64,000 nt of DNA, from positions 1,426,001 through 1,490,000 of the forward strand of contig NZ_CP070490.1 of NCBI RefSeq assembly GCF_016925635.1. Direction: 5' to 3'. The translations under genes were made by a program, and so were the position numbers. This document shows, one piece after another, positions 1 through 64,000 of this stretch. Every line of letters starts with the position of its first letter. The first letter of the stretch is position 1. Under the pieces are notes generated by a model. The model was not told where the DNA came from, did no database searches, and worked only from the letters and a program-made list of their open reading frames with translations. The stretch is from Lysinibacillus fusiformis (GTDB lineage: Bacteria; Bacillota; Bacilli; Bacillales_A; Planococcaceae).

Positions 1-371
1 TATGCTGTCAAATGACGTACCCCAGGAATAAAATAGCCAATTAATAATAAGGTAGGTCCAATTTTTGTAAACATCTTTTTCGTAAAATCAATTTTTTGCT
101 CTGTAATATGAATTTTAGGGCCATATTTCTGCAATAACGGTAAGCCAAAACGATAACCGATATAGTAGCTTAAAGTAATGCCTCCAACTGCACCAATCAG
201 TGCACTGACTAAGGCAGGAATGTGTTCAAGACTTTCTCGGTAAACACTATAGCCTACATAAGTTAAAAAGACCTCATCAGGAAGTGGCAACCCAACAATG
301 CCTCCAATTAGAATCACGATAATCCCAAAGTATCCGTAATGTTCAATTAGAGACTGCACGTGTTGTGCCAT
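1..371 (-). CDS. DedA family membrane protein (C-terminus cut by window edge)
   Basis: The minus-strand frame opens with ATG at 371 after an AGGTGGG ribosome binding site and runs off the left edge, so about 123 residues are visible. It starts MAQHVQSLIEHYGYFGI, followed by a hydrophobic stretch with GLPLPDE, and later has the FIPGVRH motif typical of DedA/SNARE-associated proteins. DedA proteins are multi-pass inner-membrane proteins linked to membrane homeostasis and lipid carrier flipping; the exact substrate of this one cannot be told. The HAD gene to the right is on the same strand and ends 71 bases before this start. Family confident, function not. Confidence 0.85.
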   Translation of the reverse strand, partial: MAQHVQSLIEHYGYFGIIVILIGGIVGLPLPDEVFLTYVGYSVYRESLEHIPALVSALIGAVGGITLSYYIGYRFGLPLLQKYGPKIHITEQKIDFTKKMFTKIGPTLLLIGYFIPGVRHLTA

Positions 372-442
372 AAATCATCCCACCTAAAATTTATTAAAAT
401 CGACCTGCTATATAAGTTTCATGACAGTCTAACCTCAGCACT

Positions 443-1216
443 CTAAATGACTTGAAGTTGACGTAAAGCAAAATTGACACCGCCATCAGTAGATTTCTTT
501 GTAACAAAATTGGCAGCACTTTTTAGAGCTGTGCTACCATTTCCCATGGCAATCCCTAACCCTACATACTCTAACATGTCAATATCATTATCCCCATCGC
601 CAAAGGCAATGGCATTCTCAGGGCTAATATTAAAATAATCCAGTACCGCTTTAATAGCTAATGACTTCGAAACATCCTGCTGTAATACATTCACAATATA
701 AGGATGCCATCGCTGCAAAAATATATTCGAAAATTGGCTAGCATATCTTTTTTCAGCCAGCTCATCTGCATACAGACACATGAGAAAAACCTCTTCATCT
801 ACAATTGTTTCATTTACAAGTGGAAAATCCCGTAAAGATAAAGTTTCTTGCATCGCTCTTAAAGCTACTGGACTTTGTATGCTATTCATGGACAGTTGCT
901 CTGTAAAAAATGTTAGGCTATGCTGTTGTTCCTGCGCAAAAGCCTGTACATTTTGGACAATATCTTTAGCAATGGGTGTTTTATGTATGACAAGATCCTT
1001 ATGTTTCACATAGGCTCCATTTGCTGTAATAAAGGTTTCAATCCCCAGCTCTTGTAACTCAGAGCACATGGATAAGGGTCTTCCGGTAGCCGCTACAAGA
1101 TGGATTCCCTTGTCTTGCAATAGCTGAATAGCCTGTTTTGTACTTTCTTCCACACAGCCATCCTCGTAATTAATTAATGTGCCGTCTACATCAAAAAACA
1201 CGATGTTATATTTCAT
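443..1216 (-). CDS. Cof-type HAD hydrolase (sugar phosphatase family)
   Basis: A 257-residue haloacid-dehalogenase phosphatase of the Cof/YkrA type. The nucleophile motif DVDGT lies at residues 9-13, ATGRP carries motif II, and GDGDNDIDML near residue 205 gives the Mg-binding motif IV, followed by GIAMGNG. All catalytic motifs are intact and the length is normal for subclass IIB. Such enzymes dephosphorylate small cytosolic substrates (sugar phosphates, flavin or pyridoxal phosphates) with broad specificity, so the substrate is unknown. The ATG at 1216 follows a GGGGGACTC ribosome binding site. DedA lies downstream on the same strand and may be co-transcribed, since no terminator is seen between them. 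Confidence 0.9.
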   Translation of the reverse strand: MKYNIVFFDVDGTLINYEDGCVEESTKQAIQLLQDKGIHLVAATGRPLSMCSELQELGIETFITANGAYVKHKDLVIHKTPIAKDIVQNVQAFAQEQQHSLTFFTEQLSMNSIQSPVALRAMQETLSLRDFPLVNETIVDEEVFLMCLYADELAEKRYASQFSNIFLQRWHPYIVNVLQQDVSKSLAIKAVLDYFNISPENAIAFGDGDNDIDMLEYVGLGIAMGNGSTALKSAANFVTKKSTDGGVNFALRQLQVI

Positions 1217-1552
1217 TTTGAGTCCCCCTACATAAATAGTAATTTAGAACCACAAGAATCAAGTTTATTATTTCTTTTCCATGAAATATGTGAAAGTATT
1301 TTGACAAACTTTCAGCAAACTATATAACTTCCATTCGCAACACCGATAAAAACTATTACAAGCGTATTTATAATAATATTTAACTAATAAATCCATGAAT
1401 ATTTTTATTTTAATAATTCTAAAGGAGTATACCAAAGAACTCAAAATTGTTAAAATAAAAGATAATCACTTAAATACATTGAACGATAAATTCTTACGTA
1501 TAAATAGAACAAAAGAAATAAAATTCTAGAGCACGCAAAGGAGTTGATTCTT
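1217..1552. other. AT-rich intergenic region between divergent genes
   Basis: No convincing gene is seen here. It separates the minus-strand HAD gene from the plus-strand DUF2225 gene and holds one good sigma-A-like promoter near 1301-1328. That would give the DUF2225 mRNA an AT-rich untranslated leader of roughly 220 bases, with no obvious riboswitch fold by eye. A GGAG-like sequence near 1422 has no well-placed start codon after it. Confidence 0.5.
1301..1328 (+). promoter_or_regulatory. Putative sigma-A promoter for the DUF2225 gene
   Basis: TTGACA at 1301-1306, a 16-base spacer, and TATAAC at 1323-1328. It points towards the DUF2225 gene 225 bases downstream. Called from motif match only. 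Confidence 0.5.
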
Positions 1553-2236
1553 ATGGCATTTAACATTTACTACTATGAAAGTAGTGTAGATTGTAAATTT
1601 TGCAAAAAGCAGTTTACAACATATAAAGTTCGCCCTAATCGATATAAAATTATCGAAGAACAAACGGATTTCATGCCTGTTTATGATGGCCTAAACCCTT
1701 TGCTGTATGAAGTTGCCGTGTGTCCACATTGTGGCTATGCCTATCATAAATCTATGACACGGACATATGGACCTTTCATGCTACTCATTGATGAACTATA
1801 CATTAAAGAGCTCCAGAAACCTATGGATATCTGTCAGGAACGTACAATTGATGATGCCATTATCAGTTTTAAGCTCGCCTATTTAGTATCCCGTGCATCA
1901 ATGGAGGAAGCTCTTTTAATGGCGAATTTCGCTCTAAAAATTGCTTGGCTCTATCGATTAAAAAATGACGAAGAATCCGAAAAGCGCTACCTTTTTGCAG
2001 CTAGAGACTTTTATAGTAAATCCTTTGCCTCCAATCAAGAAGGTGGAGAGAGAATTCAGTTTTTACATGCTGAATTAAGCCTACGACTAGGTGACATTCC
2101 TGAAGCCAAAAAAGGATTTTCTCGCTTAATCGCTGATCGAAATGTTTCGGCGAAATATCGCAAGCTTGCACGTAATCGTTGGGAAAATTATAAATATGAT
2201 GAACAACCTATAACAATTAATGAAATCATTAATTAA
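1553..2236 (+). CDS. DUF2225 family zinc-binding protein
   Basis: A 227-residue cytoplasmic protein of the DUF2225 family. Two CxxC pairs form a likely zinc ribbon: CKFC near residues 14-17 and CPHC near 62-65. The rest looks helical and TPR-like, with a segment of repeated A/L-rich helices after residue 100. The family is common in spore-forming Firmicutes and its role is unknown. I chose ATG 1553 over the in-frame TTG 1544 because AAGGAG (1538-1543) lies 9 bases before the ATG but directly touches the TTG. The next small zinc-finger gene follows after 22 bases and is probably co-transcribed. Confidence 0.8.
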   Translation: MAFNIYYYESSVDCKFCKKQFTTYKVRPNRYKIIEEQTDFMPVYDGLNPLLYEVAVCPHCGYAYHKSMTRTYGPFMLLIDELYIKELQKPMDICQERTIDDAIISFKLAYLVSRASMEEALLMANFALKIAWLYRLKNDEESEKRYLFAARDFYSKSFASNQEGGERIQFLHAELSLRLGDIPEAKKGFSRLIADRNVSAKYRKLARNRWENYKYDEQPITINEIIN

Positions 2237-2258
2237 TGGGACGAGGAGATGATTAGTT

Positions 2259-2612
2259 ATGTTGCTATTTCAAAAGAAAATAGATGTGAGAGAAGAAGAT
2301 ATATTTTCAGAGTTACATCATTTTTTATTAAGAAAAAATAATCGCTACTTAACAAACGATGAAGTTGTCGCTTTAACAGGCGTATCATCCGAATTGCTTT
2401 ACAAATGGGTAAAAGCAGGGAAATTAAAGAACTCCATTTTCCCTAATCTAGGAGCCCCTTGCGAACGATGTGGGCAGATTACACAAGCTAAAATTTGCGT
2501 AAGTTGCTCTTCCTCCATTGTTGGTACATTAAAACAAGAAGAAAAGGATCGTGCGTGGTTTAACCAAATTCAACGTAACCATGTAAGGGCAAGTACGTAT
2601 CACTATAAATAG
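2259..2612 (+). CDS. Small HTH/zinc-ribbon protein, function unknown
   Basis: A 117-residue protein with two visible parts. Residues about 30-60 (TNDEVVALTGVSSELLYKWVKAGKL) look like a MerR/excisionase-type helix-turn-helix, and the second half carries CERCGQ and CVSC, two CxxC pairs suggesting a zinc ribbon. This layout recalls the small YvyF-like flagellar-region regulators of Bacillus, but I cannot claim orthology. It sits 22 bases after the DUF2225 gene with its own GAGGAG ribosome binding site and is followed by a terminator, so the two zinc proteins form a two-gene unit. They may act together; that is inference. Confidence 0.6.
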   Translation: MLLFQKKIDVREEDIFSELHHFLLRKNNRYLTNDEVVALTGVSSELLYKWVKAGKLKNSIFPNLGAPCERCGQITQAKICVSCSSSIVGTLKQEEKDRAWFNQIQRNHVRASTYHYK

Positions 2613-2619
2613 CATTCCT

Positions 2620-2652
2620 ACATCTCCATCAATTGGAGGTGTTTTTCTTTTT
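2620..2652 (+). terminator. Rho-independent terminator after the zinc-finger gene
   Basis: ACATCTCC (2620-2627) pairs with GGAGGTGT (2635-2642), one G-U wobble, and a T-rich tail follows. Confidence 0.75.
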
Positions 2653-2751
2653 ATATAAGGAAATTTAAACTAAATTTAAACAAATATTCCCTTTACTTTA
2701 AACTTCGCTCCCTATAATTAGTATTACTATAAAGAAAAGGGCTGATAATGA

Positions 2752-4167
2752 ATGAAGAAAGCTAGGAAGCATAAGGCTTTATTAAGTTTTGTACTGGCAA
2801 GTTTATTGACATTGAACGGAGTTGCTAGTGTCTCTGCCGCTGTTCCTACAACTGAGCAGGTTAATATTGAAAACGATTCTACAGTCAAACAAGCTAGGAC
2901 TTCTAATGAAACATTACTTGATTGGAAAAAATGGGCGAATGATCATGCATACAGCTTGTCATCCATCCAGCCTGAAATGTTTAATGGACAAAAAATTCCC
3001 GCTAACAAATTTGAGGATTTAGAGATGTTAAAGCCCTTATTACACGATAAACGTATTGTCTTTTTAGGGGAAAGCTCGCATGGTGTGGCACAATTCAATC
3101 TCGCGAAAACACGTTTAATACAATTTTTACATCAGGAAATGGGCTATAATGTCCTTGCCTTTGAAAGTGGTATGGGCAATGTGATGAACGCTCAAGGACA
3201 AATTGACAAGCAAGCAGCTCTACAGACAATGAAAGATGCCATTTTCGGGGTTTGGTGGACAAAAGAAACTTTGCCTCTGTTTGACTATGCAAAATCAACT
3301 CAAGCAACAGAGCAACCTCTTGTACTTACTGGCTTTGATATTCAACAGCAAGGGCCATTTACGAACGGAGATTGGCTCCAAAACCCTAAGCTAGCTCAGC
3401 AATTCAGTGAAGCGGAGAAGCAACTTGCCGAATGGAGCTCAGGAAAAGATTTGAAAGGCTATCAGAAAGTAAAAGCTACTATAATGGATGTGTATAAACA
3501 GGTAAAATCACAAATTGAAACGAAAGAAAAAGAGTTACAGACAGCTTATCCAAATGAGCCTCATATTGTAAAATTGATGGATCGCACGCTAACAGATCGT
3601 ATTCGGCTAGCGGACGAATATATAGAGTTAACGATTCAGTCCAACATCGACATTGAACAAAATATTATAGCATCCTTTTTACAAACTATGGAATGGCGAG
3701 ATCAAGCGATGATGGAGAACTTACTTTGGTTAGCTGAAGAAGTTTACCCAACAGAAAAGTTTATTGTCTGGGCACATAACGATCATATTCGTAAGGCACA
3801 ATCGGATGTAATGGGATCCCCTTACCCAGTTAAATTAATGGGAGAACGTTTACCTGATATGTATAAGAAATATAGCTATGTATTAGGTCTATACATGACA
3901 AGTGGAGAGACAGCAAATAATATGGGAGAACCTATGCCTGTTTTACCTCCTGTCAAAGGATCTATTGAGGATATTCTGTCTACAACAAATAAACCTTACA
4001 CATTCATTGATTTGCGCAACCGTCAAAATGAGCGAGGCAACTCATGGATGTTTGAGCCTCGTTTAGCCTATAGTTGGGGTGTCATGCAAGAAAGCTTTGT
4101 TCCGCGCGACCAATACGATGGCATACTTTTAATAGATAAGGTCAATAAACCAACCTATATCAAATAA
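2752..4167 (+). CDS. Secreted erythromycin-esterase-like protein
   Basis: A 471-residue protein with a signal peptide (basic KKARKHK, hydrophobic core, VSAA near residue 30) and one erythromycin-esterase domain. The conserved LGESSHG lies at 105-111, FESG at 137-140 and WAHNDH at 340-345, so the Glu and His residues that cluster in the Ere active site are present. Known Ere enzymes hydrolyse the macrolide lactone in the cytoplasm. Many chromosomal homologues in Bacillaceae are exported and of unproven substrate, so resistance should not be assumed. ATG 2752 follows AAAGG, and a TATAAT-like box is at 2713-2718. A strong hairpin follows the gene and repeat copy 1 begins just after it. Confidence 0.85.
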   Translation: MKKARKHKALLSFVLASLLTLNGVASVSAAVPTTEQVNIENDSTVKQARTSNETLLDWKKWANDHAYSLSSIQPEMFNGQKIPANKFEDLEMLKPLLHDKRIVFLGESSHGVAQFNLAKTRLIQFLHQEMGYNVLAFESGMGNVMNAQGQIDKQAALQTMKDAIFGVWWTKETLPLFDYAKSTQATEQPLVLTGFDIQQQGPFTNGDWLQNPKLAQQFSEAEKQLAEWSSGKDLKGYQKVKATIMDVYKQVKSQIETKEKELQTAYPNEPHIVKLMDRTLTDRIRLADEYIELTIQSNIDIEQNIIASFLQTMEWRDQAMMENLLWLAEEVYPTEKFIVWAHNDHIRKAQSDVMGSPYPVKLMGERLPDMYKKYSYVLGLYMTSGETANNMGEPMPVLPPVKGSIEDILSTTNKPYTFIDLRNRQNERGNSWMFEPRLAYSWGVMQESFVPRDQYDGILLIDKVNKPTYIK

Positions 4168-4180
4168 CCTCTCTTACTAA

Positions 4181-4214
4181 ACAAGAGCAAACTAGAGATC
4201 TAGTTTGCTCTTGT
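4181..4214 (+). terminator. Hairpin terminator after the Ere-like gene, adjoining repeat copy 1
   Basis: ACAAGAGCAAACTA pairs with TAGTTTGCTCTTGT around a short GAGATC-type loop, giving 14 bp. The expected T tract is absent: instead CATGC leads directly into the repeat element at 4220, as if the element had replaced the tail. Confidence 0.7.
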
Positions 4215-4219
4215 CATGC

Positions 4220-4744
4220 TGTTGAAAAAAGATGATGTCAACGGCAGAAAAAGCAACTTTACAAGGTGAGAGGTTGATTTCCGTTCCGCCAGCGTCCTTT
4301 CCAGGGGGCGTCCGAGGAGCCGCTTCACTCACTTCCGTTCGCTCCAGGGTCTCCTCTGTGACGCTAAATCCCCTAGGAGTGACGCTGGCTCCACTCCAAT
4401 CAACCATTCTGCAAAGTGTCTTTACTTTTTTTCATAGTAGCATAGCGATCAAATCGCCCATTAACTGTATTCTTAGAGGGGATGAGCTCTTATTTTCAAT
4501 GTGGAGAAGTGAAGCGTGACAAAACCTCTTCATAAAGAGTAGTGAACACCTTCACTTTATTTGAACACCTTTGCTAAAAAGTCAGTGGGTTGGAGTGGAA
4601 GGCTACTTGACTCCCGTGGGATAGCGAGACAGGCGAAGCCCTGCACGGAGCGGAGCGAAGGAAGCGATTCGGCGCTCGCCCACAGGAAAGCAAGTAGCCT
4701 GCAACGGAAATCCATTTCTACCTTTCAATTGACTGTTTTGTTTT
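4220..4744. repeat. Dispersed terminator-associated repeat, copy 1
   Basis: A non-coding element of about 525 bp that closely matches copies 2 and 4. The left end is TGTTGAAAAA at 4220. The right end stops at GTTTTGTTTT, lacking the final TCAACA. The left half folds on itself (GGTTGATT against AATCAACC, CCAGCGTC against GACGCTGG). The right half does too (GGCTACTTG near 4600 against CAAGTAGCC near 4691). Short frames inside have no good ribosome binding sites and are not conserved between copies. It lies between convergent genes. Similar GC-rich palindromic repeats are, from memory, common in Bacillaceae; the name of the family was not identified. Confidence 0.85.
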
Positions 4745-5918
4745 AAGTACCCATCGATATAGAATCCCATTCTTCGCCTTGATACCCTATCATCCAAAAT
4801 AAACCTCTACGTCTTTCCATCACAACACTTTCATTTAATGCTAAAGGAGTTGCTTGTCCATTGATGCGACTATCTACACAAGCCCAATGTAATCTGTAAA
4901 TTTTATCCGCCTCATCTACTATTTCTTCCTTACTACGCAGTACCGTTTGATTATAAAATTGTTCAAATGTTTCGCAACGAGAAACAACCTGAATCGCATA
5001 TTCACAATCACATACATCGTCAGGGAAAATTAGCTCTTCCACAAGTCCCAATGCCCAAATAAGTGTCCAATAGGCTTCATATTGCCATGATATATTGACA
5101 GCTTCTTGAGCACCAGGATGCTGAGCCTCAAGAAAGAATTTTTCATGCTCCGTTAAAAATTCATGCACCTCATATGTGTGTAGCATATTGGTAAAGAACT
5201 CTCTAGACTCCTCAATATCACCCTTCTGTGCTACATCACAAGCGAATTGAATAACAATCAACAGGGCAACCGCTCTTCTTGCAATATCCTCTTGGCTTTT
5301 AAATTGAAGATTTTCTACTGGTGGTAGCTGAGGAAGCGATGCCGCATAAGGTATGTTCTTCTCTTTTAAAAAGGCTATCGTTCTAATTTTTCGTGCCTCT
5401 CCCTGTGCTGATGTGACCTCTTGTGCATGTATCTTTCTTGTACAAGCATGTGGTTGAAAATCAGATGGACCCGATTCTCCATTAGGATAAACAATAACCA
5501 TACCGTTCTGATCCAGCAAAGTACCATCTGATAGGAAACCAATACCTCCTATACTTGCTAATAATTTTATGAATAGCTGCATATGGCCGTCTGTCATCTC
5601 TTTGTCCATTTCAATTGCAATGACTGTATTAAGCACCGATATTTGAATCATTACACGTTCTTTTAGCTGTTCATCTTTAAATGGAATAGTATCATACAAG
5701 CCCATCATCCCAGGTATATTTTTTGCAAAATAATCCGGGTTCGTATCTTCAGCTAAAATGTTTATGGAACATCTATATTTATTAAATAAACTTCTTGATT
5801 TTAATAAATAGTCGTTATCGTTTTTTTCAATAGTAAAGCTTTTTGCTAATATATCAGATAGTTTATCCTTTATATCATCTGTATCATTTTTGGAAGCAAA
5901 TATCGTAAAATGGTTCAA
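4743..5918 (-). CDS. DUF4272 domain protein
   Basis: A 391-residue protein whose second half matches DUF4272: ARKIRTIAFLKEKNIPYAASLP, then a helical WALGL segment, and near the end DEADKIYRLHWACVD and the ERRRGLFWMIGY motif. The N-terminal half has no domain I recognise. The start is TTG at 5918, with GGAG of AGGGGAGAG six bases before it and inside the end of the SMI1 gene, so translation is probably coupled (one-base gap between the genes). DUF4272 proteins are often found beside SMI1/KNR4 genes in toxin-immunity neighbourhoods. Its TAA stop is formed exactly at the junction with repeat copy 1, so the original C-terminus may have been changed. Confidence 0.8.
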   Translation of the reverse strand: MNHFTIFASKNDTDDIKDKLSDILAKSFTIEKNDNDYLLKSRSLFNKYRCSINILAEDTNPDYFAKNIPGMMGLYDTIPFKDEQLKERVMIQISVLNTVIAIEMDKEMTDGHMQLFIKLLASIGGIGFLSDGTLLDQNGMVIVYPNGESGPSDFQPHACTRKIHAQEVTSAQGEARKIRTIAFLKEKNIPYAASLPQLPPVENLQFKSQEDIARRAVALLIVIQFACDVAQKGDIEESREFFTNMLHTYEVHEFLTEHEKFFLEAQHPGAQEAVNISWQYEAYWTLIWALGLVEELIFPDDVCDCEYAIQVVSRCETFEQFYNQTVLRSKEEIVDEADKIYRLHWACVDSRINGQATPLALNESVVMERRRGLFWMIGYQGEEWDSISMGT

Positions 5919-5919
5919 T

Positions 5920-7221
5920 CTACTCTCCCCTTTGTAGCATATAGTATTTTATTATCCAATTTTCCAAACAATTAAGCGCTTGGCTAAACAGCTGTTTGTT
6001 TTTCCGTAGCACCTCATGTTCAACCCAATACGCCAGCAAAGGTCGCCATTTTTCTTCATCTATCATGGTTGTTGGCGTGATTCCCCGCTGTATCATCTGA
6101 CAAATGGCTCGGATGGATGTTAGCCTTTCTACTTCACTCCCATTTAACCATTCGTATAATGTCTCTGCACTTGGCTGTGACTCTGCTAGAAGTGAATCCC
6201 AGCCATCAATCGGAAACGTGACATAGCACTTCATCCATTCTATGATGTTTGGATGATGGAAATGGCGTAATCTATGTAAGGCTGTATAGGCATCAATTCT
6301 ATCTTTTTTGATATCCTGTAGGATGTATGATTGACCTTCATCAACTGGCAAACAATGTGCTGTTACATAATCACGCAGCGAATCTGGCATGTCACTCTGT
6401 ACTTGCCAAAGTTCTCTCACCCAATTTTCGGCCTCACTCGGACATACCCTGACTAACACTTCGCTCCATGCTTTTTGATCTGAGAGAGATAGAGCTTGCT
6501 CTACTTTATGTTGAAGCACCTGAAACACCTGCACTCCATCAAAATGCAAAAATGCTTCCTGCACGCTTGTTTTTTTCGCGCCATGCATGGAAACATAATG
6601 AAGCAAAGATTCTAAGCTAGATTGTGCCTGCTGTAAATTAGAGCTTAAAAATTGTTCTAGCCATGTTAGCCATATTTGTGAGCTAGCCAACTCAACATCC
6701 AATCCATTCACACTACAAAATTGACGATGCTGGCCGCAGTCTACTCCGATACAGCCTAAAGCTGTCATATTCTCAACGTACGAATGAAAGCTGACAGCAA
6801 GCAGATCAAACTCATCTTCTTCATGACTCCAATACCAAAAGGTTTCGTCGTCAAGCTTAAGGAGAAGGGCATCTCCGTTACCTGCCGTAAAACATTGTAA
6901 ATATTGCTGTTCATCTGATTCATCATCCCCTCCAAAGTAGGGGAAATCTAAGTCGTTTAAGCTCCAGCCAAACTCCCCATAAGGCGTATCAAGCAATTCA
7001 ATAGGAAGTATCGCCTCATCAGGTAATGACCAATAAATACTTACTTGCTTTGAGCAATTTTGCAATAGTTGACGAAATCCATTAGGGATTTGTATACCAA
7101 GTCTTTCCTCTACCTGCTGTAACTCTTGCTCGGTTGCAACTGGTCGTAATTCAATCGGATGTACATAAGCTTCTTGTTGCTTCAATCGCTCTACTAAATG
7201 ATGCCAACGCTCAACCCACAT
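5920..7221 (-). CDS. SMI1/KNR4 family protein
   Basis: A 433-residue protein with an N-terminal SMI1/KNR4 domain (about residues 20-160). Visible family marks are EQELQQVEERLGIQIPNGF, the acidic FGGDDESDE stretch, and FTAGNGDALLLKLDDETFWYW. The remaining 270 residues are helical and unassigned. In bacteria this superfamily commonly supplies immunity proteins for polymorphic toxins, but no toxin gene is beside it here. It is the first gene of a two-gene unit with the DUF4272 gene downstream. ATG 7221 lies after a GGAGG-type site, and about 180 bases of non-coding DNA precede it. Confidence 0.8.
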   Translation of the reverse strand: MWVERWHHLVERLKQQEAYVHPIELRPVATEQELQQVEERLGIQIPNGFRQLLQNCSKQVSIYWSLPDEAILPIELLDTPYGEFGWSLNDLDFPYFGGDDESDEQQYLQCFTAGNGDALLLKLDDETFWYWSHEEDEFDLLAVSFHSYVENMTALGCIGVDCGQHRQFCSVNGLDVELASSQIWLTWLEQFLSSNLQQAQSSLESLLHYVSMHGAKKTSVQEAFLHFDGVQVFQVLQHKVEQALSLSDQKAWSEVLVRVCPSEAENWVRELWQVQSDMPDSLRDYVTAHCLPVDEGQSYILQDIKKDRIDAYTALHRLRHFHHPNIIEWMKCYVTFPIDGWDSLLAESQPSAETLYEWLNGSEVERLTSIRAICQMIQRGITPTTMIDEEKWRPLLAYWVEHEVLRKNKQLFSQALNCLENWIIKYYMLQRGE

Positions 7222-7405
7222 TGTCTCTAACCTCCATATAAGGCTCGTGTGATGTCATTCTTTTTATTTATCGTCAGGAAATCATTTACTGATTAGGATA
7301 ACTTTAAACAGAACGACAAAATGCTATTATTTTACTGGCATCTAAACCTTCATATATGATAAATTACTCAGCTATATTCATTCTTTTCTATTACGCCATA
7401 ATGAA

Positions 7406-8236
7406 TTATTTTACTTTCTTTACTTCCATCATAATTTTGGTTACATACTCGTCCTCTCGATTTTTCATTACGGCATCATAAATGTATTCCTCGTATACAT
7501 ATTGGCCTAGCTCATAACCCTTTTCATGCATGAGATTAAATAACCGTGTGTAGGTCTCACCAAGTTTTGAAGAGGAGCCAACATGATAACCAATCACAAA
7601 TTCACCCTCTATCGCCTTAAAATAAGGATGTCCTTCTCTTGGATGAGGCTGCTCAATATATAAATAACTATAGTTATCGTAATTTCCAGCTAACACTTGC
7701 TCTCTTCTTGTTATCCCTCCAATGGGATACCCCGTATCTAATTGAGAGCGATCCAATTCCTCAATAAAGTCAGATACAGCCTTCACAAACTGCTCTTCTG
7801 TAGAATTCTCGATATTTTTACTCAAATATAATGTATCTTCAGGAAAGTACTCAATCGTAATGTCCTTAAAATTTAGATGCAGTGCTTCCTCTGTCGTTTT
7901 GATTTTGACATCAATAATATTCTCAATCATTTCTAGTTCTCTACGTTTCTTCGCAACATGCTCTTTTTGTTGATGCATCAATTCTAAAAAATTTTCAGGT
8001 GATTTCTCTGCCATATACTGCTGAATATCCTTTAAAGACATCCCCACTGCCTTTAATAATTCAATAACACCGAAAAAATCATATTGAGCAAGTGAATAAT
8101 ACCTATAATCCTTACTATCCTTCATGATGGGAGATAATAAACCAATTTGATCATAATAAATAAGTGTCTGTTTATTTACCTTACATAATTTAGAAAATTC
8201 CCCAGTTGTAAAATATTTTACATTTTTATTAATCAT
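7406..8236 (-). CDS. MerR-family drug-responsive regulator (BmrR/BltR-like)
   Basis: A 276-residue activator. Residues 9-78 form the MerR winged helix (TTGEFSKLCKVNKQTLIYYDQIGLL, then YRYYS). About 80-125 is the dimerising coiled coil, and 128-276 is a GyrI-like multidrug-binding domain. In BmrR and BltR, drug binding to this domain twists promoter DNA and turns on a neighbouring pump. The gene faces the bltD-like/MATE pair across 86 bases that hold a textbook MerR promoter. Together these strongly suggest it controls that operon and probably itself. Compared with B. subtilis, its pump partner is of a different family. Confidence 0.85.
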   Translation of the reverse strand: MINKNVKYFTTGEFSKLCKVNKQTLIYYDQIGLLSPIMKDSKDYRYYSLAQYDFFGVIELLKAVGMSLKDIQQYMAEKSPENFLELMHQQKEHVAKKRRELEMIENIIDVKIKTTEEALHLNFKDITIEYFPEDTLYLSKNIENSTEEQFVKAVSDFIEELDRSQLDTGYPIGGITRREQVLAGNYDNYSYLYIEQPHPREGHPYFKAIEGEFVIGYHVGSSSKLGETYTRLFNLMHEKGYELGQYVYEEYIYDAVMKNREDEYVTKIMMEVKKVK

Positions 8237-8253
8237 TTTTTGAGTTTCCTCCC

Positions 8254-8284
8254 TTGACTATATAGTTACTATATACTTTAGATT
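8254..8284 (+). promoter_or_regulatory. MerR-type promoter with 19-bp spacer and dyad
   Basis: TTGACT (8254-8259) and TAGATT (8279-8284) are separated by 19 bases, the overlong spacing diagnostic of MerR-activated promoters. The spacer holds a perfect dyad, TATATAGT-T-ACTATATA, at 8259-8275. It points to the acetyltransferase gene at 8323. Confidence 0.8.
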
Positions 8285-8322
8285 GTACCTATTCAAAATA
8301 AAAATAGAAAGGTTTTGACATT

Positions 8323-8790
8323 ATGTTCACGGAGATTCGTGACATTACAGCTTTTAACAAGAAAGAAATTTTAGCATTACGCATCGCTGACAATCAGCAA
8401 CATTTTATTGAATCTACAGACCAATGCTTAGCAGAGGCGGAAATGGATCGACGTTTTACACCTTTAGGTCTGTATAAAGATAACACCGCTATAGGCTTCG
8501 CTATGTATGGCATATTCCCTCATAATGATTACAGTCAACGCGTATGGCTTGATCGCTATCTAATTGCAGAACAATACCAAGGACAAGGTTTGGGAAAACA
8601 TTTTTTACAGCAGCTTATTCAATATTTAACAGTAAAGTTCAACTGTCTTCAGATATATTTAAGTGTTTATGACAATAATGCTGTAGCTATCCAATTGTAT
8701 AAACAATTCGGTTTTATATTTAATGGTGAAATAGATGATAAAGGGGAAAAAGTAATGGTTTTGGAGGTGCATGCTTATGACAACCATTAA
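8323..8790 (+). CDS. bltD: BltD-like spermine/spermidine N-acetyltransferase
   Basis: A 155-residue GNAT acetyltransferase that strongly resembles B. subtilis BltD along its length. Shared features are the FIESTDQCLAEAE segment, PLGLY, GFAMYGIFP, RVWLDRYLI, the acetyl-CoA loop QYQGQGLGK (about 86-94) and a C-terminal LYKQFGF..NGEIDDKGEKVMVLE. BltD acetylates polyamines. Here it is the first gene behind the MerR-type promoter and overlaps the MATE gene by 14 bases, so the two are co-translated. The likely job is handling polyamines or related amines together with the pump; substrate specificity is inferred from resemblance recalled from memory, not an alignment. Confidence 0.8.
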   Translation: MFTEIRDITAFNKKEILALRIADNQQHFIESTDQCLAEAEMDRRFTPLGLYKDNTAIGFAMYGIFPHNDYSQRVWLDRYLIAEQYQGQGLGKHFLQQLIQYLTVKFNCLQIYLSVYDNNAVAIQLYKQFGFIFNGEIDDKGEKVMVLEVHAYDNH

Positions 8791-10120
8791 TCCAATTGAA
8801 ACAAGACCACTGAAACCATTATTTTTATCATACTTATTCCCCGCAATGATCGGGATGCTTTTGATGTCCATCAATATTTTGGTAGATGGCATTTTCGTTA
8901 GTCATGGCGTGGGACCTACAGCTTTAGCTGGAGTGAATATAGCCGTTCCTATTTTCTCCATTTTGCTTTCGATTTCTCTATGGATTGGTATGGGAGGGGC
9001 TACCCTTTTCTCGATTTCTTTAGGAGAGGGCAATAAGCAACGTGCTCACCAACTATTTACACTGTCATTCTCTACAATGCTAGTGGTTGTCATCACGATT
9101 ATTGGATTCCTCGCGTTAAATTTAAAGGACATTTCTTATATATTTGGGGCGAGTGATGATACCTATCCTTATGTGCAGGAGTATTTACATGTTATTTTGC
9201 TCTTTGGGGTGTTTTACACAATTGAAAATCTTTTAAGTATTTTTATTCGAAATGATGGCAACCCAAAGTTAGCTATGCTGGGCTTAATTACAACGTCGGT
9301 TTTGAATATACTCTTAAATTATGTTTTTATCTTCGTACTAGATTATGGTGTGACTGGCTGTGCTTTAGCAACAGCAATAGCTACAATTATAGGTACATCT
9401 GTGCTATGTCTTCATTTTTTCCGTCCACAAGCTGAGTTAAAGTTTGTCACTTCCTTTTTGAATCTATCAGATCTAAAAAAAATGTTTGCTATAGGTTTAC
9501 CTAGCTTTATTGTTGAAGCTTCTGTTGCTGTTATTGTTATTTTGTATAACGTTACCTTTTTACATTATCTAGGTGCAAATGGCGTTACAGCCTATGCAAT
9601 GGTCAATTATATCCATACTGTCTTGCTGACTATTTTTCTTGGGGTTGGTATGGCCCTACAACCATTAGTTAGCTATCACCACGGGGCAAGGTTGCTAGAA
9701 AGATTAACAGCTTTACTAAAAATCGCCTTAGCTACTGCATTTATTTTAGGGTTAACGACTGCCCTTATAGCTCTTCTTTTCCCTTCACAATTAATGGCTT
9801 TATTCGGAGATAGCTCATTTGAAATTCGCAGTATGGCAGCACAAGGCTTTGTGCATTTCGCCATTGGCTATGTATTTTTAGGGATCAACATGGTGTTCGC
9901 AGAATTCTTTCAATCCATTGAAAAAATTCGTATTGCCACATCAATTATGTTACTACGTAGTATTATTTTATTTATCCCTACTCTCATCATACTACCTAAG
10001 GTACTTGGCTCACAGGCGATTTGGTGGACCTTCCCAGTAGCAGAAGGAATTACAGCCTTGCTTATTTACCTATACATTAGGAAAAATCCAAGAACCATTT
10101 CTTCTCCTGAACATGCTTAA
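8777..10120 (+). CDS. MATE family multidrug efflux pump
   Basis: A membrane protein of about 447 residues with roughly 12 transmembrane segments in two MatE repeats. It shows the usual start (FLSYLFPAMIGMLLMSINILVDGIFVSHGVGPTALAGVNIA) and the middle FIRNDGNPKLAML motif. MATE pumps export cationic drugs and amines in exchange for Na+ or H+. I preferred ATG 8777 over ATG 8771 because GGAGG (8763-8767) is 9 bases from the former but only 3 from the latter. It is the second gene of the MerR-controlled operon and is followed by a strong terminator. In the B. subtilis blt locus the pump is an MFS protein, so this is a family swap. Confidence 0.85.
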   Translation: MTTINPIETRPLKPLFLSYLFPAMIGMLLMSINILVDGIFVSHGVGPTALAGVNIAVPIFSILLSISLWIGMGGATLFSISLGEGNKQRAHQLFTLSFSTMLVVVITIIGFLALNLKDISYIFGASDDTYPYVQEYLHVILLFGVFYTIENLLSIFIRNDGNPKLAMLGLITTSVLNILLNYVFIFVLDYGVTGCALATAIATIIGTSVLCLHFFRPQAELKFVTSFLNLSDLKKMFAIGLPSFIVEASVAVIVILYNVTFLHYLGANGVTAYAMVNYIHTVLLTIFLGVGMALQPLVSYHHGARLLERLTALLKIALATAFILGLTTALIALLFPSQLMALFGDSSFEIRSMAAQGFVHFAIGYVFLGINMVFAEFFQSIEKIRIATSIMLLRSIILFIPTLIILPKVLGSQAIWWTFPVAEGITALLIYLYIRKNPRTISSPEHA

Positions 10121-10157
10121 AATAAAAGGGGGCCTCATCAGGGTCCCCTTTTATTTC
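10121..10157. terminator. Bidirectional terminator between the MATE and S66 genes
   Basis: AAAAGGGG pairs with CCCCTTTT around GCCTCATCAGGGT, with T-rich sequence on the plus side and the complement on the minus side, serving both convergent genes. Confidence 0.8.
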
Positions 10158-10248
10158 CTAACAGCCATTTTTTAGTAAAACTACCACTATCGTCAGCAGT
10201 ATCTAAACTTGTATGCTACATAAAGTACATCTTTAATTTGAAGGTTGC

Positions 10249-11280
10249 CTAGCAAAATTGCATTTTTAGTGTGCCTCTTCCTTCTTCAATAACTACTTCA
10301 CCAACTGCTCCATTCACTAGAATTAATTGTGGGGGTACGTGTCCAATATCTACTTCATAGAAAACTGGTATTTTCATATCATCAAAGATATCTTGTAGTG
10401 CATCCGCTAATGTAAAGTCCCCTAGATTTTCATATAGTCCTGCTCTCCCGATTAGGACACCATTACATTTATTGAACCAACCATTATACTTTAATTGCCA
10501 CAAAGCTCGGTAAATTTTTGCTGCATCCATACCAACACTTTCTAAATACCATATTGTTCCCTCTTCAGAACAATATTCGTTAATAAAGGATTGGACGTAA
10601 TCGAAGGGTGTACCTATAAGAATTTGCAATGTATTTAAACAGCCACCTATCAACCTACCTGTCATACGATTACTAAACTCTTGGTTTAGAACTTTCCATT
10701 CGGTTGCATTGTCGAAATAGAATCCTGTAGCTGGATTTTTATAAACTTGCTCCCAGCTCGATTGAAAATAGTTAGAAGAGCTTTGAGTTATTGAATGACC
10801 AACCTTACATGAAATCACATCTATCCATTTAGAAGAAAGTTCATCCCATTGAGGTGCTGATAATTCAGTAAAATTCACCCCATGTGCGGATGCGTACCCC
10901 GTCATGGTTGTGTATACAAAAGATAAAGTACTAATATCTGAATACCCTAATATCCATTTGGGTCCCGCTTTTTTTAATTCGTCCCAATCGATTAAAGGTA
11001 ATAACTCCATTAGAAAACTGCCTCCCCACGGTGGCATGACGACATCTATTCGCTCATCTAATAAATAGTCCATAAGTTCAGAGACTCGCTTTTCTTTTGT
11101 TGTACTTCTACCTTTAAGCTGCGTCCAGGTAGTATTTCCAATAATAACTTTCATTCCTCTTTGTATTAATTGTTTTTCAGCTTCTGTTATTAATAGATGA
11201 AGATGCTGTTCGACTCCACTAGAGGGTGCTGTCACGCCAATCGTAAGAGGCGTTTTTAAAGTAGGATATTGTATTTTCAT
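10249..11280 (-). CDS. S66 family peptidase (LD-carboxypeptidase / MccF-like)
   Basis: A 343-residue serine peptidase of family S66. GYSDIST places the nucleophile at Ser114. WYLESVG near residue 245 and DIGHVPPQ near 316 supply the Glu and His of the triad, so it should be active. Family members either trim tetrapeptides of cell-wall muropeptides (LdcA) or inactivate microcin C-like peptide-nucleotides (MccF). The PPWGG motif near 83 and the overall length fit the MccF-like subgroup, but the substrate cannot be decided from sequence. ATG 11280 follows an AGGAGAG site. It is a single gene. Confidence 0.85.
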   Translation of the reverse strand: MKIQYPTLKTPLTIGVTAPSSGVEQHLHLLITEAEKQLIQRGMKVIIGNTTWTQLKGRSTTKEKRVSELMDYLLDERIDVVMPPWGGSFLMELLPLIDWDELKKAGPKWILGYSDISTLSFVYTTMTGYASAHGVNFTELSAPQWDELSSKWIDVISCKVGHSITQSSSNYFQSSWEQVYKNPATGFYFDNATEWKVLNQEFSNRMTGRLIGGCLNTLQILIGTPFDYVQSFINEYCSEEGTIWYLESVGMDAAKIYRALWQLKYNGWFNKCNGVLIGRAGLYENLGDFTLADALQDIFDDMKIPVFYEVDIGHVPPQLILVNGAVGEVVIEEGRGTLKMQFC

Positions 11281-11465
11281 TTACCATCTCTCCTTTATGC
11301 CTGCAAAAAATAATTGTTTTACAACAACAAGACGATTTTGGGTCTCTTAATTAGTTTTGCTATATCAGATTTAGAATGCATTTTAACTAAAAATACAGCT
11401 ATGAAAGTTTCAACACTATTTCTGTCCTTCACACACAGAAATTTTTACCAATTATACTTGTGTTC

Positions 11466-11499
11466 AGAAAAAAAACCAACACAAAAATCTGTGCTGGTT
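11466..11499 (-). terminator. Rho-independent terminator of the GNAT gene
   Basis: On the minus strand AACCAGCACA pairs with TGTGTTGGTT (one G-U) and is followed by a run of eight T at 11466-11473. Confidence 0.85.
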
Positions 11500-11505
11500 A
11501 AATTT

Positions 11506-12039
11506 CTACTTTTGAATTTTCATATACTCATCACGCAACAGACTCATAATGATTTCATCAGAAAATGTATTATTCATAAACAAGGCCTGCCTCAAAACAC
11601 CTTCTTTTTTAAAGCCGACCTTTTCATAGGATTTAATTGCTCTACTATTGTGTGAATATACCTGTAATTCTAAGCGATTCAGATTTAGCTCCTCAAATGT
11701 AAATCTTTGAGCAAGCCTAACTGCTTCTGAACCCATACCTCTGCCACAATTCTCTATATTATGTAAAGCTATACGGAACACTGCCTTTTTATTATCTAAA
11801 TCAACCTCCATAATCGCCAAATCACCAATTACCTGATCATTATCAACTAAACAAATAGCAAAATCATAGCGAGAAGAATCTGCTTTAAAGCGTTTGATCG
11901 CCTCTTTGATTTGTTCCTTTGTTAAAATATTCCGTGTTCCTGTCATATACATGATTTCTTCATTTTGAAAGCATCTTATAATACTATCACTATCATCTTC
12001 ACGTATTTCTCTTAAATAGACCTGTTGACCTTTTATCAA
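11506..12039 (-). CDS. GNAT acetyltransferase (RimJ/RimL-like)
   Basis: A GNAT protein of about 177 residues of the RimJ/RimL-like acetyltransferase type. It has YLREIREDDSDSI at the start, the acetyl-CoA loop NCGRGMGSEA near residues 98-107, and the closing NSRAIKSYEKVGFKKEGVLRQ. The substrate is unknown; relatives modify ribosomal proteins, amino acids or antibiotics. The start is uncertain. GTG 12048 overlaps the AGAGGTG ribosome binding site, while in-frame TTG 12039 sits 6 bases after it and gives the expected N-terminus, so I chose TTG. It lies after the AI-2E-type gene, separated from it by a terminator. Confidence 0.8.
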   Translation of the reverse strand: MIKGQQVYLREIREDDSDSIIRCFQNEEIMYMTGTRNILTKEQIKEAIKRFKADSSRYDFAICLVDNDQVIGDLAIMEVDLDNKKAVFRIALHNIENCGRGMGSEAVRLAQRFTFEELNLNRLELQVYSHNSRAIKSYEKVGFKKEGVLRQALFMNNTFSDEIIMSLLRDEYMKIQK

Positions 12040-12064
12040 TATAAACACCTCTTGTGCATTAAAT

Positions 12065-12095
12065 AAGGAATCATCATATATGTAGATGATTCCTT
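12065..12095 (-). terminator. Terminator of the AI-2E family gene
   Basis: AAGGAATCATC (12065-12075) pairs perfectly with GATGATTCCTT (12085-12095). On the minus strand the tail is TATTT. Confidence 0.75.
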
Positions 12096-12104
12096 TGTTT
12101 GGAA

Positions 12105-13157
12105 CTATTCCATTTGTTTTTCAGTGTGTACCTTTACCGATTTCTTCGCAGGGTCTTCCGAGGAGGTTACACCTAGAATATCAAGCAGGAACATAAATAG
12201 TGGAATACCTATGATTAGTCCCCATACACCAAGGAAATGCTCAGAAAAGAGAATGACCATAAACGTATAGAAAATCGGTAAATCTGTTTTGGCAGACATA
12301 AGCTTTGGATTTAAGAAGTAAGCTTCAATGGCATGTAAAACCATGACAATAACTAAAATATAGACGATGTACATCAAGCCACCAATGCTATATGCGATAA
12401 TACTTAATGGTATTAATGAGATGATAACTCCTGCGACTGGAACTAAGCCTAAAATAAAGAGCATAATCCCAAGGGCAATCAGATGTGGGAAGCCCATAAT
12501 AGAAAGGGCAATTACTGATAACACACAGTTGACTGCAGCAATAATAAATTGTGCCTCAATTACTTTTCCAAATGAGCGGATGAATATTCTTGAGAAATAA
12601 TGAAGTTCATCGTAAAGCGCACCAATTTTACTATCCTTAAACTTGGCTGTAAATTCAATAATACGATTCTTTTCTAACAAGATGAATAAACTTAATATTA
12701 GAGAAATCAAAATTTGCATAATGATTTTACCAATATTCGTAATATTTTTAAGAGTTAAATCCACACCTTGCTCTAAATATTTCCCCAGCTCTATTTTCTC
12801 AAAAGTTGGTGCTAAGTATCTCGCAATCTCATTGTCATCTGGATCGAGATTAAAGCTTGCAATGAGGTCGAAAAGCTGCGTGATTTGCTGGGTCACAATC
12901 GGTAAATATTTGTAAATGACTGCTACAATACCCGCAACAAGTAAAAGGTATAACGTTACCGTCACAGCTTTTTCATTCATCGGCGTATATTTTCTTATGC
13001 TTTTCGTAGTCTTCGTAGTAAGCTGGTTCATCAAATAAGTAATAATAAACGTAAGTAAAATTAGATTGATCATACTACGCATTAAATATAATGCAAGAGC
13101 AATCCCAACTAGAATAATAAAACGCTTAAATCCATTACTCCGAAAGAAATTATTCAT
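12105..13157 (-). CDS. AI-2E family transporter
   Basis: A 350-residue polytopic membrane protein of the AI-2E/PerM family with about seven to eight hydrophobic segments. Family marks are the long amphipathic middle, LGLVPVAGVIISLIP, and the terminal VLHAIEAYFLNPKLMSAKTDLPI followed by LGVWGLIIGIPL. Members have been linked to autoinducer-2 export, Na+/H+ antiport or general permease roles; none can be chosen here. The C-terminus ends in a charged cytosolic tail (SSEDPAKKSVKVHTEKQ). It stands alone, with its own terminator and about 420 bases of non-coding sequence upstream. Confidence 0.85.
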   Translation of the reverse strand: MNNFFRSNGFKRFIILVGIALALYLMRSMINLILLTFIITYLMNQLTTKTTKSIRKYTPMNEKAVTVTLYLLLVAGIVAVIYKYLPIVTQQITQLFDLIASFNLDPDDNEIARYLAPTFEKIELGKYLEQGVDLTLKNITNIGKIIMQILISLILSLFILLEKNRIIEFTAKFKDSKIGALYDELHYFSRIFIRSFGKVIEAQFIIAAVNCVLSVIALSIMGFPHLIALGIMLFILGLVPVAGVIISLIPLSIIAYSIGGLMYIVYILVIVMVLHAIEAYFLNPKLMSAKTDLPIFYTFMVILFSEHFLGVWGLIIGIPLFMFLLDILGVTSSEDPAKKSVKVHTEKQME

Positions 13158-13579
13158 TTATTCACTCCTTCTACAAAACGGCCTCGCTGCCTCTGCTACC
13201 TAGGGCTACACTATAAAATTGATTTATAACAATACGCATCATTCTTATGTAAAAATTTCCCTCTCATTTAATGAGTATAGCCATCTACCTTCAAAATAAG
13301 ACGAAATTTATGTTTCTTTTAGAAGTGTCTGTATAAAACCTTAGGCGGGGGTGAAGTGAATTGTATGTCTTGTCAAATTAAAAAGTCGATACTTTTATCC
13401 TTTGTGAAAGCTTTACCAGCGTATTAGCCTAAATTCTATAAATCTATTATAACCCTTTAAACCCGCATATCCAATTTGTATGTTCTTTTATAATGGTATT
13501 TGTATAGAACTTTTATCAACTGTTACTTTATGCTATTTTGATTAAAGATATAAATTAAACAGAGACAAGGACTGATTCT
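13158..13579. other. Intergenic region between divergent AI-2E and RidA-like genes
   Basis: A 420-base AT-rich gap. It must hold promoters for the two divergent genes, but no clean -35/-10 pair stood out. The only candidate content is a possible 20-residue ORF at 13365-13427. No riboswitch or repeat was recognised. Confidence 0.4.
13365..13427 (+). CDS. Possible very small peptide (20 aa)
   Basis: ATG 13365 to TAG 13427 encodes a 20-residue basic, hydrophobic peptide beginning MSCQIKKSILL. A GGGGGTGA sequence lies 10 bases upstream, which is a reasonable ribosome binding site. Nothing else supports it: no recognised family, no nearby promoter and no partner gene. It may be chance. Confidence 0.2.
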   Translation: MSCQIKKSILLSFVKALPAY

Positions 13580-13969
13580 ATGAAAATTGCGAGAAACCCT
13601 CAGAACATTCATCCACCCGTTGCTCCTTATGTTCATCAAATTGAAGTGACTGACCCACAGAGATGGTTAACATTATCTGGACAAATCGGCATGTTGCCAG
13701 ATGGAACTATACCTGAAGATGCAACAGCTCAATTGAAGGTGGCACTAGAAAATATTAAAAAAAATCTAGATAGTGCCGATATGGAGGTTCAAGATATCAC
13801 AAAGCTCGTATTTTATTTAGTGGGAGATATGGATGCTAATCAACGAAAGGAAATGATCAGTGACTTTTTCGGGGAACATCTTCCATGCACAACATTAATG
13901 TATGTCGTTGCACTCGCTACGCCTGCTTTAAAGGTTGAGATTGATGCATGGGCTTGTAAGGAATTATAA
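13580..13969 (+). CDS. RidA/YjgF-family protein lacking the catalytic Arg
   Basis: A 129-residue chorismate-mutase-fold protein of the RidA (YjgF/YER057c/UK114) family, with WLTLSGQIGMLPDG near residues 29-42, the paired helices, and VEIDAWA at the end. Classic RidA hydrolyses reactive enamines and imines from PLP enzymes using an Arg in a P-x-R-S/T motif. Here the matching segment reads LPCTTLMYVVAL with no Arg, so imine deaminase activity is doubtful and this is better seen as a Rid-family paralogue. ATG 13580 follows AAGGA. It is a single gene, convergent with the TetR gene. Confidence 0.8.
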   Translation: MKIARNPQNIHPPVAPYVHQIEVTDPQRWLTLSGQIGMLPDGTIPEDATAQLKVALENIKKNLDSADMEVQDITKLVFYLVGDMDANQRKEMISDFFGEHLPCTTLMYVVALATPALKVEIDAWACKEL

Positions 13970-14023
13970 TATCATCCTATGTTTATAAAATAAATTTGTG
14001 CATTTCTTGCGTATTTTTTAATA

Positions 14024-14046
14024 CCCCTTTAGCACTGCTAAAGGGG
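14024..14046. terminator. Hairpin between convergent RidA-like and TetR genes
   Basis: CCCCTTTAGC pairs perfectly with GCTAAAGGGG around ACT. T tracts are weak on both sides, so efficiency is uncertain. Confidence 0.6.
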
Positions 14047-14056
14047 CATAACCTTA

Positions 14057-14638
14057 TTATTTAAGCAATGTCAGCGTCGTTGCAATGGCATTATCAACAA
14101 ATAAACGTTGTGGATGGGATTTCAGCATAACTGTTAAACCTATTAACGCAACAATTAATGCCTGTGCTAAAGATTTTGCATCCGTGTCTTCCTCTAACTC
14201 TCCTGATTGAATTCCTCGTTCAATTGTCTCCTGAAAAATTACTGATAGATAGAGTTGATGCTCTCTCGTCAAGATTTCGAACTTCTCGTCATGTGGCGCT
14301 AATTCAACCATTGTATTGATACAAAAGCAGCCATTACTAAGATCTTTCGTATATTCAGCAGTAATTACTTCTTCAAAAAATATAGAAAATGCCTGTTTTA
14401 CTGAGGTATAACTTTGAAGTTTAGTGCGTATTTCGGACGCCCGTGATGTCGTATATCTACGAAGTGCCGCTTCAAATAGCTCCTTTTTATCACCAAAGGT
14501 TGAATAAATACTAGGACGCTGAATCCCCATTCTAGCTGTAAGATCACTTAAAGAAGTTGCTTCATATCCCTTCTCCCAAAATAACTGCATTGCTGCCTCT
14601 AACACTTTTGCCTCATCAAATTCACGAGTTCTTGCCAT
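14057..14638 (-). CDS. TetR family repressor
   Basis: A repressor of about 193 residues. Residues 1-55 form the TetR helix-turn-helix (REFDEAKVLEAAMQLFWEKGYEATSLSDLTARMGIQRPSIYSTFGDKKELF). The ligand domain follows, with a short Cys-containing NGCFCINTM segment near residue 100. An upstream in-frame start at 14680 exists, but ATG 14638 has a GGGGGTG site 8 bases before it and gives the usual N-terminus. It is divergent from the MFS/luciferase/esterase operon. Two related operator-like sites lie in the shared intergenic region, so it probably represses both sides until an unknown ligand binds. Confidence 0.85.
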   Translation of the reverse strand: MARTREFDEAKVLEAAMQLFWEKGYEATSLSDLTARMGIQRPSIYSTFGDKKELFEAALRRYTTSRASEIRTKLQSYTSVKQAFSIFFEEVITAEYTKDLSNGCFCINTMVELAPHDEKFEILTREHQLYLSVIFQETIERGIQSGELEEDTDAKSLAQALIVALIGLTVMLKSHPQRLFVDNAIATTLTLLK

Positions 14639-14691
14639 TATTGATACACCCCCATTAGAAAGAAATAGTAAGTTAATCACTATATTTTACA

Positions 14692-14705
14692 ATACCAAAC
14701 AGTAT
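14692..14705. promoter_or_regulatory. Putative TetR operator, tetR side
   Basis: ATACCAAACAGTAT, an imperfect dyad close to the tetR start. It shares the pattern TACC-R-AAC-R-GTATGT with the site at 14836, 144 bases away. Confidence 0.6.
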
Positions 14706-14788
14706 GTAATTATTTTATATGTGGCTCTTTTTATTGTCAATTTCATTTCATCAATCGATTTAAACAAAAAATAAATCCCAAATAAATC

Positions 14789-14817
14789 TTGACAAAACAA
14801 ATATAGTTAAGATATAT
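14789..14817 (+). promoter_or_regulatory. Possible upstream promoter of the MFS operon
   Basis: TTGACA at 14789-14794 with GATATA/ATATAT about 16-17 bases downstream, pointing to the MFS operon. Confidence 0.45.
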
Positions 14818-14835
14818 TTACCAATAATTATTTTG

Positions 14836-14856
14836 TACCGAACGGTATGTTATAAT
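14836..14856 (+). promoter_or_regulatory. Putative TetR operator next to the -10 box of the MFS operon
   Basis: TACCG-AA-CGGTA at 14836-14847 has perfect arms and lies directly before TATAAT at 14851-14856. A repressor bound here would cover the promoter. It matches the site at 14692 in pattern. Confidence 0.65.
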
Positions 14857-14886
14857 TACAATTCAATTAGGAAGGGAGGTTACCGT

Positions 14887-16107
14887 GTGGACAAAGCAAA
14901 TGATGCACTTAATATAAATCAACCGTCTTCTATGCCCCGAGCTGTAACATTATTATTCGCTACAGCCTGCGGAATGTCTGTCGCCAATATTTATTTTGCT
15001 CAGCCGTTGCTAGATGAATTATCTAATGATTTTGCTATTGATCAATCGATTATTGGTTTGATTATTACTATCACGCAAATTTTTTATGGTCTAAGCTTAC
15101 TACTTCTAGTACCACTTGGAGATTTACTAAACCAACGACGCTTGATTATTGGACAAATGCTATTATCCACCGTGGCTTTGTTTATAGTCGGTACTGCCTC
15201 CTATGTTGTAGTGCTATTCGTGGGTATGGCCTTAGTTGGTCTACTTGCAGTCGTGACTCAAACCCTTGTGGCGTTCGCTGCAACTATGGCTTCCTCTACA
15301 GAACGAGGTCGTGTCGTAGGCATTGTTACAAGTGGCATTGTCATTGGCATACTACTTGCTCGTACCTTTGCTGGGTTAGTAACAGACCTTGCAGGGTGGC
15401 GCTCTGTCTATCTAGTCTCCGCTGCTCTAATGCTTCTAATGGTTGGGATGTTTATAAAAGTGTTACCAAGGGGCGAGCGTGAAGTAAAATCACTATCCTA
15501 TCTTAAGCTAATTCAATCCGTGTTCACGCTGTTTATTCAAGAACGAACATTACGTATCCGCTCCATTCTAGCTATGCTAATTTTTGCCGACTTCAGTATT
15601 TTATGGACGTCACTGGTGCTGCCACTTAGTGCACCACCATTAGCTCTATCACACACTGTAATTGGCGCTTTTGGTCTTGTTGGAGTGGCTGGTGCATTAG
15701 CTGCCGCACAGGCGGGGAAATTTGCTGACCAAGGCTATGGTCAAAGAACGACAGGTATTGCTTTAACGCTTTTACCTATCTCCTGGATATTTATCAATTA
15801 TTTAGAAAAGTCGTTCTTGGCATTAATTATTGGGATTGTGTTGCTTGACTTGGCAGTGCAGGCGGTACATGTCACCAATCAGACGATGATTCTCCCATTG
15901 CGTACAGAAGCACGAAGTCGACTGACCGCAGGCTATATGGTGTTCTATTCGATTGGCAGTGCTAGCGGTTCAATCGCTTCAACTCAAATATATGCGCATT
16001 TTGGTTGGGGAGGAGTTTGCTTACTTGGCGCCTCGATTAGTACAATTGCTCTTCTTTTTTGGGCAACTACAAAACGATTTACAAATTCAATTGATTCGGA
16101 GAGATAA
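14887..16107 (+). CDS. MFS transporter
   Basis: A 12-helix major facilitator of about 406 residues. It has the MFS motif A-like loop LVPLGDLLNQRRLII after helix 2 and a second-half pattern typical of drug:H+ antiporters. GTG 14887 lies 7 bases after GGGAGG, and the upstream in-frame ATG at 14833 has no ribosome binding site. The first gene of a three-gene operon facing tetR. The next gene begins 3 bases after its stop, with the GGAGA site inside its last codons. Probably exports or imports the compound sensed by the TetR protein; the identity is unknown. Confidence 0.8.
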   Translation: MDKANDALNINQPSSMPRAVTLLFATACGMSVANIYFAQPLLDELSNDFAIDQSIIGLIITITQIFYGLSLLLLVPLGDLLNQRRLIIGQMLLSTVALFIVGTASYVVVLFVGMALVGLLAVVTQTLVAFAATMASSTERGRVVGIVTSGIVIGILLARTFAGLVTDLAGWRSVYLVSAALMLLMVGMFIKVLPRGEREVKSLSYLKLIQSVFTLFIQERTLRIRSILAMLIFADFSILWTSLVLPLSAPPLALSHTVIGAFGLVGVAGALAAAQAGKFADQGYGQRTTGIALTLLPISWIFINYLEKSFLALIIGIVLLDLAVQAVHVTNQTMILPLRTEARSRLTAGYMVFYSIGSASGSIASTQIYAHFGWGGVCLLGASISTIALLFWATTKRFTNSIDSER

Positions 16108-16110
16108 CAA

Positions 16111-17184
16111 ATGGAAATAGGAATTACTTCTTTCGTAGAAACAAAACCAGACGTTCACAGTGGTGAAGTAATTAGTCATGCACAGCGTTTACGTGAAGTT
16201 GTAGAAGAAATCATTCTTGCAGATCAAGTAGGATTGGATGTCTTTGGCATAGGCGAGCATCATCGAGAAGATTATGCCGCATCCTCTCCCGCAATGGTAC
16301 TATCTGCCGCTGCTTCGCAAACGAAAAACATTCGACTCACAAGTGCAGTAACTGTCCTTTCTTCGGCTGATCCTGTACGTGTCTTTCAGGATTTTGCCAC
16401 ATTGGATGGACTATCAAATGGACGTGCAGAGATCATGGCAGGTCGTGGTTCCTTTATCGAATCCTTCCCCTTATTTGGCTACGATTTACATGATTATGAT
16501 GAATTATTTGAGGAACATTTAGACTTACTACTCAAAATTCGTCAGTCTGAGAAAGTAGTTTGGGAAGGTAGACATCGACCAGCAATCAAACATTTAGGTG
16601 TGTATCCTAGACCGGTTCAAGAGTCTCTCCCAATCTGGGTGGCTAGTGGAGGAAATCAACAATCTGCTATGCGTGCTGGCCTTTTAGGATTACCCCTTAT
16701 GCTAGCAATTATTGGGGGCAGCCCAATGCAATTTGCACCGATTGTACAGTTATATAAAAAGGCAGCGCTTCATGCAGGTCATGATTTATCAAAACTTCAA
16801 ATAGGTTCTCATTCAATAGGTTTTGTTGGTCCGAATACGGAATGGGCAGCAAACACATTTTTCCCATCAACAATGGCTGGTATGAATAAATTAGGCAAGG
16901 AAAGAGGCTGGCCTTATTATGACCGTTCTAGTTATGATGCTGCAAGAAGCTTTGAAGGAGCATTATATGTTGGTGATCCAAATACAGTTGCTGAAAAAAT
17001 TATTCATCTTCGTAAACATGTAGGAATTACACGGTTTATGCTATACGTGCCTTTAAGTACCATGCCACATGATCAAGTCATGCAAGCTATAGAACTACTT
17101 GGAACAGAAGTTGCTCCTCGTGTACGTGAGGAAGTCGCCAAATGGGAAGCTGAAATGGCTCTAGAAGGGAAGCCATTTCTTTAA
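16111..17184 (+). CDS. Luciferase-like (LLM class) flavin-dependent oxidoreductase
   Basis: A 357-residue bacterial-luciferase-like TIM-barrel protein. FGIGEHHREDYAASSP near residues 45-60, the SAVTVLSSADPVRVFQDFATLDGLSNGRAEIMAGRGSFIE region and the closing VGDPNTVAEKI are typical of LLM-class enzymes that use reduced FMN. Known members oxidise aldehydes, sulfonates, chelators or other xenobiotics; no substrate can be named. It is translationally close to the MFS gene and is followed after 29 bases by an esterase, suggesting an oxidation-plus-hydrolysis route for one compound. Confidence 0.85.
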   Translation: MEIGITSFVETKPDVHSGEVISHAQRLREVVEEIILADQVGLDVFGIGEHHREDYAASSPAMVLSAAASQTKNIRLTSAVTVLSSADPVRVFQDFATLDGLSNGRAEIMAGRGSFIESFPLFGYDLHDYDELFEEHLDLLLKIRQSEKVVWEGRHRPAIKHLGVYPRPVQESLPIWVASGGNQQSAMRAGLLGLPLMLAIIGGSPMQFAPIVQLYKKAALHAGHDLSKLQIGSHSIGFVGPNTEWAANTFFPSTMAGMNKLGKERGWPYYDRSSYDAARSFEGALYVGDPNTVAEKIIHLRKHVGITRFMLYVPLSTMPHDQVMQAIELLGTEVAPRVREEVAKWEAEMALEGKPFL

Positions 17185-17213
17185 GATTTTATTATTCAAC
17201 AGGAGGAATTTAT

Positions 17214-18155
17214 ATGACCATTATTAACCGAGTCTTACCAGAATTAAGGCAGGCTTACTCAGAATTTCCTGGCTTTCGATTGGAGGAGGATTTAACTTGG
17301 AGTCGAAGTCTCTTGTCCAATCCACCTTCGAAAAAATCAGAACATGTAATTACGACCAACCGTATGATTCCTAGAGGTGACGGGAACGAAATGCTGGTTA
17401 AAATCTATGAACCAGCTAAACGGAAACAGGATAAACTTCCAGCTATGCTTTGGATTCACGGAGGCGGCTTTGTCATGGGACACCCTGATATGGATGATGT
17501 TTTATGTGAACGTTTTGTTGAGACAGCTAACTGCGTTGTCGTATCCATCGATTACCGACTAGCGCCTGAACATCCCTACCCAGCGGCTATTGAAGATTGT
17601 TATGCTGGATTAGTTTGGATGACTAATGAGGACCAATCACTTGGTATCGATGTCAAACGGGTGGCAATTGCTGGTGCAAGCGGTGGTGGAGGATTAACAG
17701 CAGCACTTGCATTAATGGTTCGTGATAAAGGAGGACCATCAATTATATTCCAGATGCCACTGTATCCGATGCTTGATAACCGAAATGTAACACCTTCCAG
17801 CTATGAGATTATTGATGATCATGCAACATGGTGTAGAACAAATAATTTGACTGCTTGGCGTTTGTACTTAGGAGAAGAAAAGGACATCAATGCCCTTTCT
17901 CCGTATGCGGTCCCTGCAAGGGCTGAAAACTTAGCAGGATTACCACCAACCTATATATGTATCGGCCAACTTGATTTATTTCGTGATGAAACCATTGATT
18001 ATGTAACACGCCTTGCACAGGCAGGAGTCGATGTTGAATTCCACCTCTACCCTGGCAGTTACCATTGTTTTGAGGTCTTTGTGCCTGAAGCAAAAGTAAG
18101 TCAGCAGGCTATTCAGAACTATTTAGATGCCATGGCACGCGCACTCAATTTTTGA
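17214..18155 (+). CDS. Alpha/beta-hydrolase esterase (HSL family IV)
   Basis: A 313-residue carboxylesterase of the hormone-sensitive-lipase type. The oxyanion-hole motif HGGG lies at 82-85, the nucleophile elbow GASGG has Ser156, Asp254 lies in GQLDLFRD and His284 in GSYHCFE, so the triad is complete. No signal peptide is present, so it acts in the cytoplasm. Family members hydrolyse short acyl esters and lactones. ATG 17214 follows a strong AGGAGG site. Last gene of the TetR-flanked operon, with a long terminator hairpin after it. Confidence 0.85.
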   Translation: MTIINRVLPELRQAYSEFPGFRLEEDLTWSRSLLSNPPSKKSEHVITTNRMIPRGDGNEMLVKIYEPAKRKQDKLPAMLWIHGGGFVMGHPDMDDVLCERFVETANCVVVSIDYRLAPEHPYPAAIEDCYAGLVWMTNEDQSLGIDVKRVAIAGASGGGGLTAALALMVRDKGGPSIIFQMPLYPMLDNRNVTPSSYEIIDDHATWCRTNNLTAWRLYLGEEKDINALSPYAVPARAENLAGLPPTYICIGQLDLFRDETIDYVTRLAQAGVDVEFHLYPGSYHCFEVFVPEAKVSQQAIQNYLDAMARALNF

Positions 18156-18180
18156 TTAGCACTTCGGCTTCTAAAAAGAT

Positions 18181-18224
18181 AAAAAATGCGAAAATGTTAG
18201 CTATCAACATTTTCGCATTAATTG
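18181..18224 (+). terminator. Terminator of the MFS-LLM-esterase operon
   Basis: AATGCGAAAATGTT (18185-18198) pairs perfectly with AACATTTTCGCATT (18206-18219), flanked by A- and T-rich sequence. Confidence 0.8.
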
Positions 18225-18294
18225 TAAATCTATTGTGGACGTTCTACCTCAAAAATCCCGCCAACTTTAGCTTAGTTTGATCCCGCAAGCCTGC

Positions 18295-19233
18295 TTATTC
18301 AAGCTCACGCACTTTAATCGGGATTAATGTTCTTTCTAGTTGTTCACGATGCTGCTCGTACTGAGGTGGCAACATTAATTGGCTACCCATAGTCTCTGGT
18401 GTCTCGTCATGAGCAAATCCAGGAGGATCTGTAGCGATTTCAAATAAAATTTCGCCAGGTTCACGGAAATAAATTGCATTAAAATAATGACGATCCTTTA
18501 CTTCCGTTACATGTTGTCCTTGATTCATCACATACTCTTGCCATTCTAAATGATCTGTATTGTCTTGAGCTCTCCACGCAATATGGTGAACCGTTCCTAC
18601 ACCCATTTGACCACGTTGACCTGCAATCGTTTTTAAATCCACTGTATTGCCGATTTCTGCACTAGATGTAAAACGCGTATAGTCACCTTCTGTCGCTACT
18701 TTTTCAAGACCCATTATCTCTGTTAAAACTTTTGCAGTTTCTTCTGGATGACTTGAGTATAGTGTAGCCCCACCAAAACCTTTAATAGCAACCTCTGGTG
18801 TCACTTCACCAAATGTCCATTCGTTGAACTCGCCTTCCGCACGTGCCACGAGTTCAATATGCAAACCATGTGGATCATCGAATTGAATGACTTGCTCACC
18901 AAAACGTTCAGCTTTTTGGAAAGGAACCGAGAATTTCGCTAAGCGATTAACCCAAAATGGCAGTGCCCCTTCTGGTACAACATACGTTGTAACGCCAACC
19001 TGACCATCACCAATACGTCCTTGATAAGCATTAGCCCAAGGGAAGAAAGTAATGATTGTTCCTGGTTTCCCACCTTTGTCACCGAAATATAAATGATATG
19101 TGCCAGGATCATCGAAGTTTACTGTTTGCTTTACTAAACGTAAGCCTAATACGCCTGCATAAAAATCAATATTCTCTTGTGGATGTCCTACGATCGCTGT
19201 GATATGGTGAATACCTGCTGTATGTTTCTTCAT
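18295..19233 (-). CDS. mhqO: Ring-cleaving dioxygenase (MhqO/MhqA-like)
   Basis: A 312-residue protein with tandem vicinal-oxygen-chelate (glyoxalase-fold) domains. HHITAIVGHPQENIDFYAGVLGL opens the first, and HHIAWRAQDNTDHLEWQ near residue 217 opens the second. The metal-ligand His and Glu positions (HHI, HGLHIEL, EPGEILFEIA) are visible. MhqO-type enzymes open quinone-derived aromatic rings and defend against methylhydroquinone and similar electrophiles. I chose ATG 19233 with AAGGG 9 bases upstream. It follows the FMN reductase gene by 74 bases, and an MhqR-like operator precedes that gene. The symbol is by resemblance; MhqA and CatE-type paralogues are close. Confidence 0.75.
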   Translation of the reverse strand: MKKHTAGIHHITAIVGHPQENIDFYAGVLGLRLVKQTVNFDDPGTYHLYFGDKGGKPGTIITFFPWANAYQGRIGDGQVGVTTYVVPEGALPFWVNRLAKFSVPFQKAERFGEQVIQFDDPHGLHIELVARAEGEFNEWTFGEVTPEVAIKGFGGATLYSSHPEETAKVLTEIMGLEKVATEGDYTRFTSSAEIGNTVDLKTIAGQRGQMGVGTVHHIAWRAQDNTDHLEWQEYVMNQGQHVTEVKDRHYFNAIYFREPGEILFEIATDPPGFAHDETPETMGSQLMLPPQYEQHREQLERTLIPIKVRELE

Positions 19234-19307
19234 GTTAACAAGCCCTTTCATGACTATTTTTCTCACCTATACTGTGCCCAATTAATATCTACCTCAATCT
19301 GTAAATC

Positions 19308-19901
19308 TTAGCGAATTGTATATAACGCCTTAGACCATGGGATTAATTGATCTAACATTTGATTCACTGAATCCGTTTGAACATCTTTTGGTTTAAAGTC
19401 TGTTCCATTCTCAAAATCTGTGAATAAAGATAAGGCTGGGTGAACACGTACGTCTGCGATTAAAAGCTCTCCCATAATCCCACGTAGATGTTCCGCTGCA
19501 CGAGCACCACCTACAGAGCCATAAGAAACGATTCCTGCAGCTTTGTTATTCCATTCAACACGTAAATAGTCTAGTGCATTTTTTAATGCCCCTGTAATGG
19601 AGTGGTTGTATTCTTGTACGATGAACACAAAACCATCTTGTTTAGCAATAATTTCTGACCAAGCTTGTGCGCCCGAAGCATCCTGCCCTGGCTCACCTAA
19701 TAATGGCAATTTATAATCAGCAATATCAATCACTGTATAGTTTGCGTCACCGCGTTGATCTGCGATTTCCTTTACCCATTGTGCTACTTGAGGACTTACA
19801 CGACCCTCACGAGTTGATCCAATAATAATACCGATATTTAATTCTGCCATTGTTTGTTCCTCCTCTTTTTTTGAGCTAAAAAATTTATTAAAAAACCCCA
19901 T
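19308..19901 (-). CDS. NADPH-dependent FMN reductase / quinone reductase
   Basis: A flavodoxin-fold reductase with the FMN-binding GSTREGRVSPQVAQW loop near residues 29-43 and the QEYNHSITGALKNALDYL motif typical of the NADPH-dependent FMN reductase/azoreductase family. These enzymes reduce quinones by two electrons. Two starts are each preceded by a consensus ribosome binding site: ATG 19901 (AGGAGG, 7-base gap) gives a basic MGFFNKFFSSKK leader, and ATG 19850 (GGAGG, 8-base gap) gives the canonical MAELNIG start. The leader could be a membrane-associating helix or not translated. First gene of the MhqR-like operon. Confidence 0.8.
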   Translation of the reverse strand: MGFFNKFFSSKKEEEQTMAELNIGIIIGSTREGRVSPQVAQWVKEIADQRGDANYTVIDIADYKLPLLGEPGQDASGAQAWSEIIAKQDGFVFIVQEYNHSITGALKNALDYLRVEWNNKAAGIVSYGSVGGARAAEHLRGIMGELLIADVRVHPALSLFTDFENGTDFKPKDVQTDSVNQMLDQLIPWSKALYTIR

Positions 19902-19955
19902 TATTATACCTCCTGACGAAGCTAAAGGTTCGAATTCATTTATCTTGAATTTATA

Positions 19956-20003
19956 TATCTTGAATTCGAGATAATAATAACACGATATTTTTATAAACGT
20001 CAA
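19956..20003 (-). promoter_or_regulatory. Promoter and MhqR-type operator
   Basis: On the minus strand TTGACG (19998-20003), an 18-base spacer and TATTAT (19974-19979) are followed directly by the dyad TATCTTGAATTCGAGATA (19956-19973, written on the plus strand). This matches the B. subtilis MhqR box remembered as TATCTCGAATTCGAGATA except for one position. A second half-site, TATCTTGAATT, lies at 19941-19951. Repression by a quinone-sensing MarR-type protein is expected; no obvious mhqR is next to it. Confidence 0.75.
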
Positions 20004-20025
20004 CAACTTTGTTTTTAAATTTAAA

Positions 20026-20053
20026 AAGGCAGAGAAAATTAATTCTCTGCCTT
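20026..20053 (-). terminator. Terminator overlapping the end of the YunG-like pseudogene
   Basis: AAGGCAGAGAA (20026-20036) pairs perfectly with TTCTCTGCCTT (20043-20053). On the minus strand it is followed by a T-rich tail. Confidence 0.75.
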
Positions 20054-20370
20054 CCCTAAAAGCTTATAAACATGTGATGTTAAATAACGATATTGACTAT
20101 CATCGGTATCTTGAAAAGCCTCTACTCTATTTGATTCAATGTCTTGGTAGTCGATTCGATATGGAGAAATCCTTTCTTTCTCCATTCATGACATTAGAAA
20201 AGTGCCAGCCCTCCTCGAGAAATGTCTTTCTAATTTTCTCCGCCAAGAATATCCTGCACAACTAATGAAGTGACGCTACATTGTCCTTTTGCAGGGTTGT
20301 CCACACATCATTTAGAACTCGATTGAATGGACCATAATTTTCTTAAAGCATTTAATACGTCTTTTTCCAT
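20039..20370 (-). pseudogene. Broken YunG-like gene
   Basis: From ATG 20370 (ribosome binding site GAGAGGA upstream) the minus strand reads MEKDVLNALRKLWSIQSSSK, then a TGA where Trp is expected, and continues in the same frame with DNPAKGQCSVTSLVVQDILGG. One extra A in the next A-run shifts the frame. Reading resumes with KTFLEEGWHFSNV and NGERKDFSIS, then shifts again to IDYQDIESNRVEAFQDTDDSQY and ends at TAA 20039. The joined product resembles the small YunG family of unknown role. With one nonsense codon and at least two frameshifts it is dead. It lies directly downstream of the GNAT gene, and a terminator overlaps its end. Confidence 0.75.
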
Positions 20371-20392
20371 GCTAAAATTCCTCTCAAACACT

Positions 20393-20917
20393 TTAAAATG
20401 GGACTTCATCCATTTTTATTGGCGTTGATTTTCCTACTACCCAATCATCTTTAATGGCACCATAGACAATACTATCTGTCACGGTACCATCTTCATTTTC
20501 CCAAGCATTTCTTAAATACCCTTCCTTCACAAAGCCAGCTTTACTAAAGCATTTTCGCATTCTGATATTATCAACTCTTGTATAGCCTTCAATGCGAATC
20601 TTCCCTCTTTCGCCAAACAGATATTCTTGTAGCCAATGAAGTGCTTTGACACCGTATCCTTTGCCTCGAACATTTGCATCTAAGCGCAGATCAAAAAGAG
20701 GGATCGTATCGTCTATATCATGAATAAAGATCACGCCAACTTTTTCTCCATCTTCAAGTATCCAATGTGTTTCACGATTGTTCTGATAATATCCCTCTGC
20801 ATATGCGGTGCGAACAGCCTCTTCTTTTATGTATGGATTGGTGTGATACAACCATTTATTTTGCGTTAATAAATGAACTAAATCATCAATTTCTTCTTTA
20901 AATAATTTGATTTCCAT
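20393..20917 (-). CDS. GNAT acetyltransferase
   Basis: A 174-residue GNAT protein. The acetyl-CoA loop VRGKGYGVKALHWL lies near residues 85-98 and the terminal pattern RMRKCFSKAGFVKEGYLRNAWENEDG is typical of the RimJ/RimL-like group. The substrate is unknown. ATG 20917 follows AAGGAGA. It starts 15 bases after the stop of the Lrp-family regulator and is probably in one operon with it, ahead of the YunG-like pseudogene. Confidence 0.8.
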   Translation of the reverse strand: MEIKLFKEEIDDLVHLLTQNKWLYHTNPYIKEEAVRTAYAEGYYQNNRETHWILEDGEKVGVIFIHDIDDTIPLFDLRLDANVRGKGYGVKALHWLQEYLFGERGKIRIEGYTRVDNIRMRKCFSKAGFVKEGYLRNAWENEDGTVTDSIVYGAIKDDWVVGKSTPIKMDEVPF

Positions 20918-20932
20918 AACTATCTCCTTCCT

Positions 20933-21352
20933 TTATATGTCCTCACATATATCTGAAAAAATAAAGTTAGTTTTTGTATGCGCATATGGCTGTAATGCAT
21001 CAATAAACTGCTCTACATCAGGAAAAGATTGAAAATGCCCCTTTAATAAAAAACATGACTCACCTGAAATGCGATAACAGAAGTCTATATTTGTATAAAC
21101 CTTCAGATGTTCTTTAAAGTCTGCATAGCGGTTATTTTTGATTGTCGCTTCTACAATAGCGTCAATTGGATAACCCAATGCATTTTTATTAATATCCAAT
21201 GTATACCTCTTAATGACGTTCTGTTCCTCTAATTGCCGTATTCTTTCGCGAACTGCTGGTGCAGATAAGTGAACCCTTCTCCCTAGCTCGCTCATAGAAA
21301 TTCGACTATCTTCTTTTAATTCTTTAAGTATCATTTCGTTAATGAAATCCAT
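20933..21352 (-). CDS. Lrp/AsnC family regulator
   Basis: A 139-residue regulator with an N-terminal AsnC helix-turn-helix (NEMILKELKEDSRISMSELGRRVHLSAPAVRERIRQLEEQNVIKRY) and a C-terminal RAM ligand domain with the usual beta-alpha-beta layout. Such proteins form octamers and sense amino acids. ATG 21352 has GGGG 10 bases upstream and gives the family-typical start; a longer in-frame reading to 21430 lacks a good ribosome binding site. It is divergent from the AhpD-like gene, with about 110 bases between the starts, so it may control that gene as well as the GNAT gene downstream. Its ligand is unknown. Confidence 0.85.
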   Translation of the reverse strand: MDFINEMILKELKEDSRISMSELGRRVHLSAPAVRERIRQLEEQNVIKRYTLDINKNALGYPIDAIVEATIKNNRYADFKEHLKVYTNIDFCYRISGESCFLLKGHFQSFPDVEQFIDALQPYAHTKTNFIFSDICEDI

Positions 21353-21462
21353 TTTGCAAATACCCCTTCTTTTTGAAGGAAAACAATCATATTTCCCTTC
21401 GAATTGATATGTTAACTTCGTTATGAACATTTTACACTAATTAATAGAAGGAGGAATGATTG

Positions 21463-21867
21463 ATGACACTTATTCAATTATATGACAAGGGCTTAACACC
21501 CTTTCAACAATTATTAGGCTACAACAAGGCAATTCAGCTGCACTGGCAGCAGTTAGGAGACGTACTAGAAAAAGACGGGCATCTATCCGCTTCATTAAAA
21601 GAAGAGGTTCGAAAAACTTTAGCTCAAAAAAATGGCTGTCAGTATTGTCAGGCAAAAGGCAAGCCTGATCCCCAGAACTATGATGAGAAAACGGCAGTAT
21701 GCACAGGTTTTGCAGAAGCATTCTTAGCTGCTAAGGGACACACCGCCCCCAATGTCACGGCTGTATTAAAGGATTATTTAACAGAAGCCGAGATTAGCGA
21801 GCTACTAGCATTTATTTGCTTCACGACAGCACAGCAATATTTTGGTGCTCTTATGCAATTAAAATAA
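21463..21867 (+). CDS. AhpD/carboxymuconolactone-decarboxylase-like protein
   Basis: A 134-residue all-helical protein that resembles the AhpD/CMD superfamily, with the redox-type motif CQYC near residues 65-68 followed by further helices including ELLAFICFTTAQQYFGAL. AhpD-like proteins with CxxC can act as thiol peroxidase partners, but the His normally found just after the CxxC is not obvious here, so activity is uncertain. The ATG at 21463 has AGGAGG 8 bases upstream and is better placed than the TTG at 21460. Divergent from the Lrp gene and convergent with the Rrf2 gene. Confidence 0.65.
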   Translation: MTLIQLYDKGLTPFQQLLGYNKAIQLHWQQLGDVLEKDGHLSASLKEEVRKTLAQKNGCQYCQAKGKPDPQNYDEKTAVCTGFAEAFLAAKGHTAPNVTAVLKDYLTEAEISELLAFICFTTAQQYFGALMQLK

Positions 21868-21870
21868 TAA

Positions 21871-21896
21871 GGAGCTAGGGGAGAAACCCTAGTTCC
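21871..21896. terminator. Hairpin between convergent AhpD-like and Rrf2 genes
   Basis: GGAGCTAGGG pairs with CCCTAGTTCC (one wobble). On the minus strand the tail TTATTATTTT is T-rich. Confidence 0.65.
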
Positions 21897-21914
21897 GATT
21901 CACAATTCAACATG

Positions 21915-22334
21915 CTATCCTTTTAAATCGATTTTATTAGCTATATCTATTATAAATTTCTTACTAAGCTCTTCTTTCATATTATTCTCAGCATCTACCA
22001 TCACTTGCTCAATGAGACAGCCTTGATGATGGAAGGAATCTTCGTGATCAGAGGAACAACTAAATAATGAGGTTTGTCCTTCAATCGCATAAATCACCTC
22101 TAAAAACGAAATTTCTTGGGGGCGCTTAGAAATGCGGTAACCACCGTTAACACCTGGATTCGACTCAATTAAACCTGCCTTCACTAGCTTTGTTAATATT
22201 TTCGATAGATAGGTTGGAGATAATTTTTGTATTTCTGCTAAAGACTCGACACTCATTGATTTCCCTTTAGGATTGCGTGTTAAAAACACCATTGTATGTA
22301 AAGCATAGTTTGTTGCTTTTGAATACTTCATCAT
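21915..22334 (-). CDS. Rrf2 family transcriptional regulator
   Basis: A 139-residue Rrf2 regulator with an N-terminal winged helix (YSKATNYALHTMVFLTRNP, then SVESLAEIQKLSPTYLSKILTKLVKAGLI, then the wing NPGVNGGYRI). Two separated cysteines (SCSSDHEDS and HHQGCLIEQ) could carry redox or metal sensing, but the three-Cys pattern of Fe-S IscR is not present. Relatives in Bacillus include YwnA- and HypR-like redox sensors. Two ATGs in a row (22334, 22331) follow AAGGGTGATG; either could be used. Repeat copy 2 lies just upstream. Confidence 0.8.
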   Translation of the reverse strand: MMKYSKATNYALHTMVFLTRNPKGKSMSVESLAEIQKLSPTYLSKILTKLVKAGLIESNPGVNGGYRISKRPQEISFLEVIYAIEGQTSLFSCSSDHEDSFHHQGCLIEQVMVDAENNMKEELSKKFIIDIANKIDLKG

Positions 22335-22395
22335 TCATCACCCTTCATTCAGGACCTTTACTATCTGCAATTAAAACACATTCTACCATAATTAA

Positions 22396-22889
22396 AGAAA
22401 AAAGATGATGTCAACGGCAGAAAAAGCAACTTTGCAAGGTGAGGGGTTGATTTCCGTTCCGCCAGCGTCCTTTCCAGGGGGCGTCCGAGGAGCCGCTTCA
22501 CTCACTTACGTTCGCTCCAGGGCTCCTCTGTGACGCTGGCTCCACTCCAATCAACCATTCTGCAAAGTGTCTTTACTTTTTTTCATAATCAAATCGCCTA
22601 TTATCTGTATTCTTAGAGGGGATAAGCTCTTATTTTCAGTGTGGAGAAGTGATGCGTGACAACACCTCTTCATAAAGAGTAGTGAGCACCTTCACTTTAT
22701 TTGAAAACCTTTGCTAAAAAGTTAGTGGGTTGAAGTAGAAGGCTACTTGACTCCCGTGGGATAGCGAGACAGGCGAAACCCTGCGGAGCGGTAGCGGAGT
22801 AAGCGATTCGGCGCTCGCCCACAGGAAAGCAAGTAGCCTGTAACGGAAATCCATTTCTACCTTTCAATTGACTGTTTTGTTTTTCAACA
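22396..22889. repeat. Dispersed terminator-associated repeat, copy 2
   Basis: About 494 bp, highly similar to copies 1 and 4, in the same orientation. The right end TTTTTCAACA is complete (22880-22889), while the left end is trimmed to GAAAAAAG. A stretch present in copies 1 and 4 between the two CTGTGACGCT-like segments is missing here. It lies downstream of the cupin gene, touching that gene's terminator hairpin at 22892, and upstream of the Rrf2 gene. Confidence 0.85.
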
Positions 22890-22891
22890 CT

Positions 22892-22927
22892 AAGAAAGCA
22901 TGTTTTTGTATGAAAACATGCTTTCTT
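22892..22927 (-). terminator. Terminator of the cupin gene, adjoining repeat copy 2
   Basis: AAGAAAGCATGTTTT pairs with AAAACATGCTTTCTT. Read on the minus strand, the tail position is occupied by CTTAGTGTTGAAAAA, which is the end of the repeat. Confidence 0.75.
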
Positions 22928-22937
22928 TTAGGATCTA

Positions 22938-23465
22938 TTATTCATGCTGTCCATAGCCCGCTTCTTCAGCCATAGCGTCAGCCTTTGTCACATGAACAGT
23001 CCCAAATGGATGGTTTGGTGGCGCATAAATCGTGTAAAGCTTTAGTGGTTTATCCCCTGTGTTCGTAACATTATGCCATGTTCCTGCAGGCACCATGATA
23101 GCCGTATCTTCTGTGACATGTCTCTGATAGTTTAAATAATCTCTAGTTGGCCCCATTTGAGTTAATCCATGCCCCTCCTCAATACAAATGAATTGGTCGA
23201 CGTGAGGGTGTACTTCTAAGCCAATATCTTCCCCAACATTGAGACTCATCACCGTTACTTGTAAGTTTGACCCTGTCCACAGTGCTGTACGATAATTTTT
23301 ATTGCGCTTTGTAGCCTCTTCAATGTCGACAACGAATGGTCCTGGTCCAAAATCATTCTGGATATTACTTCTTGGCGTTCGTTCTACCTGATTTGGATAG
23401 GCCCAATAAACAGGTTGATAACCGTAATTATACGATTGATAATTACCGTAATAAGGGTGATACAT
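22938..23465 (-). CDS. Cupin domain protein with Tyr-rich N-terminus
   Basis: A 175-residue protein. Residues 1-25 are strikingly rich in Tyr (YYGNYQSYNYGYQPVYWAY), recalling spore-coat or cross-linkable proteins. The rest is a single cupin: GLEVHPHVDQFICIEEGHG carries the first metal-ligand motif (H-x-H, E) and VPAGTWHNVTN the second His. Metal-dependent cupins range from isomerases to dioxygenases; no reaction can be named. ATG 23465 follows GAGAGG. It is a single gene with its own terminator, next to repeat copy 2. A coat role is speculation from composition and the sporulating host. Confidence 0.75.
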   Translation of the reverse strand: MYHPYYGNYQSYNYGYQPVYWAYPNQVERTPRSNIQNDFGPGPFVVDIEEATKRNKNYRTALWTGSNLQVTVMSLNVGEDIGLEVHPHVDQFICIEEGHGLTQMGPTRDYLNYQRHVTEDTAIMVPAGTWHNVTNTGDKPLKLYTIYAPPNHPFGTVHVTKADAMAEEAGYGQHE

Positions 23466-23592
23466 TTATCTCAATCCTCTCATGCATGATAACGCTATAG
23501 TATGCAGTTGATTGAAAGAAGGTACTCATATGTAGTTTGCACTTTGAATTCTTAATTGAGTAATATTTAAATATAGACTGGAGGTAGTTGGC

Positions 23593-24051
23593 ATGTATGC
23601 TAGATTAGCAGAAAAATTCGCAAGCACTACTGCGATTAAATGGTTTCCTGGACACGGTGCTGAAGATGATTGGATAGTAGAAGTTGAAGCAGAGTTAGGA
23701 TTCAACTTACCACCATCCTATCGCTGGTGGTTAAAAAATTATGGTAATGGGCAGCTGAATGGTGGATCTATTCTCTCGATCGGTCACCCAGCATACAGAG
23801 ACATCAATGATCACGATATTCTCTATATCCATCGTCTTAACTTGGCTGATGAAGATTGGTGTAAACAATATCCGAATAGATTAGATTTATTTGTTCCAGA
23901 CGCTGACGAATTGTACTTCTTTGATCGATCGTCTAAAGATGAACTCAGCGAATTTCCTGTTATGTGCTATGACTTAATGAATGACATGATCTATGAATAT
24001 GCCTCTTCCTTCTCAGAATTTCTTGAAAAATTGATTGATGAACGTAGTTAA
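23593..24051 (+). CDS. Small SMI1/KNR4 family protein
   Basis: A 152-residue single-domain SMI1/KNR4 protein: IVEVEAELGFNLPPSYRWWLKNYGNGQLNGGSILSIG near residues 29-65 and FEFLEKL-like helices at the end. Single-domain members commonly neutralise contact-dependent or secreted toxins, yet no toxin gene lies next to it. GGAGG sits 8 bases before ATG 23593. It faces the serine hydrolase gene. It is unlike the larger SMI1 protein at 5920 in everything but the domain. Confidence 0.75.
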   Translation: MYARLAEKFASTTAIKWFPGHGAEDDWIVEVEAELGFNLPPSYRWWLKNYGNGQLNGGSILSIGHPAYRDINDHDILYIHRLNLADEDWCKQYPNRLDLFVPDADELYFFDRSSKDELSEFPVMCYDLMNDMIYEYASSFSEFLEKLIDERS

Positions 24052-24057
24052 TAGCAT

Positions 24058-24084
24058 GAGTTGCCTTATTTATGGAGGCAACTC
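24058..24084. terminator. Hairpin between convergent SMI1 and serine hydrolase genes
   Basis: GAGTTGCC pairs with GGCAACTC. It overlaps the stop codon of the minus-strand gene and has no clear T tract, so it is a weak call. Confidence 0.4.
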
Positions 24085-25204
24085 ACAACTCGGAAAATTC
24101 CTTTTTTAAACGCTTACGAAATTTATCATCTGTAAGAAATTTTAACTGAAAACTATTCATACTATTTGAGAGTTTAATCTGCTCTAGTGTATTTAAGTTA
24201 TTAGCGAAAAAGGCTATTTCTGTTTTATTTCCATCTTTATCTTCTGCATAGGCTGCTAGTGTTAACACAAATGCAGTCGATCCTCCCTTTTGACCAGCAT
24301 GTTTTAGCCATGTTTGATTTCTAGGATTCTGCATTAATTGCTCCAACACGGGATCTAAATATTTATGTACCTCTGGACTAAAGAAATTTTTATTATTCAA
24401 TTTTTCTAAAATAGAGATGTAATCATTTGTTGTGGCCCTTATTAAACGGTCTGACCATATCCTTTGAAAATCCATATTGAGCATTTTTTGCGCTTTTGCT
24501 TTCTCCTCAATTGTCAAAGGATGCTCTATCCAATTCGCATGAATAGCCATTGCCCACTCACGATATTCAGCCATATCCATTTCTCGCATAGCCGTTAATG
24601 TTGCTTTTTTCGTTAAATTTTTTTCCGCCATCAAGTGGATGGGAATATGGAGTGCACTTACAATTGGATACAAAGGTTCATGATCCTCTACATTTAACTG
24701 AGTAAGCACATCATTAATTGTTTGAAAGCCGAGTACGTGCATTAAATATTCCGTATTTGCATTAGAGCTATAGGCAATCATGCCATTTGCGACTTGACTT
24801 AAAGGCACACGATCCGCCTCCTCAAGGTTTAACTGCGCTAACCATGCTTCATGTGCGCCGCCATCCGTTTTAGGGATATAAAATGCCTCTAACTCCTTTA
24901 GTGGGACCTGCTCTTGAGGATTAATGCTGCCATCTGCTGCTTGTTGAGCATAGGCGATGGCTACGATCATTTTAACCGTACTTGCTAATGGTAGCTGTTC
25001 CTTGGTGTTTAGCTCCACCCAATGTTGTTGATTATATTGAATGACAACGGAAATATTTTTATCCTCTTTATGTTCCTTCATAAATTGCACAATATATTCA
25101 GGATCGTCCCTCTTGATTTCTTTTTGAAACTTCCAAAAAATAATGCTACATACAAATCCTATACAAACCAAAATACTGCCAATCACCCAATACAGCTTTT
25201 TCAT
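24083..25204 (-). CDS. Membrane-anchored serine hydrolase (class A beta-lactamase fold)
   Basis: A 373-residue protein with an N-terminal membrane anchor (residues about 4-25) and an outside beta-lactamase-like domain. LASTVKMI gives the Ser-x-x-Lys motif (Ser75, Lys78), YSSNANT near 145 the Ser-x-Asn motif, and QKGGST near 320 the Lys-x-Gly motif. The spacing from the first to last motif is longer than in true class A enzymes, so it is more likely a DD-peptidase or esterase-like relative. ATG 25204 has GGAGGG 6 bases upstream. It follows the DUF4303 gene by 13 bases, so they are probably co-transcribed. Confidence 0.8.
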   Translation of the reverse strand: MKKLYWVIGSILVCIGFVCSIIFWKFQKEIKRDDPEYIVQFMKEHKEDKNISVVIQYNQQHWVELNTKEQLPLASTVKMIVAIAYAQQAADGSINPQEQVPLKELEAFYIPKTDGGAHEAWLAQLNLEEADRVPLSQVANGMIAYSSNANTEYLMHVLGFQTINDVLTQLNVEDHEPLYPIVSALHIPIHLMAEKNLTKKATLTAMREMDMAEYREWAMAIHANWIEHPLTIEEKAKAQKMLNMDFQRIWSDRLIRATTNDYISILEKLNNKNFFSPEVHKYLDPVLEQLMQNPRNQTWLKHAGQKGGSTAFVLTLAAYAEDKDGNKTEIAFFANNLNTLEQIKLSNSMNSFQLKFLTDDKFRKRLKKEFSEL

Positions 25205-25217
25205 ATTCATCCCTCCA

Positions 25218-25769
25218 TCACTCGGCTGCTTCCAACAACAATTGCTGTAGTGCTGTAGACGACTGGTGATTTAATCGTAATGCTATTTCTGTGTTTATTT
25301 CTTCTGGCGGCATCACTTCTACAATTATGCATACGGAATCCCTTGTTTGATTCAAGGCGAATAGTCCTTCTTCATCAAGCTTTTTCATGGCTAGCTCCAT
25401 TGCTGCTAGCCGTAATGCCAGTTCTTGCTGCCATGCTTCCCCTTCAAGAGTATAGATGTAAGGGCGCTTATTAAAGCACTGCTGAACATTCGAAAAATTT
25501 TCTTCTCCATAGCAATAAAAGGGAGAATCTGCATAAGACCATTTGATAAGGGATGCTCTTTCAGATATGTTACTGTTAGTTTGTTTAGCAGCTTGTCGTT
25601 CCAGCGCTTCCCATGACCAAGCTGAAACGCTCGGGGCATGCCCTTCTCCAGTGGTGCATAACGTGCAGTAATAATACCGTTCATCATTTTTAAAAAGATC
25701 CAGAAATGTTTTTCTCACAGCGCAAACTATTTCATCTGCCAATTGCTCGATGCTATCGATCTCTGACAT
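25218..25769 (-). CDS. DUF4303 family protein
   Basis: A 183-residue cytosolic protein that looks like the DUF4303 family: IVCAVRKTFLDLFKNDERYYYCTLCTTGEGHAPSVSAWSWEAL near the start, then LIKWSYADSPFYCYGEENF, and a helical end. The family is often seen near SMI1 and toxin-immunity genes, and its role is unknown. ATG 25769 follows a perfect AAGGAGG site. It lies between the SRPBCC gene (11 bases upstream) and the serine hydrolase gene (13 bases downstream), a tightly packed minus-strand unit. Confidence 0.7.
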   Translation of the reverse strand: MSEIDSIEQLADEIVCAVRKTFLDLFKNDERYYYCTLCTTGEGHAPSVSAWSWEALERQAAKQTNSNISERASLIKWSYADSPFYCYGEENFSNVQQCFNKRPYIYTLEGEAWQQELALRLAAMELAMKKLDEEGLFALNQTRDSVCIIVEVMPPEEINTEIALRLNHQSSTALQQLLLEAAE

Positions 25770-25780
25770 ATCTTACCTCC

Positions 25781-26224
25781 TTAATGAATTAGAGAAGCTC
25801 TTAAATTGCTAATCCCATTTTCTAAATATCCTTTGAGGCACGTTAATGTATAGACCCACCCCTCTTTTTGGCCCATCATTTTTGCCACGATTTCTGGGTC
25901 ATGTACATTTAACCCTGATTCTACTACAGTAATAATTGTTTCACTTTGTGATTCTTCAAATGTGATGGTAACCATCGTCACTTCACCATGCTCTTCTCCC
26001 CATACAAACACAATTTTTTTATTCGTCTCCATTTCAAGAACGGTGATCACACCCTCTGCACGATACTCAGCATATTTAAGTGTGATTCTTTTACCCTCTC
26101 CCCATCTTTCAGAGCTGCTAGAAAACCAATAATGCCCGATTTCAGTAGGAGATATAATGGCTTCAAATACTTTATGGGCTGGCTGAATGATTTTTAATTT
26201 CGTCGTCACATCCGTATTTATCAT
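25781..26224 (-). CDS. SRPBCC (AHSA1-like) domain protein
   Basis: A 147-residue START/Bet v1-fold protein of the AHSA1 group: VFEAIISPTEIGHYWFSSSSERWGEGKRITL near residues 19-50, FVWGEEHGEVTMVTITFEE in the middle and GWVYTLTCLKGYLENG at the end. Such proteins bind hydrophobic ligands or assist other enzymes; no ligand can be named. ATG 26224 follows AGGATGATG. It appears to be the first gene of the unit SRPBCC-DUF4303-serine hydrolase. Confidence 0.8.
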   Translation of the reverse strand: MINTDVTTKLKIIQPAHKVFEAIISPTEIGHYWFSSSSERWGEGKRITLKYAEYRAEGVITVLEMETNKKIVFVWGEEHGEVTMVTITFEESQSETIITVVESGLNVHDPEIVAKMMGQKEGWVYTLTCLKGYLENGISNLRASLIH

Positions 26225-26305
26225 CGTTCATCATCCTTTTCATATTGTCTATCTACACCTTCGCCAAAATTTTCCCTTAACCTTCCTTCCTAATAAAAAT
26301 TCACT

Positions 26306-26344
26306 AAAAAGGGTGCGATTCTCCTAATGGAATCGCACCTTTTC
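26306..26344 (-). terminator. Terminator left behind the ABC-F relic
   Basis: GGTGCGATTC pairs perfectly with GAATCGCACC, with AAAAA before it and TTTT after it on the plus strand. No intact gene to the right on the minus strand uses it, so it probably belonged to the lost ABC-F gene. Confidence 0.8.
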
Positions 26345-26427
26345 ACTTAATATATCTTTTTATTATCATCAGAGCGGTTCTTTAAAAATTACAGCACTAT
26401 TTCCTCTCCAGTAAACTATTAGCTCAT

Positions 26428-26615
26428 CTAATGGAAATAACCTATTTTAACCTTTGGAGAAATGGCTATTCCCTCACCATTATTGGCTATATGTTGTAGT
26501 AATGTATTTTTACCACTACCATTGTTACCCGTAAGCACAATTTTTTTACTAATGGGATTTGGAAGCTGACCTCATGTAATAGTACCTTCTCTTGAACGTT
26601 TAAAGTGAAGCTATA
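26428..26615 (-). pseudogene. Relic of an ABC-F ATPase gene
   Basis: On the minus strand 26615-26428 reads [21 protein letters not shown], then after a frameshift [22 protein letters not shown] and [11 protein letters not shown], ending at [12 protein letters not shown] is a degraded Walker A loop (Asn for Ser/Thr after Lys-preceding Gly), and the whole segment matches the start of the second ATPase domain of Vga/Msr-like ABC-F proteins. Only about 60 codons remain, with a frameshift and no start. ABC-F proteins rescue ribosomes from antibiotics. The relic lies in an otherwise empty gap of about 540 bases before the YitT gene. Confidence 0.75.
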
Positions 26616-26765
26616 ATATGTCAAGTTTCAAAAATTCTCTCTAAAGACACATTAATTACTGTCGATATATCACAAATGAACATCCAAAAAGTATACCATT
26701 TGGTGAAAACCTGATATAGTATGGAATTTAAGAAAAATAAAATTTGAATTGGTGGTGTTATGTGA

Positions 26766-27605
26766 ATGAAGAAATACGTTATCGATATTTTAATGATTAT
26801 GCTTGGATCACTGCTTTTTGCCCTAGCAGTTAACTTATTTGTTATTCCAAATGATTTAGGTGAGGGGGGCGTAACAGGCTTAACGATTATTGCTTATTAT
26901 CTGTTCGGATGGTCGCCAAGTATTGTCAGCTTTGTTATGAATGCAGCTTTACTTATTGTTGGTTATAAATTTTTAAATAGACAAACAACAATCTACACAA
27001 TCATTGCGGTCTCATTCCATTCTTTATTTTTACATTTAACAGAAACTTGGTCTATTTCCTCAGATGAAATTATCGTCAATACGATTTTTGGTGGCGTATT
27101 TGCTGGAGTTGGTATTGGCTTAATTATAAGAGTTGGTGGTACAACAGCAGGTTCTACGATTTTAGCTAGAATCACTAACAAATATCTAGGCTGGAGTATT
27201 AGCTATGGACTTTTATTCTTCGATTTAATTGTTGCTTTTTCGTCTTATTTTATCATTGGTGCGGAGGCTTTAATGCTAACGATTGTCATGCTATATGTTG
27301 GTACAAAGGTAATGGAGTTTGTTATTGAAGGGGTTAACCCTAAAAAGGCAGTTACCATTATCTCTAAGAAACCTGAAGACATTGCTGGACAAGTAACTGC
27401 TTATATGAACCGTGGAGTTACTGTTCTTTCAGGTCATGGCTATTATACAAAGGAACAAAAGGAAATTTTGTATATTGTTATTAGTAAGCAAGAAGTTGTA
27501 AAGCTCAAAAAAATCGTCAAAGAAGTCGACAAGGACGCCTTTATTGCCATTCATGATGTAAGGGACGTTTTCGGAGAAGGCTTTATTGAATTAGCAAAAT
27601 CATAA
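26766..27605 (+). CDS. YitT family membrane protein
   Basis: A 279-residue protein with five to six N-terminal membrane helices (residues about 8-175) and a C-terminal cytosolic DUF2179 domain (VNPKKAVTIISKKPEDIAGQVTAYMNRGVTVLSGHGYYTKEQ). The GEGGVTGLTIIAYYLFG motif and the RVGGTTAGSTILARI loop are typical. YitT-type proteins occur in many copies in Bacillaceae and their role is unknown, though DUF2179 resembles PII-like ligand domains. ATG 26766 follows TTGGTGG, a weak site. The gene ends in a good terminator, right after which repeat copy 3 begins. Confidence 0.85.
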   Translation: MKKYVIDILMIMLGSLLFALAVNLFVIPNDLGEGGVTGLTIIAYYLFGWSPSIVSFVMNAALLIVGYKFLNRQTTIYTIIAVSFHSLFLHLTETWSISSDEIIVNTIFGGVFAGVGIGLIIRVGGTTAGSTILARITNKYLGWSISYGLLFFDLIVAFSSYFIIGAEALMLTIVMLYVGTKVMEFVIEGVNPKKAVTIISKKPEDIAGQVTAYMNRGVTVLSGHGYYTKEQKEILYIVISKQEVVKLKKIVKEVDKDAFIAIHDVRDVFGEGFIELAKS

Positions 27606-27613
27606 GGCAGTCT

Positions 27614-27649
27614 AAAACACCTTTTGTCATTACTTACAAAAGGTGTTTT
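27614..27649 (+). terminator. Terminator of the YitT gene, adjoining repeat copy 3
   Basis: AAAACACCTTTTG pairs perfectly with CAAAAGGTGTTTT. The next bases, ATGT, run straight into the repeat start at 27654. Confidence 0.85.
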
Positions 27650-27653
27650 ATGT

Positions 27654-27902
27654 TGTTGAAAAAGATGATGTCACTGGCAGAAAAATACCTTTTGGCAAGG
27701 CTAGGAGTTGATTTCCGTTTCTTTCATACTAACAGTAGGGAACACCTTCACTTTATTTGAAAACCTTGCTAAAAAGTTAACATTTTTATGGGTTGGAGTG
27801 GAAGGCTACTTGACTCCCGTGGGATCGCGAGACAGGCGAGTCCCCTGCAACGGAGATCCATTTTCACCTTTCACAAAAATGCTATTAATGGTTTTGTTTT
27901 TC
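27654..27902. repeat. Dispersed terminator-associated repeat, short copy 3
   Basis: About 249 bp. It has the same left end (TGTTGAAAAAG) and a degraded right end (GTTTTGTTTTTC), but both palindromic halves are largely deleted. Retained are AACACCTTCACTTTATTTGA, the GGCTACTTGACTCCCG block and GACAGGCGAG. It is a decayed or internally deleted copy between the convergent yitT and ddl genes, and stops about 3 bases from the ddl stop codon. Confidence 0.75.
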
Positions 27903-27905
27903 TAT

Positions 27906-28814
27906 CTACCTATTTCTATCAATCTGTAAGGAGCTTTCGATAATGCTGTCCAATAGTGCTGAATAGCTGATTCCCGCAGCAAGGGCACTTTTCGGTAGGA
28001 GGCTATTTTGTGTCATGCCGGGCAATGTATTAACCTCCAGCACATAAGGAACTCCATCCTTAATCAACATATCTACTCTAGCATAGACACTGCATCTTAA
28101 AGTCTTGTAACTGATCATCGCAGCTTTTGCCACACGATCATGAATCGCAAGTGGGAGTTCTACAGGTTCCTCTATTGTAGAAGCATCATCATATTTTGCC
28201 TGGTAGTCAAAAAACACTGCCGTATGTTTGATTGAAAGGACTGGCAATAGCTGCTCATTGAGGATTGGACATGTAATTTCGTCACCAATCAAATACTGCT
28301 CAATAATAATTTCGTTATCCCACTTAAATACCTCTGCGATAGCAGTCAATAAGGCACTCCGATCATGGACAATGTGGACACCTACACTAGAGCCACCAGC
28401 ATTTGGTTTAACGACAAGCGGATAACCAATAAACTCTATATCCTGTAAGGGCAGCTCCTCTCCCTTTACGAGATGTATCCAATCTGGTGTTGCAACACCT
28501 TCATATCGAAGTATTTTTTTAGCCATATTTTTATCCATGCACAAACTACTTGCTAGAAGACCGCTTCCTGTATAAGGAATACCCAATGTTTCTAGCACCC
28601 CTTGAATCGTACCATCCTCTCCAAACTTACCATGAAGTGCTAACAAAGCCACATCAATGTCACGCACCTTGTCAATTATCTCTTTGTTATCATCTAATGT
28701 AATGGCAACAACTTCGTATTTTTGCTTATCTAATTGAGTGACCATTTCCTTACCTGTCATGATGGAAACCTGCTTTTCAGAGGAAGTACCACCCATAATT
28801 ACGCCAACCTTCAT
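27906..28814 (-). CDS. ddl: D-alanine--D-alanine ligase
   Basis: A 302-residue ATP-grasp ligase that joins two D-Ala for cell-wall peptidoglycan. GGTSSEKQVSIMTG lies near the start, ALHGKFGEDGTIQG and GIPYTGSG follow, then VVKPNAGGSSVGV in the ATP lid, and EVNTLPGMTQNSLLPK closes the active site. The length is close to the short DdlB type. Ser/Lys residues of the H-D-Ala binding loop look normal. It begins 4 bases after the stop of the MocR-type gene, so they are one operon. It is probably a regulated second copy alongside a housekeeping ddl elsewhere; that is inference. Confidence 0.9.
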   Translation of the reverse strand: MKVGVIMGGTSSEKQVSIMTGKEMVTQLDKQKYEVVAITLDDNKEIIDKVRDIDVALLALHGKFGEDGTIQGVLETLGIPYTGSGLLASSLCMDKNMAKKILRYEGVATPDWIHLVKGEELPLQDIEFIGYPLVVKPNAGGSSVGVHIVHDRSALLTAIAEVFKWDNEIIIEQYLIGDEITCPILNEQLLPVLSIKHTAVFFDYQAKYDDASTIEEPVELPLAIHDRVAKAAMISYKTLRCSVYARVDMLIKDGVPYVLEVNTLPGMTQNSLLPKSALAAGISYSALLDSIIESSLQIDRNR

Positions 28815-28818
28815 TTTC

Positions 28819-30267
28819 TCAACTCCTCATATCGGTTTTTAATGTATCACCAATGATTTGAATACCACGAACAATATCGTCATCTGCTAAACGAGAGAAA
28901 CCTAAACGAAATGTATTACTGCCTCTCCCGTTTGTATAAAATACATCTCCTGGATAAAACACCACGCCCTTGTCATAGCACTTCTCCAGCAGCAAACGTG
29001 CATCTACTTCCTCTTTTAGCTCTATAAAGAGGTGGAGTCCTCCATCCCCTGTTATCCTGCTAAAGGGAATGTATTGCATACAGGCTTGTCGAGCAAGCTC
29101 ATATTTTTTCTTGTAAACAAATCGTGCTTTCTTCAGATATTTTTCAAAATAACCATCCTGTAAATATTGGTATAACACTGCCTGATCCAGTGTCGATGTA
29201 TGAATCGTTCGAGCTCTTTTCATGCTTTCTAAGCTATCAATTAACGCCTTATCTGCTAAAATCCAACCAACACGTAAGCCAGGGAAAAGAATTTTAGAAA
29301 AGCTGCCAATATAGACAACGTTATTACCTATACCACTAAAAGCGATCAGTGGTGCCAAATGAGAGCTTGAATACCTCAATTCCTCATTAAAACCATCTTC
29401 TACAATGGGTATTTGATATTTGGAAAAAAGCTGAAAAATAGCATTCCTTTTCTCCGAGGAAGTGACTATTCCTGTTGGATTATGATAGGACGGGATGAGA
29501 TAGGCAAAATCAAAATCCTTATCTGCTAACGTTTTTTCCACCTGATCCATATCAATCCCGTCATCTTTCATATCGACGCCATGTATGTCTAGCCCATGTA
29601 AACGGAAAAGCTTCAATGCTGCGTGATGTGTAGGGTTTTCACATAGTACACGCCCTGATTTTTTAGCTAAAGAGGACAATAAAATATCTAGCCCCTCTGT
29701 AAAACCATTTGTAATTAAAATATCTTTATTAGAAATGTCTACACCTTTCATCTCCATATAGCTAAGAAGATAGTCAATTAAAGGCTTATACCCCTTGGCA
29801 TAGCCATAGTTCAAGACAATATCTCCTTCAATGGACATTCTTGTGAGAAACGCCCTTTTGAAATTTTCAACATCAAAAAGCTTTTCTTCTGGAGCAATAC
29901 TAGTAAACGAAATCATGCCTTTTTGCCAGTGTATATCTTGCCGTATTAAATCAATTTCATCTGCTAATAAAGTTGTTTCATTTAGCCTTTGCTTCCAATC
30001 TATTTCAATAGAAGAGGCTTTCAATGTAGTAACCTTTCCGATAAAATGCCCTTTTCCCTTCACTGCATAGATGATGCCATCTAGCTCTAATTCGGCATAT
30101 GCGTTCAGCACCGTATTCCTACTGACCGCTAATAACTTACTAAGTTCACGGGTAGATGGAAGCTTTTGATGTTCCAACAGATGCCCTTTGACAATCATGT
30201 CTTGAACATAATCCTTCAATTGTACATAAACTGGTCGTTCATCCATAAGCTTAAAATCACTAAACAC
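28819..30267 (-). CDS. ddlR: MocR-type PLP-dependent regulator (DdlR-like)
   Basis: A 482-residue fusion. Residues 1-75 form a GntR winged helix (DERPVYVQLKDYVQDMIVKGHLLEHQKLPSTRELSKLLAVSRNTVLNAYAELELDGII). The rest is a fold-type I aminotransferase-like domain with SYHNPTGIV and the PLP Lys in YIGSFSKILFPGLRVGW. This is the MocR/GabR layout. From memory, Brevibacillus DdlR is a MocR protein that activates ddl, and here the gene sits just before ddl, so the same job is likely. GTG 30267 follows AGGGGG. GACC-AAAAA-GGTC repeats near 30307-30319 may be its binding sites. Confidence 0.8.
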   Translation of the reverse strand: MFSDFKLMDERPVYVQLKDYVQDMIVKGHLLEHQKLPSTRELSKLLAVSRNTVLNAYAELELDGIIYAVKGKGHFIGKVTTLKASSIEIDWKQRLNETTLLADEIDLIRQDIHWQKGMISFTSIAPEEKLFDVENFKRAFLTRMSIEGDIVLNYGYAKGYKPLIDYLLSYMEMKGVDISNKDILITNGFTEGLDILLSSLAKKSGRVLCENPTHHAALKLFRLHGLDIHGVDMKDDGIDMDQVEKTLADKDFDFAYLIPSYHNPTGIVTSSEKRNAIFQLFSKYQIPIVEDGFNEELRYSSSHLAPLIAFSGIGNNVVYIGSFSKILFPGLRVGWILADKALIDSLESMKRARTIHTSTLDQAVLYQYLQDGYFEKYLKKARFVYKKKYELARQACMQYIPFSRITGDGGLHLFIELKEEVDARLLLEKCYDKGVVFYPGDVFYTNGRGSNTFRLGFSRLADDDIVRGIQIIGDTLKTDMRS

Positions 30268-30390
30268 TTCCTAACCCCCTTGCTTCATTTTTGCATAAAC
30301 CATGATGACCAAAAAGGTCCACACATTATGTAATTTCCTGTTAGAGTGGTTGCTCTTTCTTCTATCATATTTCAATATGGTCATAAGCAT

Positions 30391-30435
30391 AAAAAGAAAA
30401 CTCCTCTTTTGAGAAATGTATCTTCAAAAGAGGAG
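30391..30435 (-). terminator. Terminator of the symporter gene
   Basis: CTCCTCTTTTGA pairs with TCAAAAGAGGAG and on the minus strand is followed by TTTTCTTTTT. Confidence 0.85.
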
Positions 30436-30459
30436 ATTTTTATTATTTTAAAATATTTT

Positions 30460-31899
30460 TCAGACCGTATTTCCTTTTTCATCAGGATATACTAAAGACA
30501 CGACTACTCCAACAATTAAGCAAATAAAGAATGTCGCTGCCTTGGCTGACACAACGGCCTCCATAGGTGACAGGGACCATGCAATCGCACTAATAAAGCC
30601 TACAATAATTGTGGCAATGACCCCAATGCCTGAAACACGTTTCCAGAAAAAGATTAGAAGGATAACAACAGAAAATGTATTGCCAATCCCTGCCCATGCA
30701 AAGGATACTAAGCTATAAATCACTGAACCCGATTTGACTGAAATGATAATACCAACAATCCCACTAATAACAGCCACTAGACGCGAAAGGTGAACTAATT
30801 TTTTGCTGGAAATATTCCAACGCAATGTTTTATGAATGATGTCCTCACTTATCGATGTTGTGATTACTAACAATTGAGAAGAAGCCGTTGACATAATAGC
30901 TGCTAAAATACCAGCCACAATAATTCCTGCAATCCAAGGCGGTAAAATTTCAAATACCATATGTGGCAAGATCATTTCAGGGTCCTCAATAGAGCCTTGT
31001 TTATACAAAGTGGACGCAAAAATGGCAGATAAAAAGGCACCCACATAGACAATTAGTGTCCAAATAATCGCCATATTACGGCCAGTAATTCGCTCTTTTT
31101 CAGTCGTAATAGCCATAAAACGAGAGCTCAATTGAGGTTGTCCTCCAAGCCAGCCAAAGAACCATGATAAATTTGTAAATAACATCGCCCCTAAGGCAAG
31201 TCCATTTAAGCCTCCAACCCAACTATCTGCGCCATTGCCCATATGTGCAAGCTCTGTTGAAATGCTTAAACCTTGATGTTGAATTTCCATATAAGCTGCA
31301 ATGGGTACAATAACGAACGAGATCAGCATTAAAAAACTTTGGATGGTATCTGTCCAAACAACAGACATAAATCCTCCCATACATGAATAGGCAATTATTA
31401 TTGCTCCAATAATAATTGTTCCCCACGTAATGTTAAGTCCTGAGAATGAATAAATGGTTTTACCCATCCCGGAAAATTGAGCTGCTAAATAACAAACAAA
31501 GAATAACACCATTACTACAGAAGCTAACCAACGAATTATATCTGCGTGCTTTGGAAATTTAACCGCAATATAATCTGTTAGGCTATTCACCTTATATTTT
31601 TGTTGCTCTGTCATAAAGCGTTTTGATAAAAATAGCCATGATGCAACAACGCCTAAAAGCATGCCAGATAAAATCCAAATTCCAGACAGCCCAGCCACAT
31701 AAATAAAGCCAATTGCCCCTAAAAACATATAGGCGGATTCACCAGTTGCACGTTCAGAAAAGGCTAACGCCCAGCCAGGTAGTTTATTTCCCCCTAGAAA
31801 GTAATCATTATGTGATAAATCTTTTTTACTGAAGTATATACCCACTCCTAGCATAGCAAGTAAATAGATAAATATTTCAACATAAACAATTGTATGCAT
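30460..31899 (-). CDS. Sodium:solute symporter (SSS/PutP family)
   Basis: A membrane protein of about 479 residues and 13 helices of the sodium:solute symporter family. Visible marks are YFLGGNKLPGWALAFSERATGESAYMFLG near residue 40 and the FFGWLGGQPQLSSRFMA segment, which resembles PutP proline carriers. The amino acid or organic acid carried cannot be read off. ATG 31899 has GGAGG 11 bases upstream; an earlier ATG (31917) overlaps that site. It lies downstream of the LysR gene on the same strand and is about 1.1 kb from the ATC hydrolase start, suggesting it imports the substrate of that pathway. Confidence 0.85.
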   Translation of the reverse strand: MHTIVYVEIFIYLLAMLGVGIYFSKKDLSHNDYFLGGNKLPGWALAFSERATGESAYMFLGAIGFIYVAGLSGIWILSGMLLGVVASWLFLSKRFMTEQQKYKVNSLTDYIAVKFPKHADIIRWLASVVMVLFFVCYLAAQFSGMGKTIYSFSGLNITWGTIIIGAIIIAYSCMGGFMSVVWTDTIQSFLMLISFVIVPIAAYMEIQHQGLSISTELAHMGNGADSWVGGLNGLALGAMLFTNLSWFFGWLGGQPQLSSRFMAITTEKERITGRNMAIIWTLIVYVGAFLSAIFASTLYKQGSIEDPEMILPHMVFEILPPWIAGIIVAGILAAIMSTASSQLLVITTSISEDIIHKTLRWNISSKKLVHLSRLVAVISGIVGIIISVKSGSVIYSLVSFAWAGIGNTFSVVILLIFFWKRVSGIGVIATIIVGFISAIAWSLSPMEAVVSAKAATFFICLIVGVVVSLVYPDEKGNTV

Positions 31900-31985
31900 A
31901 TCCCCAAAGTCCTCCATCTGATTAATCTAAACAATCCCAATTGGTTTTATCAGATAATAGTTCGGGTTTTTTTAATTGTCAATAA

Positions 31986-32867
31986 CTAATTTTGTAAAAA
32001 GGATGCAAAGTATTTCGATATTTCTACAAACTTTAAAGCCCCCGGAGAAAGATGAATACTGTGTTTGTGTGCAATTCCAACCTGTCTAATATATGCTTGA
32101 TAAAATTTTTTTCTAATCAGCTTACTTGGTGCATGTAGTAAAAGGGAATTCGGCACAATGGAAATGCCTAAATTTTCATTGACCATTGTTAAAATAACTT
32201 GGTCAACCGATAGTTCATATACCACATTGGGATGGATTTTATGTTTAGCCAAAATCTTTGATACATCCCGATCAATCGTACGTTTAGGCATAATCCAGCG
32301 TTCATCCTGCAATTGCTCTAGATAAAGCGTCTCTTCATTCGCCAATGGATGCTCCTGTGCCATAATGCAAACAAGCTCATCATCAAAAATTGCATCAAAT
32401 ACAAGATGTTTAGAATTTGGCTGTACTAAAAAGCCAATATCTACTATGCCATTATGAAGCCAATCCTCGATTTGGTCATAGTCTCCCTCCATCAAACGAA
32501 TTTGTAGGTCTGGATGATACTCTTCGAAGTACGCTAAAACCTTTGGTAATAATACCAATGAAACACTTGGTAGAATACCAACCGATAACGTACCCCCAAT
32601 GAGATTTTTTAAATTTGCCACGGAGGTTTCAAGTTGCTGCTGTTGCTGCAATATTTTTGATATGTGTTCGTAAACTATTCTCCCCTCACTCGTTAAAACA
32701 ATATTATTGCGGTTTCGAATAATTAGAGAAAGCCCTAATTCTGCCTCTAAATTACTAATCGTATGACTGATTGAAGACTGTGTGAGATTGAGCTTTAAGC
32801 CTGTTTCTGTAAAATTCCCTGTATCGATAAGTGTATGGAAAGCAATATATTGTGCTAATGTAGCCAT
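31986..32867 (-). CDS. LysR family transcriptional regulator
   Basis: A 293-residue LysR regulator: an N-terminal winged helix (YIAFHTLIDTGNFTETGLKLNLTQSSISHTISNLEAELGLSLIIR) and a periplasmic-binding-like effector domain from about residue 90. ATG 32867 follows AAGGGG. It is transcribed away from the ATC hydrolase operon across 136 bases, the usual arrangement for a LysR activator and its target, and towards the symporter gene. The effector is probably a substrate or product of that pathway (inference). Confidence 0.85.
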   Translation of the reverse strand: MATLAQYIAFHTLIDTGNFTETGLKLNLTQSSISHTISNLEAELGLSLIIRNRNNIVLTSEGRIVYEHISKILQQQQQLETSVANLKNLIGGTLSVGILPSVSLVLLPKVLAYFEEYHPDLQIRLMEGDYDQIEDWLHNGIVDIGFLVQPNSKHLVFDAIFDDELVCIMAQEHPLANEETLYLEQLQDERWIMPKRTIDRDVSKILAKHKIHPNVVYELSVDQVILTMVNENLGISIVPNSLLLHAPSKLIRKKFYQAYIRQVGIAHKHSIHLSPGALKFVEISKYFASFLQN

Positions 32868-33003
32868 GCTATTCTGCCCCTTTTATGATTTTTTTTCATA
32901 TTTGATTGTGTAAATATTCATTTGATTTAAATTACTAGCCACCTCTATAATAAAAATAAAATCCAAGTAAATCAATATGATTTGTGATGAGGGGGCTCAT
33001 AAA

Positions 33004-33699
33004 ATGGCAGAGGAAAAATTAATGATGAAGGCTTTATCTATGGACATAATTACCGCAAAAATGTTTACAGAATTACATCTCTCCATTACAGAGCAATACG
33101 GAGAGCATGGTCGGGGTTTAGTACAAAAAGGGTTGGAGGCCTTTGGTTTAAAAGACGCTGAAACAATGGCAAAAAAGGCTACAGCAGAAGGCGAAAATCA
33201 TACTTTCTTTGAATATTTACCATCAAGTGTCGAGGGTGAAGAGAAATTTGCGGATTTAACAACGTTCGCCCGTTTTTCCAAAATGTTTGCACAAATTGCC
33301 AAACCAGTTGTAGATGAATATGGAGAAGCTGGTGAACAAGTGATTATGCGGGCAGTAGAACGTTTTGGCCATAAGCGAGGCCAAGGTATTGCTCAACGTG
33401 CACGCACAAACGGCCTAGAAAATTCAGTAGAGCATTATTTAACAAACTATGATATGGGTCGTAGCGATTTATTTGAAATAGAAACCGTCTATAAAGAAAA
33501 TGAGGTAGAACAAACGTTTACTCACTGCCCACTAGGTCAACAATGGGCAGATGATGATATGGGTAAATACGGCATTTTATATTGCAAAGTCATCGACCCC
33601 TCTATTGCCAAAGGGTACAATAAAAATCTAGAGGTGGTACATGATCAATTTGTTTTACGTGAAGGACAGTGCCACTTCCAATTCCAAATGAAAGAGTGA
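33004..33699 (+). CDS. L-2-amino-thiazoline-4-carboxylate hydrolase family protein
   Basis: A 231-residue protein that I place in the ATC hydrolase family. It has repeated helices with RGLVQKGLEAFGLKDAE and RAVERFGHKRGQG, and the terminal FTHCPLGQQWADDDMGKYGILYCKVIDPSIAKGYN segment with two Cys and conserved acidic residues. In Pseudomonas the enzyme opens L-ATC to N-carbamoyl-L-cysteine. The neighbour 4 bases downstream is an N-carbamoyl-amino-acid hydrolase, exactly the second step, which supports the call. ATG 33004 lies after GAGGGGG. Assignment by family resemblance and context; specificity is not proven. Confidence 0.75.
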   Translation: MAEEKLMMKALSMDIITAKMFTELHLSITEQYGEHGRGLVQKGLEAFGLKDAETMAKKATAEGENHTFFEYLPSSVEGEEKFADLTTFARFSKMFAQIAKPVVDEYGEAGEQVIMRAVERFGHKRGQGIAQRARTNGLENSVEHYLTNYDMGRSDLFEIETVYKENEVEQTFTHCPLGQQWADDDMGKYGILYCKVIDPSIAKGYNKNLEVVHDQFVLREGQCHFQFQMKE

Positions 33700-33703
33700 T
33701 GTC

Positions 33704-34915
33704 ATGATTAATGGAGTTAGGCTCGTACAGCATCTTCAAGACTTAAGTCAAATTGGTCGCAATGAAAAGACAGGTGGCATTAACCGCTTCTCGTTCACAC
33801 CAGAAGAAAAGCAGGCCATTGAGTTAGTCACAACTTATATGGAACAAGCAGGAATGAATGTCACAATCGATGCAGTTGGAAACCTTATTGGTACATATGG
33901 TGAAGGAAATGAAACCATTATGCTGGGTTCTCACATCGATACAGTACCAGAGGGCGGCAAATATGATGGAGCATTAGGGGTGCTAGCAGCAATTGAAGTG
34001 GTACATTCTATGCATGAGCAACAGTTGCTACCCTCTAAAAAAATTCAAGTTGTCGCTTTTAAGGATGAGGAAGGAACGAGATTTGGCTTCGGGCTCCTTG
34101 GCAGTAGTGCAATGGCTGGTCTTTTAACGGAGGAGCAGTTACAGCATACAGATGAAGCTGGCATTTCCATTGAAGAAGCCATGAAGGATTTCGATTTATC
34201 ACCTTATCCTTTAGTAAAAGTGCAGCGTAATGATATTAAAGCTTATTTAGAAATGCATATCGAGCAAGGAAAAGTGTTAGAAAATGAAGACCTACCAGTC
34301 GGTGTTGTCACAGGTATTGCAGCCCCCTTATGGCTAGAGGTAACCGTAACGGGTGTCAGTGAACATGCTGGTGCCACACCTATGCCGATTCGTCAGGATG
34401 CTCTAACTGCAGCAAGCGAAATGATTTTAGCTATTGAGCAACTATTAAACAAGACAACAGATTCCGTTGCAACGGTTGGTAAGCTAATGGTCTCTCCAAA
34501 TGGGACAAACGTTATACCAGGTAAAGTCACGTTCTCGATTGATCTTCGTGATATTGACGAAAATAAAGTAAGCGCACTAGAACAAGAAATTATGCAACAG
34601 CTGCAACAAATTGCTGAACGAAGACATGTCTCATTGGCATCAAAAGTATTGCAGCGCATTAAGCCTGCAAAAACCGATGCCTTACTACAAAAGCAACTCA
34701 CTACAAGTATTGAAAAGCAAGGTATACGACCTTATTCTCTCATAAGTGGTGCTGGGCATGACGCAATGAATATTGCTGAAATTGCCCCGATTGGGATGCT
34801 ATTCGTTCGCTCAAAGGACGGCATTAGTCATAATCCATTAGAATACAGTTCAGATGAAGATATTGTTGTAGCAACTAATATTTTTTATGATACAGTTGTC
34901 GAACTTGCTAGATAG
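33704..34915 (+). CDS. N-carbamoyl-L-amino acid hydrolase (M20 family)
   Basis: A 403-residue M20-type metallo-amidohydrolase (allantoate/carbamoylase group). GSHIDTV supplies His77 and Asp79, KYDGALG Asp88, KDEEGTRFG Glu122/Glu123, and a later GAGHDAM His, so both metal sites are intact. The dimerisation lid lies in about 210-325. Such enzymes remove the carbamoyl group from N-carbamoyl-L-amino acids. Paired with ATC hydrolase, N-carbamoyl-L-cysteine is the likely substrate, giving L-cysteine. The gene follows the hydrolase after 4 bases and ends at a shared terminator. Allantoate or ureidopropionate activity is an alternative. Confidence 0.85.
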   Translation: MINGVRLVQHLQDLSQIGRNEKTGGINRFSFTPEEKQAIELVTTYMEQAGMNVTIDAVGNLIGTYGEGNETIMLGSHIDTVPEGGKYDGALGVLAAIEVVHSMHEQQLLPSKKIQVVAFKDEEGTRFGFGLLGSSAMAGLLTEEQLQHTDEAGISIEEAMKDFDLSPYPLVKVQRNDIKAYLEMHIEQGKVLENEDLPVGVVTGIAAPLWLEVTVTGVSEHAGATPMPIRQDALTAASEMILAIEQLLNKTTDSVATVGKLMVSPNGTNVIPGKVTFSIDLRDIDENKVSALEQEIMQQLQQIAERRHVSLASKVLQRIKPAKTDALLQKQLTTSIEKQGIRPYSLISGAGHDAMNIAEIAPIGMLFVRSKDGISHNPLEYSSDEDIVVATNIFYDTVVELAR

Positions 34916-34933
34916 ACTACTATATTATAGAAG

Positions 34934-34966
34934 AAAGCCATTCTCTATATTGTTGAGAATGGCTTT
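34934..34966. terminator. Terminator between convergent carbamoylase and GrpB genes
   Basis: AAAGCCATTCTC pairs perfectly with GAGAATGGCTTT around TATATTGTT, followed by TATAG. Confidence 0.8.
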
Positions 34967-35487
34967 TATAGAAAGTCATTATTCTTCGCCTTAGCAATAA
35001 TTGTTTGAATGAACGGTTCCTTTTTCTTGGTATAGGTTTGGCGATCATACTGAAAGTGATCAGCAAGCTGTTCTTTTAAGGTTTCATATTCATCCGCCGC
35101 TTGAGCATTTAATCGAAGATAATCTCGGAACAGGCATTTGTCAATCCATTCACTACAGTTATATTCACATATGTGTAAATGACATGTTCCTTGGCCCCAT
35201 AGCCCTTTTCTAAAAAATCTTCTTTCCATTAGCTCCGGTTTAGGAACATATTCATACCCAATAATTTTTAAGGCCTCTATTAGTTCCGAGACTACTTCTA
35301 TACTTGGGACGCCTAGAAGAATATCGATAATAGGCTTAGCCTTTAAACCTTTGATAGATGTGCTACCGATGTGCTCAATCCCTAATATTACATGGCCAAT
35401 AACTTCTTGAATACTTCTTTTCTCATATAAAAATTGTTCTTCCCAATTCACATCATACTCTGACAATACCACTTCAATTTTTTTCAA
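34966..35487 (-). CDS. GrpB family nucleotidyltransferase-like protein
   Basis: A 173-residue GrpB/UPF0157 protein of the nucleotidyltransferase superfamily. VEHIGSTS-type motif appears as GIEHIGSTSIKGLKAKPIIDILLGV near residues 36-60, with the paired Asp in the active-site position, and HLHICEYN later. The biological role of GrpB proteins is unsettled. A single gene. ATG 35487 lies after GTGAGG and its 3' end overlaps the terminator that serves the facing operon. Confidence 0.8.
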   Translation of the reverse strand: MKKIEVVLSEYDVNWEEQFLYEKRSIQEVIGHVILGIEHIGSTSIKGLKAKPIIDILLGVPSIEVVSELIEALKIIGYEYVPKPELMERRFFRKGLWGQGTCHLHICEYNCSEWIDKCLFRDYLRLNAQAADEYETLKEQLADHFQYDRQTYTKKKEPFIQTIIAKAKNNDFL

Positions 35488-35709
35488 GTGGTGCTCACCT
35501 CACTTTTTGGAATAAACCAACTATAAATAATGCGTATTTACCTTAAAATAGTAAACATAAACCCTGTCCAAAATTTAAAACCCTTATTTATCTTTTTTAG
35601 TTACAAGCATACCTCCTCTCTATCTATATAACTATACTCATTACTGTTTTGTAACATCAAAGAATTAAAATTAGAGAAAAAATGAAGCTAGTTCAATTTT
35701 AAAGCAAAC

Positions 35710-36537
35710 TTAATAGATTTTTCCGTTTTCATCACAGTAAAATTCAATGGTAAATCTCTTCTCAAATTGAGCGTTATTTAATTCAAAAATCCCTTCTATT
35801 TGAATACTAAATGTTCGCCCGTCGTCAATTAAAGCTGTTTTATAGGAGGTTTGCTTCCACGTTCCTGATTGCGTTTTTATTAGTTTTGTAGAAACATTTT
35901 CAACAGAAGAAAACATTTGGCGTTTGCGAGATGCATTATATTGTGTTTCAAAATCCCCTGTTACCTCCACAGTTCTTAAAATATCAGGGAAGTACATATA
36001 GGTCTTTTTAGTTGTACTACCGTCTTCATTTGTAATTACAGGTTCTGGTGTAATCAGGTAATTATTAATTCTTTCTCGTTCTGTGGCTAAGTGTTGTTTC
36101 ACCCAAGATTGAATGTTCTTTTCAAATTCTTCAGGTGAAATCCAATATTCATCTTCGAATTCTTCAATTGGTCCAACAGCAATGTTTAAACCTGACTTCA
36201 ATTCCATCGCTTCTTCTATAATTTTTACATATTGCTTATAGTACTGCTTTTTCATTTCTTCTGTTAGCGGTGGAAGTGGTTCTCCAGATGTATCCTCTTG
36301 CTCATCAGGAATAGCTAGGGAAGAATCCGTTGGCGGGATATTTTTCTCCACATTTTGAATAGTAGGTATGAGACTGATTCCAATTAGGAGAACCGCAAAT
36401 ATTGAAACCATTAAAGGCTTCCATTGATATTTAGGTTTGTGAGATTGGTGTAATTTAGCCTGAATACTCGCTTTATCATTCTCTGATAGCTTAATAGATG
36501 TAGGTATAGATTTCTCAAGTTCATTTTTAATATTCAT
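35710..36537 (-). CDS. Anti-sigma-like membrane protein (partner of the 36527 sigma)
   Basis: A 275-residue protein with a cytosolic N-terminus (residues 1-42), one membrane helix (about 43-62, MVSIFAVLLIGISLIPTI) and an extracytoplasmic domain with no family I know. It starts inside the last codons of the ECF sigma gene (11-base overlap), the classic sigma/anti-sigma arrangement. The outside part is rich in charged residues and may sense an envelope signal. The call rests on topology and context. The gap of about 170 bases after it shows no hairpin I can trust. Confidence 0.65.
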   Translation of the reverse strand: MNIKNELEKSIPTSIKLSENDKASIQAKLHQSHKPKYQWKPLMVSIFAVLLIGISLIPTIQNVEKNIPPTDSSLAIPDEQEDTSGEPLPPLTEEMKKQYYKQYVKIIEEAMELKSGLNIAVGPIEEFEDEYWISPEEFEKNIQSWVKQHLATERERINNYLITPEPVITNEDGSTTKKTYMYFPDILRTVEVTGDFETQYNASRKRQMFSSVENVSTKLIKTQSGTWKQTSYKTALIDDGRTFSIQIEGIFELNNAQFEKRFTIEFYCDENGKIY

Positions 36538-37051
36538 ATTCTAAATCACCCTCCTCTATCGTTATTTTTGCTAATTTTCGTCCTCTGGCTAACCTTGTTT
36601 TTACGGTGTTAGGTGAGCATTTTAACACTTCAGCCATTTCTGCTATCGATAATTCAACATAATAATGCAGCCAAATCACTTCACGATATTTAGTGGGTAA
36701 AGAATTGACTAATTGCCCTATAGACTGATTTTGCTCTTGTTGTAAAATATCCAGTTCTAGGGAGTCTCGTTTTAGCCAGTTTTTCATTTTCTCCGTCACT
36801 TCAACTTTTTTATAATGCCAGCTTTTCAAATAATTTTTGCATTCATTTACGGCTATTCGATATAAATAGGTTTTAGCGGATGAACGTCCTCCAAAGACAT
36901 CGATGCTTTTATAAAATTTAATAAAAACCTCTTGTACAAGATCCTCTGTCTTTTGTGGTTCTTTTACATATGTATAAATTAATCGCTTTAAATAATCTCC
37001 ATGCTGATTCATTACTTCATAAAGCAATTTTTCTTTCTCATTAGGTGTCAT
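36527..37051 (-). CDS. ECF sigma factor
   Basis: A 174-residue ECF sigma factor with region 2 (DYLKRLIYTYVKEPQKTEDLVQEVFIKFYKSIDVF near residues 18-50) and region 4 (LPTKYREVIWLHYYVELSIAEMAEVLKCSPNTVKTRLARGRKLAK near 118-160). It would direct RNA polymerase to a small stress regulon. AAGGA precedes ATG 37051. Just upstream is an ECF-type promoter, suggesting autoregulation, and the following gene overlaps it and looks like its anti-sigma factor. It is distinct in sequence from the second ECF sigma at 43660. Confidence 0.85.
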   Translation of the reverse strand: MTPNEKEKLLYEVMNQHGDYLKRLIYTYVKEPQKTEDLVQEVFIKFYKSIDVFGGRSSAKTYLYRIAVNECKNYLKSWHYKKVEVTEKMKNWLKRDSLELDILQQEQNQSIGQLVNSLPTKYREVIWLHYYVELSIAEMAEVLKCSPNTVKTRLARGRKLAKITIEEGDLEYEY

Positions 37052-37076
37052 AACGATCCTTCCCCTCTTATAACGT

Positions 37077-37105
37077 TAGACAAGGCTAGGAATGAACTGG
37101 TTTCA
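37077..37105 (-). promoter_or_regulatory. ECF-type promoter upstream of the sigma gene
   Basis: On the minus strand TGAAAC (37100-37105, within TGAAACC), a 17-base spacer and TGTCTA (37077-37082). This resembles the AAC/CGTC promoters used by ECF sigma factors and fits autoregulation of the 36527 gene. Confidence 0.65.
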
Positions 37106-37190
37106 TTTCAGGAAAAAGAATATCCTCTCTTTTAATATGATATAGTGTAATTATGGTTAATTTTTCTAAATAATTGAGAGGGGCTATAAA

Positions 37191-37973
37191 ATGGGAGAAA
37201 TTTTAACGATTACGAATTTAACGAAGAGTTATGGAAACAAGGAAATCTTGAAGGGGATTGACCTTCATGCAGCTAGAGGTGAAATCATCGGTTATATTGG
37301 CCCCAATGGCGCTGGTAAAAGTACAACTGTAAAACTTATTCTAGGCCTAGAAGGTGATTATGGCGGCGAAATTAAGCTCTTTGGGAAAAGCATAAGGCAA
37401 GACCAAATTGATTATAAACGGCGAATTGGTTACGTTCCTGAAATCGCTGATGTTTATGATAACTTAACAGGCTATGAATATTTAACCTTCATCGGGCAGC
37501 TATATGGATTAGAGCTAGAGGAGGCGGCTGACAAATCCAAATCGCTAATGGAACTGTTTGGAGTTGGTGAAGCGTACCATTCTAGAATTTCTTCCTATTC
37601 TAAGGGCATGCGTCAAAAACTACTAATTATTGCAAGCCTCATACATAATCCAGACCTGCTATTTTTAGATGAACCAATCAATGGCCTAGACGCAAACAGT
37701 GTCATGATTTTTAAAGAAATCCTAACGCAACTAGCTGCCAACGGAAAGACTATATTTTACTCATCTCACATTATGGATGTAGTTGAAAAAATCAGTAGCC
37801 GTATCATTCTGCTGTATGATGGAAAAATTGCAGCGGACGGAACATTTGCCCAATTACAAGCAGATAATACCGAAGGAACATTAGAAAGAATTTTTAACCA
37901 GTTAACAGGATTTCATGAACATCAGGAAATCGGAGAAAAATTTGTGTCCGTCGTTCGAGGAGGACGATTATGA
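37191..37973 (+). CDS. ABC transporter ATP-binding protein
   Basis: A 260-residue ATPase with Walker A GPNGAGKST at 37-45, signature SSYSKGMRQKL near 135-145, Walker B LLFLDEPINGLD near 157-168 and the switch His in YSSHIMD. The YSKGMRQ signature is typical of export-type ABC-2/Ecs-like ATPases. The ATG 37191 follows GAGAGGGG, and the permease begins within its last codons (ATGA overlap), so they form one complex. It faces away from the ECF sigma gene across 140 bases; whether it belongs to that regulon is unknown. The substrate is unknown. Confidence 0.85.
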   Translation: MGEILTITNLTKSYGNKEILKGIDLHAARGEIIGYIGPNGAGKSTTVKLILGLEGDYGGEIKLFGKSIRQDQIDYKRRIGYVPEIADVYDNLTGYEYLTFIGQLYGLELEEAADKSKSLMELFGVGEAYHSRISSYSKGMRQKLLIIASLIHNPDLLFLDEPINGLDANSVMIFKEILTQLAANGKTIFYSSHIMDVVEKISSRIILLYDGKIAADGTFAQLQADNTEGTLERIFNQLTGFHEHQEIGEKFVSVVRGGRL

Positions 37974-39592
37974 CAGATTTCAAAACGCTACAATTGCTTG
38001 ATAAATTCCGATGGCTTTTTGTAAAAATGGGCATTGATTATGACATGATGAGAAGAATCCTCTATATAAAATTAACGATGGATGAACGGAAAGTACCAAC
38101 CCTATTTAATCAGAACAAAAAGAAAGACAATCAAAAGTACGGTTATATTAAGTCTCTATGGATTTATGTGTTATTCGGTCTTATACTCATCCCGCTTATG
38201 GGATTTGGTCAAAATTTTCTATTTCAAATGAGCATTGCCTTTGCAATGATTATATTTCTGATTATGACTTCATTGATTTCTGATTTTTCTTCTGTGCTTT
38301 TAGATGTACGAGATAAAAGCATACTTTCAACTAAGCCTATTTCAGCTAAAACAATCAATGCAGCAAAATTTATGCATATTTTTATTTATTTATCCTATTT
38401 AACATTGGCCCTAACAGCCATCCCACTAATAGTCAGCCTTTTTACTCAAGGAATTGTGTTTTTTATTTTAACAGGTCTTGAGATTCTATTAATGAATTTA
38501 TTTATAGTTGCCATCACAGCCATTTTATATATTGCCATTTTACGATTCTTCGATGGCGAAAAGCTGAAGGATATGATTAATTATGTACAAATCGCTTTAT
38601 CTCTAATGCTGATGATTGGCTATCAAGTTCTTATTCGATCCTTTGAATTCGTCAATTTAGATATGGTAGTGTCGTTTCATTGGTGGAGCCTCTTCTTAAT
38701 ACCAATGTGGTTCGCTGCTCCTTATGAACTCATACTGCATGGTGACACATCCTTATTGACAGTCATTTATACCCTCTTAGCAGTGATTGTACCTATTATT
38801 TCGATTTGGATATATATCAAGCTCATACCAACCTTTGAACGCAATCTCCAAAAATTGCTAAGTACAAGTAAATCAAAAAAAGAAAAGAACAATCGATTAA
38901 AGTCGTTTTTATTAACCATTGTGTGCAGAACACACGAAGAACGAGCTTTCTATCGCTTCGCCACTCTGATGATGAAGCAAGAACGAGAGTTTAAGTTGAA
39001 GGTCTATCCATCTTTAGGTTTTTCATTTATTATCCCCTTTATTTTCATATTTACTTTTAGCAGGGGCGAAGAAGTCGATTATGCTAGTAGTATGGGCTAT
39101 TTAAATATCTACTTTAGTATGATGATTATACCATCCGCGGTCCTTATGCTTGGTCACTCTGCTAAATATAAGGCTGCCTGGATTTATAAAACGCTCCCGA
39201 TTAAAGACTATACAGATTTACAAAAAGGTAGCTTAAAGGCATTTTTAATCAATTTGTATATTCCGTTATTTTTAGTACTAAGTATAGTCTTTAGCTATAT
39301 TTACGGTATTCGAATTATCCCTGATTTACTAGCTGTTTTGGTAACAAGCTGGTTGTATACCATCCTTTGTTTCGTCATGATGACAAACAAATTACCTTTT
39401 ACCAAACCCTATGATGAAGTTAATGATGCACAAGGCTGGAAGATTCTTTTGTTATTGCTCCCTTTAGGTTTACTTGTAGGGCTGCACTATATAATAGCTA
39501 GTCAGATAACATACGGCTCTACTATATATTTCATTGTGTTTTTCTTCATCAACATCTTGATTTGGAAACTGGTTTTTAAATTGGAAAAATAA
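37970..39592 (+). CDS. ABC transporter permease
   Basis: A 540-residue membrane protein with about 12 hydrophobic segments, partner of the upstream ATPase (4-base overlap). A cytosolic N-terminus is followed by LYIKLTMDERKVPTLFNQ and then two helical bundles separated by a charged segment (KLLSTSKSKKEKNNRLK). This layout fits large exporter permeases seen beside Ecs-like ATPases, and no substrate-binding protein is present, so it is probably an exporter. The function is unknown. Confidence 0.75.
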   Translation: MTDFKTLQLLDKFRWLFVKMGIDYDMMRRILYIKLTMDERKVPTLFNQNKKKDNQKYGYIKSLWIYVLFGLILIPLMGFGQNFLFQMSIAFAMIIFLIMTSLISDFSSVLLDVRDKSILSTKPISAKTINAAKFMHIFIYLSYLTLALTAIPLIVSLFTQGIVFFILTGLEILLMNLFIVAITAILYIAILRFFDGEKLKDMINYVQIALSLMLMIGYQVLIRSFEFVNLDMVVSFHWWSLFLIPMWFAAPYELILHGDTSLLTVIYTLLAVIVPIISIWIYIKLIPTFERNLQKLLSTSKSKKEKNNRLKSFLLTIVCRTHEERAFYRFATLMMKQEREFKLKVYPSLGFSFIIPFIFIFTFSRGEEVDYASSMGYLNIYFSMMIIPSAVLMLGHSAKYKAAWIYKTLPIKDYTDLQKGSLKAFLINLYIPLFLVLSIVFSYIYGIRIIPDLLAVLVTSWLYTILCFVMMTNKLPFTKPYDEVNDAQGWKILLLLLPLGLLVGLHYIIASQITYGSTIYFIVFFFINILIWKLVFKLEK

Positions 39593-39594
39593 CT

Positions 39595-39640
39595 AAAAAA
39601 CGGCTCAAATCCTATTATAGAGTGGGATCAGCCGTTTTTT
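39595..39640. terminator. Bidirectional terminator between permease and hisS
   Basis: AAAAAACGGCT (39595-39605) pairs with AGCCGTTTTTT (39630-39640), giving T tracts in both directions for the convergent genes. Confidence 0.85.
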
Positions 39641-39654
39641 CCATGCTATGGCGT

Positions 39655-40938
39655 TTAAAAGGTAAATGCAACGATTTCTTCCTCACCACTTTTCATATCT
39701 TTTATTTTATACATATTTTGACTGACCTCGTTTTCTCCTAATACAATGACCTTTGGTGTGTTTTCACGATTGGCTTTTTCCATTGCCTTCTTCACTTTTT
39801 TCCCACTTAACTCAACTTCTACTTTATATTTTTCTCGCCGTAATACAGTTGCCAGCTTTAGTGCCTCCTTTTCTGTTCCCAGAGGAATAATATAAATATC
39901 CACACTAGGAGCGTTTTGATCTACTTTTCCCGAAAGCGCCAAAGCTGTATAGATGACATCTAACCCAAATGAAATACCAACAGTTGCATAGGTTTGATCT
40001 GTCTCTAAAAGGCCACCAATTGCATTGTCATAGCGTCCCCCGCTACCAATACTTGATCGGATTGTTCCATCAGCTAAAAAGATTTCATAAATTGTTCCTG
40101 TGTAAATTTCAAGTCCTCTCGCTAAAAATGGATTGAAAATACATTGCCCACTTATTCCAAGTGCCTCTATATAAGCTGTTAGTTCCGTTAATTCCTGTAA
40201 ACCTTGTTGTAAAAAGTTGTTTTCGGTCGCATAGCCTTCAAAATACGCCATACTTATTTGAGGACGTTCATCTAAAAAACGCTTTATTTTATTAATGCTA
40301 TTATCTAATAACCCCAATGCCTGCAATTCTGCGAGCATTGTTTTCTCGTCTATTTTTTCAATCTTATCTAAAATTAAAATAACTCGATTCATTTGATCCT
40401 GTTCAACCTCAAATAATTGCAGCAAACCAACTAAAAGCTTGCGATTATTATATTGGAGATTAATTTTAAGTTTAAGCTGATCAAAGGCATCTATCGCCAT
40501 CATCATTAGCTCCGCCTCAGCAGCCTGTGATTCTACCCCAACAATATCTACATCACATTGTGTAAATTCGCGAAAACGACCAGCCTTGATGGGGCCATCT
40601 CGAAATACTTTGCCAATCTCATATCGTTTAAATGGCATAGCAATCGCTGGATTCATAGCTACAACCTTTGCAAATGGAATCGTTAAATCATAGCGTAACG
40701 CTAAATCCCGCTCGCCTCGATCTGTTAATGTATACATCTCCTGTAAAATCTCAGCACCACCAGCATATTTAGAAGCCATCAACTCTGTATAGTTAAGAAT
40801 AGGTGTTTCTAACGGCTTGCAGCCATAGGATATAAATGTATCTTCTAACGTACGGCGTATCGCACGACGAGTAGCCTCCTGCTCTGGTAAATAATCTTGT
40901 GTTCCTCGAACATTCTGATAGTCCATTTTTTTCATCAT
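39655..40938 (-). CDS. hisS: Histidyl-tRNA synthetase, stand-alone copy
   Basis: A 427-residue class II synthetase that charges tRNA-His. RGTQDYLPE (11-19) opens the domain, motif 2 is FKRYEIGKVFRDGPIKAGRFREF (103-125), RGLEIYTGT at 274-282 is the histidine-binding HisA motif, and GSGGRYDNAIG at 298-308 is motif 3. A C-terminal anticodon domain follows (VDIYIIPLG...). The GLEIYTGTIYEI and FRDGPIKAG wording differs from the usual Bacillus HisRS, and aspS is not next to it, so it is probably an extra copy. AGGAGGAG precedes ATG 40938, and the upstream leader looks like a histidine attenuator. Confidence 0.85.
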   Translation of the reverse strand: MMKKMDYQNVRGTQDYLPEQEATRRAIRRTLEDTFISYGCKPLETPILNYTELMASKYAGGAEILQEMYTLTDRGERDLALRYDLTIPFAKVVAMNPAIAMPFKRYEIGKVFRDGPIKAGRFREFTQCDVDIVGVESQAAEAELMMMAIDAFDQLKLKINLQYNNRKLLVGLLQLFEVEQDQMNRVILILDKIEKIDEKTMLAELQALGLLDNSINKIKRFLDERPQISMAYFEGYATENNFLQQGLQELTELTAYIEALGISGQCIFNPFLARGLEIYTGTIYEIFLADGTIRSSIGSGGRYDNAIGGLLETDQTYATVGISFGLDVIYTALALSGKVDQNAPSVDIYIIPLGTEKEALKLATVLRREKYKVEVELSGKKVKKAMEKANRENTPKVIVLGENEVSQNMYKIKDMKSGEEEIVAFTF

Positions 40939-40964
40939 AATCTCCTCCTCATTTTTTGAGCAAT

Positions 40965-41011
40965 AAAAAAACCGTATAACGATAAAGCTTCAAATCAGCT
41001 TTATTTATACG
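40965..41011 (-). terminator. Attenuator terminator in the hisS leader
   Basis: On the minus strand CGTATAA (41011-41005) pairs with TTATACG (40979-40973) and AGCT-containing TAAAGCT with AGCTTTA inside it, then seven T follow. It lies 27 bases before the hisS start, between leader peptide and gene, so it would end transcription unless prevented. Confidence 0.85.
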
Positions 41012-41024
41012 ATTACATGAGAAA

Positions 41025-41071
41025 TAGTCTTCCTATTCAATATTAATAAGATAATAAAGATAGCAAGACTA
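41025..41071 (-). promoter_or_regulatory. Attenuation stem with candidate antiterminator segment
   Basis: TAGTCTTGCTAT (41071-41060 on the minus strand) pairs with ATAGGAAGACTA (41036-41025), 11 of 12 positions. The 5' arm begins at the leader stop codon, directly after the His codons, so a stalled ribosome would mask it. The loop contains CTTTATT (41059-41053), which can pair with AATAAAG (41005-40999) in the 5' arm of the terminator. This 7-bp pairing is a tentative antiterminator. Confidence 0.6.
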
Positions 41072-41122
41072 GTGATGATGATGATGTTTTGTTGTGAATG
41101 ATTGGACAAGAGTAATGACCAT
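41069..41122 (-). CDS. hisS leader peptide with five consecutive His codons
   Basis: A 17-codon ORF, too short for normal gene finding: MVITLVQSFTTKHHHHH, from ATG 41122 to TAG 41069. An AGGGGG ribosome binding site lies 7 bases before the ATG. The run of His codons (41072-41086) ends at the stop codon, as in amino-acid operon leader peptides of proteobacteria. It lies between a sigma-A promoter and a terminator hairpin ahead of histidyl-tRNA synthetase, which fits ribosome stalling on shortage of charged tRNA-His. The upstream CCCTT can pair with AAGGG at the ribosome binding site, perhaps tuning its translation. Confidence 0.8.
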   Translation of the reverse strand: MVITLVQSFTTKHHHHH

Positions 41123-41150
41123 GTTTATTCCCCCTTTAATATTAAGGGTT

Positions 41151-41179
41151 ACTATAAGACACACCAGATTAAATGTCAA
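41151..41179 (-). promoter_or_regulatory. Sigma-A promoter of the hisS leader
   Basis: On the minus strand TTGACA (41179-41174), an exact 17-base spacer and TATAGT (41156-41151). A start about 7 bases on would leave a leader RNA of about 200 bases before hisS. Confidence 0.8.
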
Positions 41180-41186
41180 ACTTTTT

Positions 41187-41618
41187 CTAAAATTCATACA
41201 GTATTTTTTTCATTTTTTCTAGAGTAGCTAACATTTCAGCTAATTCTTCAGATGATAAATTAGCATGGTACTTTTCTGTAATCTGTTGATTAAAGGCTTC
41301 GATTTCCTGTTTATATAGTTGCCCCTTCTCACCCAATTCAACAGAAAATGCACGCTTATCCTCTTCATGCTGCCTTTTCATTATATAGCCATCCTGTTCA
41401 AGCTTAGCTAATTGCTGACTCACTGCACTTTTCGTAATAGCCATTTTATCTGCTAGTTCTGAAGGTGAACAGGACGGATGACGAATCACTAATGTTAAAA
41501 GAACATATTGCTGATTATTTAAGGAGTAATTAGTATAAGCCCTTTCCATTTTCTCAAGCATGATCCAAATATCTTCAATGGTTTGATTAATTTGCTCCGC
41601 TACCTTGTTATTCTTCAT
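41187..41618 (-). CDS. MarR family regulator
   Basis: A 143-residue regulator with the winged helix NNQQYVLLTLVIRHPSCSPSELADKMAITKSAVSQQLAKLEQDGYIMKRQHEEDKRAFSVELGEKG (about 37-100) and flanking dimer helices. An in-frame GTG at 41633 overlaps the AAGGTG site, so ATG 41618 is preferred. Its start lies inside the last codons of the small membrane gene upstream, and the hisS leader promoter begins just after its stop, with no terminator between. It may control the upstream membrane protein; the ligand is unknown. Confidence 0.85.
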   Translation of the reverse strand: MKNNKVAEQINQTIEDIWIMLEKMERAYTNYSLNNQQYVLLTLVIRHPSCSPSELADKMAITKSAVSQQLAKLEQDGYIMKRQHEEDKRAFSVELGEKGQLYKQEIEAFNQQITEKYHANLSSEELAEMLATLEKMKKILYEF

Positions 41619-41889
41619 TTTTTTGAGTGTCACCTTTTTCTCGCCATTTTTTAGGATTTAGATAGCTTTTAAATTTGTTAGCTACCTCTTTTCCAACAAG
41701 TAAAGCACCAAGCCAAAATAAGATTTCAGCTACAATAATACTTCCTGGTATAATCCCAGCCTTTACTTTTGTAGGTATCGGTGTGAAAGGTGTAATGATT
41801 GGGATTAACCATAGTGAAAGAGAAAAGATAATAATGCCTAATCCAAGCTTATAAGCAAATGATTTTTGTGTTTTTTCGTTAGAGGTCAT
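41608..41889 (-). CDS. Small two-helix membrane protein (transporter-suffix type)
   Basis: A 93-residue protein with two hydrophobic helices (about residues 16-36 and 45-65). The pattern GLGIIIFSLSLWLIPIITPF, KAGIIPGSIIVAEILFWLGALLVGKEVANKFKSYL matches what NCBI annotates as transporter suffix domain proteins, found fused to or beside transporters. No transporter is here. ATG 41889 has AGGAG 7 bases upstream and is preferred to ATG 41907. It overlaps the MarR gene by 11 bases, so the two form an operon. Confidence 0.65.
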   Translation of the reverse strand: MTSNEKTQKSFAYKLGLGIIIFSLSLWLIPIITPFTPIPTKVKAGIIPGSIIVAEILFWLGALLVGKEVANKFKSYLNPKKWREKGDTQKNEE

Positions 41890-41982
41890 GTATCTTCTCC
41901 TGCGCATTAATTTATTTAAGTTAACTAAACTATATTATACATTTCTTTTTATGTAAAGCACTTTAATCTTTATAAGAAAACA

Positions 41983-42026
41983 AAAATCCCCATCTATTTG
42001 AATAGTGAAGAGTCAAATAGATAGGG
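41983..42026 (-). terminator. Terminator of the sigma/anti-sigma operon
   Basis: TCTATTTGA pairs with TCAAATAGA within a longer imperfect stem closed by CCC and GGG. On the minus strand the tail is ATTTTTGTTTT. Confidence 0.8.
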
Positions 42027-42038
42027 TTATTAATGCTG

Positions 42039-43673
42039 TTATTTTCCAAATGTAAGGGGTATACGTAGCTCATCATTGGGCTTGTTAGTTAAATATTTAA
42101 AAATGAGAATTTCTAGCTCCTTCTTGTCAAAATTCTCATAAACATCCATTCTTTTATTATTTTCAAGAATGCCCATATATTCAGGCGTTCCATAGATTTT
42201 TTCTTTACCCTCTAAATAATAGGTTTGATTGACTCCAGCAAACCCTGGATCAGGGCTTAATGATTCCACATAAAGGTTATTGTCCTTCATATAATAAGTC
42301 CATGAAATTGAGTACCCTGCTATATTAGATGTTACACTTTGAGGCTTTGCTGATATGTTCGTTAATTGGATTGAATTGTCGTCTCCGTATAAACCTTCAA
42401 CATGGTTCTTAGCAACGAAAGCTACAGGTTGATTTTCCAAAGAGGCTCCATTTAGTCCAGTTATTTCAAAGCGCAGCTCTGTTTCATTAGGATCTCCAAC
42501 TTCACTCGAAATATACCCAGTCAATAAAGTTCCACCTACATCCAGTTGATAATCCATATAAGGAAAAGTTTCGTATTTTTCTTGAGTAAGAATCAATCGA
42601 ACTTGGGTCGGTGTAACCGACATTTCATGAATTTTAGTTCCACCAGGCACGTTGTCAATTGGAATATCTAGTACTTTCTTAAATGACGTATTTTCCAGTT
42701 GTGTTTTAGAGAGATTTAGTTGCATATTCCAAGTGCTTTCTTTTGTTTCTAGTATGCGGTTATAAGAAATTTGGAATTTAGTTCCCTCCTCTTGTAAGGC
42801 TTCAGACTCGAATAGTTGCTGACTAAAATATTCTCCTTTCGCTCCCTGTCTTCCCATGAAAGATCTTTTCCCTGTTTCAATTGAATGATTCGTATTATTA
42901 ATCGCCTCAATGAATATCCCTGTATTTCGGACTTTTAAATCTGTAAGTGTAACTGCCGTTTTAAGCAATATTTTACCTTCATCTTGTTCAAAAGATTGAA
43001 TAGACACTGTGTCAACTCCATCCTTTTGAATAGGGAACACTTGCGTAGTCAAGTCATTTGGATTATAGTCGATAGAATATTTCTCATCGCTGATGAACTG
43101 AATATTCTCCATCATAAGCTCCACTTCTGTCATCTGTCCTTCAGCCACCCAATCCGTTTCAAAATAACCCTGAAAGGTACCAAGCTCCTCATTCCAAGAA
43201 TGTGTATAATTCCCTTCAATAAAGTTACCCTTGGAATCTTTAAGTCCGGTAAGTTCAAAGCCAATATTCTCTCCATCCCAAGAGGCATCAGGTTTCAAAC
43301 TATATAAAAGAAAGGTTCTGTTATCATCGATAAACGCCGTATGTACAGTGAGCGTAAATCCATCCTTCGTAACAGATTGTTCAATCGTCTGCCCTAAGCC
43401 CTGATCTAATGCAGACTGAATACCAGCTCTATAAGAAAGAATAGTTGACCAATCATAATTCAATGCTGCATAGACAGGGGTAGCCATTAGAGCGACAGCT
43501 AATCCTGCAACCAATACAAATCTCTTTCTTTTACGCGGTCGAAGTTCGATCGGTTCATCCACGATTTTTAGTTCATCCTGTTGGATACTGCTCCACATTT
43601 GTTCAAAATCAGGATACTTCATGTTATGGTCTGCCTTCATCTCTTTTTTCAATTTCTTTTCAATGCGTTCCAA
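42039..43673 (-). CDS. DUF4179 domain protein, likely anti-sigma factor
   Basis: A 544-residue protein with a cytosolic N-terminus of about 50 residues, a membrane helix near residues 52-70 (RFVLVAGLAVALMATPVYAAL) and a long outside part that begins with a DUF4179 domain (YDWSTILSYRAGIQSALDQGLGQTIEQSVTKDGFTLTVHTAFIDDNRTFLLYSL). Such proteins follow ECF sigma genes and hold them inactive at the membrane. It overlaps the sigma gene by 14 bases. The large beta-rich outside region probably senses an envelope condition; the signal is unknown. It is twice the size of the other anti-sigma-like protein here. Confidence 0.75.
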   Translation of the reverse strand: MERIEKKLKKEMKADHNMKYPDFEQMWSSIQQDELKIVDEPIELRPRKRKRFVLVAGLAVALMATPVYAALNYDWSTILSYRAGIQSALDQGLGQTIEQSVTKDGFTLTVHTAFIDDNRTFLLYSLKPDASWDGENIGFELTGLKDSKGNFIEGNYTHSWNEELGTFQGYFETDWVAEGQMTEVELMMENIQFISDEKYSIDYNPNDLTTQVFPIQKDGVDTVSIQSFEQDEGKILLKTAVTLTDLKVRNTGIFIEAINNTNHSIETGKRSFMGRQGAKGEYFSQQLFESEALQEEGTKFQISYNRILETKESTWNMQLNLSKTQLENTSFKKVLDIPIDNVPGGTKIHEMSVTPTQVRLILTQEKYETFPYMDYQLDVGGTLLTGYISSEVGDPNETELRFEITGLNGASLENQPVAFVAKNHVEGLYGDDNSIQLTNISAKPQSVTSNIAGYSISWTYYMKDNNLYVESLSPDPGFAGVNQTYYLEGKEKIYGTPEYMGILENNKRMDVYENFDKKELEILIFKYLTNKPNDELRIPLTFGK

Positions 43674-44193
43674 ACTGATTCTCTCCCTTCAACCATAGAT
43701 TTTGATTTTGTTCTAGTTTTTTGCGCATAATTTTCAATGCCTTATGGAGTCTCGATTTCACTGTTCCCACCGGAATCTTTAGTGTTTCCGCAATTTCCAC
43801 TAATGATAGCTCACCGATGTAGCGAAGGGTGACAACAGCCATTAACTTTTCTGGTAGCTGTCTGAGTAGTGCATCCCACTCCTCCTCTGCTGCCTTCTCC
43901 AATACAATGGTGTCTACAGATTTAACTGTTGCCGTAGTTTGCTCCTGCAGCAACTGTACCTGACTCACTTTTTTTAACTGAGCCTGCTTTCTTTTAAGCA
44001 AATTTAAGCATTGATTCATCGCAATTCGTAAAATCCAAGCACGTGTATGCTCTACACTTCTCCAATCCTGACGAAAGACGGTGACAAATACATCATGGCA
44101 GAGGTCTTCCGCATCTTGGGCGTTCCGTAGCATGTAATAACAGGTACGGTATACATCTTTGTTGTATGAATCGAATAATTCACGTTCTGTCAA
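43660..44193 (-). CDS. ECF sigma factor (second)
   Basis: A 177-residue ECF sigma factor: region 2 is YNKDVYRTCYYMLRNAQDAEDLCHDVFVTVFR (about 10-41) and region 4 is LPEKLMAVVTLRYIGELSLVEIAETLKIPVGTVKSRLHKALKIMRK (about 113-158). It is followed by an overlapping DUF4179 membrane protein, its likely anti-sigma factor. A TGAACC-like -35 element lies at 44249-44254 on the minus strand, but the -10 spacing is unclear. AAGGAG precedes the start at 44193. It differs clearly from the ECF sigma at 36527. Confidence 0.85.
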   Translation of the reverse strand: MTERELFDSYNKDVYRTCYYMLRNAQDAEDLCHDVFVTVFRQDWRSVEHTRAWILRIAMNQCLNLLKRKQAQLKKVSQVQLLQEQTTATVKSVDTIVLEKAAEEEWDALLRQLPEKLMAVVTLRYIGELSLVEIAETLKIPVGTVKSRLHKALKIMRKKLEQNQNLWLKGENQFGTH

Positions 44194-44509
44194 TTCAAGG
44201 CACTCCTTTCTAATTGTTCTACGTTATAAACAATTGACTACTAGAAAAGGTTCATTTTTTCAGAATTTCATGTACATACTTTTTAATCTAGTAATTATGT
44301 AAAAAAATCCAGTAAACACGTTCAAAATAAAAACAGATGGCAGTATAGAGGTCCATTATGGAACATCTAATCCATCTGTTTTTGCCTAGTGGAAAATAGT
44401 AAACAAATACTCAAGACACTATTGTTACATGCAGATTTTTTCGGTTTCCTTTAAAAGATCTCTTCTCGCTTAATTCCGAATCACTATTGATTCTTCTAAA
44501 AATCCAATT
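44194..44509. other. Intergenic region upstream of the second ECF sigma
   Basis: A 316-base gap between sigma gene and tlp with no gene. It contains the sigma promoter area (TGAACC at 44249-44254, minus strand), the long hairpin at 44330-44382 and otherwise AT-rich sequence. Confidence 0.5.
44330..44382 (-). terminator. Probable terminator between tlp and the sigma gene
   Basis: AAAACAGATGG pairs perfectly with CCATCTGTTTT, and inside it GTCCAT pairs with ATGGAaC-type sequence, so a two-tier stem forms. On the minus strand the tail is TTTTTATTTTG-like and T-rich. Confidence 0.7.
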
Positions 44510-44746
44510 TTAAACTTCACCTTTTTTTCGTGCTGCCATTTCATCTTTCATTTCCTCTTTTAATGCTTCAATTGACTGTTTACGTCGCTTATTTTTTTCT
44601 TTTAGCCTGTTATTTTCTAGAGGATCTGCAAATTCCATACTAATTTCTGCTTCTTGAACTTTCTCTTCAGTATTTTTAACAATGTCACGCATGCGTTCAA
44701 CATTATTGGATCGATCATCTGGTTTTCGGTGTCTTGAATTAGCCAT
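44510..44746 (-). CDS. tlp: Small acid-soluble spore protein Tlp
   Basis: A 78-residue, highly charged, helical protein. HRKPDDRSNNVERMRDIVKNTEEKVQEAEISMEFADPLENNRLKEKNKRRKQSIEALKEEMKDE matches the B. subtilis Tlp spore-core protein across nearly its whole length (PDDRSDNVEKL, EEAEASMEFA, IKEKNARREQSIEA recalled). Tlp is made in the forespore and stored in the spore core. ATG 44746 lies 5 bases after GAGGAGG; a longer reading from 44770 lacks a site. A forespore sigma-G promoter is expected, but I could not pin one with confidence. This gene is direct evidence for a spore-former. Confidence 0.85.
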   Translation of the reverse strand: MANSRHRKPDDRSNNVERMRDIVKNTEEKVQEAEISMEFADPLENNRLKEKNKRRKQSIEALKEEMKDEMAARKKGEV

Positions 44747-44910
44747 GTTAACCTCCTCAAATTTTGACATAAGGTTATTTTGGAATCATTTTGTCATTAT
44801 ATGAGTGCTAACTTTTTCTAAAAAAACATCTTATAATAGCGGTCTATCCAATAATTCTAACTTTAATTAGAAACAATTAAGTTTCCCCATATAATAACCT
44901 GACATTGTAT

Positions 44911-46122
44911 TCAAACAATCTCTTCCCTCAGACCTTCATAGGCCGATTTTGAATGCATAAATACAGATAAAACTAGGGCGATGAAAATAGCTATGACTCC
45001 AAATGCAATACATACCATTTGTAGTGAGAGCCATTCCGCTAGCAATCCTAAAGCTAACGTAAAGACAATCTGTAGCACGTTGATGACCATTGTGGAAATA
45101 CTACCAAAACGGCCCATAATTTCTGTCGGTACACTTATTTGATAAAAGGTGCTGTATCCCGCATTACAAAATGACATACATATTCCTAATGCAATAAAGC
45201 TAATAATCGCCATTGTCACATTCGGTGAAGAGTAAAATAATGTGTAGGAAATTGTGGTCAAAAGCAGACCATAGACAATATATTGTCTAGTTGAAAACCT
45301 TTTAGCATAACGAGCAGCCATTGCTCCACCAATGATCGCCCCAATCCCAGCGATACTAACAATGATACCGTATAGACTATCTGACACTTGTAGCTTTTGT
45401 TTAATAAATGTAGCTTCCTGTGAGTCTAATGCAAAGGCAATCATCAATGCACCTTGAAAATATAGAAATACTTTGGCAAAGACTTGCTCTTTTTTAATAT
45501 AAGCGTAGACAATACCATAATCCTCTTTTAGCATCTTCCAAGTAATGGGTTTCCGCTGCATTTCCTGATGATCTTCTACTGCTGGAAGCTTAAAAATCGA
45601 GAGCGCACAGATAAAGAACGTCAAGGCATTAAACCAAAATGCTACAGATACATTTGAAATGGCAATGATAAACCCAGCCAATGCTGGCCCAATTAAAAAT
45701 GAGCCTGAGCTAAACATTCCTAATATTGCATTAAAGGATTGTTTATCTTCGTCTGGAATATATTTCGAAATATAATAGGTACTACTCGGCCCAAAAAAGC
45801 TACTTGTAATATTAGATAAAAATAATACGCAATAGATGAGCCAAATAGAAGACGTAAATGGTAACAATAAAATCAATATGCCACGAATGATATCACTATA
45901 GATCATTAATTTTTGTTTATTCGAGCGATCAATAATGGAGCCTGCAAAAAAGCTTGTTAAAATTCGAGCAATCGGTCCTACAATAAATATACTAGCCATA
46001 GCAGTAGGCGATTCTGTTAAATGCCAAACTAATAAATTGAGTGCAACTAGATTTACCCAATTTCCTAAATACGAGAAACCAAAGCCAAACAGAATGAGAC
46101 GATACTTCCTAATAATGCGCAT
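44911..46122 (-). CDS. MFS transporter (DHA3/macrolide-efflux-like)
   Basis: A membrane protein of about 403 residues and 12 helices: FGFSYLGNWVNLVALNLLVWHLTESPTAMASIFIVGPIARILTSFFAGSIIDRSNKQKLMIYSDIIRG is the DHA3-type start with motif A. Relatives export macrolides or other drugs, many have no known substrate. ATG 46122 follows AAGGAG at short spacing; ATG 46137/46140 is an alternative with a weaker site. It stands alone, separated from lacI by a terminator. Confidence 0.75.
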   Translation of the reverse strand: MRIIRKYRLILFGFGFSYLGNWVNLVALNLLVWHLTESPTAMASIFIVGPIARILTSFFAGSIIDRSNKQKLMIYSDIIRGILILLLPFTSSIWLIYCVLFLSNITSSFFGPSSTYYISKYIPDEDKQSFNAILGMFSSGSFLIGPALAGFIIAISNVSVAFWFNALTFFICALSIFKLPAVEDHQEMQRKPITWKMLKEDYGIVYAYIKKEQVFAKVFLYFQGALMIAFALDSQEATFIKQKLQVSDSLYGIIVSIAGIGAIIGGAMAARYAKRFSTRQYIVYGLLLTTISYTLFYSSPNVTMAIISFIALGICMSFCNAGYSTFYQISVPTEIMGRFGSISTMVINVLQIVFTLALGLLAEWLSLQMVCIAFGVIAIFIALVLSVFMHSKSAYEGLREEIV

Positions 46123-46228
46123 AAGTCTCCTTTCCATCACCTAAGAATGAATTATTGGTCTTTTTTTACATAAAAGTATTCCTTTAGATAATCATATCTA
46201 GCGATGAATATTGGTGCAACTAAAAATA

Positions 46229-46262
46229 GCAACCCAAAGCTAAGATCACAGCTTTGGGTTGC
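46229..46262. terminator. Terminator of the hexuronate operon
   Basis: GCAACCCAAAGCT pairs perfectly with AGCTTTGGGTTGC, with T-rich sequence on both strands. It ends the lacI gene and insulates the MFS gene. Confidence 0.85.
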
Positions 46263-46266
46263 CTTT

Positions 46267-47265
46267 TTAATTAGTTGAATCTCGCTGAATTAATATCGGT
46301 TTAAAGCGATATAATTTTTGTTCATCAGCAAGATGTTCTTTTTTGATTTTTGCTAAGAGCAATGATGCCGCTTTCTGAGCCATTGGTAAAATGGGTTGTT
46401 GCAATGTTGTAATGGAAGGTGTTAAAAAATTTGCATATGGTACATCATCCACAGCGATTACTTGTACATCATTAGGCACATGTAAATTTCTTTTTTTAAT
46501 ATAAAGCATTAATTCTTCAAAAATACGATCATTTGCCGCAATGATTCCCTTTGGTGGTTGTTCCAATGTAAATAATTGATTGAATATCTCTGCCATCTCA
46601 GCTGGTTCACCATTTATTATATAGCGCTCATCAATGAACAGATTCCTGTTTCTGAGCGCTTGACGAAACCCTTCTAAGCGTTCGACACGAGGAGTAATCG
46701 GTAAGGCTAAAGAGGTAGTGATAATGGCTAATGGTTGTTTGCGGAACGTCTCTACTGCCGTATTCATGGCAGAAAAATTATCAAGCAACACAGCTGGAAT
46801 ATCTACTCCCTCAATAAAACGGTCAATAAAAACGATTGGCATTGCTTGTTGATGAAGCCTTATATAGAGATTTTTATTTTCTCCCGTTGGAAAAACGATT
46901 AAGCCATCTACCTGTTTTTCTAGTAAAGTTTCAATATGCTTTTTCTCTTTTTTAGGGTTATCCGCCGAGTTACATACAATCATATGGAAGCCCTCTTTAT
47001 CGAACTCTGCTTCCAGTGCATTTATAATTTTCGTTGAAAAGTCATGGATAATATTCGCCACAATAATACCAATTGTAAAGGTAGATTTCTGTTTTAAGCT
47101 ACGAGCCATTAAATTTGGACGATATTGCAATGCTTCAACAGCTTCTTCAATTTTCTTACGAGTGTCTGCACTCATATATTCATATCGCTTATTCAAATAT
47201 TGCGATACTGTACTATTCGAAACATTTGCATATTGTGCAACATCGGCAATTGTTGTTTTTTTCAC
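46267..47265 (-). CDS. LacI family repressor of the hexuronate operon
   Basis: A 332-residue LacI-type repressor: helix-turn-helix TTIADVAQYANVSNSTVSQYLNKRYEYMS at the start and a periplasmic-binding-like sugar domain (IGIIVANIIHDFSTKIINALEAEF, VDGLIVFPTG, ...IIAANDR). The resemblance is to KdgR-type regulators. GTG 47265 lies 10 bases after AGGAG, and the upstream in-frame reading to 47325 has no site. It is the last gene of the operon, 75 bases after the Ldh-type gene, and the two TAAAACGTTTTA palindromes before kdgK are the expected operators. The likely inducer is a pathway intermediate such as 2-keto-3-deoxygluconate. Confidence 0.8.
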   Translation of the reverse strand: MKKTTIADVAQYANVSNSTVSQYLNKRYEYMSADTRKKIEEAVEALQYRPNLMARSLKQKSTFTIGIIVANIIHDFSTKIINALEAEFDKEGFHMIVCNSADNPKKEKKHIETLLEKQVDGLIVFPTGENKNLYIRLHQQAMPIVFIDRFIEGVDIPAVLLDNFSAMNTAVETFRKQPLAIITTSLALPITPRVERLEGFRQALRNRNLFIDERYIINGEPAEMAEIFNQLFTLEQPPKGIIAANDRIFEELMLYIKKRNLHVPNDVQVIAVDDVPYANFLTPSITTLQQPILPMAQKAASLLLAKIKKEHLADEQKLYRFKPILIQRDSTN

Positions 47266-47340
47266 TAAAATCAATCTCCTACCTATAAATATGAAAACTC
47301 TCCTTGGTATTATGTAGCATAGCATACTTTACTGGTTAAA

Positions 47341-48339
47341 TTAACTATTCAAATAGTTATACACTTGTTCAGGTAAATCAATGCCCTTATCCATTGTTTC
47401 TGCACTACGATTCTGTTCAATCTCACCAGGCACCTGTACTTGATCAAAATTGGGTGCTGTTGGCGCATCATGTAATTCATTAATCATTTGTGAAATATTT
47501 TCTTTGAATAGCTCGACGTCACCAAAAATATTTGGATCTAATACATATAAATATTGTCCAAGATTTCGTTTCTGTTCATAATCACCATACATTTTTGAAA
47601 TGTGTGGACCAAAAGCTGCACTTGCTAAAATTCCAGAAAGAACATCTACTACAAGTGCCATCCCATATCCTTTTGGTCCTGCAAACGGTGTTAAAGATTT
47701 GACTTGGTGAGGATCTGTAGTTGGCGCCCCTTGTGCATCAACTCCCCACGAATTTGGGATTGTCTCGCCTTTTTCACGTGCATATAAAATTTTTCCGAGT
47801 GCTACATTGCTTGTTGCCATGTCCAAAATGATCGGTTTATCGTTGGTTGGAAAACCGTAAGCTATTGGATTCGTACCAAAGTAAGGCTCTTTTCCCCCAA
47901 AAGGAACGACTGCTGAGTCGGTTTGAGAGCACATAATAGCAATTAAATTTTCGCTCGTTGCTTGTTCAAGGAAATAGCCAAGCGCCCCACAATGGCTACT
48001 TTCTTGAATAATCGTTGTACATGAGCCATGTTCCTTAGCTATTTTAATCGTTTCATCCATCGCTTCCTTACAAATGACATGCCCAAAACCATTATCCCCT
48101 TTAAAAAGAAGGTGATTTGTGCCTCTTTTTTCTACTGAAAAATGGGGGTTTTTCGTTATGCCACCTGCCTTTAAACGTGTTATATAATGCTCCACACGCA
48201 TAACACCGTGAGAACTGACACCACGTAAATCTGCATAAATCAAAACATCTGCTACTTGCGCTGCTGTTTCAGCGTCAACACCCTCAGCTGTGAATTTTCG
48301 AACAACGATTTCTTTTAATGCTGGTACAGAAATATTCAT
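47341..48339 (-). CDS. Ldh-family (malate/L-lactate-type) dehydrogenase, YjmC-like
   Basis: A 332-residue NAD(P)-dependent dehydrogenase of the Ldh2/MDH2 family (not the classical Rossmann lactate dehydrogenase). Typical segments are YADLRGVSSHGVMRVEHYITRL near residues 35-56, SSHCGALGYF near 113 and FGTNPIAYGFPT near 154. Family members act on malate, ureidoglycolate, sulfolactate and sugar acids. B. subtilis YjmC has the same setting in the exu locus, role unproven. GGGAGGG lies before ATG 48339. Part of the hexuronate operon. Confidence 0.85.
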   Translation of the reverse strand: MNISVPALKEIVVRKFTAEGVDAETAAQVADVLIYADLRGVSSHGVMRVEHYITRLKAGGITKNPHFSVEKRGTNHLLFKGDNGFGHVICKEAMDETIKIAKEHGSCTTIIQESSHCGALGYFLEQATSENLIAIMCSQTDSAVVPFGGKEPYFGTNPIAYGFPTNDKPIILDMATSNVALGKILYAREKGETIPNSWGVDAQGAPTTDPHQVKSLTPFAGPKGYGMALVVDVLSGILASAAFGPHISKMYGDYEQKRNLGQYLYVLDPNIFGDVELFKENISQMINELHDAPTAPNFDQVQVPGEIEQNRSAETMDKGIDLPEQVYNYLNS

Positions 48340-48354
48340 TGAAAACCCTCCCCA

Positions 48355-49362
48355 TTACTTAAAATAGATTTGTGCTTTATTCGTGTTGTATTGTTTTGCC
48401 TCAAAGTAAGAAATCGCTTCATCGAATGCAATATTTTTCGTGACATAGCCTTGCTTTATAGCTCCTGACTGCATGTAGTTCATAACCGTCTCAAAGTCTT
48501 CTAACGTCGCATTACGGCTGCTTTTCAACGTTAATTCCTTGGAATGAAATTCAGGATCATTAAAAGTAATGGTCTTCTTCATTAAGCCAATAAACACTAA
48601 TGTGCCACTATTTTCTACATACTGGAATGAAGATTCCATTGATTGTTGATTGCCAGTTGCATCAAAGACAACTGTAGGTAGTTCGCCATTAAATTTATCA
48701 TGTAACTGGGCCATTACGTCATGACTACCAACAATCACGCCATCCGCTTCCGTCCATGCCTGTCCTTCTTTTAAACGTTCTTCGTTTAAGTCCATTAACA
48801 CTGTTTTTGCGCCACGTAATTTAGCAAAACGAGCCGCTCCTAATCCAATTGGCCCTGCACCGATAACAAGTACCGTATCATTTGCTGTTAGTTCTGAACG
48901 ACGTACTGCATGGGCACCAATAGCTAATGGTTCCACAATGGCTAATTGATCACCTGACACAGCATTATCAGTAATCACAATACTGTCATCAACTACGATA
49001 TATTCGCCCATACCTCCATCCATATGTACACCTAATACTTTCAAGGATTTACAGCAGTTCGTTTGACCTCGACGGCATGCAACACACTCTCCACAATGGA
49101 TGTATGGAATAACTGTTGCACGATCACCTACTTGAATGTCCTTCACTGCTTCACCGACTTCTTCTACGATAGCAGCTAGTTCATGACCTAACACACGTGG
49201 ATAACTAAAGAATGGCTGTTCGCCTGCAAAAGCATGTGTGTCTGTTCCACACACGCCAATATGTGTGATTTTTAATAAAACATCATGACTTCCTTCAATA
49301 CTCGGCTTGTCTACTTCACGTTCTACCATTTGAAATGGTTCATTAATTATTAATTGTCGCAT
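48355..49362 (-). CDS. Zinc-dependent MDR dehydrogenase (YjmD/RspB-like)
   Basis: A 335-residue medium-chain dehydrogenase. GVCGTDTHAF and GHE carry the catalytic zinc ligands, four Cys in CGECVACRRGQTNCC bind the structural zinc, and VIGAGPIGLGAARFAK is the NAD-binding fold. In such operons these enzymes oxidise hexonates (for example L-galactonate or L-gulonate 5-dehydrogenation) or polyol phosphates. It overlaps uxaB by 13 bases. A second MDR dehydrogenase lies at 54277 in the same operon. Substrate inferred from neighbours only. Confidence 0.85.
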   Translation of the reverse strand: MRQLIINEPFQMVEREVDKPSIEGSHDVLLKITHIGVCGTDTHAFAGEQPFFSYPRVLGHELAAIVEEVGEAVKDIQVGDRATVIPYIHCGECVACRRGQTNCCKSLKVLGVHMDGGMGEYIVVDDSIVITDNAVSGDQLAIVEPLAIGAHAVRRSELTANDTVLVIGAGPIGLGAARFAKLRGAKTVLMDLNEERLKEGQAWTEADGVIVGSHDVMAQLHDKFNGELPTVVFDATGNQQSMESSFQYVENSGTLVFIGLMKKTITFNDPEFHSKELTLKSSRNATLEDFETVMNYMQSGAIKQGYVTKNIAFDEAISYFEAKQYNTNKAQIYFK

Positions 49363-50615
49363 GCTATTTCCTCCAATAAACTATTAATTGTGGATAATTG
49401 CTGAATAACCTTGGTTGCATCACACTGGAAATGTTGTTCGATGAATTGTTGCATTGGCTCTGTCTGACCTTGTTCAAAATGGTTATGGATTTCAGCTAGT
49501 TTTTCAATAACTTGATCCGATTCACGCATGGAAAAGCGTGTTGGATTCATTGCATACATCCCTAATGCTAAAGCTTGATAGTAAATTTCTGTTTCAGCAT
49601 ATGGAGCAATACGTGTTTGCCACTTGGATAACTCATTTAATTGAATATCATATAGCTGATGCTCAATAAATGGGTTTAAAAAACGTTCAAAGACATCTTG
49701 CTGATAGTGTTCATCTACTTGGAATCGTTGAGTAAAATCGTTTGTTACTTTTTCAATAAAGACTCGAACGCCTGCATGAGAAAATGCCTCTCTTACAGTT
49801 GTGTAGTTAAAAATCTTGCCGAATGCTGAAAGCAAAATATGACTACCATTTAAAATGGCGACTTTGCGTTTCCGATACATGTCTAAATCATCAAAGACAA
49901 AAGGGAAATCAAGACTTGTTGGCCAATGTTTAAATGGCTCTTTTTGATCAATTACAAATAAGAAATACGGTTCACAAACTGTGTAAAGGGCATCCTCCCC
50001 CTGATAATCTTGTGGATAACCTGTTACAATACGGTCTACAAGTGTATTACAAAAAGTTAAAGTAGCAAGCCATTCATTAAATGCTGTAGGCAAATTCCAG
50101 TCTTTAGCATGCTGTAGACAAATCGTTTTTAATGTAGAGCCATTCTGTTCTATTAATTCCAAAGGCACAATTGCCAATTGTTTTTTACCTTGAAAATGAT
50201 TGTAATATTGTTCTAGAAAGACGGTTAACTTTGCTGCATAGCTTGTTGGACAGGCAGTAGGATAAGGAATATTTTCGTAATAAATTCCTGCCTCTGTTGT
50301 ATTAGACACAATCATTTCTAATGTTTCTGACTGGGCATATTGTAAAAATGTATGCCAGTTCTCATACGGATGAATCGTATCTTGAATAATCTTAACAGTG
50401 GTTTCTTCTTCTATAACCTCACCATTTTTTAACCCACGTTCCATCACAGTGAATTGCAACTGTTGTTCTTCTAGCTGTTTGACTGTTTTTCCTCTTGCTG
50501 TTGCTGCGACTGAAACAATACTGCAAGGGACTTGTAGTTGTTCAACTGCTAGGTCAAAAAAGCCTCTAATAAAATTCCCATCACCTATTTGCATTATTTT
50601 AATAGGATGTTTCAT
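49350..50615 (-). CDS. uxaB: Tagaturonate reductase (altronate oxidoreductase)
   Basis: A 421-residue member of the polyol-specific long-chain dehydrogenase (mannitol dehydrogenase) family. The N-terminal nucleotide loop GDGNFIRGFFD and the catalytic KVAILNGSH Lys/Asn/His motif near residue 255 are intact. UxaB interconverts D-tagaturonate and D-altronate with NADH. Placement directly after uxaA supports UxaB over mannonate-type paralogues. GGAG sits 9 bases before ATG 50615. Confidence 0.85.
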   Translation of the reverse strand: MKHPIKIMQIGDGNFIRGFFDLAVEQLQVPCSIVSVAATARGKTVKQLEEQQLQFTVMERGLKNGEVIEEETTVKIIQDTIHPYENWHTFLQYAQSETLEMIVSNTTEAGIYYENIPYPTACPTSYAAKLTVFLEQYYNHFQGKKQLAIVPLELIEQNGSTLKTICLQHAKDWNLPTAFNEWLATLTFCNTLVDRIVTGYPQDYQGEDALYTVCEPYFLFVIDQKEPFKHWPTSLDFPFVFDDLDMYRKRKVAILNGSHILLSAFGKIFNYTTVREAFSHAGVRVFIEKVTNDFTQRFQVDEHYQQDVFERFLNPFIEHQLYDIQLNELSKWQTRIAPYAETEIYYQALALGMYAMNPTRFSMRESDQVIEKLAEIHNHFEQGQTEPMQQFIEQHFQCDATKVIQQLSTINSLLEEIACDN

Positions 50616-50627
50616 GTCATTTCTCTC

Positions 50628-52127
50628 CTACATCGTCACGCCATCTTTAAAAATGGCGATTTCTTTGAATCCATATTTCTCATTATTTGTTTGTACTTCT
50701 CCTGAAGCTAGCGCTACTATATAATCCATAAATTCATCGACTAATACATCCATCGGCTTACCTTCCACTAACTGCCCTGCGTTAAAGTCAATCCAATTTT
50801 TTTTACGTTCATAAAGTGGTGTATTTGTTGAAATTTTGACTGTAGGTGTAGGTCCTCCAAACGGTGTTCCCCTACCTGTTGAGAAAAGGACGATTTGGCA
50901 GCCTGTTGAGGCAAGTGCTGTTGTTGATACAAGATCATTTCCTGGACCATTTAGTAAATGTAGCCCCTTTGTTGACATACGGTCGCCATAATCAAGCACC
51001 TCTTTTACCTCTTGGAATCCCCCTTTTTGAATACAGCCAAGTGACTTTTCTTCCAATGTTGTTATTCCACCCGCTTTGTTTCCCGGGGAGGGATTTTCAT
51101 AGACAGGTTGATTATATTTAATAAAATACTGTTTAAAATTATTTACTAAATGCACAATATCCTCAAAAACAGAGGCATCTTTTGCACGTTCCATTAAAAT
51201 CTGTTCAGCCCCAAACATTTCTGGAACTTCCGTTAACACTGTTGCACCACCTGCTGAGATCAATTGGTCAGAAAATACGCCAATCATCGGATTAGCTGTA
51301 ATGCCAGAGAAACCATCACTACCGCCACATTTCAAACCAATTTTCAGCTCTGAAATAGGTAATGCTTGTCTTTCAAATGTCGTCACATAGTCAAAGGCTT
51401 TTTCAAGCAATAGTTGACCCTCTTCCATTTCATCTGCAGATTCTTGAACATTTAAAAAGGCTACGCGTTGTTCATCATAATGACCGATTGTTTTCTTAAA
51501 CAGCTCAATATAATTGTTCTCACACCCTAGCCCTAATACAATCACTGCCCCTGCATTTGGGTGGTGAATTAAATTAGCTAATATTTTTTGTGTATACGTT
51601 AAATCATCACCGAGTTGTGAACAACCATATGGATGAGCGAAATGCTGTACACCATCAAAATTGTCAGCCTTCAATAATTGATTGCCCAACTTCGCCAGAT
51701 TTTCAGCTACTTTGTTAATACATCCAACGGTATTAATAATCCAGATTTCATTTCGCACTCCAACCTGACCATCTTTTCTACGATAGCCCTTAAACGTGCG
51801 CTGTGCATGACGAGGCTCGGCTACAGGATGTGTTTTTGGATTAAATTCATAGCTTAATTCACCCGATAAATTGGTTTTCATGTTATGTGAGTGAACCCAG
51901 CTACCTGCTGAGATTTCTTCTGTCGCATGACCAATTGGAAAACCATATTTCATGATATGTGTATCTTTAGAAAGAGTTGTGATGGCAATCTTATGCCCAC
52001 GTAGTACTTGTTGCTGTAAAGTTATTTCGGTCCCATCCAATGGAAGTAAAAAGCCTTGAGGAAGATCACTCAAGGCTATGGCTACATTGTCCATTGGATG
52101 AATTTTAATAACTGACTGATTGTTCAT
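50628..52127 (-). CDS. uxaA: Altronate dehydratase
   Basis: A 499-residue UxaA-type dehydratase that turns D-altronate into 2-keto-3-deoxygluconate. An N-terminal SAF-like domain (residues 1-90, with NVAIALSDLPQG) is followed by the main domain with GYRRKDGQVGVRNEIWIINTVGC, HPYGCSQLGDD, GLGCENN and KCGGSDGFSGITANP, and a late STGRGTPFG. The conserved Cys residues for the iron site are present. GAAAGG lies before ATG 52127. It is followed after 12 bases by uxaB and preceded by the transporter gene. Confidence 0.9.
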   Translation of the reverse strand: MNNQSVIKIHPMDNVAIALSDLPQGFLLPLDGTEITLQQQVLRGHKIAITTLSKDTHIMKYGFPIGHATEEISAGSWVHSHNMKTNLSGELSYEFNPKTHPVAEPRHAQRTFKGYRRKDGQVGVRNEIWIINTVGCINKVAENLAKLGNQLLKADNFDGVQHFAHPYGCSQLGDDLTYTQKILANLIHHPNAGAVIVLGLGCENNYIELFKKTIGHYDEQRVAFLNVQESADEMEEGQLLLEKAFDYVTTFERQALPISELKIGLKCGGSDGFSGITANPMIGVFSDQLISAGGATVLTEVPEMFGAEQILMERAKDASVFEDIVHLVNNFKQYFIKYNQPVYENPSPGNKAGGITTLEEKSLGCIQKGGFQEVKEVLDYGDRMSTKGLHLLNGPGNDLVSTTALASTGCQIVLFSTGRGTPFGGPTPTVKISTNTPLYERKKNWIDFNAGQLVEGKPMDVLVDEFMDYIVALASGEVQTNNEKYGFKEIAIFKDGVTM

Positions 52128-52148
52128 TTGAATCCATCCTTTCTATTT

Positions 52149-53414
52149 TTAAGCTATTTCTTTATGAACAATTGGTGTAACAAATTTAATAACTGCTAAT
52201 GAAGCGATGACCGCTAAACCACCTGCAAGTAGGAAAGCCGCAGAGAACGTTCCTGTTCTGTCTACCAGGAAACCTGTTAAAGTTGGTCCAATAATACCTG
52301 CCGTGTTTGCAAGGAAGTGCATAAAGCCACCAACAGATCCAACATATTTAGATTCCACCACGTCATTGATGATTGCCCAGTAGATAGCACCTGTTAAATA
52401 TAAGAAGAAAACAGAGGTAGCAACAAGCGCAACAGCACTAACTGTTGTTGTTACAATACCTGCACAGCCAATTGATACAGCTGCTAAGAATAAACATGTA
52501 ACTAGAACGACTTTACGAGAGAATAAAACTCCCTTACGCATAAAGCGTTTATAAATGAAATCCGATACAATTCCACTCATTGCTAAACCTAAGAACCCTA
52601 AAATCCATGGAATAACCGTCACTATACTCATATCTTTTACAGCCATTCCACGAGCTTCTACTAGATAGCTTGGGAACCAAGTTAAGAAAAAGAATAGGAT
52701 ATAGTTATAGGCAAAGAACGAAAAGGCTGTAAATAATACAGTTGGTTGTTTTAAATAGTAAGATAGACCACGACTATGATTGATATCTTCTGCTGCAATC
52801 TCTAAGTTTGCCATTGATTCTACACTGTCTTCTTTGTTCGGCTTTTCTTTTACCACTTTAAACCATACAATTGCCCAAATAAATCCAAGGATCATAATCG
52901 CAATAAATGAATATTTCCAGCCATATGCTAATGCAATATAACCAACAATTGGACCTGCAATCGCACCACCAAGTGGTGTACCACTATTGGCTAGCCCTAC
53001 TACCGAAGCACGCTTATCTGCAGGGAACCAGTTGTTCACCATTTTATTTATGGTTGATGACAATGGTCCTTCCGCCATACCAAATACAATTCGAACAATA
53101 ATCAATGAAGCAAATCCAACGACTAATACCATTGCTCCACTGAATAAAGACCATACAATCATCGCTACAAATAGCGTTAACTTGGCACCAAATTTATCGG
53201 AAGCCATGCCACCTAAGAAGTTGAAAATGGCATACCCAACAGAGAAACTACTAAAGATAATCCCTAATTGTGTTGACGTTAGATGAATATCTTCTTGAAT
53301 AAATGGTGCTGCAATTGATAATGCTGAACGGTCTAAATAGTTAATGACACCCGCTAAAAATAGCATGACAATAACAACCGTTTTGCCATCTCCAAAAATA
53401 CCTTGTTGTTTCAT
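52149..53414 (-). CDS. MFS hexuronate/hexonate transporter (ACS family)
   Basis: A 12-helix anion:cation symporter of the ExuT/GudP/GarP group: FLAGVINYLDRSALSIAAPFIQEDIHLTSTQLGIIFSSFSVGYAIFNFLGG opens it, with the usual RxxxG loop and WFPADKRASVVGLANSGTPLGGAI. It would import the uronate or aldonate used by this operon with protons. ATG 53414 has GGGGTG 6 bases upstream; ATG 53423 is an alternative. It is the only transporter in the operon. Confidence 0.85.
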   Translation of the reverse strand: MKQQGIFGDGKTVVIVMLFLAGVINYLDRSALSIAAPFIQEDIHLTSTQLGIIFSSFSVGYAIFNFLGGMASDKFGAKLTLFVAMIVWSLFSGAMVLVVGFASLIIVRIVFGMAEGPLSSTINKMVNNWFPADKRASVVGLANSGTPLGGAIAGPIVGYIALAYGWKYSFIAIMILGFIWAIVWFKVVKEKPNKEDSVESMANLEIAAEDINHSRGLSYYLKQPTVLFTAFSFFAYNYILFFFLTWFPSYLVEARGMAVKDMSIVTVIPWILGFLGLAMSGIVSDFIYKRFMRKGVLFSRKVVLVTCLFLAAVSIGCAGIVTTTVSAVALVATSVFFLYLTGAIYWAIINDVVESKYVGSVGGFMHFLANTAGIIGPTLTGFLVDRTGTFSAAFLLAGGLAVIASLAVIKFVTPIVHKEIA

Positions 53415-53450
53415 ATCATTCACCCCTAAATTTGAAATAGATCCCCTTTG

Positions 53451-54284
53451 TTAAACGCCTGAGTATGCCATAAATCCACCATCAACAGGAATCGTTACGC
53501 CAGTGACAAATGCTGAGTATGTATCATCAGCTAAAAATAATAATGTCCCTAATAAATCTTGTGGTTTTCCAAAACGTTTTTGTGGTGTAGCTGTAATGAT
53601 TTTTTCTGAACGTGCTGTTAGTGAGCCATCTTCTGTCAGCAATAGATTACGGTTTTGTTCGGTAATAAAAAATCCAGGTGCAATGGCATTGACACGTAAG
53701 CCTGCTTCTGCAAAATGCACAGCCATCCATTGCGTAAAGTTATTAATCGCTGCCTTTGCCGCGCTATATGCAGGCACTTTTGTCATAGGAGCATAGGAGC
53801 TCATGGATGAAATATTGATTATCGTCCCCTTCGTTTTCAGCAATGCTTCGCCAAAAACTTGGGCAGCTAAAAATGTTCCTGTAAAATTATTCGAGAATAC
53901 GCTTTCAAAACCGTTTGGCGTTAATTCAAAGAAATTTGGTGTAGTTGATTGTTCTTTATATACTTCATCAGCAGTAATGGCATCTGGATGATTGCCGCCC
54001 GCTCCATTAATCAGTACATCAATTTGACCATATTGCTGTAATATTGCTTGTCTCGCTGCTATTAATGACTCTTTATTTAAAACATCCACAGAAAAATTAA
54101 TTGCTTCTCCGCCATTTTCTTTAATCGATTGGACGACTGCTTCACCTTTTTGCGCCGTACGATTTAAAATAGCAACTCGCATACCTTGCCTAGCCAATTC
54201 CTTCGCCATCTCTGAGCAAAGAACACCACTACCACCTGTTACAACAGCCACTTTATTTTGTAATGCTTGATGCACCTTACTCAC
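53451..54284 (-). CDS. uxuB: D-mannonate oxidoreductase, SDR type
   Basis: A 277-residue short-chain dehydrogenase. The N-terminal NAD loop is [26 protein letters not shown] is a hallmark of the mannonate-type subgroup, Ser, Tyr and Lys ([20 protein letters not shown]) form the active site, and [12 protein letters not shown] follows. It interconverts D-fructuronate and D-mannonate. The GTG start at 54284 overlaps the preceding dehydrogenase gene by 8 bases; a second GTG nearby is possible. The place next to uxuA in the same operon supports it. The symbol follows the Bacillus YjmF/UxuB usage, which is not related to E. coli UxuB. Confidence 0.8.
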
Positions 54285-55299
54285 CTACTTTTAAAATAAC
54301 TTTACGTACTTCATTTGGGTTTTTTTCTATAAATTCAAAGGCTGCTTTTGCTTCATGTAATGAGAAAGTATGTGTAATTAATCCTTGATGCTGTAGCTTT
54401 CCAGCATCAACAAGCTTCACTACGTTTTCAAATTGGAATGTTTGTAAACGTGATCCTTTGATCGATAATTCCTTTTTTGTGATTGGTAGAGGGGCAAGCT
54501 CAATGGCTTCCTCTCCAAAGCTAAGGACTACCACTCTTCCAGCAACTGAAACAGCATCAATAGATTGCTTAAATGTTAGTGGAATACAGACCGCATCAAT
54601 AGATACATTGACACCTACTCCATCTGTCCATTGATTAACAGCCTCTAATAAATCTTGTTCTTTTACATTGACAACTTCATCCGCACCAAGTTCTTTTGCG
54701 AATGAGAGCTTAGCTGGATCCAAATCAGAAATCATCACACGTGCATCCATTAATTTAGCCATCTTTAAAATACAAATGCCAATCGGCCCTGCTCCTTGAA
54801 TCAAGAGTGTCTCACCAGCCTGTAATTCACCACGATATACTGCTTGTGCACCAATTGTATAGGGTTCGATTAAGACTGCCTCTTCTAAAGGAGTGTGGTC
54901 TGCTACTTTATGCAATTGCTTTTCAGCAACAACAAAGCGCTCACGCATACCGCCATCTTCATGAACACCAAAAACGGAAAGCTGTTCGCAGACATTTGGT
55001 TGTCCTTTACGGCAAGCATAGCACTCACCACAATAACGAATCGGTTCGACAACAACTTTGTCACCAGCTTTTAACCCTTGTACCTCTTGGCCAACCTCTA
55101 ACACACGTCCAACAACTTCATGCCCAGGTACACGAGGCAATGTCGCTAATGGATTCGAGCCATGATAAATATGCATGTCTGAGCCACAAATACCAACATA
55201 TTCTGTTTGAACTAGGACATCTGTTGACTCTGTTATCACTGGTTCTGCTACGTCAATTAAAGCCATTTCAAAAGGTTTGATTACTTGTAGTGCTTTCAT
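54277..55299 (-). CDS. Zinc-dependent MDR dehydrogenase, second copy
   Basis: A 340-residue medium-chain dehydrogenase, different from the one at 48355. [12 protein letters not shown] and PGHEVVG hold the catalytic zinc ligands, [15 protein letters not shown] the structural zinc, and [16 protein letters not shown] the NAD loop. RspB/L-gulonate and L-galactonate dehydrogenase-like. It starts 10 bases after uxuA and overlaps uxuB, so it belongs to the mannonate side of the pathway, perhaps making D-fructuronate from L-gulonate. ATG 55299 lies after AGGTG; GTG 55308 is less well placed. Substrate is inferred. Confidence 0.8.
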
Positions 55300-55308
55300 A
55301 CATGTCAC

Positions 55309-56373
55309 CTATTTCTTTAGATTTTCATAAGCATTCCAAAGACCATTTAAATACATAATGCCAAGTGCTCGATCATATAAGCCGTAGCCTGGACGACATT
55401 GTTCTCCCCAAATATGACGACCATGATCTGGACGTACATAGCCTTCATAGTTTTGGTCATTTAATGTGCGTACAATATTTTTAATATCGATTGAACCATC
55501 CGAAGTAAAATGCGATGTTTCAAAGAAACTACCATTTTCCATAATCTTGACATTGCGGATATGGGCAAACGGAGCACGATATGCATATTTTTCAGCGATG
55601 GCTACCATATCATTTTGTGGGTCTGCTCCCATTGAACCTGAGCAGAACGTAAAACCATTCGCCATGGAATCAGAGATTTTAATTAATTTTTCATAGCTTT
55701 CTGCTCCTGTAATAATGCGCGGTAAGCCAAAGATAGAATACGGTGGATCATCTGGATGAATCGCCATTTGAATACCTGCTTCTTCTGCAACTGGTAAAAT
55801 GGCTTGTAAGAAGTAAGCTAAGTTGTCCCAAAGTTTGGCTTCATCTACTTCTTTGTACTGCTCAAATAATTCTGAAAGGCGGGCTAATCGTTCTGGTTCC
55901 CATCCTGGAAGTGTTAAATCCGAAGAAGCGCTTACTTCATTCACCAGTTCTTGTGGATCTAAATTCATGACCTTTTCCTTATCAAAATAGAGAGCCGTTG
56001 AGCCATCTTCTAATGGATGGAATAAGTCTGTACGTGTCCAATCAAATACCGGCATGAAGTTATAGCAAATGACTTTGACACCCACTTCGCCTAGGTTGCG
56101 AATAGATTGTTTATAGTTTTCAATATATTGATCACGTGTCGGCAATCCTAATTTAATATCTTCATGGACATTGACGCTTTCTACAACATCTGTATGGAAT
56201 CCAAAAGACTGTATATAATCAACTTCATCTTGAATGGCCTCTTTAGTCCATACTTCTCCTGCTGGTAAATGATGAAGTGCCCAAACAATTCCTTTTACAT
56301 TCGGTATTTGTTTCACATCTTCTAATTTCACTGTATCATTGCCACGACCATACCATCTAAACGTCATATTCAT
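55309..56373 (-). CDS. uxuA: Mannonate dehydratase
   Basis: A 354-residue TIM-barrel dehydratase converting D-mannonate to 2-keto-3-deoxygluconate. It begins MTFRWYGRGNDTVKLEDVKQIPNVKGIVWALHHLPAGEVW, and carries HPDDPPYSIFGLPRI, FCSGSMGADPQND and RPDHGRHIW, the UxuA metal and substrate motifs. ATG 56373 has GGAGG 9 bases upstream. Follows kdgA by 13 bases in the operon. Confidence 0.9.
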   Translation of the reverse strand: MNMTFRWYGRGNDTVKLEDVKQIPNVKGIVWALHHLPAGEVWTKEAIQDEVDYIQSFGFHTDVVESVNVHEDIKLGLPTRDQYIENYKQSIRNLGEVGVKVICYNFMPVFDWTRTDLFHPLEDGSTALYFDKEKVMNLDPQELVNEVSASSDLTLPGWEPERLARLSELFEQYKEVDEAKLWDNLAYFLQAILPVAEEAGIQMAIHPDDPPYSIFGLPRIITGAESYEKLIKISDSMANGFTFCSGSMGADPQNDMVAIAEKYAYRAPFAHIRNVKIMENGSFFETSHFTSDGSIDIKNIVRTLNDQNYEGYVRPDHGRHIWGEQCRPGYGLYDRALGIMYLNGLWNAYENLKK

Positions 56374-56386
56374 ACTTCATTACCTC

Positions 56387-57007
56387 CTAGTTTGATAGAT
56401 TTTCAATATACGCTTTGGCACGTTCAACTACACCTGCGTATCCATCTTTTGCAAATGCTTTATTTAAATCACTACCAATCCCAACTGCAACTGCGCCTGC
56501 TTCTAACCACTCGTTCATATTAGCCAAGCCAACACCGCCTGTAGGCATAATTGTGATATGTGGCAGAGGCCCTTTAACGGTTTTAATAAAGTTTGGTTCA
56601 AATTGATTTCCTGGGAATAATTTAATAATGTCACTTCCACCTTCAAGTGCTGTCACCATCTCTGTAATGGTCATACAGCCTGGTAAATATGGTATGCTAT
56701 AGCGATTGCAAAGCTTTGCAATTGCAGCGTTGTAGCTCGGACTAACAACAAACTTTGCACCATTTAAAATCGCGTGGCGTGCAGTTTCAACATCCAATAC
56801 TGTCCCAGCTCCAATTATTGCATCGCTATGACGTAATGCTTTAAAGGTTTCTTCAACAAAAGGTGTTGTATACGTTATTTCAATTGCTCGAATGCCACCT
56901 GTAATTGCCCCTTTTGAAATTTCTGTCGCTTCTTCAGGTGAATTTCCGCGAATGACCGCTACAACTTTTGCATCTGACAACGCTTTCAAAATTTCGATTT
57001 TTTGCAT
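56387..57007 (-). CDS. kdgA: KDPG/KHG aldolase
   Basis: A 206-residue class I aldolase that splits 2-keto-3-deoxy-6-phosphogluconate into pyruvate and glyceraldehyde 3-phosphate. The Schiff-base Lys is in DIIKLFPG near residue 128, with VIRGNSPEEA and MPTGGVGLANMNEW marking the phosphate and binding loops. ATG 57007 lies 9 bases after AGGAG; the upstream in-frame TTG 57016 is also possible. It begins 12 bases after kdgK stops, and with it forms the shared lower arm of the operon. Confidence 0.9.
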   Translation of the reverse strand: MQKIEILKALSDAKVVAVIRGNSPEEATEISKGAITGGIRAIEITYTTPFVEETFKALRHSDAIIGAGTVLDVETARHAILNGAKFVVSPSYNAAIAKLCNRYSIPYLPGCMTITEMVTALEGGSDIIKLFPGNQFEPNFIKTVKGPLPHITIMPTGGVGLANMNEWLEAGAVAVGIGSDLNKAFAKDGYAGVVERAKAYIENLSN

Positions 57008-57019
57008 TCCTGACAACTC

Positions 57020-57964
57020 CTAACGCTCAATTAGTTTTTCATCGCCGATAAATTGCCTTAATTCTTGCAAGGATGGGAGCCCTTCATTATCTCCTTTAAT
57101 CGTTGCTACCAATGCTCCTGCCCCATTGGCCAAACGGAGGCGTTCTACGATATCATCACCATTTAAATAGCTATAGACATAGGCTGCATCAAATGCATCC
57201 CCTGCTCCAACTGTATCAATGGCACGAATGGAAAAGGCTTCTCGTTCATACTGTTCATTAGCTGTATAAACCGTGGCGCCTTGTTCGCCTTTTTTCACAA
57301 TAATTTCATCTATTTTATAACTCTCTTGAACGTCTTTAACTGTACGCCCTTCAAATAAAAGTTCAAATTCATCCTGTCCTGTTAAAAGAAGATTGATAGA
57401 TGGGTACACTTTTTCGTATACCGCTCGGGCATCTTCGATAGACCATAGTTTTAAACGTAAATTTGGATCAAAGGATATAGGAATATTTTTTACTTTGGCT
57501 AAAGCAATCAATTTCAATGCAACTTGAATGTTATGTTCACATACCGCTAAATACACGCCACTAATATGTAATAAGTCCACATCATCAAGTACTGACTCAT
57601 CTATACGGTCTTCTGTCAGCTCAAGTAATGGTGATGGGTTGCGGTAATAAAACGATTTACCTGCACCGTCTTCCCGAATTTCCTTGAAGTAGATAGACGT
57701 TGGAATATGTGGTGTTCGTAAGACATGTGATACATCGATTCCTTCACCACGCGCAAAGTTATAAATTAACTTGCCAAATTCATCGTCTCCAATACAACTA
57801 ATCCATTTTGCTTCCATATCTAAACGTGTAACACCTATCGCAAAATTTAATTCTGCACCACCCACAGCTCGCTCAAAGGAAGGAACGAAACGTAGAGGAC
57901 CTGTCTTAGATGGATTAAAAACGACCATTGCATCCCCAATCGTTGCAATTCGTTTATTTCTCAA
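57020..57964 (-). CDS. kdgK: 2-keto-3-deoxygluconate kinase
   Basis: A PfkB-family kinase of about 314 residues that phosphorylates 2-keto-3-deoxygluconate. GDAMVVFNPSKTGPLR is the start, AVGGAELNFAIG the first PfkB motif and DTVGAGDAFDAA (near residue 250) the catalytic Asp motif. The first gene of the operon. The start is uncertain: TTG 57964 has AAGGGG 9 bases upstream and gives MRNKRIATIG, while ATG 57973 and GTG 57982 lie at or before that site. The operon operators overlap its leader. Confidence 0.85.
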   Translation of the reverse strand: MRNKRIATIGDAMVVFNPSKTGPLRFVPSFERAVGGAELNFAIGVTRLDMEAKWISCIGDDEFGKLIYNFARGEGIDVSHVLRTPHIPTSIYFKEIREDGAGKSFYYRNPSPLLELTEDRIDESVLDDVDLLHISGVYLAVCEHNIQVALKLIALAKVKNIPISFDPNLRLKLWSIEDARAVYEKVYPSINLLLTGQDEFELLFEGRTVKDVQESYKIDEIIVKKGEQGATVYTANEQYEREAFSIRAIDTVGAGDAFDAAYVYSYLNGDDIVERLRLANGAGALVATIKGDNEGLPSLQELRQFIGDEKLIER

Positions 57965-57985
57965 TATTTTCATCCCCTTCACAAG

Positions 57986-58010
57986 TAAAACGTTTTAGTA
58001 AAACGTTTTA
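57986..58010. promoter_or_regulatory. Twin LacI-type operators
   Basis: Two perfect 12-bp palindromes, TAAAACGTTTTA, at 57986-57997 and 57999-58010, spaced by one base and about 13 bp centre to centre. They lie just after the -10 box, where a bound LacI-type repressor would block transcription. The central ACGT half is typical of LacI/GalR sites. Confidence 0.8.
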
Positions 58011-58013
58011 CTA

Positions 58014-58042
58014 ATACTAACATGATTTTTTTTTCGTTGCAA
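58014..58042 (-). promoter_or_regulatory. Promoter of the hexuronate operon
   Basis: On the minus strand TTGCAA (58042-58037), an exact 17-base spacer and TAGTAT (58019-58014), directly followed by the twin operators. Confidence 0.7.
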
Positions 58043-58100
58043 CAATAATCCGATTATTTAGATTGTTAGCGTCAAATGATCATTATTGTCTTACATGCAT

Positions 58101-58146
58101 AAAAAAACCTCGTAAAAGATAGAATTTAATCTATCCTTTTACGAGG
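58101..58146 (-). terminator. Terminator of the TraB-like gene
   Basis: CCTCGTAAAAGATAGA pairs with TCTATC-C-TTTTACGAGG (one bulge). On the minus strand seven T follow. Confidence 0.9.
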
Positions 58147-58157
58147 GAAATTCATTA

Positions 58158-59516
58158 TTATTGATAAAATGGCTTTACCTTGTAGCCGTTTTTCTCCAAA
58201 TGATAGCGAATATTTTTATCGATTAAGAAGTGACCTGAACCAACAACAACAAAGTACTTACCTTCTTTTTCTTCCAATACATTCATGATTTTCTTTGCCA
58301 TTTGTTCATCACGTAGACCAAATAGCATTTCATTAAATTCAGACGATGTACCTTCCATTGCTTGGAAGCTTTTTGCAAACTCTTCAACATTTCCTTGCTT
58401 CCAGCTTGTAAACCACTCTTGAAGAACTGCGGATTGATTCTCTTCAGATGGATTAATGATACTATCCAACACAGCGACTAATGACTGCTCCTGTGCCTCT
58501 GGTGATAATGCTTCAAACATATCAACCTGTGCTCTTGTACCTTCTAATTCAATCACTGGCTTTTGCTGCAACTGTGCATTCAATAAAAAGTATATATCAA
58601 TACCGTGCATTGCCATCTCTTGTGGTGTCATACCAAAGGAATCGTCCATTGCAAGCATTGATAATGCACTAGAAAGCATCCACGGCTTTTGCACTGTCAG
58701 CTGGTCCATCGGAAGATCATAAAGCTTTGCCACTTGTTCAAGCTTCGCATATGTTTCTGGTGCAACAGCATCTTTCAATGTTGAGCCATCTGTATACATT
58801 GCTTTTTCTGAATAGTATTCAGGTGCTTCCGTATCCAAGATATTTGCCTCTACTAACAGCGCATCCGATTCATCGAACGCCGTTACTAGTTTTTTATCGA
58901 ATGGATATAAGTCTGGTGTTCCTAGATGAATAGAACCTAATAAGTAGACAAGTGTATCCTCATCCTCTACTATCCAGGCTACCCCCTTAGATCCTTGCTC
59001 TGCAAGTGCATATGTACTCTGAATAAAACGGACAGCTAATAATACAGCCTGTTGAGTCGTTGCCTTTTTCTCTAACTGCAGTCCATTTGGAGAGCCTTGT
59101 AATATGTTATGCTCTTTCATAAATTGAACAGCATCTGTACCAACAGGTAAATCATAGCGCGCGACGATATTATACAAGCGCTTCACAATATCACCACGTG
59201 TGTTATCGTTTTTCACACTCACTGGTTTATATTGCTTATTTTCAGCTAACCCAAGAGAAGCAACTTTCTTTTCCGTTAAAGCTAGAAGTTCATTTACTTT
59301 ATCCACTGAAATTTCTTGAAGGAAGCCATCAAAATACCATTCAGTTGAGTAAATTCCGTATTTTTCGCCCTCATTTAATGTTTCTATCGCCCATTCGCTA
59401 ATCGATGGTACTAGGGGTGGTGTTTGCTCTTCTGCATGAATCACAGGTACAACTGTCGTCAGCATCAATGAGGCACCAAGCAACGCCGCACTCGTTCGTT
59501 TCATCATCTTTTTCAT
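58158..59516 (-). CDS. Secreted TraB/GumN family protein
   Basis: A 452-residue protein with a signal peptide (KKMMKRTSAALLGASLMLTTVVPVIHAEEQ). The C-terminal half (from about residue 185) is a TraB/GumN domain: WIVEDEDTLVYLLGSIHLGTPDLYPFDKKLVTAFDESDALLVEANI holds the GSIHLG motif, and GKYFVVVGSGHFLIDKNI the second His pair near the end. These motifs resemble metalloprotease-like TIKI proteins, but activity of bacterial members is mostly untested. The middle region (100-180) looks like an S-layer-type helper domain. A single gene with a strong terminator; upstream is repeat copy 4. Confidence 0.8.
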   Translation of the reverse strand: MKKMMKRTSAALLGASLMLTTVVPVIHAEEQTPPLVPSISEWAIETLNEGEKYGIYSTEWYFDGFLQEISVDKVNELLALTEKKVASLGLAENKQYKPVSVKNDNTRGDIVKRLYNIVARYDLPVGTDAVQFMKEHNILQGSPNGLQLEKKATTQQAVLLAVRFIQSTYALAEQGSKGVAWIVEDEDTLVYLLGSIHLGTPDLYPFDKKLVTAFDESDALLVEANILDTEAPEYYSEKAMYTDGSTLKDAVAPETYAKLEQVAKLYDLPMDQLTVQKPWMLSSALSMLAMDDSFGMTPQEMAMHGIDIYFLLNAQLQQKPVIELEGTRAQVDMFEALSPEAQEQSLVAVLDSIINPSEENQSAVLQEWFTSWKQGNVEEFAKSFQAMEGTSSEFNEMLFGLRDEQMAKKIMNVLEEKEGKYFVVVGSGHFLIDKNIRYHLEKNGYKVKPFYQ

Positions 59517-59678
59517 CAAATTCTTTTCTCTCCCTTTTCCTATTATATGTATCAGTATCGTTTGAAATTATACCATATAAAATCCAACTATTTTATACTT
59601 AAAAGTGAAAATATTGACAAGTATGTATTGGCATTAACCTATCTTGAAATAATTATGAAGAGGTTAAATTTAATAAAA

Positions 59679-59712
59679 CGATGACAAATTATGATGTCAT
59701 CGTCTTTATGTT
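59679..59712. repeat. Left flanking terminator-hairpin repeat of copy 4
   Basis: A 34-base segment containing the hairpin GATGACA...TGTCATC. It matches the right flank at 60260-60293 at 32 of 34 positions in direct orientation, so copy 4 sits between duplicated hairpins. Confidence 0.8.
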
Positions 59713-60250
59713 GTTGAAAAAAGATGATGTCAACGGCAGAAAAAGCAACTTTGCAAGGTGAGGGGTTGATTTCCGTTCCGCCAGCGTCCTTTCCAGGGGG
59801 TGTCCGATGAGCCGCTTCACTCACTAGCGTCCGCTCCAGGGTCTCCTCTGTGACGCTAAATCCCCGAAGAGTAACGCTGGCTCCACTCCAATCAACCATG
59901 CTGCAAAGTATCTTTTCCTTATTTTTCATACTAGCGGTAGCGATCAAAATAGCCCCCTGATTTGTATTATTAAAAAAAGGATAGACTTTTATTTTCAATG
60001 TAGAGAAGTGATGAATGACAACACCTCTTCATAAAGAGTAGTGAAGACCTTCCCTTTATTCGAAAACCTTTGCTAAAAAGTCAGTGGATTGGAGTGGAAG
60101 GCTACTTGACTCCCGTGGGATAGCGAGACAGGCGAGCCCCTAAACGGAGCGGTAGCGGAGGAAGCGGCTCGGCGCTCGCCCACAGGAAAGCAAGTAGCCT
60201 GCAACGGAAATCCATTTCTACCTTTCAATTGACTATTTTGTTTTTCAACA
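59712..60250. repeat. Dispersed terminator-associated repeat, full copy 4
   Basis: 539 bp, the most complete copy: TGTTGAAAAA at 59712 and TTTTTCAACA at 60241-60250 are perfect 10-bp inverted ends. Between them the left palindromic half (GGTTGATT...AATCAACC), an AT-rich middle and the right half (GGCTACTTG...CAAGTAGCC) match copies 1 and 2. No conserved ORF was found. It is flanked by 34-bp direct repeats that carry a terminator hairpin. Confidence 0.85.
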
Positions 60251-60259
60251 CTAAGAAGA

Positions 60260-60293
60260 CGATGACAAATTATGCTGTCATCGTCTTTTTGTT
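60260..60293. repeat. Right flanking terminator-hairpin repeat of copy 4
   Basis: The second copy of the 34-base hairpin segment. The hairpin is GATGACA...TGTCATC with T-rich sequence on its plus side. It is probably the terminator of the gene at 60309 and the source of the duplication. Confidence 0.8.
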
Positions 60294-60308
60294 TAATAGT
60301 ATGAGGGA

Positions 60309-61001
60309 TTATTGAACAAATTTAGGATCTAATATACCTAAACCACTACCTTCAAGTTCAAATTTCACTTTTGAAACTCCATCTAAATTAACATGAACCT
60401 TTACCTTATCTTTGATTGCTCCACTATCATAAACCAATTTACCATCTGCATAAATTTTCAAGAAACCTATTCCGAAAGAGTTAGCTGATAATTTTTTAAT
60501 TGGTGCCAAATTGGTTTCAAATCCCTTGTAATTTCCATTGGCTAAGTATTCCACTGTATGGTCTTGAACAGCGCCTCCCCCATGATAACCACCAAGTTGA
60601 TAGGACCGCTCGAACTTTTCACCTGTACTAATAACGATAGAACTTGGGTTATGGAAGAAGTGGTCTTCATCACCCCCAATAGGTTTTACATCTTTTAAAG
60701 AGGTAAATTGAGGAACATCACCAATATAAACCGATTTTGTTTTACCATCCCACGTTACCTTTTCACCTAAAGATTCCGCGACGAAACGCATTGGGACATA
60801 AATCGTGCCTTGATAATTAAATCCAGATTGACCTTCTGGTGGGACTTTTTCAACCTTATCTACATAGTAATTGATTGGATCCTGAAACACGCTGATCTTT
60901 TTCATGTCACTTGCTGCTTCCGTAGTGGAGAAGTACGTAAAAGTCAAACCTCCTAATATAAAAAACCCTAAGTAACTTGTTATGATAAATAGTTTTTTCA
61001 C
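60309..61001 (-). CDS. Secreted protein with stalk (copper-amine-oxidase N-terminal) and NPCBM-like domains
   Basis: A 230-residue exported protein. A signal peptide (residues 1-30) is followed by a short stalk domain (INYYVDKVEKVPPEGQSGFNYQGTIYVPMRFVAESLGEKVTWDGKTKSVYIG, about 45-95) as in copper-amine-oxidase N-terminal repeats, and then a beta-rich domain (GFETNLAPIKKLSANSFGIGFLKIYADGKLVYDSGAIKDK) that resembles NPCBM carbohydrate-binding modules. No copper site is implied. GTG 61001 lies 6 bases after AAGGAGT. It is probably a cell-surface or matrix-binding protein; function unknown. Confidence 0.7.
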   Translation of the reverse strand: MKKLFIITSYLGFFILGGLTFTYFSTTEAASDMKKISVFQDPINYYVDKVEKVPPEGQSGFNYQGTIYVPMRFVAESLGEKVTWDGKTKSVYIGDVPQFTSLKDVKPIGGDEDHFFHNPSSIVISTGEKFERSYQLGGYHGGGAVQDHTVEYLANGNYKGFETNLAPIKKLSANSFGIGFLKIYADGKLVYDSGAIKDKVKVHVNLDGVSKVKFELEGSGLGILDPKFVQ

Positions 61002-61215
61002 AAAATCACTCCTTAGAATAAACATAGATATATGTAATTATACCAGAAATTTCATATAAACTTTAAAGATTTTATACTAGGATATTTTTAAGCAAGCTTT
61101 TTTATCTAGTAAAATTATATTTTCTGTACTAGTTTATTTGTACGCTATTTGAATATTAATGGAAAAAAACTCGACCCATAGCTAATGGATCGAGCGATTT
61201 TATTTTTTCTGCTAG

Positions 61216-62877
61216 TCAAATAATTTTCTTCTTAAAAATAGATGGTAGCACCTCTAACAACCGTTCACGTGTGATAGGATCACAATGATTCCATGAAAAA
61301 TCTACGAAATGAGTCTTACCGGGAGTTAACTCGGCTAAAGTGGCGATCTGTGGACAGTGAGTAATAGTTCGTAATTCTTGGGGAGAAGCCAAGATAAAAT
61401 TACGTTCTCCAGCATAGTGATTTATTTGATGCTGCTGAATTTCTATCCATGCTTGTCCTTGCTCAATTAGGTGCATCACTTTGGGAGTCGGACGAAAGCC
61501 AAGCGATTCATACAAGCTGGCAGCCAATCCGGTCTGACACATAACATAAAATTTTGCACCAAACTTGAGATAAACAGTAGCCGTCTCTCCAGCAACATAA
61601 GCATCTGCTAATTGCCTACGTACTAGCCTTACTTTGTCTTCATATGTAGTAATCCACTTTTCCGCCGCTTTACTCCGTTCAACTAGTTTAGCGATATACC
61701 GTAACCGCTCGAACAGTCTATACTTCTTATCCAGTACAACAGTTGGAGCAAGCGCATCCAGTTCCTGCAAGTCTTGCGGATAATAGCTAAGCAATATGAA
61801 CTCCGGCTGCAGCTGTGCTATTTTATCTGGATCTACCCAATCCCCGATACTATGAATATTTCGCAACTTATTGTGATAAACCACATTATCTCTCATGATA
61901 GAGATGGCTGCTCCTATAGGGGCTATGCCTAGAACGAGTAATTCCCCAAGTGTAAATTTTCCATCAGTCACAATACGTGTTGCACCTGTAGGAACAAGAA
62001 CCTTTCTGCCCAGTGAATCGATAACTGTTCTTTCTGGCGTATGAAGATGAATATTTGCATATTCACGTGGGGTGCTTCCAGTTAATTTATGAAAGCACCG
62101 ACTGAAATAGTATTCATCTTTAAACCCAATTTGTCGAGCTATTTTGCTCAATGGATCGGTGGTATGACGCAGAAGTTCTTTTGCCTGATTTATACGTAAA
62201 TGAGTCAAATAATCAGTCGGCTTTTTGCCAGTCAACGTTTTAAACTTTTGACTATATTGCCATCTGACCATTCCAGCCATGTTAGCCAGTTGTTCTACTG
62301 TCAAGTCCTCATCATAATGCTGCTCTATGTACTGTACAGTTTTTTGAACCAATTGTATCTTTTCTTCGTTCAGCAACTGGTTAGCTTGCTCATCTAACTG
62401 GACCATCATAGCTAGTATCTGCTGAAGTCTACCTTGCATCAGCGCCATTTCTGATGTGGATAGAGAGGAGCAAAGTTGATTATTTATCCATGCTTCATTT
62501 CCTAATACTTGCTTGACTTGAGAAAATAACAGATTATAGGGATAACCACAAAGCAAGGGTGGATGGGCAACCCGGTTCAAAGTCATTCCTTCTACTTTAA
62601 AAGTTTCAAAGGTAAAACGCACAAACTGTGCCTCTTTGTTACTTGATTCTACAGTGTAGCTTTGTACAGGTAAAATTAGAATGCAGCTTCCTTGTCGTAG
62701 ATCGATAGCCATTTTGTCTACATACAGCCGTATGTCATGACTGAGTGCTATCAATAATGTGCATAAATTTGTTTCATTACCATTTATTCCCTCATCGTAG
62801 CTACTGGCTGACATGATCTGATCAATTTGAAATCGATCATACTGTTGTAGCCTAATATATAGGGGTGCTAGATTCAT
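61216..62877 (-). CDS. AraC-type regulator with siderophore-binding domain (Btr-like)
   Basis: A 553-residue regulator with three parts: an N-terminal sensing domain (about 1-150), an AraC helix-turn-helix pair (TVEQLANMAGMVRWQYSQKFKTLTGKKPTDYLTHLRINQAKELL, about 190-280) and a C-terminal periplasmic-binding-like domain (DSLGRKVLVPTGATRIV onward). B. subtilis Btr, with the same layout, senses iron-bacillibactin and turns on siderophore uptake. A Fur box lies 19 bases upstream, and a siderophore-binding lipoprotein gene precedes it. ATG 62877 has GGAGAG 6 bases upstream; ATG 62895 is less well placed. Confidence 0.85.
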   Translation of the reverse strand: MNLAPLYIRLQQYDRFQIDQIMSASSYDEGINGNETNLCTLLIALSHDIRLYVDKMAIDLRQGSCILILPVQSYTVESSNKEAQFVRFTFETFKVEGMTLNRVAHPPLLCGYPYNLLFSQVKQVLGNEAWINNQLCSSLSTSEMALMQGRLQQILAMMVQLDEQANQLLNEEKIQLVQKTVQYIEQHYDEDLTVEQLANMAGMVRWQYSQKFKTLTGKKPTDYLTHLRINQAKELLRHTTDPLSKIARQIGFKDEYYFSRCFHKLTGSTPREYANIHLHTPERTVIDSLGRKVLVPTGATRIVTDGKFTLGELLVLGIAPIGAAISIMRDNVVYHNKLRNIHSIGDWVDPDKIAQLQPEFILLSYYPQDLQELDALAPTVVLDKKYRLFERLRYIAKLVERSKAAEKWITTYEDKVRLVRRQLADAYVAGETATVYLKFGAKFYVMCQTGLAASLYESLGFRPTPKVMHLIEQGQAWIEIQQHQINHYAGERNFILASPQELRTITHCPQIATLAELTPGKTHFVDFSWNHCDPITRERLLEVLPSIFKKKII

Positions 62878-62895
62878 AAGCAACTCTCCAACCAT

Positions 62896-62914
62896 TGAAA
62901 ATGATTCTCATTAC
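62896..62914. promoter_or_regulatory. Fur box
   Basis: The sequence TGAAAATGATTCTCATTAC fits the Fur inverted-repeat consensus (GATAATGATTATCATTATC) at most positions. It lies between the promoter and start of the Btr-like gene, so iron should repress it. Confidence 0.8.
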
Positions 62915-62918
62915 CGTT

Positions 62919-62946
62919 ATTGTAACATATAATGACCCTCTATCAA
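62919..62946 (-). promoter_or_regulatory. Promoter of the Btr-like gene
   Basis: On the minus strand TTGATA (62946-62941), a 16-base spacer and TACAAT (62924-62919), followed by the Fur box. Confidence 0.65.
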
Positions 62947-63014
62947 CTATTGTTCGAGTATGTGCTATTTTAGAATACAAACGATTTAAAAAATTGCTTG
63001 GGCAAATACAATTT

Positions 63015-64000
63015 TTACTGTTTGTGCATCCATTTTGGTAACTTTTTATACAATTGCTCCAAAGCTAATAAATTATCTGTGTTCCATTCATTAGGAACAA
63101 CATAAACATTTCCCTTTTTGACTGCAGGCAAAGTTCCCCATACTGGGCTTTGTAGCAGTCGATCAGCTTCTGCTTCACTTTCCTCATCCTCTTGTACAAT
63201 TACAAACAAATGATCACCAGAAAACTCTGGAAGTACCTCTTCGGAAACCTCAAGGAAAGATACCCCTTCTACATCAATAATATTCTTCTGTACAGCTGGT
63301 GGGACAGCAAAACCGTTTTCTCCATATATAATGGCACCAAAGTTACGATCGCCCATAACATAAAGTATTTTACCTAACTGGTAGAATACTGTTGCGGTCT
63401 CCCCTTCTGCTAATTGAAGCTTATCAAACATTTCTTTAGACTGTGTTTCAAACTTAGCAATAATTTTCGTTACTTCTTCCTGTTTACTCAATATATTCCC
63501 CATCTCCTTTATACGTTCTGCATAAGGAAGAGCTGGGTTGAAGGGAATCGTAGTAGCGATTTTTGACAATTCTTCGTTAAGATTTGGATCCGCCTTGTAA
63601 TAACCATTAATAATCAGATCAGGTTTTAAAGTCAGAATCGTCTCTAAGCTAGCAGGATTTCCAATATCAACGATGCCTTCAAGTTTATCTCCATAGTAAC
63701 TAGCAGGATCTTGAGGAAGATTATTACCAACAAGGGGAATATCCATCGCTAAGAAATCACCCGTCGTCTGACCAATATAAACCACTCGTTTTGGATCTGC
63801 AGGTATTTCAACCTGTTCGCCTGTAATCGTTGTATATTGAACTGTTGTCTCACTTTCCTCTGCTTGCACATCAGATTGAGCTGTTTTCTCGTTTTCCTTT
63901 TCCTTCACATCAGATGCGTTGCCATTAGAACTGCATGCCGATAATATCAACATCAATAACAGGAGGAAACTCCCTCCCCATAGTATATTTCGCTTTTCAC
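63015..64000 (-). CDS. Iron-siderophore ABC transporter substrate-binding lipoprotein (start beyond the window edge)
   Basis: The minus-strand frame runs to the right window edge without a stop. The visible start reads EKRNILWGGSFLLLLMLILSACSS, a lipoprotein signal with lipobox LSAC, so the true start is a few codons outside. The mature part is a helical-backbone binding protein: VVYIGQTTGDFLAMDIPLVGNNLPQ, then IVDIGNPASLETILTLKPDLIINGYY and a C-terminal VPNEWNTDNLLALEQLYKKLP. It resembles FeuA/YfiY-type proteins that capture Fe(III)-siderophores outside the cell. Next on the same strand is the Btr-like regulator. Permease and ATPase genes would lie outside the window. Ligand unknown. Confidence 0.85.
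   Translation of the reverse strand, partial: EKRNILWGGSFLLLLMLILSACSSNGNASDVKEKENEKTAQSDVQAEESETTVQYTTITGEQVEIPADPKRVVYIGQTTGDFLAMDIPLVGNNLPQDPASYYGDKLEGIVDIGNPASLETILTLKPDLIINGYYKADPNLNEELSKIATTIPFNPALPYAERIKEMGNILSKQEEVTKIIAKFETQSKEMFDKLQLAEGETATVFYQLGKILYVMGDRNFGAIIYGENGFAVPPAVQKNIIDVEGVSFLEVSEEVLPEFSGDHLFVIVQEDEESEAEADRLLQSPVWGTLPAVKKGNVYVVPNEWNTDNLLALEQLYKKLPKWMHKQ

Follow-up and report, generated by a model that had tools for sequence, protein, structure and literature searches.

The window, meaning the whole stretch of 64,000 nucleotides of Lysinibacillus fusiformis DNA that was analysed, carries on its minus strand a gene for a second histidine--tRNA ligase, hisS2, preceded by a short leader with its own promoter, peptide, stem and terminator (Table 1). 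The leader peptide ORF follows a Shine-Dalgarno-like sequence, AAAGGGGG (the DNA ahead of its ATG at 41122 reads AAAGGGGGAATAAAC), and its stop codon at 41071-41069 provides the first three bases of the stem B:C, which has one internal G.G mismatch. The terminator hairpin occupies 41014-40970, its seven T extend to 40965, and hisS2 starts at 40938. The earlier note on this DNA had described the promoter, the 17-residue ORF ending in five His codons, the stem beginning at the stop codon and the terminator with seven T in front of a HisRS gene; all four are present on the minus strand as described, the ORF is kept in orthologues, and both stem and terminator are supported by covariation.

Table 1. 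Features of the hisS2 leader and the regulated gene, in positions of the window.
Feature	Position	Strand	Basis
Sigma-A-type promoter, TTGACA-17-TATAGT	41151..41179	minus	11/12 consensus matches
Leader peptide ORF, 17 codons, MVITLVQSFTTKHHHHH, TAG stop	41069..41122	minus	His-rich leader ORF in 79/80 hisS2 orthologues
Five tandem His codons (CAT x4, CAC), proposed sensor	41072..41086	minus	sequence and fixed spacing to stem
Stem B:C, TAGTCTTGCTAT (41071-41060) with ATAGGAAGACTA (41036-41025)	41025..41071	minus	covariation, co-evolution
Intrinsic terminator E:F, seven T	40965..41014	minus	sequence, covariation, co-evolution
hisS2, second histidine--tRNA ligase, 427 aa, 0 His, regulated gene	39655..40938	minus	NF009085, 615 bits; composition

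The leader is the only short ORF in the window (8-30 codons, ATG start) with at least three consecutive His codons; ten mononucleotide shuffles of the window had on average 0.5 such ORFs with at least three His codons and 0.0 with at least five. Promoters with at least 10/12 matches were found in 14 of 71 orthologous leaders, versus 3.2 of 71 in shuffled sequences. A simple terminator scan of the window missed the hisS2 leader terminator, probably because the stem has bulges and is A/T-rich; we judge the terminator to be real because its arms covary. No Rfam family reached its gathering score anywhere in the window and, over positions 40930-41190, neither T-box (RF00230) nor His_leader (RF00514) was among the six matches up to E = 10. 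The T-box marker motif was not found within 600 nucleotides upstream of 80 hisS2 genes (allowing up to 2 mismatches), which bears out the absence of a T-box from the hisS2 leader that had been noticed before.

The genome (5.01 Mb) has three HisRS-like genes: hisS2 (615 bits against NF009085, cutoff 540), hisS1, which is the usual hisS and has 31% identity to hisS2, and a third gene that is hisZ by its family score (501 bits, cutoff 447). T-boxes control HisRS genes in response to the charging of tRNA-His; in this genome, a T-box (RF00230, 109.5 bits) lies upstream of hisS1 and is absent from the hisS2 leader. The leader is not on the housekeeping hisS but on a second HisRS that is free of histidine. 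The nearest named relatives are Lysinibacillus species, at protein identities of up to 94%. The hisZ locus of the same genome (L003), the one hisZ compared, has no match to the leader model R1 at E <= 10, and two weak matches elsewhere in the genome (L116 and L117) have no leader.

For comparison, public genomes yielded 318 related stretches, the best 80 of which served as the set of hisS2 orthologues. In 76 of the 80, a script detected an upstream leader ORF containing two or more consecutive His codons, and three further leaders (L049, L075 and L111) were recovered, bringing the number to 79; in L049, the His codons are interspersed (THVHQHTE). In the other two, other sequence separates the leader match from hisS2: 314 nucleotides in L075 (2687-3000) and 547 nucleotides in L111 (2454-3000). 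The sole orthologue that has no leader, L082, is a tandem duplicate: L082 and L076 are neighbouring hisS2 copies in Oceanobacillus sp. J11TS1, and the L082 copy retains only the 3' part of the terminator.

Among 261 genomes of the window's order, 36 have hisS2 (E <= 1e-60), and in all 36 the leader model matches at above 70 bits, with the match ending about 27-34 nucleotides before the gene. Leader matches at E <= 0.01 occur in 46 genomes of this sample, 39 of them with more than 70 bits. The three extra genomes above 70 bits (G041, G052 and G060) have, like G596 (L161), broken hisS2 remnants behind the leader; the remaining seven have weaker matches alone (<=36 bits), and one of these, G254 (L153), was inspected. 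At L157, L158, L159 and L161 leaders have outlasted the broken hisS2 copies, and in three of the four the His run or the stem is altered: the first leader His codon is now Gln in G060, G052 has one new stem mismatch and L161 has several. An even sampling of the class gave matches at E <= 0.01 in 12 of 398 genomes, including two strong ones outside the window's order, and a sample of the order of Peribacillus alkalitolerans has matches at E <= 0.001 in 50 of 299 genomes (43 above 70 bits; the downstream gene was inspected for part of these matches). The earlier note had proposed that the same leader be sought in other genomes and, judged by this conservation, the His-codon leader on a histidine-free spare HisRS is real and widespread across Bacillaceae-type genomes.

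Eight places with weak R1 matches (seven genomes of the class sample, L149-L155, and in addition L156) were looked at individually: seven have no leader, and the matches were judged to be chance. L150 (G493) has a terminator that resembles those of the hisS2-leader family; this terminator lacks an upstream His leader, is followed by other genes and is perhaps a left-over of this family. In a phylogenetic tree, hisS2 of Exiguobacterium undae (L049) falls within the Lysinibacillus-type sequences (bootstrap not fully settled), which suggests horizontal transfer.

The earlier note had also asked for covariation of the stems, and both the stem and the terminator covary. In 62 aligned leaders, the pairs of stem and terminator are standard in 97.8% of cells, and in 9 of 20 pairs both partners have changed. 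The covariation score was matched by none of 500 shuffles, the number of pair types was reached by one, and sliding the strands against each other abolishes the covariation. The spacing is fixed as well: the first His codon is 15 nucleotides from the stem base in 63 of 72 leaders (12 nucleotides in eight and 13 in one). Stem base and stop codon coincide in 66 of 72 leaders, and the stop codon is 3-4 nucleotides further upstream in the other six. The bases of the stop codon are paired, and variants (TAG, TAA, AAG) are mostly compensated on the opposite strand. The G.G mismatch is present in most leaders; its replacements are U.G (L092), G-C (L102) and G.A (L037). Inside the terminator arm, a candidate for another start codon that follows AGGAAG was rejected, as its third base varies in the alignment by eye (ATG, ATT, ATA and others).

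Two features of these leaders would suit a mechanism that is not based on translation, with the stem or the CAT run binding a protein (HisRS2, for example) and the peptide being incidental: the stem strands CTTGCTA and TAGGAAG hardly vary on either side, which is more conservation than pairing alone would require, and CAT is preferred over CAC, with 207 of 216 leader His codons being CAT versus 29 of 57 in hisS2 genes, so that a constraint on the run at the RNA level is possible. We nevertheless regard protein binding as highly improbable, because the leaders retain their start and stop codons, reading frame and ribosome binding site while other residues of the peptide vary (in many lineages it ends like ...SQLHHHIK), and because related leaders in front of another gene carry runs of CAR rather than CAY. 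The sensor is very probably the translation of the leader His codons.

In the leader of the E. coli his operon, the alternative stems are labelled B:C and D:E, with D pairing to the terminator arm E. As the hisS2 stem lies at the stop codon just as in E. coli his, D:E and other alternative pairings were looked for. Consensus folding with masked 5' ends gave no conserved antiterminator. In a swap test with 44 thinned leaders of the larger (non-Lysinibacillus) group, which compares the pairing of cognate strands with that of strands exchanged between leaders, co-evolution was found for B:C (p 0.0002), its apical part (p 0.0006) and the terminator (p 0.0002), and not for C:E (p 0.56), loop:E (p 0.86) or D:E (p 0.16). 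When 40 segment pairs were compared in 57 pooled leaders, with four upstream segments included, B:C and E:F alone survived multiple testing; the best other pair was u1 x C (p 0.019), C:E had a p of 0.985, and pairings of the leader or 5'-UTR with B, C, D, E or F were rejected on the same grounds. Against shuffled sequences, C:E, loop:E and D:E had mean z values between -0.43 and +1.24 (C:E: 0.42 and 0.68). The window's own group has eight leaders after thinning, and the positive controls of the swap test are not significant there either; against shuffles the same controls are strong (z -3.8 and -2.8). Thus, by these comparisons, no pairing that would exclude the terminator is detectable in hisS2 leaders, and B:C and E:F alone co-evolve. 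Two statements of the earlier note are affected. The 7-bp complement between the loop and the 5' arm of the terminator is indeed there (CUUUAUU:AAUAAAG, -4.0 kcal/mol), yet it does not rise above chance (z -0.41), shows no co-evolution and was rejected as an antiterminator; the layout said to be that of classic attenuation has the His-codon peptide, the stem at the stop codon and the terminator, but an antiterminator is not detectable.

A fixed short pairing could escape these tests, for which the control segments were chosen by hand. A classical antiterminator may thus have been missed by the comparison because it is short or fixed in sequence, for instance D:E with UAUUU/AAAUA in the window; short A/U pairings of this kind can be drawn in hisS2 leaders, and E. 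coli his, with its stem at the same place relative to the stop codon, does use D:E. We consider this possible, if on the unlikely side: D:E has -0.6 kcal/mol in the window and a mean z of -0.13 in 71 Bacillus-type and of +1.24 in 23 Lysinibacillus-type leaders, whereas the same test readily finds D:E in E. coli his (z -5.3) and in each of four longer His leaders from other bacilli (z -2.6 to -5.8).

The product of hisS2 is unusual in its composition. HisRS2 of the window has no His in 427 residues and is unique in this among the window's 38 mechanically called ORFs that reach 250 residues; 45 of 81 hisS2 proteins are likewise free of His, the others having between one and four. The 152 flanking ORFs have a mean of 23.5 His per 1000 residues, and one of them has none. 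Among the best 120 database homologues of each protein, His residues number 0-2 in the relatives of hisS2 and 6-17 in those of hisS1, both lists being confined to near relatives. Trp is as depleted in HisRS2 as His is, relative to the flanking genes; hisS1 is low in Trp too and near normal in His, and therefore the depletion of His alone is specific to hisS2. The leaderless duplicate L082 has no His either and, as nearly all hisS2 genes have the leader, a low His content is inseparable from a property of this HisRS family. An enzyme that lacks His could still be made when His-tRNA is short, and this composition, the main evidence for the direction of the switch, indirectly supports an induction of hisS2 on shortage of His-tRNA.

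Taken together, we consider it probable that the hisS2 leader is a transcription attenuator that is sensed by the ribosome and controls a spare HisRS, switching it on when His-tRNA is short. A ribosome on the leader peptide would test the supply of His-tRNA at the tandem His codons. With ample His-tRNA it would reach the stop codon, where its footprint would cover strand B almost exactly; with B covered, the terminator would form and hisS2 would be off. With scarce His-tRNA it would stall just upstream. A ribosome with a codon in its A site reaches about 12-13 nucleotides further, and from a His codon it would therefore touch the base of the stem at most; as the stem lies just downstream of the His codons, most of it would be left intact. 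B:C would then form, and polymerase would read on into hisS2; the synthesis of its product requires no histidine.

With the logic reversed, strand C would be freed by a ribosome at the stop codon and pair with the 5' arm of the terminator, so that hisS2 would be on in plenty and off in starvation. Folding with masks by itself suggests this direction: in these models, the 5' arm of the terminator pairs with upstream RNA at a mean of 0.05-0.24 with a mask that ends before the stem and at 0.31-0.46 with a mask that ends 7-19 nucleotides into it, and most when B is covered rather than the His codons alone. Duplexes of strand C or the loop with the terminator arm also have -1.9 to -8.3 kcal/mol in single sequences. 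C:E, however, neither co-evolves nor exceeds the shuffles in the tests above, and a histidine-free HisRS would be an odd thing to make when histidine is abundant; we therefore regard the opposite logic as improbable.

For induction in starvation, the stem might act in the absence of any antiterminator. In such a two-hairpin attenuator, B:C formed behind the polymerase, next to a stalled ribosome, would lower termination, by a pause or by binding to the polymerase, and a ribosome at the stop codon would switch it off by covering B. Elements of the put or EAR type, which act on RNA polymerase, would likewise give read-through with no competing hairpin, and Rfam gave no match to one here. The whole would be a portable module whose specificity could be rewritten between CAY and CAR, the His version being paired with an enzyme purged of His. 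We put this forward tentatively, as an idea that is rather doubtful in its full form.

The earlier note had called the attenuator class, if real, unusual for Bacillaceae; the class is not a new find in bacilli: Naville and Gautheret (2010) described a T-box on hisS and predicted a His leader peptide on a Bacillus-specific hisS paralogue (hisS*) and on hisZ (PMC2965389). Their leader resembles the one in the window in having a His-codon leader peptide and a terminator before a Bacillus hisS paralogue; it differs in that it is presented, in section 10 of that paper at least, without an antiterminator, the spacing, a covariation analysis, the His-free product or the Gln relatives. Ashniev et al. 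(2022), in the part of their article consulted, place His attenuators upstream of his operons in three lineages, the B. cereus group, Eubacteriales and Erysipelotrichales, and report no match of RF00514 in the Firmicutes phylum (PMC9413887). Like the hisS2 leader, these attenuators of Firmicutes encode a His peptide, with a run of 3-5 His codons, but, as far as that part goes, control genes of His biosynthesis and transport rather than hisS2, and alternative antiterminator structures are described for them. The E. coli hisL leader (NC_000913) has the same layout, with tandem His codons, TAG, a TCTT...GGAAGA stem at the stop codon and then a terminator, but has a clear D:E antiterminator (z -5.3), which is not detectable in the hisS2 leader; a possible homology between the two has the shared layout in its favour but no match of model R1 to the hisL locus. 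The proximal stem-loop of E. coli his is said to form in starvation, with the ribosome stalled (excerpt of PMC10989985). The vmlR leader of B. subtilis is likewise a Bacillus leader whose terminator is controlled by ribosomes that stall on an upstream ORF; according to the sections of PMC9226507 available, it senses antibiotics and uses an anti-antiterminator, an antiterminator and a NusG-dependent pause. A search of the open-licence literature, as far as its texts were accessible, turned up neither an experiment on the hisS2 leader nor any remark that an antiterminator is missing, and no title or abstract beginning concerned a histidine-free HisRS. Known, then, are the attenuator class and the hisS paralogue as its target; as far as that search goes, new here are the two-hairpin form in which an antiterminator is not detectable, the product free of His and the related leaders with Gln runs.

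If this reading is correct, the hisS2 leader is a widespread and testable case of attenuation sensed by translation in relatives of Bacillus, although the polymerase of B. subtilis reportedly runs ahead of the leading ribosome (PMC9226507, in part). Should no antiterminator exist, textbook attenuation logic would need another way for the stem to govern the terminator. A HisRS that is controlled by starvation and contains no His would avoid a rescue enzyme that needs the very charged tRNA that is missing. Cognate bias has been described for biosynthetic enzymes (PMC4209129, as far as available), and a His-free starvation HisRS would extend this idea to a tRNA synthetase tied to its sensor; leader and HisRS2 look like a built-in emergency kit for His shortage in Bacillus relatives.

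Two related groups of leaders were found. A longer His leader is present in 5 of 19 genomes of the family of Gottfriedia endophytica; by eye, it has B:C, C:D, D:E and a terminator, and such leaders, at L174-L178 and L216-L220, have a strong antiterminator. The gene behind it is a permease in L174 and L175 (presumably an amino-acid permease, from reading the sequence), a hisS2 homologue in L176 and a frame of 172 codons in L177 and L178. The hisS2 homologue (L176/L216) has one His in 429 residues and 49% identity to hisS2 of the window, and the permeases of two genomes have none (L217) and one (L218) in 474 residues, so that products of this kind, too, could be made when His-tRNA is short.

The second group consists of short leaders with a Gln run, found at first in two genomes with 58.4 and 72.5 bits (QQQQ and LQLQQQN). 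The gene behind them, which from reading we take to be an RlmI-like methyltransferase, is present in 180 of 299 genomes, and 4 of the 29 RlmI-like loci inspected among the 30 closest have the Gln leader upstream. Provided that the run is the sensor, the change from CAY to CAR together with the gene suggests that specificity would lie in the run and not in the stem. The four RlmI-like genes with a Gln leader are not poor in Gln (9-15 Gln, versus 8-21 in 26 other loci), and therefore the logic of cognate depletion does not extend to the Gln leaders. Gln-leader loci are L221-L224 (G844, G887, G867 and G710) and also L211 and L215; the leader of L222 has a broken-up run and, by eye, no stop codon at the usual place.
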